Shown here in pieces: positions 1-39,136 of a DNA stretch of 39,136 nucleotides. The notes under the pieces are model-generated. The model made no database searches. It saw nothing but the letters and a program-made list of their open reading frames with translations, and was not told the origin of the DNA. The stretch covers positions 1 to 39,136 of the forward strand of contig JAFXAQ010000035.1 of the NCBI GenBank assembly GCA_017516925.1, read 5' to 3'. Positions within the stretch are counted from its first letter, which is position 1. Each line of letters begins with the position of its first letter. The translations under genes and the position numbers were made by a program. The stretch is from Oscillospiraceae bacterium (GTDB taxonomy: Bacteria > Bacillota > Clostridia > Oscillospirales > Oscillospiraceae).

Positions 1-33
1 CTTGCTATCGCAAGGTGTTTTGACTTACTGCAC

Positions 34-141
34 AAACCGGACCCTAACGTACCATCTGTACGCCGACGGGTCCGGTTTGCTTGTCTTTGGCGCTTCTTTG
101 ACCTCTGTCAGTCTGTCAAAAAATACTTTTTTGACAGACTG
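34..141. repeat. two consecutive intergenic hairpins
   Basis: Two perfect inverted repeats lie before the first gene. The first pairs 34-44 (AAACCGGACCC) with 68-78 and has a nested CGTAC/GTACG pair at 48-52 and 58-62. The second pairs 109-123 (CAGTCTGTCAAAAAA) with 127-141 around a TAC loop. With the hairpin at 144-173 they make a run of three. No convincing gene is seen in 1-238. They may be the end of a repeat element or transcription unit lying mostly outside the window. Confidence 0.6.
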
Positions 142-143
142 TA

Positions 144-173
144 AAATCCGCCCGGAGCGCTCCGGGCGGATTT
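144..173. terminator. palindromic terminator
   Basis: A perfect palindrome with 15-base arms: AAATCCGCCCGGAGC is followed at once by its reverse complement. It is bounded by A- and T-rich bases, so it could stop transcription from the left. Almost the same stem recurs at 38587-38614. Confidence 0.6.
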
Positions 174-176
174 CTC

Positions 177-205
177 TTGTAAAACACCTGCCTGTATGGT
201 ATAAT
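177..205 (+). promoter_or_regulatory. sigma-A-type promoter of the Fic gene
   Basis: TTGTAA at 177-182 and a consensus TATAAT at 200-205 are separated by 17 bases. It lies 34 bases before the Fic start codon and overlaps the end of no gene. Confidence 0.65.
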
Positions 206-238
206 TATCATATAAAACAAAAGAAGTGAGGTGAGGAT

Positions 239-841
239 ATGCTTGAAAATAAATTGGGAATCACAAATTCCCTTGAATTGGCGAAGGCGGAAGAGCGAAT
301 CAGCAAGAAAAAAGCGGTAGAGCTGTTCGAAAAAGGGATTTTGGATAAACTGGAAGCAGGACGTTTTGCGGCGCTTCAAGCTATCCATAAGCACCTTTTT
401 GAGGAAATCTATGAGTTTGCCGGAGAAATTCGGGATGTGAATATTGCAAAGGGAACCTTCCGCTTTGCGCCGGTTATGTATCTGGAAGCAGCGCTGGCTA
501 ACATCGACAAAATGCCCCAATCCACATTTGATGAAATCATTGAGAAATATGTGGAAATGAATATTGCCCATCCATTCCGGGAAGGCAACGGCAGGGCAAC
601 ACGCATTTGGCTTGACTGTATATTAAAAAAGGAAATAGGCAGAGTGGTTGACTGGAGCCGGGTGGATAAAGAGGACTATTTGCTGGCAATGGAACGTAGC
701 CCCATACGGGATATCGAAATCAAGCACATCCTAAAAAACGCATTGACAGATAAGGTTTTTGACCGGGAAATGTTTATGAAGGGCATTGACCACAGCTATT
801 ATTACGAAGACTACACCACCTTCAAAACAGAAGATTTATAG
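239..841 (+). CDS. fic: Fic family protein adenylyltransferase
   Basis: The 200-aa protein carries the complete Fic motif HPFREGNGRATR at residues 111-122, with the catalytic histidine and the phosphate-binding GNGR. Fic enzymes usually transfer AMP from ATP to a hydroxyl of a target protein; the target here cannot be read from sequence. Near the C-terminus, SYYYED at 186-191 matches the self-inhibitory helix motif of class III Fic proteins ([S/T]xxxE[G/N]) except that D stands in the G/N place. No antitoxin gene is seen upstream in the window. The start is supported by a GAGGTGAGG ribosome site. A sample stretch is near 43% GC, below the neighbouring genes, which suggests horizontal acquisition. 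Its own promoter and terminator make it a single-gene unit. Confidence 0.92.
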   Translation: MLENKLGITNSLELAKAEERISKKKAVELFEKGILDKLEAGRFAALQAIHKHLFEEIYEFAGEIRDVNIAKGTFRFAPVMYLEAALANIDKMPQSTFDEIIEKYVEMNIAHPFREGNGRATRIWLDCILKKEIGRVVDWSRVDKEDYLLAMERSPIRDIEIKHILKNALTDKVFDREMFMKGIDHSYYYEDYTTFKTEDL

Positions 842-842
842 A

Positions 843-870
843 AAAACCGCACCAATCGGTGCGGTTTTTT
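843..870. terminator. bidirectional terminator between fic and the DUF4015 gene
   Basis: The stem AAACCGCACC pairs with GGTGCGGTTT and is followed by a T run on the plus strand and an A run on the other side. It lies just after the fic stop and just after the stop of the minus-strand gene, so it can serve both. Confidence 0.85.
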
Positions 871-871
871 C

Positions 872-1894
872 TTAATGGGCCGCATCCAAAGGACGCAGAA
901 CGCTGTAGGCGTCAAAGCGGGTATCGTGTACCTCTGTCAGGAACACCAGATTGACGGCGGTATTAGCAAGTCCGGTTTCCTGCGCCAGGGCTGCAGCCTG
1001 ACCGGCATCTGCCGATTCGAGATACAGACGGCTTCTGCCCTCCGGCAGCGCAAAGCCTGCCTCCTGCACAAAGGACACTGCAAAATTGTCTGTGGCGCAG
1101 GTGGTCACCAGGGTTTTGGCAGCCTCTGCCAAGGCTTCCTCCTTGTCGCCGTCAAAGCGCATATACTGGGTATCCGGGAACCGGAAGGCCTCAAACACTA
1201 CCTCGTCAAAGCCCAAGCCCTTCAGCTCGTTGACGATTTGCACCAGATAGCTGATGGTGCCCTGACGGCTGGGGTTCAGCCAGTAAATACCCCCGTCGGA
1301 GAAAAGGTAAGCGCCCCGGCTGTCAAACACACCATCGGAAACATTGTGCAGTCCGTATTCTCTGTCCCGCAGGGCGGGAAGCCGGGCAATGAGGTAGCGC
1401 CCGCTGTCATTGAGCTTTTTAATCAGATCGTCCATTTCCAAAGGGTCAATTTTGCTGTCCCGGTTTTCCGTCACGGTGGAGGAATAATAAAAGCCGCCCT
1501 TGGAATTTTTGACGTCCAGCATAATGGGCACGTCCGTGTCCAGCTGGGAAATCTGGTCAAACACTGCGGGAATTCCACCTCGCAAAGCGTCGGTGTTGGC
1601 ATAATAGCCTGTCAGCTGGGAAAGCTCCTTGGAGGTGTTTATTGCATTTTCGCCTTCATTATAATAAATACTTACCGTCTCCTGATTTTCCGGTGGCTTG
1701 GCTTCCACGCCTTCGGCAATCTGGGCATTCAGGCTCATATCCAGCACAGCGCCCTGGTCCCTGACGTAGACCACATAGCGCCCCAGCCACACAAACCAGC
1801 ACACCGCCACCAGACCCAGCGCCAAAAGCACTGCCAGCAGCACAATGCCCAACCGCTTCAGCGCCTGTCTTGTTCTGTAGGGAATTTTCATCAT
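872..1894 (-). CDS. membrane-anchored putative glycoside hydrolase (GHL/DUF4015)
   Basis: A short basic N-terminus and one hydrophobic helix (about residues 15-37) anchor a long extracytoplasmic domain. That domain resembles the DUF4015/GHL putative glycoside hydrolase family, a TIM-barrel fold. The evidence is a strand like VPIMLDVKNSKGG, a YWLNPSRQG segment, and GFDEVVFEAFRFPD, which parallels the family's GFDEIQFDYxRFP. The aspartate usual in the last motif is glutamate here. The start codons at 1892-1894 and 1889-1891 overlap the prmA stop, with AGAGGA just upstream, so translation is coupled to prmA. No substrate can be inferred; a cell-wall polysaccharide is only a guess. Confidence 0.72.
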   Translation of the reverse strand: MMKIPYRTRQALKRLGIVLLAVLLALGLVAVCWFVWLGRYVVYVRDQGAVLDMSLNAQIAEGVEAKPPENQETVSIYYNEGENAINTSKELSQLTGYYANTDALRGGIPAVFDQISQLDTDVPIMLDVKNSKGGFYYSSTVTENRDSKIDPLEMDDLIKKLNDSGRYLIARLPALRDREYGLHNVSDGVFDSRGAYLFSDGGIYWLNPSRQGTISYLVQIVNELKGLGFDEVVFEAFRFPDTQYMRFDGDKEEALAEAAKTLVTTCATDNFAVSFVQEAGFALPEGRSRLYLESADAGQAAALAQETGLANTAVNLVFLTEVHDTRFDAYSVLRPLDAAH

Positions 1895-2847
1895 ACGTTC
1901 CTCTGGGCGCAAACACAGCGCCAATCCTCTTTTGCATAGGTTTCGGAGATTGTCAGCCCGGCGCCCTCCAGGGCTGCCACCACATCGGTCAGCCGGGTGT
2001 CCAGAATGCCGGAGCAAATTACCTTGCCGCCTGCTGCCAGAAATCCCGGCAGCACCGGCGCCAGACCCACAATCACGTCTGCCACAATATTCACGAACAC
2101 AAAATCATACTGCCGCGCCCGGAGCTTTTCCATCAGCGTCTTGTCCGACAGTACGTTGCCGGTGTAAGCCGTAAAAGCGGTCAGCCCATTATAGGCGGCA
2201 TTTTCCCGGGCGATGTCCTCTGCCTTGGGATCAATATCTACGCCGATAGCAGCTGCCGCCCCCAGACGCAGGGCGGTGATGGACAAAATGCCGCTGCCGC
2301 TGCCCAAATCCAGACAGTGACACCCGGAAAACAGATGCCTCTCCATCGCCGCCATCACCATCTGGGTGGACGGATGGGCACCGGTGCCAAAGGTCAGACC
2401 CGGGTCCAGAATCACCGGAACTTTGTCCTGCGGCACGTTGTCTGCCAGCCAGTAAGGCAGCACCAAAAGCCGTTCCCCCACCGGCTGCGGGGGATAATTT
2501 TCTTTCCAGCTCTCCTCCCAGTTAGTCTGGGGCAGGGCTTTTACGGTCAGCTGCAGCGTTCCCCACTGGGGTTTTTCCTGCCGCCACGCAGCCAATAAGC
2601 CCTCCAAACGGGACAAGCCTTCCTTGTCCGTATCCTCCAGATACAGCTTAATCTGGGAAAGTCCCTGAAGGCTTTTTTGCAAATCCTCGTCAATATAATC
2701 CCAATATGCCCGGTTTTCCTCCAAAAAGGTTTCGATTTCTCCCTGGTCCTCCAAGAGCAAATCGTCAAAGCCACCGGCAGTCAGTCCGGCAGCCACCTCT
2801 TCAATAAACCCAGGTTGGGTAAACACAGTCAATTCCAGATAATTCAT
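1891..2847 (-). CDS. prmA: ribosomal protein L11 methyltransferase PrmA
   Basis: PrmA trimethylates ribosomal protein L11 using S-adenosylmethionine. The N-terminal part (MNYLELTVFTQPGF) is the substrate-recognition domain and the second half is a class I methyltransferase fold. SAM motif I, LDLGSGSG, is near residue 180 and is followed by an acidic end of strand 2 (VDIDP). FVNIVADV near residue 235 is the PrmA version of the catalytic-loop motif. The length of 318 aa is normal. The start at 2845-2847 is chosen because AAGGAG lies seven bases upstream and the protein then begins like its family; an upstream in-frame start lacks a good ribosome site. Confidence 0.93.
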   Translation of the reverse strand: MNYLELTVFTQPGFIEEVAAGLTAGGFDDLLLEDQGEIETFLEENRAYWDYIDEDLQKSLQGLSQIKLYLEDTDKEGLSRLEGLLAAWRQEKPQWGTLQLTVKALPQTNWEESWKENYPPQPVGERLLVLPYWLADNVPQDKVPVILDPGLTFGTGAHPSTQMVMAAMERHLFSGCHCLDLGSGSGILSITALRLGAAAAIGVDIDPKAEDIARENAAYNGLTAFTAYTGNVLSDKTLMEKLRARQYDFVFVNIVADVIVGLAPVLPGFLAAGGKVICSGILDTRLTDVVAALEGAGLTISETYAKEDWRCVCAQRNV

Positions 2848-2872
2848 AATAAACTCCTTGGGTGTTTCCCCT

Positions 2873-2901
2873 ATTGTACTCCAAATCCGGAAAAAAGACA
2901 A
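2873..2901 (-). promoter_or_regulatory. prmA promoter
   Basis: On the minus strand, TTGTCT (2901-2896) and TACAAT (2878-2873) are 17 bases apart, 26 bases before the prmA start. It is back to back with the lgt promoter: the two -35 boxes are one base apart. Confidence 0.65.
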
Positions 2902-2902
2902 G

Positions 2903-2931
2903 TTGCTATTTTTTCAAAATGGTAGTATAAT
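2903..2931 (+). promoter_or_regulatory. lgt operon promoter
   Basis: TTGCTA at 2903-2908 and a perfect TATAAT at 2926-2931 are spaced by 17 bases. An AAGGAGG ribosome site at 2949-2955 precedes the lgt ATG at 2962. Confidence 0.8.
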
Positions 2932-2961
2932 ATTTCAATCAGGCAACGAAGGAGGCTGTTT

Positions 2962-3906
2962 ATGAACACATCTGCCTTTACGAAAATTTCCTTTCCGCTG
3001 TTTGGACTGGAAATCGATCCGCCTAAGGGGTTTTCTCTGGGCAACTTTGATATTCGCATTTACGGCATTATCATTGCTGTGGGTCTGCTGCTGGCGGTGC
3101 TTTACGGCTTGAAGCGCAGTAAGGACTTCGGCATTAAGCAGGACGATATTCTTGACGGTATTTTGGGCATTGTGCCTTTTTCCGTCATCTGCGCCCGGGC
3201 GTACTACTGCGCGTTTGCCTGGGAGGAATTTGCCGCAGACCCCATTAGTGTCCTGTACATCTGGCAGGGCGGCATTGCCATTTACGGCGCGGTTATCGGT
3301 GCGTTTCTCGGCGTGGTGGTGCTGTGCCTGATTAAGAAGATCAAGCTGCCTGCGCTGCTGGACCTGGTTTGTCTGGGCTTTTTCATCGGGCAGAGCATTG
3401 GCCGCTGGGGTAACTTCTTCAACCGGGAAGCCTTCGGCGCAGAAACCGAGAGCTTTATCCGGATGGGTCTTTACGACAGTGTTGCCGGTGTGTGGCGCTA
3501 CTACCACCCCACCTTCCTTTACGAATCCCTCTGGAATTTGGCGGGCTTTGTTGCCCTGCACTTCCTGTCGAAAAAGCGTCAGTATGACGGACAGATTGCC
3601 CTGGGCTATGTTGCCTGGTACGGTCTGGGCAGAACCCTTATTGAGGGGCTGCGTATGGACAGCCTTTATTGGGGCTCCTTCCGGGTCAGCCAGCTGCTGG
3701 CGGCAGTCAGCTGCTTTGCCGCAGCGGTTGTTTTGACGGTGCTTGCCTTCCGGAAGCACAATCCGGAAAAACTTTATGTAAACCAAGTGGCGCTGAAAGC
3801 AGCAGAAGAAGCGCTTGCCGATCAAGCGGTGGAAGAAATTTCTGCGGAAGAAGCCACGTTGGATGAAGCACCCCAGCAGGAAGCGCCTCAGGAGACGGAA
3901 GAATGA
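2962..3906 (+). CDS. lgt: prolipoprotein diacylglyceryl transferase
   Basis: Lgt moves a diacylglyceryl group from phosphatidylglycerol to the lipobox cysteine of prolipoproteins in the membrane, the first step of lipoprotein maturation. The protein has about seven membrane helices, the GGIAIYGAVIGAFLG segment near residue 111 and the family signature GRWGNFFNREAFG near residue 147. The last roughly 50 residues, after FRKHNPEKLY, are an Ala/Glu-rich acidic tail ending EAPQETEE, longer than a minimal Lgt. It is the first gene of a three-gene unit and overlaps the next gene, itself a lipoprotein, by ATGA. Confidence 0.95.
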   Translation: MNTSAFTKISFPLFGLEIDPPKGFSLGNFDIRIYGIIIAVGLLLAVLYGLKRSKDFGIKQDDILDGILGIVPFSVICARAYYCAFAWEEFAADPISVLYIWQGGIAIYGAVIGAFLGVVVLCLIKKIKLPALLDLVCLGFFIGQSIGRWGNFFNREAFGAETESFIRMGLYDSVAGVWRYYHPTFLYESLWNLAGFVALHFLSKKRQYDGQIALGYVAWYGLGRTLIEGLRMDSLYWGSFRVSQLLAAVSCFAAAVVLTVLAFRKHNPEKLYVNQVALKAAEEALADQAVEEISAEEATLDEAPQQEAPQETEE

Positions 3907-4697
3907 AAAAATTTGTCCTTTTGTGCTGCCTGTGCCTGTTGCTGTCCGGCTGTCAGGCAGCCCCGGAAATTACCACTGCCCCCACAACCCAGCCCACGAC
4001 CACCGCAGAAACTACCGTAGAAACTACAGCCGAAACCACCCAGACACCCACCGTTCCCCGGGAATTTGGTTATGAGGGAGATTATCTCACCTGTCTGACA
4101 GAAGAAACCCTTCTAGGCATCGACGTGTCCAGCTTTCAGAAGGAAATTGACTGGGAGCAGGTCAAAGCTGCCGGTATTGAATTTGTGATGATCCGGGTCG
4201 GCTTCCGGGGCTACGGAGAAAAGGGCGGCTTGGTGGAAGACAAATATGCCCAAGCCAACTATCAGGGCGCAAAAGCGGCAGGCTTGAAAATCGGCGGCTA
4301 CTTCTTTTCTCAGGCTACCACAGAAGCCGAGGCTGTTGAAGAAGCGGACTACGTAAAACAATTGACCCAAGGCTGGGAAATGGATATGCCCTTTGGCTTT
4401 GACTGGGAGTGCCATACCGAGGAATACCGGACAGCCAATGTGGATGCCCAAACGCTCACCGCCTGTACCAAGGCATTCTGCGAAGCTATGGGTGGAAACG
4501 TAATTTTGTACGCAAATCCTGCCCAATCCCCCAAGGAAATGCTTTGGGAGGAGGTTTCCCAATACGGTTTGTGGCTGGGTGATTACGCAGAGCGTCCGGA
4601 AAACCCGGAAACGCTGACTATGTGGCAATATACCAACCATGGGAAGGTTCCCGGTATTCAAGGTAACGTGGATATTAACCTCTATTTCCCCCAATGA
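3903..4697 (+). CDS. lipoprotein with GH25 lysozyme domain
   Basis: A lipoprotein signal peptide ends in the lipobox LSGC, with the cysteine at residue 17. It is followed by a Thr-rich linker (about 22-48) typical of a stalk on the cell surface. Residues 70-264 match glycoside hydrolase family 25, peptidoglycan muramidases of the lysozyme type. GIDVSSFQ at 72-79 and FDWE at 166-169 carry the conserved acidic residues expected in the active site. The start lies in the lgt stop (ATGA overlap), so it is translated together with the enzyme that should lipidate it. A role in cell-wall remodelling is the natural inference; no cell-wall-binding repeats are present. Confidence 0.9.
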   Translation: MKKFVLLCCLCLLLSGCQAAPEITTAPTTQPTTTAETTVETTAETTQTPTVPREFGYEGDYLTCLTEETLLGIDVSSFQKEIDWEQVKAAGIEFVMIRVGFRGYGEKGGLVEDKYAQANYQGAKAAGLKIGGYFFSQATTEAEAVEEADYVKQLTQGWEMDMPFGFDWECHTEEYRTANVDAQTLTACTKAFCEAMGGNVILYANPAQSPKEMLWEEVSQYGLWLGDYAERPENPETLTMWQYTNHGKVPGIQGNVDINLYFPQ

Positions 4698-4711
4698 AAG
4701 GAATTTAAGTT

Positions 4712-5020
4712 ATGAAAAAACTGATTTGCATTTTGCTGTGCGTCATCACTCTGGCTTGCTGCTGTTTTGCGGCGATGGCAACCGGCGTGACGGAAGAAGA
4801 CACAGATATCACCATTGAAATTTTCCAGCCGGGAGACGTCAACGGAGACCGCAGGCCGAACAAGGATGATGCAGCGCTTTTGCTGAAATATGTCGCCGGT
4901 TGGAATGTTTCCATTAAAAAAGACCCTGCCGATGTCACCGGCGACGGCAAGATTGACGGACTGGACGCTATGCTGCTGTTGCAGAAATTTTCCGGTGTTC
5001 CCGAAACCACGCTGAAATAA
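4712..5020 (+). CDS. small secreted protein with a type I dockerin domain
   Basis: The 102-aa protein is a signal peptide (about 1-24) plus a dockerin domain and nothing else. Two duplicated calcium-binding loops are visible, DVNGDRRPNKDD and DVTGDGKIDGLD. Each is followed by a Leu-rich helix (AALLLKYV, AMLLLQKF), the arrangement by which type I dockerins bind cohesins. No enzyme module is attached and no cohesin gene is in the window, so its partner is unknown. It follows the GH25 gene by 14 bases with AAAGGA as ribosome site and is presumably in the lgt operon. The short acidic stretch before the dockerin has no recognised fold. Confidence 0.85.
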   Translation: MKKLICILLCVITLACCCFAAMATGVTEEDTDITIEIFQPGDVNGDRRPNKDDAALLLKYVAGWNVSIKKDPADVTGDGKIDGLDAMLLLQKFSGVPETTLK

Positions 5021-5030
5021 CCACAACAAA

Positions 5031-5095
5031 CGGGCGGCCAATGGCCGCCCGGCTGCTGTAAAAAGAATTGGCGCAGTGCGTGATGCACTGCGCCA
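5031..5095. terminator. pair of terminator hairpins between convergent genes
   Basis: CGGGCGGCCA and its complement form a stem at 5031-5051. A second stem pairs TGGCGCAGTGC at 5069-5079 with 5085-5095, followed by TATTTTTT on the plus strand. An AAAAAG run to its left serves the minus-strand nucleotidyltransferase. Confidence 0.8.
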
Positions 5096-5102
5096 GTATT
5101 TT

Positions 5103-6032
5103 TTACTTCCAGAGGCCGTCGGGGTATTTGCCCTCTTTGGTCATATTTGCCAAAGCGGCGACCACCACGGGCTTATCCTGAGCATAGGTCACACCGTACC
5201 ACTTGTCAGCGGAGGTGAGCACCTTCACAGTTGCGGTGCCCTCCTGCAGCATAGCGTCCACGCTCCGGGGCAGCAGGTACTCTGCCTTGGCGGGATTGCC
5301 GGGAACGGCAGTTTCCAAAAATGCGGGGAAGCCTGCTTCGATTTTTTCCAGGAAGCCGGGGGTGAAGCCCCACATATTCATGGAAACGATGGTATCGAAG
5401 GTCAAATCCTCCCAGGTTGCGCCGTCATCCTCGGTAAAGTGGATGCCGTTTTCGTACTTTTCAATCCGCAGGCGCTCGGCAATGCCGGTGAGGTAACCCG
5501 CCTCATTGGCGACGCATACGCCCCGGGCAACGCTGCCGTGTTCGGTGACGGTATTGCCCAGCATATAGCCCACCATGCAGTAATCTGCTTTTTCCTTGTC
5601 CTGGGCAGTGCATAAGTAATCGTAAATCACCTTGAAAGCGCTCTTGCCGTAGTAGTCATCGGAGTTGATAACCGCAAAGGGAGCACCGTCAATTTCCTCC
5701 TTGGCGCACAGCACAGCATGGCTGGTACCCCAGGGCTTGACACGACCCTCCGGAACGGCAAAGCCTTCCGGAATTTTATCGATTTCCTGATAGGCATAGC
5801 GGATTTCCATGGGACACTTCTCCAGGCGCTTGCCTACCATCTCCATAAAGTCCTTGCGGATGGCTTCTTTAATAATAATGACTGCGGTACGGAAGCCTGC
5901 TTCGTAGGCATCAAACAAAGAGAAGTCCAGAATGGCCTCACCCTGAGTGCCCACCGGGTCAATCTGCTTCAAACCGCCGTAGCGGCTGCCCATACCGGCG
6001 GCCATAACCACCAAAATCGGTTTTTTAGACAT
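5103..6032 (-). CDS. sugar-phosphate nucleotidyltransferase family protein
   Basis: The N-terminus MSKKPILVVMAAGMGSRYGG (residues 1-20) has the G-x-G-S-R signature of the NTP_transferase family, and LKQIDPVG follows. The metal-binding region INSDDYYG lies near residue 123. Such enzymes join a nucleoside triphosphate and a sugar phosphate to make an activated sugar. The exact sugar is not evident, and the sequence is not a standard GalU or RmlA. The start is fixed by AGGAGG at 6041-6046. It follows gluQRS with a 33-base gap and also has its own promoter inside the gluQRS 3' end. Confidence 0.8.
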   Translation of the reverse strand: MSKKPILVVMAAGMGSRYGGLKQIDPVGTQGEAILDFSLFDAYEAGFRTAVIIIKEAIRKDFMEMVGKRLEKCPMEIRYAYQEIDKIPEGFAVPEGRVKPWGTSHAVLCAKEEIDGAPFAVINSDDYYGKSAFKVIYDYLCTAQDKEKADYCMVGYMLGNTVTEHGSVARGVCVANEAGYLTGIAERLRIEKYENGIHFTEDDGATWEDLTFDTIVSMNMWGFTPGFLEKIEAGFPAFLETAVPGNPAKAEYLLPRSVDAMLQEGTATVKVLTSADKWYGVTYAQDKPVVVAALANMTKEGKYPDGLWK

Positions 6033-6064
6033 TGCAATGTCCTCCTAATAGTTTATTCCTCTTT

Positions 6065-6092
6065 ATTATAACAGCTGTCCGGGAAAAAGCAA
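6065..6092 (-). promoter_or_regulatory. internal promoter for the nucleotidyltransferase gene
   Basis: On the minus strand, TTGCTT (6092-6087) and TATAAT (6070-6065) are 16 bases apart. The -10 box overlaps the gluQRS stop codon. Confidence 0.55.
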
Positions 6093-7001
6093 GGTTTCAT
6101 CCAAATAAATTGCGTTTCCACGGATTTTTGACCAGGAAAAACTGGGAATTAGCTCCTTCGGGCTGACACTCTCCGGGCGGTCAAGAAAACCGCAGGCATA
6201 GGCAAGCGCTCCAATGACCTGTTCCGGGGCAAAATTCTTTTGCAGCTGACCCAGGTCCAGGTCCCGGTCACGCTTGCTCAGCCGCCGTCCGTCCGGGGCC
6301 AGCAGCATGGGCACATGACCGTACCGGGGGTGGGGGAAGCCGAAAAGCTTTTGCAAATACATCTGCCGGGGGGCAGAGCCTAACAAATCCATACCCCGCA
6401 CCACCTCGGTAACACCGGCTTCTCCGTCATCCACGGTCACCGCCAGCTGATACACAAACACACCGTCTGCCCTGCGCACCACAAAATCGCCGCATTGTGT
6501 GCTGAGGTCTTGGGAAAAGGGTCCCTGCGCCAAATCCTCTAATTTGTAGGTTTCCTGAGGTACCCTGACACGCCACGCCGGCGCTCTGGAAAAAGCCTCC
6601 CGCTGGGCTGGGGTCAAATTCCGGCAGGTACCGGAATACACATAGGTTCCGTCGGACTGGTGGGGTGCGTTGACGTTATGCAGCTGACTGCGGGTGCAAT
6701 AGCAGGGGTAAAGCAGTCCCAAATCCCGCAGCTTTTCAAAATATCCTTCATAAACCCGGCTCCGCTGACTTTGGGGGGCTGTTTCCGTGTCCCAGTCCAG
6801 ACCCAACCAGAGCAAATCCTTGCGGAGGGTTTCGGCAAATTCCTCACTGGTGCGCTCCCGGTCTAAATCCTCCATCCGCAGCACCATGCTACCCCCTTGA
6901 CTGCGGACCGACAGCCAGGCAAGCAGCCCGGCAAACACATTGCCCAGGTGCATACGTCCCGAAGGGGTGGGGGCAAATCGACCAACCACGTTTTCCGCCA
7001 T
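6066..7001 (-). CDS. gluQRS: glutamyl-Q tRNA(Asp) synthetase-like protein
   Basis: This is a truncated glutamyl-tRNA synthetase paralogue of about 311 aa without the anticodon-binding domain. In characterised members it glutamylates queuosine in tRNA-Asp. The class I motifs are visible: RFAPTPSGRMHLGN at the N-terminus (HIGH motif) and RRLSKRD near residue 241 (KMSKS motif). CYC followed later by YSGTC gives the C-x-C...Y-x3-C zinc site characteristic of GluQ-RS rather than GltX. ATG at 6999-7001 is preferred. A GTG nine bases upstream is in frame but sits almost on top of the AAGGA ribosome site. Confidence 0.88.
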   Translation of the reverse strand: MAENVVGRFAPTPSGRMHLGNVFAGLLAWLSVRSQGGSMVLRMEDLDRERTSEEFAETLRKDLLWLGLDWDTETAPQSQRSRVYEGYFEKLRDLGLLYPCYCTRSQLHNVNAPHQSDGTYVYSGTCRNLTPAQREAFSRAPAWRVRVPQETYKLEDLAQGPFSQDLSTQCGDFVVRRADGVFVYQLAVTVDDGEAGVTEVVRGMDLLGSAPRQMYLQKLFGFPHPRYGHVPMLLAPDGRRLSKRDRDLDLGQLQKNFAPEQVIGALAYACGFLDRPESVSPKELIPSFSWSKIRGNAIYLDETLLFPGQLL

Positions 7002-7025
7002 TGTCTGCACCGTCCTTTCAGGGCT

Positions 7026-7054
7026 ATTCTACTAAAAAATTTTGCCGGTGTAAA
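7026..7054 (-). promoter_or_regulatory. gluQRS promoter
   Basis: On the minus strand, TTTACA (7054-7049) and TAGAAT (7031-7026) are 17 bases apart, 24 bases before the gluQRS start. Confidence 0.6.
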
Positions 7055-7084
7055 GCCTTACAGAAATTTATCGGGCATATGTGC

Positions 7085-7091
7085 TTCGACA
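7085..7091 (+). promoter_or_regulatory. candidate Spo0A box upstream of spoIIE
   Basis: TTCGACA at 7085-7091 is the exact reverse complement of the Spo0A recognition core TGTCGAA. It lies 60 bases before the spoIIE start. A weak -10-like CATAAA at 7116-7121 follows. In Bacillus, spoIIE is switched on by phosphorylated Spo0A through such boxes, so position and gene identity agree. The seven-base core alone would occur a few times by chance in a window this size. Confidence 0.6.
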
Positions 7092-7150
7092 AATTTATCA
7101 CCGCCGCCGTGCTACCATAAATACAACTTTATGAAAGGTTGTGTTTACAT

Positions 7151-9085
7151 ATGATGGTCTCCCTGCAAAGCTATGTGCACCGGAGCAAGTACCGCCTGCG
7201 GGATTTGGCAACAAACCCCAAAATACATCTGTTCGCCCGGGCTGCCGGGCACTTTCTTGCCGGTTTTGGGCTTAGCGCTGCCAGCCTGAACAATGCCTGT
7301 ATGCCCCTTGCTGCGGCGTTGGTTTGCGCCAGCCGGGGGTGGTCAGGCGCACTGGTGTCCCTGGGAAGCGCGCTGGGCTATTGGCTTTTTTGGAATACAG
7401 CCGGTTATCAAGGGCTTTTGTGGGTGGGCGCAGCCTTTTTGGTGTCGCTGTTTCTGGGAGAGCACCGGCTGACCCGGGAGACACCGCTGCTTTTACCGGC
7501 GGTTGCCGGATTGATTGTGTCCGCCTCCGGTGTGGCATTTCAGGCCTGGCTGGGGGATACTACATCGGTGGATATCTATTTAATCCGGGTGGCGGTGGCG
7601 GGGGGCGCCACCTGGTTGTATATCCGGGTGCTTCGGGGCAGGAATCCCATTTTGGATTGGCTTGCCTGGGGAACCGCCATTCTGGCGCTGGCGCAAATCT
7701 CCCTGTTTCCCGGTTTTAGTCTGGGTGTGCCGGTTGCCGCCCTTGCCGCTGTCACCGGGGCATTTCCTGCCGCTGCCCTTTCCGGACTGGCGCTGGACCT
7801 GGCGGGTGTTACCCAGGTTTCTATGACAGCGGTGCTCTGCGGCTGCTTTCTTATCCGGTTTTTACCGGAGTATCCCAAGTGGCTGGGGGCAATGGCGCCC
7901 ACAGGGACGTATCTTCTGGTGATGCACCTGACCGGACAGCGGGATTTTGCGCCTGTGGCAGGTCTTTTGCTGGGCGGATTTGTGGGGGTGTTCTTCCCCT
8001 TGCCCCGGAAAATGCCCAACCGCCGGGGGGAGACCGGTGTGGCGCAGGTGCGGCTGGAAATGGTTGCCGGGGTGCTTGCCCAGACGGAGCAGCTGCTATT
8101 GGAAGCTCCGGAGCCGCCGCTGGACGAGGATGCGCTGATTGTCCGGGCGGCGGAACAGGCCTGCAGCGGCTGCCCCTGCCGAAAGCATTGCAAGGATATG
8201 GTACGGCTGCCCGGATTGCCTGCTGCGCTGCTGCATAAGCCGCTGCTCACGCCGGAGGAGCTGCCCATAGTCTGCCGGAAAAGCGGTCGGTTTCTGGCAG
8301 CGCTGCACCGCAGTCAGGAGCAGCTTCGCTCCATACAGGCAGACCGACACCGTCAGCGGGAATACCGGACTGCCATCACCCAGCAATATCGCTTTTTGTC
8401 AGAATATTTACAGTCCTTATCCGATGGGCTTGCCAAGCGTGCCACAGGACTGGCTGTTTGCTTTGAACCCCAGGTGCAGGTGTACGGCAACCGTCCTGCC
8501 CGGGAAAATGGGGACAGATGTCTGACCTTTGCCGGGACAGGCTGCCGGTACTATGTGCTGCTTTGTGACGGTATGGGCACAGGTCTGGGGGCGGTGGAGG
8601 AGGCAAAAACTGCCGGGGGGTTGCTCCGGCGGCTGCTCACCGCCGGATATCCTGCTGCGCACGCGCTGGAAAGCCTCAACAGCCTCTGTGCCTTGCGCAG
8701 CCGGGCAGGGGCGGTGACGGTGGATTTGCTGGAGCTGCAGCTGGAAACCGGAAAAGCCACCCTGCACAAATGGGGCGCTGCCCCCAGCTATCTGGTCAGC
8801 TCTGCAGGCGCCGAAAAAATTGGGACAGCCGGACCGCCTCCGGGTCTGTGCGTGGCAGACTGCCGGGAAACGACTTATCGGCTGTCCCTGCACCGGGGAG
8901 AGATCCTGGTGCTGGTCAGTGACGGTGTGGCGGAAACAGACGCACTGCGCTGCTGCCTGGAACGGGTGGGATTGTCACCGGGGGAGCTGGCGCTGGGCTT
9001 GCTGACCCGCGCCCAGCTGGGGGGAGAGGATGATGCCACTGTGGTCACTGTACGTCTGGGGCACAAGGGGTTGCACCCGTCTTAG
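7151..9085 (+). CDS. spoIIE: stage II sporulation protein E, PP2C phosphatase
   Basis: SpoIIE dephosphorylates the anti-anti-sigma factor SpoIIAA at the asymmetric septum and so activates sigma-F in the forespore. About the first 290 residues are a run of hydrophobic helices, matching the membrane region of the family. A middle segment holds a cysteine cluster (CSGCPCRKHCKD) near residue 340. The C-terminal 200 residues are a PP2C phosphatase with CDGMGTG near residue 475 and SDGVAE near 594, which carry metal-binding aspartates. The length of 644 aa is somewhat short compared with Bacillus (about 827). The start is ATG 7151, eleven bases after AAAGG. It is a single-gene unit and marks the organism as a spore former. 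Confidence 0.92.
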   Translation: MMVSLQSYVHRSKYRLRDLATNPKIHLFARAAGHFLAGFGLSAASLNNACMPLAAALVCASRGWSGALVSLGSALGYWLFWNTAGYQGLLWVGAAFLVSLFLGEHRLTRETPLLLPAVAGLIVSASGVAFQAWLGDTTSVDIYLIRVAVAGGATWLYIRVLRGRNPILDWLAWGTAILALAQISLFPGFSLGVPVAALAAVTGAFPAAALSGLALDLAGVTQVSMTAVLCGCFLIRFLPEYPKWLGAMAPTGTYLLVMHLTGQRDFAPVAGLLLGGFVGVFFPLPRKMPNRRGETGVAQVRLEMVAGVLAQTEQLLLEAPEPPLDEDALIVRAAEQACSGCPCRKHCKDMVRLPGLPAALLHKPLLTPEELPIVCRKSGRFLAALHRSQEQLRSIQADRHRQREYRTAITQQYRFLSEYLQSLSDGLAKRATGLAVCFEPQVQVYGNRPARENGDRCLTFAGTGCRYYVLLCDGMGTGLGAVEEAKTAGGLLRRLLTAGYPAAHALESLNSLCALRSRAGAVTVDLLELQLETGKATLHKWGAAPSYLVSSAGAEKIGTAGPPPGLCVADCRETTYRLSLHRGEILVLVSDGVAETDALRCCLERVGLSPGELALGLLTRAQLGGEDDATVVTVRLGHKGLHPS

Positions 9086-9174
9086 ACAAGATACCACAAA
9101 ATCCTTGCAAAACTTGTCGAAACACAAGATGTTGTTGCGCTTTTTCGAAAAATTCCCAAGATATTGCAAAATAA

Positions 9175-9197
9175 TGGGACAGCCCAAGGCTGTCCCA
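9175..9197 (-). terminator. rsmG terminator
   Basis: TGGGACAGCC and GGCTGTCCCA form a ten-base stem with a CAA loop. On the minus strand it is followed by TTATTTT, so it best serves the DUF3810-rsmG transcript. The plus strand lacks a T run. Confidence 0.65.
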
Positions 9198-9201
9198 CTT
9201 A

Positions 9202-9903
9202 TCATAATGGTGCTTGTTTGATTTTTGCATACCGTCGGGGAAATTCCCTGGGTGTCGGCGCCACTTTTTTCAGGATAATCACCTTGTGGGCAGTGTCCTC
9301 AATGGGAAATTCCATAATCTGCTCCAGCTTTAGGCCCAGCCGACGGATGGCGTTTTTTGCCTCGTCTATCTCGTCCTGAGCAGCGGTGCCTTTCATTGCC
9401 AGTACATAGCCGCCCACCCGGACATAAGGAGCAGTCAGCTCCAGAAGCACATTCAGCCGAGCCACTGCCCGGGAGGTTGCCACATCGTATTTTTCCCGGC
9501 GGTCAGCCACAGCTTCCTCGGCTCTGGCGGTAATGCAGCGGGCATCCACCCCCAGCTCCGGCAGGATTTGCTCCAGCCATTTCATCCGCTTTCCCAAAGA
9601 GTCCAGCAGCGTCAGCTTCACCTCCGGACAGGCGATTTTCACCGGCACACCGGGAAAACCGGCGCCACAGCCTACGTCGATTATCTGCTTGCCCTTCAGG
9701 TTCATTACTTTTAAAAGGGAAATACTGTCCAAAAGGTGAAGTCTTGCCACCTTTTCCGGCTCGGTAATGGCCGTCAGGTTCATCACCTTGTTTTGCTCCA
9801 CCACAGCCTCACCGAAAGCGCACAGCTTCCGGCAGGTTTGTTCGTCTAAATCCAGCCCCAATTGGGGCAGCCCCTGGTTCAGGGTCTCCAGCATTTTGCT
9901 CAT
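9202..9903 (-). CDS. rsmG: 16S rRNA (guanine-527-N7)-methyltransferase
   Basis: RsmG (GidB) methylates G527 of 16S rRNA with SAM. The 233-aa protein has the family layout: an N-terminal helical part with NKVMNLTAI near residue 38, SAM motif I IDVGCGAGFPGVP near residue 75, and TSRAVARLN near residue 143. Its ATG overlaps the stop of the upstream DUF3810 gene, so the two are translationally coupled. In many Firmicutes rsmG sits next to mnmG near the origin; that is not the case here. Confidence 0.95.
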   Translation of the reverse strand: MSKMLETLNQGLPQLGLDLDEQTCRKLCAFGEAVVEQNKVMNLTAITEPEKVARLHLLDSISLLKVMNLKGKQIIDVGCGAGFPGVPVKIACPEVKLTLLDSLGKRMKWLEQILPELGVDARCITARAEEAVADRREKYDVATSRAVARLNVLLELTAPYVRVGGYVLAMKGTAAQDEIDEAKNAIRRLGLKLEQIMEFPIEDTAHKVIILKKVAPTPREFPRRYAKIKQAPL

Positions 9904-11072
9904 TGCTGTGTCCCAACGTGCAGGTCAACCTGAGAGGGATCCAGGGGATTAAAGGGCGCTTCCTCCTCTGTGTGGAGGGGTGTGACAAACTCCTGAATAT
10001 GCCAGCTCACCAAAAGGTCTGCCACGGTCTCATACTCACTGTAGGTAATCAGCGGCGCCTGGGTTTCCTCACCGTCGGTTTCCTGGGGCTCGCTGATGCG
10101 GGCATTGGAGGTGCGGGCTGTGTTGGTTTTTCCGTAAAAATCGGTATAATCGTCCAAATCTGCCCGCAATTGTGCATTAACACCGCTGTCCGCCTCCTTG
10201 GCGCAGGCCTGGGCGGTACTGGTGGGGGCAGAGAGCAAAGCGTCATAGCACTGGCGGTAAGCAGTCAAATAAGCAGAATACTGGAATGCAGTGGATTCGT
10301 TATAAATGCCTGCCAGAAAAGCGCCGAACTGGGCATCCGGTTCTGTGTAGATACTCATCCGGTGGCAAATTTCCTTGCACATCGCAAAGGGCAGCAGCGC
10401 CGTGGGCACATCCGGGTTCACACAGACCTCACCGGTCAGAGGAACGGTCACACCGCTATCCCGCCGCAGGGTGTAGCCAAGCTGAAAGCTCAGCTTTTTC
10501 ACCGGAGCAGTGGAACCGGAAAACACGGAAATTGCCTTCTCGTAGGTCAGGTACTCGAAGCCCTTGCCGGCCTGGGCTGCCAGCTCCTCAAAGGTGCCGA
10601 AATCCGGGTTGCCCTTCTCGTCCCGGGAAATCTGCTTTGCCAACTCGTTGGCTTTGTCCCGGAAGTAAATTGTTGCCTCGCTCAGCTCCGTTACCGTGTA
10701 ATCGGTGATGGTCAGGCGCACATCGTCTGCCAGAGGGCTGGCATACATGTTCAGTTCGTACAGACCGGTGTTAAGCATCACCACCAGCGATACCGAGGCC
10801 AGCACCCAGCCCAGCCACTGGATAGGGTTCCACCGCAGGACAACCATCAAAATAATACTTACCAGACCCAGCAGTACCATGAAAATAATCGCCACCTGCC
10901 ACAGGCAGAAGCTCATTGCGCCGGACCAGTCCGCCAGAGCGTTAATCACCAGCCGGGTGACATAGGGATAAATCATATCCACCAAAATGCTGTGGGCCTG
11001 GGCAAACTGGTGCAGCGCCCAAGCAATTGCCAGCATAATTCCGGCAACCAGATATCCACGCCAATATTTCAA
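9900..11072 (-). CDS. DUF3810-like membrane protein with degenerate zinc motif
   Basis: Three hydrophobic helices in the first 110 residues precede an extracytoplasmic domain resembling DUF3810, a family with an HExxH zinc-metalloprotease motif. The family landmark is recognisable as VCVNPDVPTALLPFAMCKEI, continuing CHRMSIYTEPDAQF. The first histidine of HExxH is lysine (K233-E-I-C-H237), and the later glutamate of the DEAN-type motif appears to be aspartate. Proteolytic activity is therefore doubtful. The C-terminus (from about residue 310) is polar and Thr/Glu-rich. The start is an unusual TTG at 11070-11072, chosen because AGGAGG sits eight bases before it. A nearby ATG is out of frame. 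It is co-transcribed with rsmG. Confidence 0.72.
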   Translation of the reverse strand: MKYWRGYLVAGIMLAIAWALHQFAQAHSILVDMIYPYVTRLVINALADWSGAMSFCLWQVAIIFMVLLGLVSIILMVVLRWNPIQWLGWVLASVSLVVMLNTGLYELNMYASPLADDVRLTITDYTVTELSEATIYFRDKANELAKQISRDEKGNPDFGTFEELAAQAGKGFEYLTYEKAISVFSGSTAPVKKLSFQLGYTLRRDSGVTVPLTGEVCVNPDVPTALLPFAMCKEICHRMSIYTEPDAQFGAFLAGIYNESTAFQYSAYLTAYRQCYDALLSAPTSTAQACAKEADSGVNAQLRADLDDYTDFYGKTNTARTSNARISEPQETDGEETQAPLITYSEYETVADLLVSWHIQEFVTPLHTEEEAPFNPLDPSQVDLHVGTQQ

Positions 11073-11113
11073 AGGACATTCCTCCTTTTTCTGTTTCTAA
11101 CATATCACATTAT

Positions 11114-11122
11114 ATTATAGCA
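11114..11122 (-). promoter_or_regulatory. extended -10 promoter of the DUF3810-rsmG unit
   Basis: On the minus strand TGCTATAAT gives a TG-extended consensus -10 (TATAAT at 11119-11114). There is only a poor -35 (CAGACA) 17 bases upstream. Confidence 0.55.
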
Positions 11123-11145
11123 CAAATGGGAGCGCTTGTCTGCCC

Positions 11146-12444
11146 CTATTTTTGAATTTTTTCAAAACTTGCTTTTACACCCTCCCGGAACACCTCTGTG
11201 ACCCGGACTTTATGCACCTGGTTGTGCAGCGCTTCGCCGGTGACGTAGACCTTTACGTAGTTGGGGGCATGACCGGTAAAGTGTTCTCCCTCCGGTTCCT
11301 CAAATAAAACCTCCAGCTCCTTCCCTACCAGGCTCTGCCGGAAAGCAACGGACATTTCCTCTGCCACAGCCGCCGCCTGACGGCTCCGGGCTTCCTTCAC
11401 TGCGTTGGAATGCTGCCCGGGCATTTTGTCTGCAGGGGTCCCCGGGCGGCGGGAGTAGGGGAAAATGTGCATATCCGCAAAGCCGCATTCCCGGATAAAG
11501 GACAGGCTTTGCCGGAATTCCTCCTCGGTTTCTCCCGGGAAAGCCACAATCATATCTGTGGTAATTGCGCAGCCGGGGAAATGCTTCTTCAATAGCCGCA
11601 CGCTTTCCAGATACCGGGCGGTATCGTATTTCCGCTTCATCCGCAAAAGCACCGTGTCGCAGCCGGACTGCATAGAAAGATGGAACTGGGGACACAAATT
11701 AGGCAGCGCCTTCAGTTGACTGCAAAATTCCTCCGTGACAATGCGTGGCTCCAGCGAACCCAGCCGGACCCGCATATCGGGCACAGCGTGACAAATTGCC
11801 TCCACCAGCGCAGCCAGCGATGGCTTTTCCGGCAGATCCCTGCCCCAGGAGGCGATTTCAATGCCGGTGAGCACCAACTCCCGGTAGCCCTGGTCTGCCA
11901 GATGCTTTGCCTGTGCCACAGCCCAAGAGGCAGCAGCGGAACGGATAGGACCTCTGGTGTAGGGGATAATGCAGTAGGTGCAAAAATTGCAGCAGCCATC
12001 CTGTATCTTCAGCATTGCCCGGGTGCGCCCCTCCAGCCCGCCGGCAGGCAACACCTCAAAATGGCGGCGCTTCAATGCCTCATCCAAAATTTTACCCCGG
12101 GTGCGATTTTCCATACAAAAGAGCATTTGCTGCACAAAAGCTTCCCGGTCCGCACTGCCGCCGATTACGTCCACATCCAGCTTTTCCACTGCTGCCGGGT
12201 CGTGCTGGCTGTAGCAGCCGCAGACACCGATAACAGCCCCGGGGTTCTCCCGGCGGCACCGGCGGATGACAGCCCGGTTTTTCTTGTCCGCTACTGCTGT
12301 GACAGAGCAGGTGTTGATAATATAGCCGTCACAGGGCTGAGAAAAGTCCGCAACCGTATGTCCCAGGGCTGTCAGCAGCTGCTCCATAGCCTGGGTTTCA
12401 TACTGGTTTACCTTGCAGCCCAAGGTGTAAAATCCAAATTTCAT
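11146..12444 (-). CDS. mtaB: tRNA threonylcarbamoyladenosine methylthiotransferase MtaB
   Basis: MtaB adds a methylthio group to t6A37 of tRNA, using two iron-sulfur clusters and radical SAM chemistry. The N-terminal methylthiotransferase domain starts MKFGFYTLGCKVNQYETQ, typical of the MtaB branch, and has cysteines at GC, NTCSV and GVCGC. The radical SAM motif is GCCNFCTYC (C-x3-C-x2-C), followed by IIPYTRG. A C-terminal TRAM-like domain ends the protein. The start at 12442-12444 gives the family N-terminus and has GGTGA eight bases upstream. The length of 432 aa is normal. It is divergent from the HPr-like gene. Confidence 0.92.
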   Translation of the reverse strand: MKFGFYTLGCKVNQYETQAMEQLLTALGHTVADFSQPCDGYIINTCSVTAVADKKNRAVIRRCRRENPGAVIGVCGCYSQHDPAAVEKLDVDVIGGSADREAFVQQMLFCMENRTRGKILDEALKRRHFEVLPAGGLEGRTRAMLKIQDGCCNFCTYCIIPYTRGPIRSAAASWAVAQAKHLADQGYRELVLTGIEIASWGRDLPEKPSLAALVEAICHAVPDMRVRLGSLEPRIVTEEFCSQLKALPNLCPQFHLSMQSGCDTVLLRMKRKYDTARYLESVRLLKKHFPGCAITTDMIVAFPGETEEEFRQSLSFIRECGFADMHIFPYSRRPGTPADKMPGQHSNAVKEARSRQAAAVAEEMSVAFRQSLVGKELEVLFEEPEGEHFTGHAPNYVKVYVTGEALHNQVHKVRVTEVFREGVKASFEKIQK

Positions 12445-12478
12445 AGTCAATTTCACCAAATTTAACAGTCTGTTTTTG

Positions 12479-12506
12479 TATATATCGTATACTTTCCTAA
12501 TTGCAA
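12479..12506 (-). promoter_or_regulatory. mtaB promoter
   Basis: On the minus strand TTGCAA (12506-12501) and TATATA (12484-12479) are 16 bases apart. The -35 hexamer is a palindrome that is also used by the divergent promoter on the other strand. Confidence 0.5.
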
Positions 12507-12528
12507 TTTTCTCAAAAACTGCTATAAT
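12501..12528 (+). promoter_or_regulatory. promoter of the HPr-like gene
   Basis: TTGCAA at 12501-12506 and TATAAT at 12523-12528 are 16 bases apart. TGC before the -10 makes it an extended -10. Confidence 0.7.
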
Positions 12529-12603
12529 ACGCCTTGTGTGTTTCTTTGGGATTTGCACCATTATAACGCAAAAGGCAGAATTTGTACAGTAGGAGGTTCG
12601 CGG

Positions 12604-12837
12604 ATGCATCAATTCGATATTTGTGTCCGGTCCTTCCGGCAAATCCAGGATTTTGTAGCCCTGGCGATGGTACAGCCTTTTGAGGTGCTTGTGGGCAATG
12701 AGCAGAAACAGGTCAACGGAAAGAGCTTTATCGGCATGTTTACCCTGGACTATACCCGTCCTCTTCAGGTGCATGTAAACTGCTCAGAGGAACAGTTTGG
12801 CCACTTCTGCAAAGCTGCTAACGAATTGCTCGCATAG
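12604..12837 (+). CDS. HPr-like protein lacking the active-site histidine
   Basis: The 77-aa protein has the size and second half of an HPr-family phosphocarrier. VNGKSFIGMFTLDYTRPLQV aligns with HPr's NLKSIMGVMSLG region, including a serine at the place of the regulatory Ser46. The N-terminal GIHARPA motif with phosphorylated His15 is absent; the aligned segment reads FRQIQDFVAL. It therefore should not carry phosphate from EI to EII. A regulatory role like that of Crh in Bacillus, which also lacks His15, is possible but unproven. The start is set by AGGAGG seven bases upstream. It stands alone, divergent from mtaB. Confidence 0.7.
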   Translation: MHQFDICVRSFRQIQDFVALAMVQPFEVLVGNEQKQVNGKSFIGMFTLDYTRPLQVHVNCSEEQFGHFCKAANELLA

Positions 12838-12879
12838 GCCTTCCTCCTTCCTGGCCTGATCCCACCCCCCTTTTTTCAC

Positions 12880-12952
12880 TGCCCCGGAATTTTCCGAGGC
12901 GGTTTTTTGTAACGGAAGACCCGGTGCAAGACATGACATGCTTGCACCGGGT
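12880..12952. terminator. two terminators between convergent units
   Basis: GCCCCGGAA / TTCCGAGGC followed by GGTTTTTT (about 12883-12908) ends the HPr-like gene. A 12-base stem, ACCCGGTGCAAG at 12919-12930 paired with 12941-12952, is followed by GTTTTTTATT. It can also terminate ricT on the minus strand. Confidence 0.75.
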
Positions 12953-12957
12953 GTTTT

Positions 12958-14163
12958 TTATTCCTTTGGGGCTTCTGCCTTGGGTTTACGGTGCCGGGAA
13001 TGACGGCGGCGGTTCCGGTTCTGGGAGCTGCCTGCTCCCTGCTCCGGCTTGGGCTGCTCCGGTTGCTCCGGCTGGGCAGGCTTTTGCTCAGCGCGAATTT
13101 TGGCAGCCTTGCGGCGGCGGTTGTGACTCCGGCTTTTTTGCTCTGCCGGCGCCTCCTGGGGAATTTCCTGCTCCTCGGCAATGGTTTCGGTGGAGTAACG
13201 GAACTTAATGGGGTCTAAGAACATACGTCCGCCGGCTTCCTCTGCCTGCTTTTTCCGGGCTCTTCTGCTGCCGGAAATCGGCGCCAGGTCCTCCGGGATG
13301 GGCGGGTCGTTCTTCTTGGCCTTGCCGTTGCGCAAAACGGCAATGTCAGCGTTGTTGTAGCTACTTACCGTTTCCGGCTGGTCCTCCAGACGCACCTTGA
13401 CCCGCTGGCGCAGCAAATCCAGCTCCACCACCGTGCCCCGTCCGTCCACGGTGTCCACCAGAGAGTCCACCTTGGGGCTGTTTTTAAGCAGGTCCTCATA
13501 GGCATCCTGCTCGTATTTCAGGCAGCACATCAACCGCCCGCAGGTACCGGAAATCTTCGTGGGGTTCAGGCTTAAATTCTGCGTCTTAGCCATTTTAATG
13601 GATACGGGCTGGAAATCGTCCAAAAAGCTTGCGCAGCAGAAGGGTCTGCCGCAGATGCCCAGTCCACCAACCATTTTTGCTTTGTCCCGGACACCGATTT
13701 GCCGCAGCTCAATCCGGGTATGGAAAGCGCTTGCCAAAACCTTGACCAGCTCCCGGAAATCCACACGCTCATCGGCAGTGAAGAAGAACAAAATCTTGCT
13801 GCCGTCAAAGGCGCATTCTGCAGAAACCAGCTGCATATCCAGATTAAATTCCCGGATTTTTTCCTGACATACAGCAAAGGCCTTTTCTTCCTTTGCCCGG
13901 TTTTCTTGGGCGGCTTTTTCGTCAGCAGCTGTTGCCAGACGCAGAACCTGCCGCAAGGGCGCTACCACCTCGGCCTTGGTCACCCGGTGATTGCCGGAGA
14001 CGCAGTAGCCGTACTCTGCGCCCCGGGCGGTGTCCATAATCACATGGTCACCGGCTTTGCAGGTGATGCCTGCCGGGTCAAAATAATAAATTTTCTGTCC
14101 GGGACGGAACTGGATATCCACCACTTCCACCGTTTCCGGCACATTGTTCATCTGGTCTTCCAT
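12958..14163 (-). CDS. ricT: PSP1-domain protein RicT (YaaT)
   Basis: RicT belongs to the Ric (YmcA-YlbF-YaaT) Fe-S complex that in Bacillus influences RNase Y processing and phosphorelay-dependent development. The PSP1 core covers about residues 10-280. It includes the cysteine motifs CGRPFCCASF near 171 and CGRLMCCLKYE near 207, the likely Fe-S ligands. The gene follows holB, the usual Firmicutes neighbourhood. About 100 C-terminal residues form a Lys/Arg/Pro/Gln-rich tail ending RRRHSRHRKPKAEAPKE, which looks disordered and RNA-binding-like; it is not part of the core family. The start has GGAG upstream. Confidence 0.92.
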   Translation of the reverse strand: MEDQMNNVPETVEVVDIQFRPGQKIYYFDPAGITCKAGDHVIMDTARGAEYGYCVSGNHRVTKAEVVAPLRQVLRLATAADEKAAQENRAKEEKAFAVCQEKIREFNLDMQLVSAECAFDGSKILFFFTADERVDFRELVKVLASAFHTRIELRQIGVRDKAKMVGGLGICGRPFCCASFLDDFQPVSIKMAKTQNLSLNPTKISGTCGRLMCCLKYEQDAYEDLLKNSPKVDSLVDTVDGRGTVVELDLLRQRVKVRLEDQPETVSSYNNADIAVLRNGKAKKNDPPIPEDLAPISGSRRARKKQAEEAGGRMFLDPIKFRYSTETIAEEQEIPQEAPAEQKSRSHNRRRKAAKIRAEQKPAQPEQPEQPKPEQGAGSSQNRNRRRHSRHRKPKAEAPKE

Positions 14164-14197
14164 TTGTTTCTCCTAATCTTAAAACGCATTGATAAAC

Positions 14198-15145
14198 TTA
14201 AATCAGGTTCCATATCAGGTAGCTGCATACCGCTGCCCCGGACACGTTTTCCTGGACATATTGTATTGCTTTTTGCAAGCTGCGAATGGTCTGCAGCAGC
14301 TCCTTGGAGCTGCGTGCCTGGGCAAGGGTTTTCACCTGCTGGGTGGTTGCCTGCATACCGCTGCGGCAGGACAACGCCTGCTGCAAAAGGCTCAGCCACA
14401 GAAAAAGCTCCTGCAGCAGCTTTTCCCGGTTCCATTGCCCCATAGGCGTCAACAGGTTCACAAGCTCCAGCATATTCTTTTTGCAAAGGGCGGAAACGAA
14501 GCCCTCAGTCTGGGGACTCAGGATGCTGCCCGCATCCAAAAGGGCTTTGGCTTGTCCCAGAAAACCGCCGCTGCGTGCCATGGCGCCCTGCAGCAAACCT
14601 TCCTCCGCTTGGGGATACTCCTTTTTCAGCACAGGAAGCATTTCCTCCGGGGAAAGTCCCTGCAGGCTCAGCTCCGTGCACCGGGAACGGACCGTGGTAA
14701 GAACCTTTTCCGGGTTGTCCGTGAGCAGAATTGCCACAGCATATGCCGGCGGCTCTTCCAAAACCTTCAATAGGGCATTTTGCCCTTCGGTGCCCAGCTC
14801 CTGGGGGAACAGATAGATTTTTCGCTCTCCCTCATTGGGTTTTACAAACATATCGTCCCGCACCTGCCGGACAAGCTTTACCGCCACGTTCTTATGTTCA
14901 TCATCGGTGACGGTAATCACATCCGGATGGGTGCCGGCCATCACCTTTCGGCAGGCAGGGCATTGCAGGCAGGGCTTTTCCTGCCCTCTGCACAAAAGCG
15001 CTGCGGACAAAAGCTTTGCCAGCGTCTTTTTCCCGGCGCCTTCCGGACCGGAAATCAGGTAAAAATGAGACATCCGGTTTCGGGCAATGCTTGCCCGGAG
15101 ATTTTCTTTCAGCCGGGTATTGCCCAGCAAGCTATCAAACCCCAT
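14198..15145 (-). CDS. holB: DNA polymerase III subunit delta'
   Basis: This AAA+ protein of the clamp loader has a Walker A-type loop GPEGAGKKT (residues 33-41) and zinc-binding cysteines in CLQCPACRK. LKVLEEPP and the VRSRC sensor motif follow, all typical of delta'. It helps load the beta sliding clamp. Its ATG is only four bases downstream of the pyrophosphatase stop, so expression is tied to that gene. No textbook Shine-Dalgarno is seen, only a G-rich GGGG. Confidence 0.92.
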   Translation of the reverse strand: MGFDSLLGNTRLKENLRASIARNRMSHFYLISGPEGAGKKTLAKLLSAALLCRGQEKPCLQCPACRKVMAGTHPDVITVTDDEHKNVAVKLVRQVRDDMFVKPNEGERKIYLFPQELGTEGQNALLKVLEEPPAYAVAILLTDNPEKVLTTVRSRCTELSLQGLSPEEMLPVLKKEYPQAEEGLLQGAMARSGGFLGQAKALLDAGSILSPQTEGFVSALCKKNMLELVNLLTPMGQWNREKLLQELFLWLSLLQQALSCRSGMQATTQQVKTLAQARSSKELLQTIRSLQKAIQYVQENVSGAAVCSYLIWNLI

Positions 15146-15149
15146 AGGA

Positions 15150-16763
15150 TTAACCCCACAAAGCAGACAGCATGGGAATAACCTGCTTCTTTCGGCTCAT
15201 AATCTGGGGCAGGAACACGGTGTTGTCCTTGGGCTGCACAGAAAATGCCTGCTGAATGGTCTCGTCCTGACCCACATACACCAGCTGGGTGCCTTCCAGC
15301 AGCACGTCGGTCAGCATCAGAAGCACCATAGAGAAGCCCTTTTCCTGCCGGGTCGCCTCCATCAGCTTCAAAAATTCCTCTTTTCGCTGGAGCATATTGG
15401 GGCTGTCCACGCAGGTAATTTGCGCCACAGCCAAATCATAGCCGGCAATGTGGAATTCCTTATAGTCAGAGAACAGCAGCTCCCGGGCGGACTTGCCCTC
15501 CACAGATGCAGAGAAAATTTCCTTGCCCAGCTCCTCCAGAGAGACGTTGGCAATTCTTGCCATTCTCTCGGCGGTGCGCTTATCCCGGTCGGTACAGGTG
15601 GGAGATTTGAACATAACCGTATCGGACAAAATTGCCGCCGCCATCATACCCGCCATCTTGGCAGAGGGCATAAGACCCCTGTCCTGGAACATACTGGCAA
15701 TGATGGTGTTCGTAGAGCCCACCGGCTCATTACGTACGTAAATGGGATTGTGGGTTTGGATGTCCGCCAGGCGGTGATGGTCGATAATCTCCAGAATATC
15801 CGCTTCCTCCAGCCCGGGAACGGACTGGGAAATCTCGTTGTGGTCCACCAGCACGACCCGCTTTCTCCGGGGACGGAGCAGGTGGTACCGGGTGAGCACG
15901 CCCACAACCTTTTCTTCTTCATCCAAAATAGGATAGCAGGAATCCCGGAATTGCAGAACCTTTTCACGTACCTCATCCACCCGGTCATCCAGATGGAAGC
16001 AAACCAAATCCTCGGTGCGGCAAATGCTGTCAATGGAAACGGACTGGAAAATCAGCCGGGCAGCCCGGTAGGCATCGTAGGGGGTGGCAATGATGCAGGT
16101 TTCGGTAGGCAGTGTTCGCAGCTCCTCGCTCAGCTCCGCCTGACACAGCACCAGGCAATTTACGTTCATTTCCAGCGCCCGCTTAATCATATCCGGCTGA
16201 TGACCGCAAAGCACAATGCTGTTGCGGCTGTTGAACAGCAAATTCTCCTGCTCCTGAGGCAGGGCAATTGTCACCTCACCGCTGACCATATCTACATTTT
16301 CGCCTGCCTCGTTCAGCACCCGACCGTCCAGAACGGAAAGCAGGTTAAACAGCGGCACCTCCCGGAGCCGGGCAGCGCTGACCATTTCCATATTGTAGCT
16401 GGCTACATTTTCCCGGGACAGCATACCGTAGAGGGTTCCGTCCTCGTTGGTTACCGGCACTGCGGAGATATTTTTCTGCTGCTGCAGAATTTTCCAGCCG
16501 CGACCAACCGTTACCGCTGCGCCCAGCGCCGGGGGCGTATCGTATTCCAGGTCCCGGACCTGGGTGAACATATTGTGGATGCGCTTGGGAGGCTGGAAAC
16601 CAAAGCGGTCCAGCACAATTTGGGTTTCGTCCGATACGTGACCCAGGCAGGCCGCCTCATATTCCCGGTCGCCAAGGGCATTGCGCAAAGCCGCATAAGC
16701 CATTGCCGCCACAATGGAGTCGGTATCCGGGTTTCTGTGTCCGGTTACATAAATAGGGTCCAT
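15150..16763 (-). CDS. manganese-dependent inorganic pyrophosphatase with CBS and DRTGG domains
   Basis: A family II pyrophosphatase, hydrolysing PPi to phosphate. The DHH domain shows HRNPDTDS (residues 9-16), and IDHHR near residue 327 carries the metal ligands. The DHHA2 C-terminal domain completes the active site. Between the two DHH parts (about residues 65-300) lies a regulatory insert with two CBS segments (ISAVPVTNEDGTLYGML and CYPILDEEEKVVGVLTRY) around a DRTGG-like domain. In related Clostridium enzymes this insert senses adenine nucleotides. The length of 537 aa fits this subtype. It heads the operon with holB and ricT. GGAGG precedes the start. Confidence 0.93.
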   Translation of the reverse strand: MDPIYVTGHRNPDTDSIVAAMAYAALRNALGDREYEAACLGHVSDETQIVLDRFGFQPPKRIHNMFTQVRDLEYDTPPALGAAVTVGRGWKILQQQKNISAVPVTNEDGTLYGMLSRENVASYNMEMVSAARLREVPLFNLLSVLDGRVLNEAGENVDMVSGEVTIALPQEQENLLFNSRNSIVLCGHQPDMIKRALEMNVNCLVLCQAELSEELRTLPTETCIIATPYDAYRAARLIFQSVSIDSICRTEDLVCFHLDDRVDEVREKVLQFRDSCYPILDEEEKVVGVLTRYHLLRPRRKRVVLVDHNEISQSVPGLEEADILEIIDHHRLADIQTHNPIYVRNEPVGSTNTIIASMFQDRGLMPSAKMAGMMAAAILSDTVMFKSPTCTDRDKRTAERMARIANVSLEELGKEIFSASVEGKSARELLFSDYKEFHIAGYDLAVAQITCVDSPNMLQRKEEFLKLMEATRQEKGFSMVLLMLTDVLLEGTQLVYVGQDETIQQAFSVQPKDNTVFLPQIMSRKKQVIPMLSALWG

Positions 16764-16813
16764 AATTCGGCCTCCTTAAATCATAATTCCCATTGTTATA
16801 ACAACGCTACTTT

Positions 16814-16842
16814 ATTATATCCTCCAAACGGCAAAATAGCAA
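16814..16842 (-). promoter_or_regulatory. promoter of pyrophosphatase-holB-ricT
   Basis: On the minus strand TTGCTA (16842-16837) and TATAAT (16819-16814) have 17-base spacing. Confidence 0.7.
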
Positions 16843-16854
16843 GAGAAAATACTG

Positions 16855-16883
16855 TTGCTTTTTTTGCATGACAGCGTTAAAAT
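16855..16883 (+). promoter_or_regulatory. galE promoter
   Basis: TTGCTT (16855-16860) and TAAAAT (16878-16883) are 17 bases apart. CAGGAGGT lies just before the galE ATG at 16911. Confidence 0.65.
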
Positions 16884-16910
16884 ATAAGAAATACATCAGG
16901 AGGTACGATT

Positions 16911-17927
16911 ATGGAAGTATTAGTAACCGGCGGCGCAGGCTATATCGGCTCGCACACCTGTGTGGAGCTGTTGAATAAGGGGTATGATGTGATTGTCATT
17001 GACAATCTGTCCAACTCCAATCCGGAAAGCCTGAACCGGGTGCAGGAGCTTACCGGCAAAACCCTTAAGTTCTATGAAGGGGACGTGCGGGACGAAGCGC
17101 TACTGACAAAAATTTTTGAAGAAAACAAGCCGGAGTGTGTCATTCACTTCGCAGGCCTCAAGGCTGTGGGCGAAAGCGTGGAAAAGCCCTGGCTATACTA
17201 CAACAACAACTTGAATTCAACATTGGTTTTAACCAAGGTGATGGAAAAAGTGGGGATGAAGCGGATTATCTTCTCCTCCTCCGCCACGGTTTACACTGCC
17301 GGCAACGAAATGCCTCTGAAGGAGACAAGCCCCACCGGCGGCTGCACCAACCCCTACGGCTGGACAAAGTATATGACTGAGCAAATTCTCTCCGGTATGG
17401 CCAATGCGGATAAGGACTGGAGTGTGTGCTTGCTTCGGTACTTTAATCCCATCGGCGCCCACGAAAGCGGACGCATCGGCGAAGACCCCCGGGGCATTCC
17501 CAACAACCTGATGCCTTACATCACCCAGGTGGCGGTGGGTCGCCGTCCCCATTTGAATGTGTTCGGCAATGACTACGACACACCCGACGGCACCGGCGTG
17601 CGGGATTATATCCACGTGGTAGACCTGTCCAAGGGTCACGTGGCGGCTGTGGACTACGTGTTGAACAACACCGGTTGTGAGGTGTTCAACTTAGGCACCG
17701 GCACCGGCTACAGCGTGCTGGATATGGTGAAAACCTTCCAGGCGGTCAATAACGTACCGGTTCCTTATGTAATTGCCCCCCGTCGCCCGGGCGATATTGC
17801 CACCTGCTATGCAAACCCGGACAAGAGCCGGGAGGTGCTGGGCTGGCAGGCAGAAAAGGGCCTGGCAGAAATGTGCCGGGACAGCTGGAATTGGCAAAAG
17901 AACAACCCCCAGGGGTATGGTGAATAA
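16911..17927 (+). CDS. galE: UDP-glucose 4-epimerase
   Basis: An extended short-chain dehydrogenase that interconverts UDP-glucose and UDP-galactose with bound NAD. The NAD-binding motif TGGAGYIGSHT is at residues 6-16. The catalytic pair YxxxK is seen in NPYGWTKYM near residue 150, with SSSATVY before it supplying the catalytic Ser/Thr. The length of 338 aa is that of bacterial GalE. It supplies activated sugars for surface polysaccharides; no other galactose genes are adjacent. Confidence 0.95.
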   Translation: MEVLVTGGAGYIGSHTCVELLNKGYDVIVIDNLSNSNPESLNRVQELTGKTLKFYEGDVRDEALLTKIFEENKPECVIHFAGLKAVGESVEKPWLYYNNNLNSTLVLTKVMEKVGMKRIIFSSSATVYTAGNEMPLKETSPTGGCTNPYGWTKYMTEQILSGMANADKDWSVCLLRYFNPIGAHESGRIGEDPRGIPNNLMPYITQVAVGRRPHLNVFGNDYDTPDGTGVRDYIHVVDLSKGHVAAVDYVLNNTGCEVFNLGTGTGYSVLDMVKTFQAVNNVPVPYVIAPRRPGDIATCYANPDKSREVLGWQAEKGLAEMCRDSWNWQKNNPQGYGE

Positions 17928-17938
17928 TTTGTTTTTAT

Positions 17939-17966
17939 GCTGCGACAGGTTTATTCCTGTCGCAGC
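17939..17966 (+). terminator. hairpin between galE and lspA
   Basis: GCTGCGACAGG (17939-17949) pairs perfectly with 17956-17966. The following TTGATATAAGG is not T-rich, so it may be a weak terminator, attenuator or mRNA-processing stem rather than a full stop. Confidence 0.5.
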
Positions 17967-17987
17967 TTGATATAAGGAGTATCTTAG

Positions 17988-18464
17988 ATGCAGTATCTGT
18001 TGATGATTTTGGCTGTGGGCGGAATTGTGGCTGCCGACCAGCTGAGCAAGCTTTGGGTGGTAAACAACATCCCGCTGCACACGTATATTCCCGGGCTGAA
18101 GGGGCTGTTTAACCTGACCTATGTGCAAAACACCGGGGCGGCATTTTCCTCTTTTCAGGGGATGCAGTGGCTGTTTGCCTTGATTTTTGCGGTGTTTACC
18201 ATAGGCGTTATCTGGTGCTTTGTGAAGAAAAGTCTGCCCTTTTCCACCTTTGAAAAATGGTGTATCGCTGCTGTTTGGGCAGGGGGGCTGGGCAATATGC
18301 TTGACTGGGTTCGCCTTGGCTATGTGGTGGATATGATCAACCTGGAATTTATGAGTTTTCCGGTGTTTAATGTGGCGGACTGCTTTATTACCTGCGGCTG
18401 CATTTTGTTGATGGCAAGCCTAATCTTCTTTAACCGGGAATTTTGGAAGGACGAAAAGAAATGA
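17988..18464 (+). CDS. lspA: lipoprotein signal peptidase
   Basis: LspA cleaves the signal peptide from prolipoproteins after Lgt has lipidated them. Four membrane helices are visible. NTGAAFS, GYVVDMIN near residue 110 and FNVADCFI near 127 contain the two catalytic aspartates. In the GNxxDR segment the arginine is tryptophan (GNMLDW), a departure at a normally conserved place; the catalytic pair is intact. The length of 158 aa is normal. AAGGAG precedes the start. The stop overlaps the rluD ATG. Confidence 0.95.
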   Translation: MQYLLMILAVGGIVAADQLSKLWVVNNIPLHTYIPGLKGLFNLTYVQNTGAAFSSFQGMQWLFALIFAVFTIGVIWCFVKKSLPFSTFEKWCIAAVWAGGLGNMLDWVRLGYVVDMINLEFMSFPVFNVADCFITCGCILLMASLIFFNREFWKDEKK

Positions 18465-19366
18465 TGTTGTTTGCCGATATTGCCGGGGAACGGCTGGATG
18501 CTTTTTTGGCGCGGAGTGTGGAGAATTTAAGCCGCAGTGGCGCCCAGAAGCTTCTGGAGGAGGGCTGCGTGTTACGAAACGGCAAGCCCGGCAAGAAAAA
18601 CGACAAATTAAATATCGACGATGAAATTTCCGTGACCGTTCCGGAGCCCAAGCCTGTGGATATCGTGCCCACCCAAATGCCGCTGGACATTATTTACGAG
18701 GATGATGATGTGCTGGTGCTGAATAAGCCCAAGGGCTTGGTGGTGCATCCGGCGGCAGGGCATAGTGATGATACCTTGGTCAACGGACTTTTGCACGCAA
18801 TGGGGGACAACCTTTCCGGGATTAACGGCGAGCTTCGCCCCGGCATTGTCCACCGGATTGATAAGGACACCTCCGGGCTTTTGGCGGTTGCCAAAAACGA
18901 TTTGGCGCACACGGTTCTTGCTTCGCAGCTAAAGGATCATACTATGGCAAGAACCTATGAGTGCATTGTCTGCGGCAATATGAAAGAGGACGCAGGCACT
19001 GTGGATGCCCCCATCGGCAGACACCCTACAGACCGGAAGAAAATGTGTATCAACACCCGTAACGGACGCAACGCCGTAACCCATTGGGAAGTGATAAAGC
19101 GCTACCGGGGCTACACCCACCTGCGGTGCCGTCTGGAAACCGGACGTACCCACCAAATCCGGGTGCACCTGTCCTCTATCGGGCATCCTATTTTGGGGGA
19201 TGTGGTCTACGGTCACAAAAAGCCGGAGCTGGGGCAAGCTTCTCAGGTGTTGCATGCAGGAGCATTGTGCTTTAAGCACCCCCGGGACCAGCGCCCGGTA
19301 ATGGTCTTTGCGCCGCTGCCGGACTATTTCACAGAAGTCATTTCAAAACTGGAAAAAAGGGGATAA
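18461..19366 (+). CDS. rluD: RluA/RluD-family 23S rRNA pseudouridine synthase
   Basis: An N-terminal S4 RNA-binding domain (about residues 8-70) is followed by a pseudouridine synthase domain. It carries the catalytic aspartate in GIVHRIDKDTSGL near residue 128 and RTYECIVCG. GRTHQIRVHL near 220 is also typical. By analogy it isomerises uridines in large-subunit rRNA; the lspA-rluD order is common in Firmicutes. The start is ATG 18461, which overlaps the lspA stop. Confidence 0.9.
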   Translation: MMLFADIAGERLDAFLARSVENLSRSGAQKLLEEGCVLRNGKPGKKNDKLNIDDEISVTVPEPKPVDIVPTQMPLDIIYEDDDVLVLNKPKGLVVHPAAGHSDDTLVNGLLHAMGDNLSGINGELRPGIVHRIDKDTSGLLAVAKNDLAHTVLASQLKDHTMARTYECIVCGNMKEDAGTVDAPIGRHPTDRKKMCINTRNGRNAVTHWEVIKRYRGYTHLRCRLETGRTHQIRVHLSSIGHPILGDVVYGHKKPELGQASQVLHAGALCFKHPRDQRPVMVFAPLPDYFTEVISKLEKRG

Positions 19367-19368
19367 CT

Positions 19369-20385
19369 ATGAAATATCTTTTGCCAAATGTGCCTTTTCA
19401 TAAAGCTTGTTTGCATGCCCACTCCAACATTTCTGATGGAAAGTTGTCCCCGGAAGAATTGCGGGAGGAATACAAAGCAAGAGGCTACAGCATTTTAGCC
19501 ATCACCGACCATAGTGTTATGGTGGAGCATCAGGCGCTAAGTCAGCCGGACTTTCTGATGCTGACCGGTGTGGAAATTGATCTGGATATTTACTCAGATC
19601 GTTTTGGGGAGGGTGGTCGCAGAGAGCGGCACTTGTGTCTGATTGGAAAAGACCCGAAAAAGCAGTGGATTCCCTACACAGATCCCCGCCCCATTCCCAG
19701 CAGTGTTCCCTATGAAGCGACAAACGAAATTGCTGGAATGTCCCGGCTGGGCACGACAGAAAATACCAATCTTGTGATTGCGGAATGTAATCGGCAAGGC
19801 TTTTTGGTGATCTATAACCATCCCACTGGTTCCGGTGACAGATACCCGGATTATTGTGACCTTCAGGGGTTGTGGGGTATGGAGTATCGCAACGGTGATA
19901 CCATTGCGCACGGCGCTGACGAAAATAATGGTCGTGTGTATGACGATCTGCTGGACTTGGGGCATCACCTGATGCCGGTTTGCGCTGACGATACCCACGG
20001 CATCATCTCTAAGAGAAACGGCTACCCCACATTGGATATGAACTGGAATATGGTTGGTACAGAAAAGCTGGACTATGACAGCGTTATCGCTGCGCTGGAG
20101 CGTGGCGACCTGTACGCATCCTGCGGTCCGGAGATCACTTCGCTGACCCTGGATGGGGACACGCTGCGCCTTACCTGCTCCCCGGCTGACCGGGTGCAGA
20201 TGTTTTCCAACACCGGCGCCCATGTGTTAGTCCATGGCAATGGCGGTACAGTGACCGAGGCAATCTTTAAAGTTCCGCCAAAGACCAAAGTATACCGGGA
20301 TGCCTATCTGCGCTTTATTGTCACAGCCCCGGATGGCAGCTACGCAGTGACCCGTGCCTACTGGTCTGCCGAGCTGCAACCCTAA
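19369..20385 (+). CDS. PHP domain phosphoesterase
   Basis: The polymerase-and-histidinol-phosphatase (PHP) metal-binding pattern is clear: LHAHSNISDGKLSPEEL near residue 15 (H-x-H), ITDHS near 44, and GVEIDLD near 63. Later metal ligands are YNHP near 145 and CADDTHG near 205. PHP proteins hydrolyse phosphoesters, but the substrate of this stand-alone type is not predictable. A C-terminal beta-rich region of about 80 residues follows. It begins two bases after the rluD stop with AAAGGGG as ribosome site, so it is probably in the same operon. Confidence 0.85.
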   Translation: MKYLLPNVPFHKACLHAHSNISDGKLSPEELREEYKARGYSILAITDHSVMVEHQALSQPDFLMLTGVEIDLDIYSDRFGEGGRRERHLCLIGKDPKKQWIPYTDPRPIPSSVPYEATNEIAGMSRLGTTENTNLVIAECNRQGFLVIYNHPTGSGDRYPDYCDLQGLWGMEYRNGDTIAHGADENNGRVYDDLLDLGHHLMPVCADDTHGIISKRNGYPTLDMNWNMVGTEKLDYDSVIAALERGDLYASCGPEITSLTLDGDTLRLTCSPADRVQMFSNTGAHVLVHGNGGTVTEAIFKVPPKTKVYRDAYLRFIVTAPDGSYAVTRAYWSAELQP

Positions 20386-20399
20386 AGGAGAGCCCAGTG

Positions 20400-21254
20400 A
20401 TGTTTTCTGATGTTTTATTGACAGTGGATTTTGACCGGACGCTGACAGCGCCGGACTCCACAATTCCCCAGAGAAATCTGGACGCAATTCAATTTTTCAC
20501 CCAAAACGGCGGCGCCTTTACTATGAACACCGGCCGCAGCGTGGCAACTTTTTGGAAGTATCTGGACACGCTGCCGGTCAATGCGCCTTTTTTGCTATAC
20601 AACGGCAGCGCCGCCTACGAAAAGGGCGAATTGTCGCTTTTGCGCCCCATTGACCTGGACGTGTGGCAGACTATGGACACCATGCGCAGGCTGTTTCCGG
20701 AAATGAATTTGGAAATTCAGGGCACCCGGGTGCATCATCTGGTAGATACCACCCCGGAAATGGTGGCGCTGTACGAGGCTATGCAGTGGCGCTATGAGCA
20801 TGCAGTTCGTGGAAGCCAAATCGAACCCTTTATCAAATTCGCACTGTTTGGCAACCCCACAGAGCCGACGGTTGCCAATATGTTTACCGGAACACCGGAG
20901 GAGCTGCACAGGTTCGATGAGGCGGAGGAAACCATCCGCCGCCTGTATGGGGATAAGGTGGAGGTGTTCCGGGCTGCGCCCCGGATTATTGATGTCCACG
21001 CAAAGGGTGTTTCCAAGGATAACGCCGCCCGGGCGCTGCAAAAAAAGCTGGGCAGAAAAATTTTGGTGTGCGTTGGGGACGCACGCAATGATATTTCCAT
21101 GCTGGACGGGGCAGACTATGCCTACTGTCCCAGCGACGCGGAGCTGGCGGACCGATATGAAAATGTGTGTGATTGCGCCAGCGGCGCCGTTGCGGACGTG
21201 ATTTATAAAAAAATCCCGGAAATTCTGGGAATTAACCTTGACATTGTGGAATAA
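20400..21254 (+). CDS. HAD-IIB (Cof-type) hydrolase
   Basis: A haloacid-dehalogenase-superfamily phosphatase with motif I DFDRTLT near the N-terminus, where the family usually has DxDGT; the Gly is replaced by Arg. NTGRS (motif II), KGVSKDNA (motif III lysine) and VGDARNDISML (motif IV) follow. Cof-type enzymes dephosphorylate sugar phosphates and similar metabolites. AAGGAG supports either GTG 20397 or ATG 20400. It lies 14 bases after the PHP gene and probably ends the galE/lspA unit. Confidence 0.88.
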   Translation: MFSDVLLTVDFDRTLTAPDSTIPQRNLDAIQFFTQNGGAFTMNTGRSVATFWKYLDTLPVNAPFLLYNGSAAYEKGELSLLRPIDLDVWQTMDTMRRLFPEMNLEIQGTRVHHLVDTTPEMVALYEAMQWRYEHAVRGSQIEPFIKFALFGNPTEPTVANMFTGTPEELHRFDEAEETIRRLYGDKVEVFRAAPRIIDVHAKGVSKDNAARALQKKLGRKILVCVGDARNDISMLDGADYAYCPSDAELADRYENVCDCASGAVADVIYKKIPEILGINLDIVE

Positions 21255-21299
21255 ATGTGCTAATATCTTCTAGCTGAACAGCCGGGAAAGCACAGTTAT

Positions 21300-21373
21300 G
21301 CGGGTGTAGTTCAATGGTAGAACACCAGCCTTCCAAGCTGGATACGCGGGTCCGATTCCCGTCACCCGCTCCA
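21300..21373 (+). tRNA. tRNA-Gly (TCC)
   Basis: The acceptor stem GCGGGTG pairs with CACCCGC and CCA is encoded at 21371-21373. The anticodon loop CTTCCAA between CCAGC and GCTGG gives TCC. TTC-type T loop and D loop are present. Confidence 0.95.
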
Positions 21374-21381
21374 CACCATAT

Positions 21382-21458
<77 letters not shown>

Positions 21459-21476
21459 TTCAGCAAAATTGAATAT

Positions 21477-21553
21477 GGTGGGTATAGTTCAATTGGCAGA
21501 GCACTGGATTGTGGTTCCAGGTGTTGTGGGTTCGAGTCCCATTACCCACCCCA
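21477..21553 (+). tRNA. tRNA-His (GTG)
   Basis: GTGGGTA pairs with TACCCAC. The encoded extra G at 21477 can pair with the C discriminator at 21550, the tRNA-His hallmark. The anticodon loop TTGTGGT between CTGGA and TCCAG gives GTG. CCA is encoded. Confidence 0.95.
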
Positions 21554-21560
21554 TAAAAAC

Positions 21561-21589
21561 AGAGGATACCGTTTGGTATCCTCTCTTTT
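21561..21589 (+). terminator. tRNA operon terminator
   Basis: AGAGGATACC (21561-21570) pairs with GGTATCCTCT (21575-21584), followed by CTTTTT. It ends the tRNA-Gly-Arg-His transcript. Confidence 0.9.
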
Positions 21590-21606
21590 TATATCCGCAG
21601 TTGTGG

Positions 21607-21945
21607 ATGATTTGGTACGAAATGCCGCAAAGAAAACAGTCCGGGGGACACTTCCTTTACCACCAATGGCGCATTCTTGATTTCGGTCTGGACAGAGCAA
21701 AATGCGCGATTATCATTACGGAGCAGCCTCAGGAGGTTTGCAGCAAGCTGTGTGAGATTTTTGGCAGCGGCGCAACCTATCTGGATGCGAAGGGCGGTTA
21801 TTCCAACAAAGAAAAATCTATGATTTATTTTGTCTTAAACCGCTATCAGATTGTTCGTATGAAAGAAACCGTTCACGAGATTGACCCCCTTGCCTACATC
21901 ACAATCAGCGAAGTGGCGGATGTGTTCCCCAGTAATAACAAGTAA
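21607..21945 (+). pseudogene. YitT-family remnant: C-terminal DUF2179 domain only
   Basis: The reading frame matches the soluble C-terminal DUF2179 domain of YitT-family membrane proteins: LDRAKCAIIITEQPQEV, GATYLDAKGGYSNKEK, and the ending IDPLAYITISEVADVF. A complete YitT protein has about 280 residues with several membrane helices before this domain. Those helices are missing, and the frame runs upstream without a ribosome site towards the tRNA terminator. A 5' deletion beside the tRNA cluster explains this best. A functional stand-alone DUF2179 protein starting at ATG 21607 or 21622 is the alternative. Confidence 0.7.
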
Positions 21946-21953
21946 ACGGCACG

Positions 21954-21996
21954 AATAAAGCCCTCGCATATCCCAGAGATATGCGAGGGCTTTATT
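21954..21996. terminator. strong bidirectional terminator
   Basis: AATAAAGCCCTCGCATATC (from 21954) pairs perfectly with 21978-21996 and is flanked by A- and T-rich bases. It serves both the YitT remnant and the minus-strand decarboxylase operon. Confidence 0.9.
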
Positions 21997-22008
21997 TTTA
22001 TTAGTAGC

Positions 22009-22167
22009 TTATTCAGAGAACAGATAATTTACCAGCTTGGTTGCTAGAATGATGATGCCAATCACCACGAAAATCACCAACATACCAACGCCCATATACT
22101 TCAAATTATCGATAAAAGCCATCGGATTAAACTCCAGATTCACGGCAGTATTTGTCAAAAAGTTCAT
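22009..22167 (-). CDS. 52-aa OadG/MmdE-like subunit of the Na+-pumping decarboxylase
   Basis: A very short gene: ATG at 22165-22167, preceded by GGGAGG, and stop at 22009-22011. The product has a single membrane helix in a context like YMGVGMLVIFVVIGIIILA. That matches the N-terminal helix pattern of OadG-type gamma/delta subunits (LMxxGMGxVFxFL). It has almost nothing after the helix. Methylmalonyl-CoA decarboxylase of Veillonella has a comparably tiny epsilon subunit (MmdE, about 55 aa). The gene starts four bases after the beta-subunit stop and is the last of the operon. An assembly or stability role in the complex is inferred from the family. Confidence 0.75.
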   Translation of the reverse strand: MNFLTNTAVNLEFNPMAFIDNLKYMGVGMLVIFVVIGIIILATKLVNYLFSE

Positions 22168-22171
22168 ACAA

Positions 22172-23281
22172 TTAACCTCCCATCAGCTTGGCAGCAATGT
22201 TCAGGATGATACCGCCGGCGATAACCGAGGCGATCTGACCGGAAACGTTGACGCCGATAGAATGCATCAGCAGGAAGTTCTGGGGGTCCTCCTCCTGTGC
22301 CATCTTGTGAACGATACGACCGGACATGGGAAATGCGGAGATACCGGCTGCGCCAATCATCGGATTGACCTTCTTCTTGGAGAACAGGTTCAAAAGCTTT
22401 GCAAACAGCACGCCGCCGGCGGTGTCCACGATAAAGGCAATCAGACCCAGACCCATAATCAGCAGGGTGTCCAGCTGCAGGAACTTATCCGCAGTCATAT
22501 TGAAGGCAACAGAAATGCCCAGGAAGATGGTAATCAGGTTTGCCAGCACGTTCTGGGCGGTGCCGGAAAGACTCTCCAGCACACCGCACTCCCGGATCAG
22601 GTTACCGAACATCAGGAAGCCGATCAAAGCGGTTGCCTGGGGAATAATGGCGGAAGCCACGATGGTGATAATGATAGGGAAGAGGATGCGGGTCAGCTTG
22701 CTGACAGACTTCTGCTCGTAGGGCATCCGGATCAGCCGCTCCTTCTTGGTGGTCAGCAGCTTGATAACCGGCGGCTGAATAACCGGAACCAGCGCCATAT
22801 AGGAGTAGGCTGCCACAGTAATGGCGCCCACATATTGCGAGCCCAGCTTGTTGGCAACAGCAATGGAGGTAGGACCGTCGGCAGCGCCGATGATGGCGAT
22901 GGAGAAGAAGTCCCGGAAGTCGGGGAAGAAGATGCTTGCCATACACAGGGTAAAGAAAATACCGAACTGGGCAGCAGCACCGAAGAGCATCAGCTTGGGG
23001 TTGGACAGCAGAGGACCAAAGTCAATCATTGCGCCGATGCCGATGAACAGCAGCAGGGGGAACAGCTCGTTGGCAATACCTGCGTGATACAGCTCCTGAA
23101 TGGGGCCAACCAGGGCATCGGAGAAGGGAATGTTTACCAGAATGGTGCCGAAGCCCATAGGCAGCAGCAGCGAAGGTTCCATTTCCTTTGCGATGGCTAA
23201 GTACACCAGCAGACAGCCGATGGCAATCATAATCAGGTCATACCGGTCAAAGGCGAGTAAGTTTTGATACAAAATTTCCAT
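22172..23281 (-). CDS. oadB: sodium ion-translocating decarboxylase beta subunit
   Basis: A 369-aa polytopic membrane protein of the OadB/MmdB/GcdB family, which couples decarboxylation of carboxybiotin to Na+ export. Characteristic stretches are GAADGPTSIAVANKLG near residue 142, carrying the aspartate of the Na+/proton site, and GVNVSGQIASVIAGG near the C-terminus. AAGGAGG precedes the start. It lies between the biotin carrier and the 52-aa subunit. Whether the substrate is oxaloacetate, methylmalonyl-CoA or glutaconyl-CoA cannot be read from this subunit. Confidence 0.93.
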   Translation of the reverse strand: MEILYQNLLAFDRYDLIMIAIGCLLVYLAIAKEMEPSLLLPMGFGTILVNIPFSDALVGPIQELYHAGIANELFPLLLFIGIGAMIDFGPLLSNPKLMLFGAAAQFGIFFTLCMASIFFPDFRDFFSIAIIGAADGPTSIAVANKLGSQYVGAITVAAYSYMALVPVIQPPVIKLLTTKKERLIRMPYEQKSVSKLTRILFPIIITIVASAIIPQATALIGFLMFGNLIRECGVLESLSGTAQNVLANLITIFLGISVAFNMTADKFLQLDTLLIMGLGLIAFIVDTAGGVLFAKLLNLFSKKKVNPMIGAAGISAFPMSGRIVHKMAQEEDPQNFLLMHSIGVNVSGQIASVIAGGIILNIAAKLMGG

Positions 23282-23292
23282 AGGAACCCTCC

Positions 23293-23688
23293 TTAGCGAA
23301 TGAAGACCAGGGGTGCGCCGGTTTCCACGGTGGAACCCTTAGACACAGCGACCTGGGAAACGGTGCCGCTTTTGGGAGCCATAATTTCGTTTTCCATCTT
23401 CATAGCTTCCAGCACGCACAGCACGTCGCCTTCCTTAACGGCTTGTCCGTTTGTTACATTCACCTTCAAAATAGTGCCGGGCATGGGGGCGCTGACACAC
23501 TCGCCATCACCGGCAACAGGGGCAGCTGCGGGGGCAGCACTGGGGGCGGCTTCCGCAACGGGAGCCGCCGGGGCAGCGGATACAGCGGGGGCCGGGGCGT
23601 AGGTCTGGAACTCCTGCAGCAGCATAGGCTCTGCCAGCTCTACCTCCACCTCATAGGTGCGGCCGTTCAGGGTTAATTCGTATTTCAT
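23293..23688 (-). CDS. biotin carrier subunit of the Na+-pumping decarboxylase
   Basis: The C-terminal 70 residues are a biotinyl domain with the attachment motif EAMKME; the lysine becomes biotinylated. It starts APMPGTI and ends with VETGAPLVFIR. An Ala/Pro-rich flexible linker (about residues 33-60) connects it to an N-terminal strand segment. It carries the carboxyl group from the alpha subunit to the membrane subunit OadB. It corresponds to MmdC/GcdC. It lies in the operon one base after the preceding gene's stop and 11 bases before oadB. Confidence 0.92.
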   Translation of the reverse strand: MKYELTLNGRTYEVEVELAEPMLLQEFQTYAPAPAVSAAPAAPVAEAAPSAAPAAAPVAGDGECVSAPMPGTILKVNVTNGQAVKEGDVLCVLEAMKMENEIMAPKSGTVSQVAVSKGSTVETGAPLVFIR

Positions 23689-23689
23689 C

Positions 23690-24004
23690 TTATTTAACCT
23701 CCTTAATGGAAATAAAACGCAATTCGTTCAGCGGCTTTCCCATTTTGTCTGCAACGATAGCCATCAGCATGGCGGCTTTCTTGGGCTCCACATCGTGAAG
23801 CTTTACCTGTCCGGCAGCGCCGGGGGCGGAAATCTGCTCCGGTTCTCCTGCGGGCACCGAAGCCTCCACACAATTTGCCTGGGGCTTGTTGGCAATGACA
23901 CGCTTCCGGATTGCCATCACTGCGACAATGATGACGAGAACCAGCACCATTGCCAGCGCCACATAGTCAGGCTGGGAGTTCTGAACAGAGGTGAGTATCA
24001 GCAT
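23690..24004 (-). CDS. OadG/MmdD/GcdD-like small membrane subunit
   Basis: A 104-aa protein with one membrane helix near the N-terminus (about residues 13-32), a basic stop (RKRVI), a Pro/Ala-rich linker, and a short conserved tail (LHDVEPKKAAMLMAIVADKM) before the end. This fits the gamma/delta subunits of Na+-pumping decarboxylases, which hold the complex together. It is the first gene of the decarboxylase set. AAAAGGAG precedes the ATG. The carboxyltransferase alpha subunit that often accompanies it is not in the window. Confidence 0.75.
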   Translation of the reverse strand: MLILTSVQNSQPDYVALAMVLVLVIIVAVMAIRKRVIANKPQANCVEASVPAGEPEQISAPGAAGQVKLHDVEPKKAAMLMAIVADKMGKPLNELRFISIKEVK

Positions 24005-24031
24005 AAATCATTCTCCTTTTTTAATCTATAA

Positions 24032-24052
24032 CACCGGGAACACAGCCCGGTG
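24032..24052 (-). terminator. hairpin between the Na/Pi gene and the decarboxylase operon
   Basis: CACCGGG and CCCGGTG pair around a seven-base loop in the 60-base gap. The following minus-strand bases are not T-rich, so it may attenuate rather than stop, leaving possible read-through from the Na/Pi gene. Confidence 0.4.
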
Positions 24053-24064
24053 GCAAATACTGCT

Positions 24065-25732
24065 TTACTTCTCGTCACCGACGGGGCTGACAATACTGTA
24101 GCCCACATTCACAAGGTGGTCAGCCACACGCTCAAGACCGGCAACCACAGAACAATAGTAGGGACTGACGTCAATGCTGCAATCGCCCTCGGCCAGACGG
24201 GCAAAGTGACTGGCGGTAAGCGCTTTTTTCATTTTGTCAGTCTCCTCCTCCAGCGAGGCCAGTTGGGGCAGTCCTTCCTTATTCAGGGTATCAAAGGCAT
24301 CCCTGGAAAGGGTCAGCATTTGCAGCACTTTATCGCACATCTTTTTAATATCATCCCGGGCTCTTTCGGAGAAGGTGATTTTCTTGGCAGCCATTTCTTC
24401 GGCGATCTCGTAGAAATTTTCCGCATGGTCACCGATACGCTCCAGGTCGTTAAGCACGTGGAAATAGGAGCCGATTACAAGCTCATCGCTTTGCTCCACA
24501 TTAGCAGAGAGCTTGATTAAGAATTTGGTTAAGGCGCTGTTGGTAAAGTTGATAACTGTTTCGGTTTCTGCAATTTCACCGCCCTGGGACAGGGCGCTTG
24601 CCTGCATAGCCGAGAAGGAATTGGTGATGTTCTGCTCCACCAGGCTGAACATATAGTCCATTTCTTTCTTTGCCTGCATCAACGCCACAGGGGGCATCGA
24701 GAGCAGACGGTCGTCGATATATTTCAGGGTGCGCACAGCTTCCGCCTGCTCCTTATCCTTGATGACCCGGCAGGAATACTGCACCAGCTGCTTGACAAAG
24801 GGTAGAAGCAGGCAGGTGGTAGACACATTGAAAATCACGTGGAAAACGGACACCCGCATTTGCAGGGACATAGGGTCGCTTCCGGGGAACAGGGACACCA
24901 GCAGATGGATCATCGGTTCCTTGAAAATCCAGACGATTGCCGTAAAGAACACAGTGCCAAGGACATTAAAGGTAAAGTGAATCAGCGCCACACGCTTGGA
25001 GTTGGCATTTGCGCCCACAGAAGCCAGCAGTGCGGTTACGCAGGTGCCGATGTTTGCGCCAAGCACAATAAACAGCGCCAGGTCCAGGGTCAGAACGCCG
25101 GTGCCTACCATGGTAATCACAACGCCTGTTGCCGCAGAGGAGCTTTGAATCAGCGCGGTAAAAACAATGCCGACCAAAATCAGCAGCAGGGGGAAATCAA
25201 TTACGCTGAAAATGTTCTGGAACATGGTTTCCACCAGGGGGTTTCCAAAGGCCTCCTCGCTGCTCATAACCTCCAGACCTACGAAAATCAGACCTAAGCC
25301 GCTGCACAAAAGTCCGGCAATGCGGACCTTTTCCTGCTTGAAAAAGCCCATCATCACACCGGCAAAGGCGGCAAAATACATCAGCATATTGAAGTAGTCG
25401 TTTTTCAGCGCCACCAGAACACCGGTGATGGTGGTACCGATGTTGGCGCCCATAATAATGGGAGTGGCCTGCATCAGGGTCATAACCCCGGCATTGACCA
25501 AGCCAATCACCATAACGGAGGTGGCAGAGGAGCTTTGGATAATGGCGGTTACACCAGCGCCGATACCCACACCGGAAAAACGGTTATTGCTGATTCGACC
25601 AAGAAGCCGCTTCATTCCCTCTCCGGCGCTTTTCTCCAGAGCCTCGCTCATAAAGTTCATACCCACAATGAAAACACCGACACCGGCAAGCAGCCAGATC
25701 AGGCTTTGCAGTAGTTGCATAAAGTTTTCCAT
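24065..25732 (-). CDS. Na/Pi cotransporter with C-terminal PhoU-like domain
   Basis: The 555-aa protein has duplicated membrane halves with the NptA/YjbB signature repeated: QSSSATSVMVIG near residue 67 and QSSSAATGVVITM near residue 190. These are the substrate and Na+ sites of SLC34-like phosphate transporters. The last 200 residues are a helical PhoU-like domain (ERIGDHAENFYEI, ERVADHLVNVGYS). It imports phosphate with Na+. AAGGAG is 15 bases from this ATG, so a second ATG at 25720 is possible. It lies upstream of the Na+-pumping decarboxylase genes. Confidence 0.92.
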   Translation of the reverse strand: MENFMQLLQSLIWLLAGVGVFIVGMNFMSEALEKSAGEGMKRLLGRISNNRFSGVGIGAGVTAIIQSSSATSVMVIGLVNAGVMTLMQATPIIMGANIGTTITGVLVALKNDYFNMLMYFAAFAGVMMGFFKQEKVRIAGLLCSGLGLIFVGLEVMSSEEAFGNPLVETMFQNIFSVIDFPLLLILVGIVFTALIQSSSAATGVVITMVGTGVLTLDLALFIVLGANIGTCVTALLASVGANANSKRVALIHFTFNVLGTVFFTAIVWIFKEPMIHLLVSLFPGSDPMSLQMRVSVFHVIFNVSTTCLLLPFVKQLVQYSCRVIKDKEQAEAVRTLKYIDDRLLSMPPVALMQAKKEMDYMFSLVEQNITNSFSAMQASALSQGGEIAETETVINFTNSALTKFLIKLSANVEQSDELVIGSYFHVLNDLERIGDHAENFYEIAEEMAAKKITFSERARDDIKKMCDKVLQMLTLSRDAFDTLNKEGLPQLASLEEETDKMKKALTASHFARLAEGDCSIDVSPYYCSVVAGLERVADHLVNVGYSIVSPVGDEK

Positions 25733-25799
25733 TTATATAAAAATTTTCTCCTTTCGCATAAGGGTGGGAATACAAAATCATTCTTCCCCATCATAGCGC

Positions 25800-25828
25800 A
25801 TTGTAACACACAACCTGTCAAGGTGCAA
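25800..25828 (-). promoter_or_regulatory. promoter of the Na/Pi gene and possibly the decarboxylase genes
   Basis: On the minus strand TTGCAC (25828-25823) and TACAAT (25805-25800) are 17 bases apart. Confidence 0.6.
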
Positions 25829-25836
25829 GAAAATAA

Positions 25837-25882
25837 TAAAAAGCGGCATTACAATTTTTAGAAAATTGTAATGCCGCTTTTT
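25837..25882 (-). terminator. trkA-trkH terminator
   Basis: AAGCGGCATTACAATTTT pairs with AAAATTGTAATGCCGCTT across a short loop. A runs on one side and T runs on the other make it effective for the minus-strand trkH transcript. Confidence 0.88.
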
Positions 25883-25893
25883 TGTTTATTTTG

Positions 25894-27438
25894 CTAGCTA
25901 AATTTTTTCCAGGTCCGCTTGTTAAACAAAATCAGCACAGGCAGAATTTCCAGTCTGCCCAGCAGCATTGTAAGCGTCAGGATTATTTTGGAGAAGCTGC
26001 TATAGCCTGCGTAGCTGGCATAGGGTCCCACAGCCTCAAAGGCAGGACCGATGTTGGAGATACAGGCAAGTACTGACGAGAAGTTGCTGAAAAAGCCGTG
26101 CTCCACCGTATAGCTTCCGGCATCCGATGCGATTTGCACTTCTGTGCCGTTTACCGGGTCAAAGGACAGCAAAAACACGGCGGCAAGAAGAAGGAAGAAA
26201 TACAGGGTAATAAAGGCAAACACATCGTTGATGGTTTGCTGCTCCAGGGTTTTGCCCTCAAACTTTGCTTTCGGCACGTACCGGGGATTGATGAGCTTCC
26301 GGACGTTGATATAAGCACCTTTTATGGCGATGATAATTCTCGATATCTTGATGCCGCCGGCGGTAGAGCCCGCCATAGCGCCAATGAACATAACCATCAC
26401 CAGCACTGTCCTGCCCAGCATGGGCCAGACGTTGTAGTCTGTGGTGGTAAAGCCGGTTGTGGTTATCAGGGACGCTACTTGGAACAGGCTGTGCCGGAAG
26501 GCCTGCTCAGTGGAATAGACCTGGGGGAATGCTTCAAACCGACCCACCAGACTCAGGAACACAAAGAATACTGCCAGCGTGATAATCAGGAAATAGCTCT
26601 TGAATTCCTCGCTGCGCAGCACATCCCGGACTTTGCCGATGAGCAACAGATAATACAGGCTGAAATTGATGCCGAACAGCAGCAGGAAAATGGCGATTAC
26701 GTACTGGGAGAAGGGGTGGAACAGCTCCAAGCTGCCGGGAATAAAGCCAAAGCCGCCGGTACCGGCACAGCCGAAGGCAGTAAGCAGACTGAAGAAAAAC
26801 TGCTCGTTCTCATAACCGGGGATGGGCTTGTCCAGCATCAGAATGATGACCTCCAGCACCGTCAAGCCCAAATAAATCAGGTACAAAATCCGGGTGGTAA
26901 CCTTCATTTTGGACACCAGCTTGCCCACCTGAGGACCGGGGCTTTCCGCCCGAAGCAGGTGCATAGAGGAGCCGTCGTTGCTCTCCGGGATAAAAATCAG
27001 CACAAATACCAGGATGCCCATACCGCCAATCCAGTGGGACAAGCTTCTCCAGAAAAGCGAGGAGTGGGAGATTGTGGAAATATCGGAAATTATGCTGGCG
27101 CCGGTGGTGGTAAAGCCGGACATAATTTCAAAGCAGGCATCGATATAGTTGGGGATATCCCCGTTGATGACAAAGGGAATTGCGCCAAATAACGTCATCA
27201 CAAGCCACACCAGAGCCGTCAGGGCAAAACCCTCTTTTTGGTAGAGGGTGTTTCGCTTTGGCTTGGGCAGCTGCAGCAAAAAGCCAATGGCGGCAACGGC
27301 AACAATGGGGATTAAAAACGCAAGGATATGGGTCAGGGATTCTTGGTAAATAATACTGACCGCCAGCGGGGCAAGCATTAAAATGCCCTCCAGAATCAGG
27401 ATTTTTCCGAGAATCTTACCAAGCTTTTTATAGTTCAT
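25894..27438 (-). CDS. trkH: TrkH/KtrB-family potassium transporter membrane subunit
   Basis: A 514-aa membrane protein with the four-fold M1-P-M2 architecture of TrkH. Selectivity-filter segments include GFTTTGASI near residue 112, GCAGTGGFG near 222 and TTGFTTTDY near 326. It moves K+ into the cell and works with the TrkA subunit encoded 12 bases upstream. AGGTGA serves as ribosome site. Confidence 0.93.
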   Translation of the reverse strand: MNYKKLGKILGKILILEGILMLAPLAVSIIYQESLTHILAFLIPIVAVAAIGFLLQLPKPKRNTLYQKEGFALTALVWLVMTLFGAIPFVINGDIPNYIDACFEIMSGFTTTGASIISDISTISHSSLFWRSLSHWIGGMGILVFVLIFIPESNDGSSMHLLRAESPGPQVGKLVSKMKVTTRILYLIYLGLTVLEVIILMLDKPIPGYENEQFFFSLLTAFGCAGTGGFGFIPGSLELFHPFSQYVIAIFLLLFGINFSLYYLLLIGKVRDVLRSEEFKSYFLIITLAVFFVFLSLVGRFEAFPQVYSTEQAFRHSLFQVASLITTTGFTTTDYNVWPMLGRTVLVMVMFIGAMAGSTAGGIKISRIIIAIKGAYINVRKLINPRYVPKAKFEGKTLEQQTINDVFAFITLYFFLLLAAVFLLSFDPVNGTEVQIASDAGSYTVEHGFFSNFSSVLACISNIGPAFEAVGPYASYAGYSSFSKIILTLTMLLGRLEILPVLILFNKRTWKKFS

Positions 27439-27449
27439 AGCCGTTCACC

Positions 27450-28805
27450 TTATTCGAATACATCGGCAAGGTCATCGAAGTTCTTGTAGGTTGTGACCAC
27501 CACCACGTTGTCCCCCAGCTGTATCCGGGAATCACCGCCGGGGATGATGACCTCATTTTGGCGAATGATACAGGCAATCAGGCAGTTTTTCTTGATTTTC
27601 AGGTCCTTCAGTGGCTTATTATAGAATTTCTCCTGCTTCTTTGCGGAGAATTCCAGCGCCTCCACCTGGTTGTTGACCAGCCGGTACAACGTTAAAACGT
27701 TACTGCCTACGGTGTTGGCAAGGGCGCGGATATAGCTGATAATCATATTGGCAACAACCTGCTTGGGAGAGACGTTATTTTCGATACCCAGCTCGTCCAG
27801 CATACCGTACAGGTCATCGTTTTTAATCTGGGTGATTGTTTTCCTGACGTGCTTTTTGTTGGCAAACATAGACACAATCATATTTTCCTCGTCAATATCC
27901 GTCAGGGCAACAAAAGCATCCATTGCTTCAATGCCCTCCTCCAGCAGCAGGTCGTGCTGGGTGCCGTTGCCGCAAATCACCGTAACCCGGGGCAGGTCCT
28001 CAGCCAGCGCCTCTGCCTTTTGCATATGATTTTCAATCAGCTTGACAGCGTATTTTTTCTTGGACAGAGCGTCGGCAAGATAATAGCCAATCCGTCCACC
28101 ACCAACAATCATCACGTTCTTCAGGGGGGATTTCTCCAGATGCGCTTCCGCCAGGAAATCGCCCAGCATTTTCGCGTTGGAGGTAAAATGAATCCGGTCC
28201 CCCTCCTCAATGGCAAAGCGTCCGGAGGGGATGATCACCTCGTCACCACGCTGCACAGCGCAAATCAGCACCTTGGCGGTAAGTTTTTGACCGAGGGAGA
28301 TAAGGGTTTCACCAATCAGGGAGCAGCCCTTTTCCGCCACCACCTCCACAAGGGAGACTTTTCCCCCTGCAAAATGCTCAATCTGGGCAACAGAGGGCAG
28401 GTTTACAATGTTAAAGATTTCGTCTGCGGTCTCTCGTTCCGGATTGACCACCATAGAAATGCCCAGATCGTCCTTCATTTCCGTAATTTGCTTCCGGTAG
28501 TCGGGGTTTCGCACCCGGGCGATGGTGTTTTTGGCACCTACCTTCTTGGCGACCAGACAGGCAAGAATATTCAGCTCATCACTGCGGGTCAGGGCAATCA
28601 CAAGCTCTGCCTCTGCCACCCCCGCCTCAAGCTGGATGTCCATACTGGCGCCGTTGCCCACAACGCCCATAACGTCATACTTTTCAATTAAGCTTTCGAT
28701 GCGGTTCTTATCTTCGTCAATAATAGTGACGGTATGTGCCTCACCGGAAAGACTTTTCAGAATTGTCTTGCCGATGGAGCCCAGTCCGATAATGACAATT
28801 TTCAT
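27450..28805 (-). CDS. trkA: Trk system potassium uptake protein TrkA
   Basis: A cytoplasmic NAD-binding regulator of Trk. Two RCK units are visible, each with a Rossmann motif: IIGLGSIGKTI at residues 4-14 and IVGGGRIGYYL near 234. Each is followed by a TrkA-C domain (LVEVVAEKGCSLIGE and the C-terminal IIPGGDSRIQLGD region). The 451-aa double-RCK form is the standard TrkA. AAGGAG precedes the ATG. It is first in the operon with trkH. Confidence 0.95.
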   Translation of the reverse strand: MKIVIIGLGSIGKTILKSLSGEAHTVTIIDEDKNRIESLIEKYDVMGVVGNGASMDIQLEAGVAEAELVIALTRSDELNILACLVAKKVGAKNTIARVRNPDYRKQITEMKDDLGISMVVNPERETADEIFNIVNLPSVAQIEHFAGGKVSLVEVVAEKGCSLIGETLISLGQKLTAKVLICAVQRGDEVIIPSGRFAIEEGDRIHFTSNAKMLGDFLAEAHLEKSPLKNVMIVGGGRIGYYLADALSKKKYAVKLIENHMQKAEALAEDLPRVTVICGNGTQHDLLLEEGIEAMDAFVALTDIDEENMIVSMFANKKHVRKTITQIKNDDLYGMLDELGIENNVSPKQVVANMIISYIRALANTVGSNVLTLYRLVNNQVEALEFSAKKQEKFYNKPLKDLKIKKNCLIACIIRQNEVIIPGGDSRIQLGDNVVVVTTYKNFDDLADVFE

Positions 28806-28845
28806 AATAAGCTCCTTTATGTCTGTCAGAAAAATACCTACGGCT

Positions 28846-28873
28846 ATTATATAATATTTGCGTAAAAAAGCAA
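28846..28873 (-). promoter_or_regulatory. trkA-trkH promoter
   Basis: On the minus strand TTGCTT (28873-28868) and TATAAT (28851-28846) are 16 bases apart, about 40 bases before trkA. Confidence 0.65.
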
Positions 28874-28883
28874 ACAGTAAATC

Positions 28884-28912
28884 TTGAAACCCAAAACGGC
28901 TGGTGGTATAAT
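28884..28912 (+). promoter_or_regulatory. promoter of the MATE gene
   Basis: TTGAAA (28884-28889) and TATAAT (28907-28912) are 17 bases apart. It is divergent from the trkA promoter. Confidence 0.75.
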
Positions 28913-28941
28913 GAGCAAAAAAAGGAAAGCTGGCGTGTAAA

Positions 28942-30297
28942 GTGAAACCACAGACGTTGGAAAAAGGAACCCTAAAGAGAACCTTTCACATGGCGTGGCC
29001 TGCCATTATCGAGAGCTTTTTTGTGGCGATGACAAGCTTTATAGACACCCTGATGGTCAGCTCCCTCGGTCCGGATGCGGTGGCGGCGGTGGGTTTGACC
29101 TCCCAGCCCAGATTGATGGGTCTGGCGCTGTTTACGGCTTTGGGTGTGGCTTCCTCGGCGGTAATTGCCCGCAGATACGGTGAGGGTCGCCGGGAAAGTG
29201 CCAACAGCACCCTGTTCACCGCTGTGATATTTGCGGTGGTGGCATCCCTGACGATTTCTGCGCTGTTTGTGTTTGGGGCGGACGGCATTATCCGCTTTTG
29301 CGGCTCCTCAGACAACACCCACGCCATGGCAGTAAAGTACCTGAAAATCATTATGGGCGGCATTTTTTTCCAGTGTATGCAAATGGTCATCAACAGCGCC
29401 CAGCGTGGCGCCGGAAATACCCGGATTACGATGACCACCAACCTGATTTCCAACACGCTGAATATCACCTTCAACTATCTGCTCATTGGCGGTAAGCTTG
29501 GTTTTCCGGCGCTGGGTGTCCGGGGCGCAGCCATTGCTACGGTGCTTGGTTCTGCGGTCAGCTTCACAATCAGCGTGGTGTCTCTGTTCCGCAGGAAACA
29601 GTTTTTGGGCATTCCCTACATCATCAAGGAGAAAATTCGTCCCAGCTGGGAGGCGTTGCGGGTGCTGTGTAAATTCAGCTACAGCGTTTTTCTGGAGCAG
29701 CTGCTTATGCGGATTGGCTTTATGGCAACGGCAATTATGGCAGCGAAAACCGGTGACGCCTCTATGGCTGCCCATCAGGTGGCAATGAATGTTATGGCGA
29801 TTTCCTTTGGCTTCGGTGACGGACTGCAGTCTGCAGCGGTGGCGCTGATTGGCAGAAGCCTTGGGCAGAAGAAGCCGGAGCAGGCGAAGGCGTACGGCAA
29901 AGCCTGCCAGAGATTCGGTGTTATCATATCTGTGGTGTTGTCGATATTTTACTTCCTGGCAGCGGACTGGATTATGGGGCTGTTCTTCCCCGGGGAGGCG
30001 CACATCGTGGAAATCGGCAGACACATTATGTGGATGGTGATTTTGATTGTCCTGTTCCAAATCCGTCAGGTCATTTATATGGGCTGTCTGCGTGGGGCAG
30101 GAGATACCCTGTTTACCGCAATTGTGGCAAGCCTGTCGGTGACGGTACTGCGGACGGTGGTGTCCTATGTGTTCGGCTTTGCCCTCCATTGGGGAATTGT
30201 CGGTGTCTGGATGGGCATTTTTGCCGACCAGGCAGGCCGCTTCCTGGCATCCTACTTCCGCTTCCGCAGCGGCAAATGGACAAAGATACGTGTATAA
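28942..30297 (+). CDS. MATE family efflux transporter
   Basis: A 451-aa protein with twelve hydrophobic helices in two related halves. Typical MATE stretches are GPDAVAAVGLTSQ near residue 48, QRGAGNTRITM near 154 and GCLRGAGDTLFTA near 381. These transporters export cationic drugs or metabolites in exchange for Na+ or H+. The start is a GTG chosen to give the usual family N-terminus; the nearest AAGGA is about 15 bases upstream, so initiation may be weak. It is a single-gene unit with its own promoter and terminator. Confidence 0.92.
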   Translation: MKPQTLEKGTLKRTFHMAWPAIIESFFVAMTSFIDTLMVSSLGPDAVAAVGLTSQPRLMGLALFTALGVASSAVIARRYGEGRRESANSTLFTAVIFAVVASLTISALFVFGADGIIRFCGSSDNTHAMAVKYLKIIMGGIFFQCMQMVINSAQRGAGNTRITMTTNLISNTLNITFNYLLIGGKLGFPALGVRGAAIATVLGSAVSFTISVVSLFRRKQFLGIPYIIKEKIRPSWEALRVLCKFSYSVFLEQLLMRIGFMATAIMAAKTGDASMAAHQVAMNVMAISFGFGDGLQSAAVALIGRSLGQKKPEQAKAYGKACQRFGVIISVVLSIFYFLAADWIMGLFFPGEAHIVEIGRHIMWMVILIVLFQIRQVIYMGCLRGAGDTLFTAIVASLSVTVLRTVVSYVFGFALHWGIVGVWMGIFADQAGRFLASYFRFRSGKWTKIRV

Positions 30298-30310
30298 TAA
30301 AAGTGACCTG

Positions 30311-30349
30311 AGAGAGACACTTCGTAAAGAAGCTGTCTCTCTTGCTTTT
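30311..30349 (+). terminator. terminator of the MATE gene
   Basis: AGAGAGACA pairs with TGTCTCTCT, with an inner TTC/GAA pair, followed by TTGCTTTTT. Confidence 0.75.
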
Positions 30350-30367
30350 TATCCTCATAAAAGAAAG

Positions 30368-30461
30368 GACACTTTACACAAAGATTGTGAAAGTGTCATA
30401 GTGGGTTGCATGCTTTGAGAAAGGTAAATACTTGCCGAAAAAACGAGATTCTTTTTTCGGC
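30368..30461. repeat. two intergenic hairpins left of the repeat array
   Basis: GACACTTTACAC (30368-30379) pairs with GTGAAAGTGTC (30387-30397) with one bulge. GCCGAAAAAA (30434-30443) pairs perfectly with 30452-30461. No open reading frame of note is seen in this stretch. Confidence 0.7.
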
Positions 30462-30468
30462 GTGTCTA

Positions 30469-30646
30469 AGTGATATTACAAACTATCGTTTGCAGTGATA
30501 TTTTTGCCAAAGGGCAAAAGTGATATTGAAACCTTACGGTTTCAGTGATATTATATTCGCCCTTAAAACTGTCCGAAGGACAATATCACTAGCGTCAGCT
30601 AATATCACTGCGAAGCAATATAACTCGCCGTAAGGCGAATATAACT
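30469..30646. repeat. orientation-switching array of nine-base repeats with mini-hairpins
   Basis: Four direct copies of AGTGATATT start at 30469, 30494, 30519 and 30544. Two copies of the exact reverse complement AATATCACT start at 30582 and 30601, and two variants AATATAACT start at 30617 and 30638. Nearly every gap is filled by a small palindrome of different sequence, for example CAAAC/GTTTG, TTTGCC/GGCAAA, GAAACC/GGTTTC, TGTCC/GGACA and CGCC/GGCG. The loops are three to four bases, often GAA, TTAC or GTAA. In addition, TTATATTCGCC (30551-30561) pairs with GGCGAATATAA further right. The whole could fold as one large branched cruciform or RNA. No protein-coding capacity is apparent. Confidence 0.85.
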
Positions 30647-30674
30647 GAGGCACCTTCCTTACGGAGGGTGCCTC
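30647..30674. terminator. strong hairpin at the right end of the array
   Basis: GAGGCACC (30647-30654) pairs with GGTGCCTC (30667-30674), extended inward by TTCC/GGAG around a TTAC loop. A T run begins ten bases later on the plus strand. It may end the array transcript or the nitroreductase mRNA. Confidence 0.6.
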
Positions 30675-30688
30675 GAAGGTCGCTTTTT

Positions 30689-31423
30689 TTATCGGGCTTG
30701 GAATTCCTCCAGGTATTTTTGGACGGACCGGGTCATTTCCCGGGAGAAATCGGAATTGTATTTGCGCTGGCAAAAGGCCTTTATCCATTTGGCATAATCT
30801 GTTTGACCGGTCTTTCCTTTCAAAAGCGCACGCAGCTGGGCTTCGTCCATCCGGCGGTAGCCGTTTTCGTGGACAATCAGCTCCCGGGGAGAACGGGGCG
30901 GCTTTTCTCTGCGCAGCTGCTGTTCGGTGGGATAGCCAAATACCAGCATGGCTGCCGGGAATACATATTCCGGCAAGCCTAGAAGCGCCTTCTGCTGCTC
31001 GTAATTTTCCATAATATCTCCAATGTAGCAGGAGCCGATTCCCAGACTTTCCGCTGCTACCACGGCATTTTGGGCGGCAATCAGGGCATCGCTTACCGCC
31101 AGCAGCAGGTCTCCCACTCCGGGCTTTCTGGGATTGCAGTCCCCGCAGAGAAAGGCATCATACCATTTCAGACAGTCGGCGCAGAAAATAAGCACCAGCC
31201 TCGCTTCTGCAATAAAGGGCTGGTTATCGCAGGTAGTTACCAGCGTTTCCTTGATTTTGGGGTCAGTAATATCCAAAATGGTGTAAAGCTGCTGATTTCC
31301 TGCGGTTGGTGCCTGGGCAGCGGCGTCCAGGATCAGGGTCTTTTCCTCCGGGGAAATTTCTTTTTCCGTAAAAACCCGTGTGGATTTTCGCTGAAACAGC
31401 TGGGCTATGACTTCGTTCATCAT
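30689..31423 (-). CDS. nitroreductase family protein
   Basis: An FMN-dependent oxidoreductase of 244 aa. The N-terminal QRKSTRVFTEKEIS and AAQAPTAGNQQ supply phosphate and flavin contacts. AAESLGIGSCYIGDI near residue 135 is the characteristic central helix, and VFGYPTEQQLRREKPPR completes the flavin fold. The physiological substrate is unknown; such enzymes reduce nitro compounds, quinones or flavins with NAD(P)H. The start at 31421-31423 is chosen because GGGAGG lies five bases upstream; longer in-frame extensions cross the promoter. Confidence 0.9.
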   Translation of the reverse strand: MMNEVIAQLFQRKSTRVFTEKEISPEEKTLILDAAAQAPTAGNQQLYTILDITDPKIKETLVTTCDNQPFIAEARLVLIFCADCLKWYDAFLCGDCNPRKPGVGDLLLAVSDALIAAQNAVVAAESLGIGSCYIGDIMENYEQQKALLGLPEYVFPAAMLVFGYPTEQQLRREKPPRSPRELIVHENGYRRMDEAQLRALLKGKTGQTDYAKWIKAFCQRKYNSDFSREMTRSVQKYLEEFQAR

Positions 31424-31447
31424 AGGTACCTCCCGATTTTTTCTGTT

Positions 31448-31476
31448 ATTGTAGGCATATTTTTTCCTGTTGTCAA
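31448..31476 (-). promoter_or_regulatory. nitroreductase promoter
   Basis: On the minus strand a consensus TTGACA (31476-31471) and TACAAT (31453-31448) are spaced by 17 bases. Confidence 0.8.
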
Positions 31477-31537
31477 CACCGTGGGCAGAGCGCATCAAAG
31501 CGTTAAAAAAGAAATTGTAAAAAAATTGAAAAAATGA

Positions 31538-31566
31538 TTGAAAATGAAACGGTTTTATTGTAACAT
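31538..31566 (+). promoter_or_regulatory. promoter of the large surface-protein gene
   Basis: TTGAAA (31538-31543) and TAACAT (31561-31566) are 17 bases apart. It leaves a leader of roughly 115 bases before the ATG at 31687. Confidence 0.6.
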
Positions 31567-31639
31567 AATTATGAGTAAGTATCGGTCGTGTAAATAAGCT
31601 TTTACTGTTTTCGGAAGTGGCAGTGGACACTTCAAGACG

Positions 31640-31659
31640 AATGAAAAGGGAGTTTCATT
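31640..31659 (+). promoter_or_regulatory. leader hairpin with AGGGAG loop
   Basis: AATGAAA (31640-31646) pairs with TTTCATT (31653-31659), leaving AGGGAG in the loop. It lies in the leader of the surface-protein mRNA, before the true ribosome site AAAGGGG at 31672-31678. Its function is unknown. Confidence 0.4.
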
Positions 31660-31686
31660 ACCACCTTACAGAAAGGGGTTTTTAAC

Positions 31687-34600
31687 ATGAAAAACAATCT
31701 GTTCAAACGGGTCCTGGCAGTGCTTCTGGCATTTGCCCTAATTGCCTCCCCGGTGGCAGGCAGCTTGCTGGATTTTACAGCTTCTGCGGCTGTGCAATCT
31801 GCCTTTGACCGTGTGGCGGACCATGAGTCTATCGACTATTGGAAGGGATACTTCTCCAACGGTGATTATGACAGTAATGTTTGGAGCAATACTGTCAGCA
31901 CCCAAAATGCCGGCGCGGTATGGACGGACAAATCCGTGTTTGTTCCGGACAGTACCATCACCATCGACGGTGTCACGGTGCCTGTGACAGACACCGGCGA
32001 TAACTTCCTGATTTCTATGTCCGTTATGGCTTCGAACAAGACAGTCCGGGGCTATGAGTACATCCCCACCTCCACAATGCTGGTTTTGGACGTCAGCGGC
32101 TCTATGGGCAACGGTCAGAGCGGCAACCGGTCCTGGGATGAAATGGTGGAAGCTGCCAACAAGGCAATTGACACCCTGTTGAACCTGAACGAAAACAACC
32201 TGGTTGGCGTGGTTCTGTATTCCGGCAACACCAACGCAGGGGATTCTACGATTAGCCACTCTGCCCTGCTGCTGCCTCTGGACAGATACACTACCACCGC
32301 AACCAACAACAACGGCACGAATTACAATACTGCCGACGACTATCCCGAATATCTGACTGCCAATAACTCCACCGTAAGCGTAAATTCTGCTGTGCGTCCC
32401 CGCACCAGTGGCAGTAAGAATGTTTCCGGCGGCACCTACATTCAGGGCGGTATTTACCGGGCAATGAATGAGCTGATTGATGCCGATGCGCCCAAGGTGG
32501 TCGCAGAAGGCGTTCAGGCGGGTATGGCATATACCCCCATTATGGTGCTGATGTCCGACGGTGCCCCTACCGCAGCAAATCTGGACTATGATTTTAACGG
32601 TAACGACACTACACATAAGACCGATATCGGTGACGGCACCGCCACCAATGAGCAGATGGGCTTTTTGACCCAGCTGACCGCCGCCTATGCAAAGGCGCGG
32701 ATTGCCGAGTCCTACGAAAAAGCGCCCCTGTTCTACACACTGGGTCTGGGTCTGAACAGTCTCAGCGATAACGACGAAGCTGTTGCCGAGGCAGTTCTCA
32801 ATCCCTCCGCCAGTTCTGGCAATATCAACTCCTATTGGAACACATATCTCCAGCTTGCCAACAACCGCACGATGTATTTGAACAACAACCGCAATCCGGT
32901 GGTTAAGAACGCGTACGTCACGGCGGATTACCGGAACTATGTTACCCAGTATTTTGAAGCGGAGGCAACCCAGAACGTAACTCTGGAGCAGGCGCTTCTG
33001 AATGCCTTCCAGCAGATTGTGGATATGATCGTTCTGCAGTCTGTGTACTACCCCACGGAAATCGGCGGCGGCAGCGCAGACCTGGGTGGCTATGTCACCT
33101 TCCGGGATGAGCTGGGCGAATATATGGATGTTCGGAGCATTAAGGGCTTCCTGTTTGAGGACGCAGACGGCCATCAGATTTTGCACACCGGTGCAGCATT
33201 GGCAAAGAACTTTGTTGCCGGCGGCGGTGACCTGGGCACTACCACCAGCCCCAAGCCTCTGGGCGATGAACTGGTGGCTTCCGTAAAGGAGCGTCTGGGC
33301 ATTGAAGACACTCTGGTTGCCCGGGACCTGATTCGGAATGCATACTACTACGGACAGCTGTCTTACGTAGATGAGAATAATTTCAGCAACTACATCGGCT
33401 GGTACGGCGATGCAAACGGCAAGTTTGTAGACTTCTGGCACGAGGGTCACACCGAGACAGAAGAAAATGCCGCTATGGCCAAGGGCGCAAAGTTTATCTA
33501 CAAATCCTATGGCTATCTGGGCGAGGTGAATCAGGATCTGGGCATTAAGGCTTCGGATATGATGCACACCACGATCCGTGTCAGAACCACCATTGCAGAC
33601 GATGTAACCGGCAGCGCTGTGGGCGAAATTGTGGTGGAAGGCGCTATCCCCGCATCCCTGATCCCCACCATTACTTATCAGGTTGCCCTCAACGGCAAAA
33701 CCTACGAGTCCGGTGTCAGCTCTGTGACCATTACCGATACCTCCGCTACCCACCCCGCCCGTATTCTTTACGAGGTTGGCTTGCGTGAGGATATCAATAC
33801 CATCAACCTTGCCGAAAAGGTGTCTGCCGCTCATAAAAACCAGGACGGCACGTATACCTTCTATACCAATGACTGGGCTTTTGTGGATTATGAAAACGGC
33901 GCTGTTGCGGATACCTCCATTAACGCCTTTACCCACTTTGAGCCTGCTCAGGAAAACGAGCGTTACTACTACCTGACCGATTCTATCGTATATCAGGATG
34001 CTCAGGGCACGCCCTACACCGGCAGCACCAAGCCTACCGGCGGAAACTATTACCACGCCAATGTGGTATTCTCCGTTACCGGCGGCGTGGCATCCATGGA
34101 AACCGAATACATAAAGACCTCTCCCGATGCCCTCTCCCACGCTGAGAAGGACGGAAGCAATTGGGTCATTCCTGCCGGAACCGGCAAGCACGAAATCGTG
34201 GGCTATCAGGTTCCCCTGAAAAATGCCAACAATACCGAAACCAACCGCTTTACCGCCTACCCGAAGATTAAGACCAACGCAGAGAACTCCTCCGGCGCAC
34301 ACACGGAGCACTACTCCGTGGTTACCTTCGGCAACAACGGCAAGCTGACGGTTACCCCCGCAACGGGCATCAAGCTGACCAAGGCGCTGGATGTGCCAAG
34401 TACAGCGGCGCAGACCTTTGAATTTAAGATTTCCGGCGCAAATGCCAATGAAGCCTACACAGTCACACCGGTGGATGCCGACGGCAGCTTCGGCGCAAGC
34501 TACACTGTAACGGCAAATGCCAGCGGCGTAATTACTGTGAATGTCACCGCCGGCACATCGGTGTATGTCACCGGTCTTGCGGCAGGCGATTATACCGTAA

Positions 34601-37600
34601 CCGAGGCAGAACACGACGATTACCGGGTGCTGACTGTAAACGGCAATGAAGCAAATCAGGCAACGGTAACCGTAACTGCCCAGCAGCTGAGCGATGTGCT
34701 GTTTGTCAACACCCTGAAGGGCTTCGGCAGCCTGTACATCACCAAGGAGGTTGTGGGCGATGCTTTGCCTGAGCACGCAACTGCCGCAGAATTTGAAATT
34801 ACGGTAGACCTGGGTCAAAATCTGAAGAACACCAGATTTGACGTTGCCCACTCCGCAGACGCTTCTCTTACCGAGAAGACTACCGACGGAAGCGGCAAAA
34901 TCACCGGTCTTACCATCAAGCACGGCGAAACTATCGTGATCCGGAATGTTCCGGAGAACACAACGGCGGTTGTGACAGAAACCCTCACCGGCAGTAACTA
35001 TACCGTGTCTTATTCCAGCCACAACAAGGCAGGCGAAGCCATGGATAACGACAGCACCGTTACCATTGAGAAGGATGCCTATGCAACCGTTCTGGTGAAG
35101 AATGCTTACAAGCCTACACCCACCAATATTTCCGTCGACTTGACCGGTACCAAATATATGGATGCCACCAATTTGACGGAAAACAAAGACTTTACATTTG
35201 TTGTTGAAAAATATGAGTACGGCGATTGGGAAAATGACCAGACCAAGGCGGTAACCGTTACCGCAGGCGATGCCAACGCAGCCGAGACCATCGCTTTCGA
35301 CGATTTGGACCTGACCTTTACCGAGCCCGGTGTATATTCCTACCGAATCTACGAAAAGCAACCCACCGCACCGGACAGCATTACCTATGACCCCACAATT
35401 TATAACTTCGTTGTGACGGTTACAGATGTAAACGGTCAGTTGACTGCAGCGGTCACCGGTAATGCCATCACAGGTTCCGGAAATGCCTACACCGCAACAG
35501 CAAACTTTACAAATGCCTACGATACCAAGCCTGTGGTTATCGACATTCAAAAGACAGTGGATAACATGGCAACAGACGGCGCATCCGCGGCAGGCTACGA
35601 ATTCGAGCTTTACAAGGCAAATGCCCAGTGGCAGTATGATGCTGCGGACCTTGTGGGAACAAAGGTTACCAACGAGCTTGGCAATGCCCGTTTTGCCTGG
35701 ATGGTAGACAGCCAGGATGCCGGAACCCACCATTATGTGCTGAAGGAAAAGGTTCCTGCCGGTTATGTCAAGCCCAGCAATGCGGATGCCCCCGGCTGGC
35801 ACTATGACACAGCACAGCGCCATATTGAAGTGGTCGTAAGCGCCAGTGGCGGTGTTGTTTCCGTCACGATCGACGGTGAAAGCACAAAGACCTACGGATT
35901 TACCAATACCTACAAGGTCTCCCCCCCGGCAGCGGTTTCTCTGGATACCCTTGCTACCAAGACCCTGAACGGTCGGGATATGGCAGCCAATGAGTTCACC
36001 TTCGAACTGAGAAATGACGCAGGCACACTCCTGGCAGAAGGCAAAAACGCAGCCGCCGCTGACGGCGTTGCCGCGCCCATTACCTTCTACAAGCCCGGCA
36101 CCACGGAAGAATTCACCCTGACCTACACCAAGGTGGGAACCTACCACTACAAAATCAGCGAGAAAGCCGGCAATCTTGGCGGCGTGGATTACACAGACCG
36201 CATCTTTGATATGGTGGTGGAAGTAAGTGACAACGGCGACGGCACCTTAAGCGTGAACCGTTACTTCGAGGACAGCACTTACCAGACCGTCAACTTCGTC
36301 AACACCTATGCGGTGAAAGCCCCCACCAGCATCCAGCTGGAGGCTACCAAGAAGCTCACCGGCGGTCGTCCGATGCTTTCCAGTGAGTTCCATTTCAACG
36401 TATATGAAATGACCGACAATACCTTTGCCACCAAGAAATCCAATACCCCTGTGGCAACCGGCTCCAACGTTGGCGACGAGCCTGACGCACAAGGTGTTAG
36501 CGAGGCAACCTTTAAGTTCTCTGCCATCGAGTACACCCAGCCCGGTAAGTACTACTACCAGATTTCTGAGGTGGACCAGAGTGGCGAATGGGGTGTTGAC
36601 TGCGACGATGCTGTGTACAACGTGACCGTAACGGTTACCGACAACGGCGACGGCACCATTACCGCCTCTGCCGACAAGACTGCCGCACAGCTGGTATTTA
36701 CCAATGTCTATACACCGACCCCCGTTAAGCTCAGCCTTACCGGTGATAAGGTGCTCACAGGCAGAGACCTGCAGCCCGGTGAATTTGACTTTGCCCTGTT
36801 TAACGCAACCGTCGGCGCCAACGATGTGTGGACTGTCGGCAGTCAGGTTGGTCAGGATGTGACCAATGAGGAAAACGGTGATATCACATTCCCGGAATTG
36901 ACCTTTACCCAGGCGGGCGTTTCCCACTATATCGCCAAGGAAATTGGCGGTGTGTTGGGCGGTGTTGCATATGACGATACCCAGTATCATATTACTGTAA
37001 CAGTCACCGATAACCACCGTGGTGTTCTTTCCGCCGAGGTGATTATCACAAACGATGATGGCGAGCTGTCCCAGATTGTATTCCGGAACCAATATGACAC
37101 CGACGGCACACAGCTGGTTCTGGAGGGCACAAAGACCCTCACCGGTCGGGATATGACAGCAGGCGAATTCTCCTTCGTGATTAAGGAAGACGGCGTCGTT
37201 GTGGCAAACGGCACCAACAAGGCAGCCTCTGCCGGAATAGCTGCAGACATTGTTTTTGAAGGGATTTCCTATACCAAGGACGATGTGGGCGAGCACACCT
37301 ACACAGTGGAAGAGGTTACCCCGGAAGGCAATGTAAAAGATGGCGTCACCTATGACACAAAGAAATACACCGTCACCGTAACCGTTACCGATAACGGCGA
37401 CGGTACCATCTCCGCTGTAGCGGATATGGCAAAGGCAGACCTTGTCTTTACCAACACCTATGCAGCCGAGGAAGCAAAGCTTTCCCTGCAGGGTGTCAAG
37501 AAGGTTACTGGCGCCGAGCTGAAGGACCAGCAGTTTACCTTCCAGCTGTATGAGGCTGACAGCAGCTTTGCTGCCAAGGGCGATGCTCTGCAGACGGTAA

Positions 37601-37977
37601 AAAATGCCGCTGACGGCACAATCCTCTTTAACAGCATTTCCTTCCAGCGTGTTGGCACATACAACTACGTCATCACAGAAAAGGATGACGGGCAGGAAAA
37701 CTACACCTATGACAATACCACCTGGTGTGTCACAGTGGTGGTTACAGATAACGGTGAAGGCGCTCTGGTCGCAGAAGCAACCATCAACCGAAAGGGCTCT
37801 GCAACGAAAGTGTCTGCCTTTACCTTCGAAAACCTCTATGTGAAGGCTCCGGCACCCGACACCAGCGACAATTCCAACATCGCTTTGTGGTTTGCGCTGT
37901 TGTTCGTCTGCGCCGCAGGCTTTGCGGGTATGACATTTCTTGCCCCTGCCAAGCCCCGGAAGAAAGAAACAAAATAA
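31687..37977 (+). CDS. giant vWA and isopeptide-domain surface protein
   Basis: A 2096-aa cell-surface protein. A signal peptide (about 1-34) precedes a von Willebrand A domain (about 125-345) with a complete MIDAS: DVSGS at 135-139, T250 and D291. After a connecting region come about nine immunoglobulin-like isopeptide domains. Two resemble DUF5979/Cna-B (895-1141) and one is Cna-B-like with YVLKEKVPAGY (1283-1410). Six are Spy0128/FctA-type (1147-1280 and 1415-2052). Each ends in a F-x-N-x-Y strand (Asn 1276, 1539, 1673, 1801, 1923, 2049). Each has a Lys near its start, as in GTKTLTGRDM, and a mid-domain Glu, the set needed for Lys-Asn cross-links. The end is PDTSD, a membrane helix (about 2066-2086) and KPRKKETK; no canonical LPXTG is present. 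Adhesion to host or matrix is inferred. It stands alone without pilin or sortase genes. Confidence 0.9.
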   Translation: MKNNLFKRVLAVLLAFALIASPVAGSLLDFTASAAVQSAFDRVADHESIDYWKGYFSNGDYDSNVWSNTVSTQNAGAVWTDKSVFVPDSTITIDGVTVPVTDTGDNFLISMSVMASNKTVRGYEYIPTSTMLVLDVSGSMGNGQSGNRSWDEMVEAANKAIDTLLNLNENNLVGVVLYSGNTNAGDSTISHSALLLPLDRYTTTATNNNGTNYNTADDYPEYLTANNSTVSVNSAVRPRTSGSKNVSGGTYIQGGIYRAMNELIDADAPKVVAEGVQAGMAYTPIMVLMSDGAPTAANLDYDFNGNDTTHKTDIGDGTATNEQMGFLTQLTAAYAKARIAESYEKAPLFYTLGLGLNSLSDNDEAVAEAVLNPSASSGNINSYWNTYLQLANNRTMYLNNNRNPVVKNAYVTADYRNYVTQYFEAEATQNVTLEQALLNAFQQIVDMIVLQSVYYPTEIGGGSADLGGYVTFRDELGEYMDVRSIKGFLFEDADGHQILHTGAALAKNFVAGGGDLGTTTSPKPLGDELVASVKERLGIEDTLVARDLIRNAYYYGQLSYVDENNFSNYIGWYGDANGKFVDFWHEGHTETEENAAMAKGAKFIYKSYGYLGEVNQDLGIKASDMMHTTIRVRTTIADDVTGSAVGEIVVEGAIPASLIPTITYQVALNGKTYESGVSSVTITDTSATHPARILYEVGLREDINTINLAEKVSAAHKNQDGTYTFYTNDWAFVDYENGAVADTSINAFTHFEPAQENERYYYLTDSIVYQDAQGTPYTGSTKPTGGNYYHANVVFSVTGGVASMETEYIKTSPDALSHAEKDGSNWVIPAGTGKHEIVGYQVPLKNANNTETNRFTAYPKIKTNAENSSGAHTEHYSVVTFGNNGKLTVTPATGIKLTKALDVPSTAAQTFEFKISGANANEAYTVTPVDADGSFGASYTVTANASGVITVNVTAGTSVYVTGLAAGDYTVTEAEHDDYRVLTVNGNEANQATVTVTAQQLSDVLFVNTLKGFGSLYITKEVVGDALPEHATAAEFEITVDLGQNLKNTRFDVAHSADASLTEKTTDGSGKITGLTIKHGETIVIRNVPENTTAVVTETLTGSNYTVSYSSHNKAGEAMDNDSTVTIEKDAYATVLVKNAYKPTPTNISVDLTGTKYMDATNLTENKDFTFVVEKYEYGDWENDQTKAVTVTAGDANAAETIAFDDLDLTFTEPGVYSYRIYEKQPTAPDSITYDPTIYNFVVTVTDVNGQLTAAVTGNAITGSGNAYTATANFTNAYDTKPVVIDIQKTVDNMATDGASAAGYEFELYKANAQWQYDAADLVGTKVTNELGNARFAWMVDSQDAGTHHYVLKEKVPAGYVKPSNADAPGWHYDTAQRHIEVVVSASGGVVSVTIDGESTKTYGFTNTYKVSPPAAVSLDTLATKTLNGRDMAANEFTFELRNDAGTLLAEGKNAAAADGVAAPITFYKPGTTEEFTLTYTKVGTYHYKISEKAGNLGGVDYTDRIFDMVVEVSDNGDGTLSVNRYFEDSTYQTVNFVNTYAVKAPTSIQLEATKKLTGGRPMLSSEFHFNVYEMTDNTFATKKSNTPVATGSNVGDEPDAQGVSEATFKFSAIEYTQPGKYYYQISEVDQSGEWGVDCDDAVYNVTVTVTDNGDGTITASADKTAAQLVFTNVYTPTPVKLSLTGDKVLTGRDLQPGEFDFALFNATVGANDVWTVGSQVGQDVTNEENGDITFPELTFTQAGVSHYIAKEIGGVLGGVAYDDTQYHITVTVTDNHRGVLSAEVIITNDDGELSQIVFRNQYDTDGTQLVLEGTKTLTGRDMTAGEFSFVIKEDGVVVANGTNKAASAGIAADIVFEGISYTKDDVGEHTYTVEEVTPEGNVKDGVTYDTKKYTVTVTVTDNGDGTISAVADMAKADLVFTNTYAAEEAKLSLQGVKKVTGAELKDQQFTFQLYEADSSFAAKGDALQTVKNAADGTILFNSISFQRVGTYNYVITEKDDGQENYTYDNTTWCVTVVVTDNGEGALVAEATINRKGSATKVSAFTFENLYVKAPAPDTSDNSNIALWFALLFVCAAGFAGMTFLAPAKPRKKETK

Positions 37978-37992
37978 GTAAACCTACCTAAG

Positions 37993-38024
37993 AAACCGCC
38001 CTGCCAATTCCGGCAGGGCGGTTT
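37993..38024 (+). terminator. terminator of the surface-protein gene
   Basis: AAACCGCCCTGCC pairs with GGCAGGGCGGTTT around a six-base loop. Confidence 0.85.
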
Positions 38025-38053
38025 GCAAAATATGGAGCACAAGCAAACTTTTA

Positions 38054-38082
38054 TTGACAGCAAGGCAAAATCCTGCTATACT
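38054..38082 (+). promoter_or_regulatory. promoter of the DUF4234 gene
   Basis: TTGACA (38054-38059) and TATACT (38077-38082) are 17 bases apart, with TGC just before the -10. This is the closest match to consensus in the window. Confidence 0.8.
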
Positions 38083-38145
38083 GTTCATAGATAGTTAACA
38101 AAAAGTTCTTATTTGTTGGCTGTTAATATGAAAGGAGTACATACT

Positions 38146-38571
38146 ATGGAAAACACTGTTAACACCGCCCCCGTTGGTCAGCTGAAAACAAACAAAGGCT
38201 TGCTCAAAACCATTTTGCTTTCCCTGATTACTCTTGGCATTTACCCCTTGGTTGTTATGTCCGCAGTTTCCAACGACATCAACATCGTTGCATCCCGGTA
38301 TGACGGCAAGAAGACAATGCATTTCTGCTTGCTTACCTTCATTGTTGCTCCGATTACCTTCGGCATTGCCGGTATTGTCTGGTATCACAAGATTTCCAAC
38401 CGTATCGGCGCAGAGCTGAAAAGACGTGGCATTGCCTACAGCTTCAGCGCTTCTGATTTCTGGCTGTGGAATGTTCTCGGCAGCTTAATCGTGATTGGAC
38501 CGTTGGTGTATCTGCACAAGATGTTCAAGGCCGTCAACCTGATGAACGGACACTACAACGTCAACGGCTAA
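38146..38571 (+). CDS. DUF4234 small membrane protein
   Basis: A 141-aa protein with three hydrophobic segments and the DUF4234 hallmark ILLSLITLGIYPLVVMSAVS near residue 22. GIAGIVWYHKISNRIGAELKRRG and a C-terminal VLGSLIVIGPLVYLHKMFKAVN follow, like related proteins that repeat the GIY-x-W-Y-x-K pattern. The first copy lacks the usual W/Y-Y-K ending. No biochemical function is known for the family. The start at 38146 has AAAGGAG upstream. It is a single-gene unit with a strong promoter and its own terminator. Confidence 0.8.
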   Translation: MENTVNTAPVGQLKTNKGLLKTILLSLITLGIYPLVVMSAVSNDINIVASRYDGKKTMHFCLLTFIVAPITFGIAGIVWYHKISNRIGAELKRRGIAYSFSASDFWLWNVLGSLIVIGPLVYLHKMFKAVNLMNGHYNVNG

Positions 38572-38586
38572 TAGTTTCTAACACCA

Positions 38587-38614
38587 AAATCCGCCCGGAC
38601 TTCCGGGCGGATTT
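38587..38614 (+). terminator. terminator of the DUF4234 gene
   Basis: AAATCCGCCCGGA (38587-38599) pairs with TCCGGGCGGATTT (38602-38614). The 13-base stem is shared with the palindrome at 144-173. Confidence 0.85.
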
Positions 38615-38651
38615 GTTGTAAGATGAAAACGACCACGGCTGGTGGTTCCAA

Positions 38652-38849
38652 AAAGCTTTCGCTTTGCCCAGACCCGCCGCAGGGTCAAGCCTCCCTCTGA
38701 CGAGGGTTGATTTCCCCGTCAGCGGGGAAAATGTCCGCAAAGCGGACAAAAGGGGCCCGGAGGTGAATTCGCCGCAGGCGAAGACGGAGGGAGAGAAGCG
38801 AGTAGAGATAATTCTCTCCCCCAGTCTTTTGCTACGCAAAAGACTGGGG
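38652..38849. repeat. chain of eight consecutive short hairpins
   Basis: Eight perfect stems follow each other with few bases between. They are AAAGC/GCTTT (38652-38665), GACCC/GGGTC (38671-38686), CCCTC/GAGGG (38693-38706), TTTCCCCG/CGGGGAAA (38711-38730), TGTCCGC/GCGGACA (38732-38748), TTCGCC/GGCGAA (38768-38782), GGGAGAGAA/TTCTCTCCC (38789-38820) and a 14-base stem CCCCAGTCTTTTGC with TAC loop (38819-38849). Such chains built on CCTCCCTC...GGAGGGAG occur between genes in gut Clostridia, to my recollection. No coding potential is seen. Confidence 0.85.
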
Positions 38850-39007
38850 CTGTAAAAAAACGCATAATTATACGCAAGAATTCATAAAATGCGTTTTCGG
38901 CGGGAGTAAACCCCCGCCCTACGGGACCAATTACGGTAGATTTTGTAGGGCGGTGGCTTGCTGCCGCCGTATATTTTGAATAGGTATGCTCGTTTTTTTA
39001 CAGCCCC
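38846..39007. mobile_element. MITE-like element with 17-bp terminal inverted repeats
   Basis: GGGGCTGTAAAAAAACG at 38846-38862 is repeated as an exact inverted copy at 38991-39007, enclosing about 130 bases. The repeat extends a few bases inward (CATA/TATG) with a two-base bulge. Inside are AAAACGCAT/ATGCGTTTT, GGCGGG/CCCGCC, CCCTAC/GTAGGG and GGCGG/CCGCC pairs. No transposase and no clear target-site duplication are present. It could be a non-autonomous element or simply an intergenic palindrome. Confidence 0.55.
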
Positions 39008-39136
39008 CTTTTGTGTGCACATAACTGCGTCTGCGGTAGTAGGGCGGAACACGCAAGCGAAAGAAAATTAGATGAGCCTATAGGCTTGGCTGGTGAAAGG
39101 CCCTAAGGGGGGGCTGTGCATACCACCGGCACGGCC
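39008..39136. other. non-coding right end of the window
   Basis: No gene is seen. The stretch has a 12-base palindrome AGCCTATAGGCT (39075-39086). It also has a further GGGGCTGT copy near 39112, the first eight bases of the 38846 inverted repeat. This suggests that more of the same repeat family continues beyond the window. Confidence 0.4.

Follow-up and report, generated by a model that had tools for sequence, protein, structure and literature searches.

An Inverted Array of Constant Units and Variable Hairpins as the Probable Core of a Dispersed Gut-1 Element in Uncultured Gut Clostridia

The array analyzed here is probably the central part of a dispersed, non-autonomous mobile element, the "Gut-1 element", of uncultured gut bacteria from one order of Clostridia. 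It lies in a 39,136-nucleotide stretch of an Oscillospiraceae genome (contig JAFXAQ010000035.1), the whole of which is called the window below. The element was partly known before as the "Gut-1 RNA", which is one half of this bipartite inverted element. Its relatives keep a common plan, their stems covary, their placement relative to gene ends is polar, their positions are biased toward tRNA genes, and near-identical copies occur at unrelated sites.

A preliminary description, made from the letters alone, had reported eight units alternating with palindromes and inverting midway, and the coordinates agree with it (Table 1). The array spans 178 bp. Its first four units read AGTGATATT, and the last four are the reverse complement, exact twice and then twice with one change (AGTTATATT). 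The palindrome of H7 has a mismatch at its outermost pair. With one mismatch allowed, the unit matched 14 times in the window, compared with a mean of 5.46 (SD 2.32, maximum 11) in 100 shuffles of the whole 39 kb. Folding, which had been suggested as a check, gave results far better than shuffles on both strands (z = −8.2 for the plus strand and −6.5 for the minus strand). The array had been called neither a tandem repeat nor a CRISPR, which fits the sequence: in place of unique, non-palindromic spacers there are palindromes, and the units invert midway. The description makes no mention that the middle of the array repeats its right end in reverse; the two segments are the arms of a predicted long-range stem, P1. 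The neighboring genes, for a MATE transporter on the left and a nitroreductase on the right, are convergent on the array.

Table 1. Positions in the window of the array, of the composite around it and of their parts
Feature	Position	Strand	Remark
Unit AGTGATATT	30469..30477	+	
Hairpin H7 (ACAAAC TATC GTTTGC)	30478..30493		
Unit AGTGATATT	30494..30502	+	
Hairpin H6 (TTTGCC AAAG GGCAAA)	30503..30518		
Unit AGTGATATT	30519..30527	+	
Hairpin H5 (GAAACC TTAC GGTTTC)	30528..30543		
Unit AGTGATATT	30544..30552	+	
Centre, 3′ arm of long-range stem P1	30551..30561	-	11/11 complementary to 30634-30644
Hairpin H4 (GTCC GAA GGAC)	30571..30581		
Unit AGTGATATT	30582..30590	-	
Hairpin H3 (AGC GTCA GCT)	30591..30600		
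Unit AGTGATATT	30601..30609	-	
Mini-hairpin H2 (GC GAA GC)	30610..30616		
Unit variant AGTTATATT	30617..30625	-	
Hairpin H1 (CGCC GTAA GGCG)	30626..30637		Outer arm could pair locally or with the centre
5′ arm of long-range stem P1	30634..30644	-	
Unit variant AGTTATATT	30638..30646	-	
Rfam Gut-1 RNA match (RF01706)	30578..30647	-	51.7 bits, cut-off 50
Composite repeated element with the array inside	30310..30676		367 bp; full-length copies at other loci 82-85% identical
Composite left terminal hairpin GAGAGAGACACTTCG...TGTCTCTC	30310..30342	+	
Composite right terminal hairpin GAGGCACCTTCC...GGAGGGTGCCTC	30647..30674	+	Roughly inverted relative to left hairpin, by eye
Outer terminator-like stem, left arm	30299..30309	+	Varies among copies
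Outer terminator-like stem, right arm	30677..30687	+	Continues into T tract

The right half of the array matched the Rfam Gut-1 family just above the gathering cut-off. The preliminary description, which knew of no function for the array, had missed this family, although it covers half of it. Gut-1 was reported as occurring in the human gut only and as a likely noncoding RNA (Weinberg et al., 2010; PMC2864571); among the matches listed, open-licence PMC text held nothing further on these arrays. The Gut-1 model, which reads U-hairpin-U-hairpin-U-hairpin-U with GUGAAAU as the unit (U), covers half of the window array. It describes a noncoding RNA of 77 nt in one dialect, whereas the element seen here is bipartite and inverted, contains a long-range stem, occurs in several dialects, is placed in a polar manner and shows signs of mobility. 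An orphan Rfam "noncoding RNA" is thus recast as half of a larger element, whose function becomes testable now that its polarity and insertion context are known.

Similar arrays, for which the preliminary description had recommended a search, were found in the same genome and in other genomes of the genus and order. The genome of the window has 34 places matching RF01706 at E ≤ 10, several of them as facing pairs; 8 score above the cut-off, and the 26 below it include other dialects. Of 80 genomes from the genus and order (this one included), 41 had matches at E ≤ 0.001, with at most 45 in any one of them. The distribution is patchy among species of one genus at that threshold: under strict filters that cover Gut-1 dialects only, many same-genus genomes had no match, some of them 97–100% complete. 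A phylum-wide draw of 249 genomes, scanned with strict filters at E ≤ 1e-6, gave only two with a match, namely this genome and one of the same order. The genomes sampled are metagenome-assembled (MAG) drafts, one per species. Among the matches listed, chance hits included, the window word also appeared in MAGs from the guts of cattle, goat, sheep, deer, buffalo and yak. Two records with weak or partial matches turned up in a plasmid collection and two in a phage collection. Viral pattern scans returned 28, 42 and 69 stretches; the 28 found with TGATATT looked by eye like chance tandem repeats, except L182. A de novo detector flagged L213, L242 and L260 in the loci of the other two scans, to which L226 was added by hand; L247 is apparently a second copy of L213. 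The L226 phage contig also carries an Rfam GP20-b RNA (4684–4743).

The detector searched for inverted k-mer arrays with hairpins and was supplied with no word. In the fetched loci it detected 148 elements, of which 143 were distinct once near-identical ones had been removed. Eighty of the stretches were high-scoring Gut-1 places taken from the 150 listed, a non-random choice, and they contributed 44 elements. The recurrent plan is U-H1-U-H2-U-H3-U-H4-linker-X′-U′-H5-U′-H6-U′-H7-U′, with X′ a repeat of one H1 arm. In 113 of the 143 elements a stretch of 7 nt or more from one end recurs at the centre, clearly longer than for the other end; 30 were left unoriented. By eye, unit counts center on about eight; there are also half-arrays and longer variants. 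U takes several forms (AGTGATATT in the window, GTGAAAT, GTGAAGTT, TCGATAT/GCGATAT, TGAATT and GTGATG), several of them within this one genome. Because the elements were reached through Gut-1-like or window-like words, other dialects are under-sampled in these counts. Two hits (L149 at 2636 and L240 at 4921) were excluded by eye before the counts of hairpin polarity, placement and mismatches. L226 holds a longer variant (3838–4090 and 7850–8045) whose centre has two extra hairpins by eye, and contig C41 of the present genome has a similar centre, by eye and with no unit arrays, at a portal-gene end that matches L226.

The preliminary description had also proposed a check for compensatory changes, and covariation proved strong. 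Thirty relatives of the window array were aligned, 6 of 36 sequences having been left out with the H1 end cut short; the far-side words are nearly invariant and the hairpins variable. Double-changed cells numbered 182, compared with 62.5 in shuffles, and none of 500 shuffles reached this value; one-sided changes were found in 10 cells, and 93 cells were unpaired. Paired cells made up 91.1%; when slid, the maximum was 41.0%. Of the five covariation measures, one did not surpass the shuffles (52 further pair types against 49.1, reached in 106 of 500). In P1, 317 of 319 cells from 29 sequences were Watson-Crick and none was G-U; one of its pairs was A-T in 14 sequences, C-G in 8, T-A in 6 and mismatched once. 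Twelve aligned TGATATAT-type elements gave 37 double-changed cells against 11.3 in shuffles. There P1 is invariant, whereas 4 of 84 cells of the local H1 helix were not Watson-Crick, which suggests that P1 may be the more constrained partner of the shared arm.

Since the detector requires hairpins, the presence of stems is partly a matter of construction, but their polarity is not. Of 408 hairpins read along U, 357 had C-G as the loop-closing pair; the loop began with T in 335 and ended with C in 285. The closing-pair bias held in the left half (180/200), in the right half read on the other strand (177/208) and in a larger set (583/660); closing-pair and loop biases were absent from shuffled segments. 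A module of word plus polar hairpin that is kept on either strand favors recognition as DNA. On the complementary strand most of the common loops are GNA or GNNA, which form very stable DNA mini-hairpins. The 408 hairpins, pooled over loci, had 189 distinct stems, and stems also differ inside a single array. Mismatches in unoriented hairpins were G·T in 12 cases, A·C in 18 and other in 14. On the H1-first strand they were G·T 29, A·C 13 and other 46 in an oriented permissive set, and G·T 37, A·C 16 and other 63, beside 2,293 Watson-Crick pairs, in the larger set. This G·T excess is a mild hint of RNA-like behavior, and its binomial p of 0.005 is too small because the rows are related.

Elements often lie behind the terminator of an upstream gene, with the H1 end toward the gene's 3′ end. 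Fifty of the 143 distinct elements had a tRNA (44) or tmRNA (6) gene within 160 nt, a result that was the same under two program settings; the tRNAs were of 14 kinds. In all 50 it was the neighbor's 3′ end that faced the element; among the 37 oriented cases the neighbor stood at the H1 end 36 times, the exception being a tmRNA at the far end. Such neighbors were found for 25 of 46 elements of the GTGAAAT dialect, 13/23 of TGATATAT, 5/41 of GTGATATT, 1/5 of GTGAAG, 0/12 of CGATAT and 6/16 of others. In the named-MAG loci, places at tRNA or tmRNA 3′ ends account for 0.44% of bases, yet for 6 of 44 elements. Counting all genes, tRNAs included, a 3′ end faced the H1 side in 58 of 81 assessable cases and the far side in 25 of 75; this count used the 88 elements oriented at that stage and simple open frames, and is noisy. 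On C41, TCGATAT, GTGAAGTT and TGAATT forms occupy gaps behind ACS/CODH-RACo and prophage genes, at distances of 62 and 15 nt from the two ORF ends checked in the ACS/CODH-RACo region. The elements offer a natural data set for how repeats reach safe sites behind terminators, and for how palindromes stay perfect during sequence turnover.

Across 37 kb, C41 carries about nine arrays in three dialects of the unit, eight of them found by the detector and one by eye, and genes for prophage terminase, portal, major head and tail adjoin its ACS/CODH-RACo region (L318/L319). At L474, L478, L481 and L482, the same phage portal-gene end is followed, by eye, by other repeat-like sequences, for example of TGTCATCCTGAGCG and GTCATTGCGAACC types, as if it were a landing place for several repeat families. 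At L043 (1192–1686), a tRNA-Thr gene, terminator and element are tandemly duplicated.

The window array is the core of a composite that sits within a terminator-like loop. Four other distinct composites match it at the identity given in Table 1: L345 in the same genome, L322 in another species of the genus, L344 in another family and L103 in a named MAG. A fifth copy, L123, is 75% identical, and a query stretch of 375–379 bp had 85% identity in the genome of another family. The outer stem differs in sequence among copies, yet within any one copy its arms are complementary, imperfectly so in L103 and L322 and clearly so in the other four. Own flanks paired at a mean of −16.7 kcal/mol, compared with −10.9 kcal/mol for swapped flanks, and were best in 5 of 6 rows; L321, apparently the same locus as L344, was left out. 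Insertion into terminator loops is a simple explanation for outer stems that differ yet are self-complementary. Of 40 genomes, 3 contain the terminal-hairpin pattern ACACTTCGTAARGAAGT, at 4 places in all. Inside the composite, near CATAGTGGGTTACATRCTTTGA, is a strongly conserved stretch (window 30395–30417; also in L103, L123, L344 and L345).

Twelve TGATATAT-type copies have the element in common and different upstream sequence. Copies behind tRNA-Ala (G029), tRNA-Gly (G033) and tRNA-Leu (G017) are 93–94% alike with nearly the same terminator; behind tRNA-Gln (G010) the element is 94% alike and the terminator different. The presumed upstream gene of the query is 65–73% identical in other species of the genus where matched (69% in G033; no match was listed for G017 or G010). 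Copies this similar behind different tRNA genes in three species suggest that the element is mobile, though gene conversion, or the transfer of tRNA regions as a whole, could likewise explain how identical copies spread. In L061 and L364 a tRNA 3′ fragment, seen by eye, directly precedes terminator and element. Among the nitroreductase neighbors, the L063 locus, 74 phage portal-gene loci and a comparison of G051 with G075, no clean empty site with a target duplication was found. In the last, flanks 86–87% identical enclose different arrays at one gene end (by eye, unflagged by the detector), and the junction is messy, with 3.2 kb in G075. Of the portal-gene loci, the detector flagged L517 and L537 and missed L468, which is the L226 phage and has an array by eye; 14 other printed portal ends lack one by eye.

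The H1-first strand can fold so that P1 encloses H2–H4 and H5–H7 follow, all joined by U or its complement. For the most part the element lies past the 3′ end of a gene, in one and the same orientation, whether behind intrinsic terminators (often of tRNA or tmRNA genes), inside a terminator-like loop as in the composite, or close after stop codons in operons and prophages. From these observations we propose that copies arose through transposition-like insertion, and the repeated module of U plus hairpin may be recognized single-stranded by a mobilizing or host factor, different dialects of U possibly reflecting different partners. The stems may stay perfect partly through DNA-level copying between arms. 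A bolder version, which we offer only tentatively, is that these elements form a new class, one that uses a folded single strand (ssDNA or RNA) to move. Recognition would then depend on a word given about eight times in two orientations and on hairpin form, not hairpin sequence; each of the coexisting dialects would have its own partner protein, and an inherent bias toward sites immediately behind terminators would make insertion harmless.

The three guesses of the preliminary description were a structured RNA, a protein-binding scaffold and a non-autonomous element, and the last is the best supported. As a functional RNA, the H1-first strand would be transcribed by read-through of the gene or operon upstream and would serve as a 3′ element, in stability or as a decoy for a protein that binds single-stranded U. 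This strand tends to run codirectionally with the upstream gene, arrays occupy intergenic gaps in an operon-like region and in a prophage, covariation is strong, G·T exceeds A·C, and Weinberg et al. (2010; PMC2864571) place Gut-1 among likely noncoding RNAs. We nevertheless consider an RNA role rather unlikely: the element often stands behind a terminator, is patchy among species of one genus, has a P1 free of G-U, and shows far more double than one-sided changes, beside the unpaired cells. Nor is a hairpin polarity that follows U on both strands readily explained by one transcript.

That polarity would better suit a DNA site useful to the host at the ends of strongly transcribed genes, where the array, as a cruciform or with protein bound, would deal with supercoils or shield the following gene, much as BIMEs are bound by gyrase or architecture proteins. 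The position behind tRNA, tmRNA and other gene ends, the inverted plan and the nearly perfect palindromes would agree with such a site. Its absence, by the strict Gut-1 search, from many genomes of the same genus, the several dialects per genome and the arrays between phage genes make it less probable still than the RNA. The preliminary description also likened the array to a product of stepwise addition or recombination, and a CRISPR-like build-up or rearrangement in place would account for uniform units beside differing hairpins within one array. We regard this as very improbable, given that copies in other genomes mostly retain the same hairpins in the same order, that unit number clusters near eight by eye, and that centre and P1 are fixed. 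With hairpin identity and order so largely retained across genomes, the array seems to travel as a whole.

Among known repeats, the mobile element that we favor resembles in form REP/BIME sequences (see PMC2817692), which share with it short hairpins beside a constant word, inversion, many copies and intergenic positions. Both-orientation, interspersed, high-copy hairpins are indeed found here, and the element probably works like a BIME-type repeat. In this element, however, the word is conserved and the palindrome is not, as the number of distinct stems attests. REP/BIME palindromes go with RAYT Y1 transposases. The corresponding domain (PF01797, E ≤ 1e-5) was absent from 7 of the 12 element-rich genomes, those with 15 or more Gut-1 matches (G002, G004, G051, G059, G067, G071 and G075), and present in the other five (G000, G010, G016, G058 and G069). 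The unconserved stems and this absence argue against membership in REP/RAYT. Group IIC introns target terminators and lie directly behind their hairpins in one orientation, as the element does. The group II maturase domain (PF08388) occurs in 8 of 80 genomes and, among the element-rich ones, only in G002, G010 and G058, and so is missing from 9 of 12. Domain absence from draft genomes is not absolute; still, neither protein tracks the elements as a candidate mobilizer, though some element-rich genomes carry them. MITEs, RU, ERIC and BOX are small non-autonomous elements that are short, non-coding and dispersed. The present element is like MITEs in all of this, and its composite has roughly inverted terminal hairpins by eye; it differs in its variable internal hairpins and in that no related transposase was seen. 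In the simple elements no terminal inverted repeats were seen.

Several Gut-1 matches lie at contig ends, so the elements may contribute to assembly breaks in gut genomes. At an orthologous tRNA-Val locus, the G075 contig ends 4 nt behind the terminator. The terminator stems of orthologous tRNA-Val genes of two species (L545 and L571) are unrelated. Elsewhere in the window, three tRNA genes stand in a row on the plus strand (21300–21550), and a 2,096-residue open frame on the same strand (31687–37974) encodes a predicted giant surface adhesin- or pilin-like protein that has a VWA domain and seven isopeptide stretches of the FctA/Spy0128 type.
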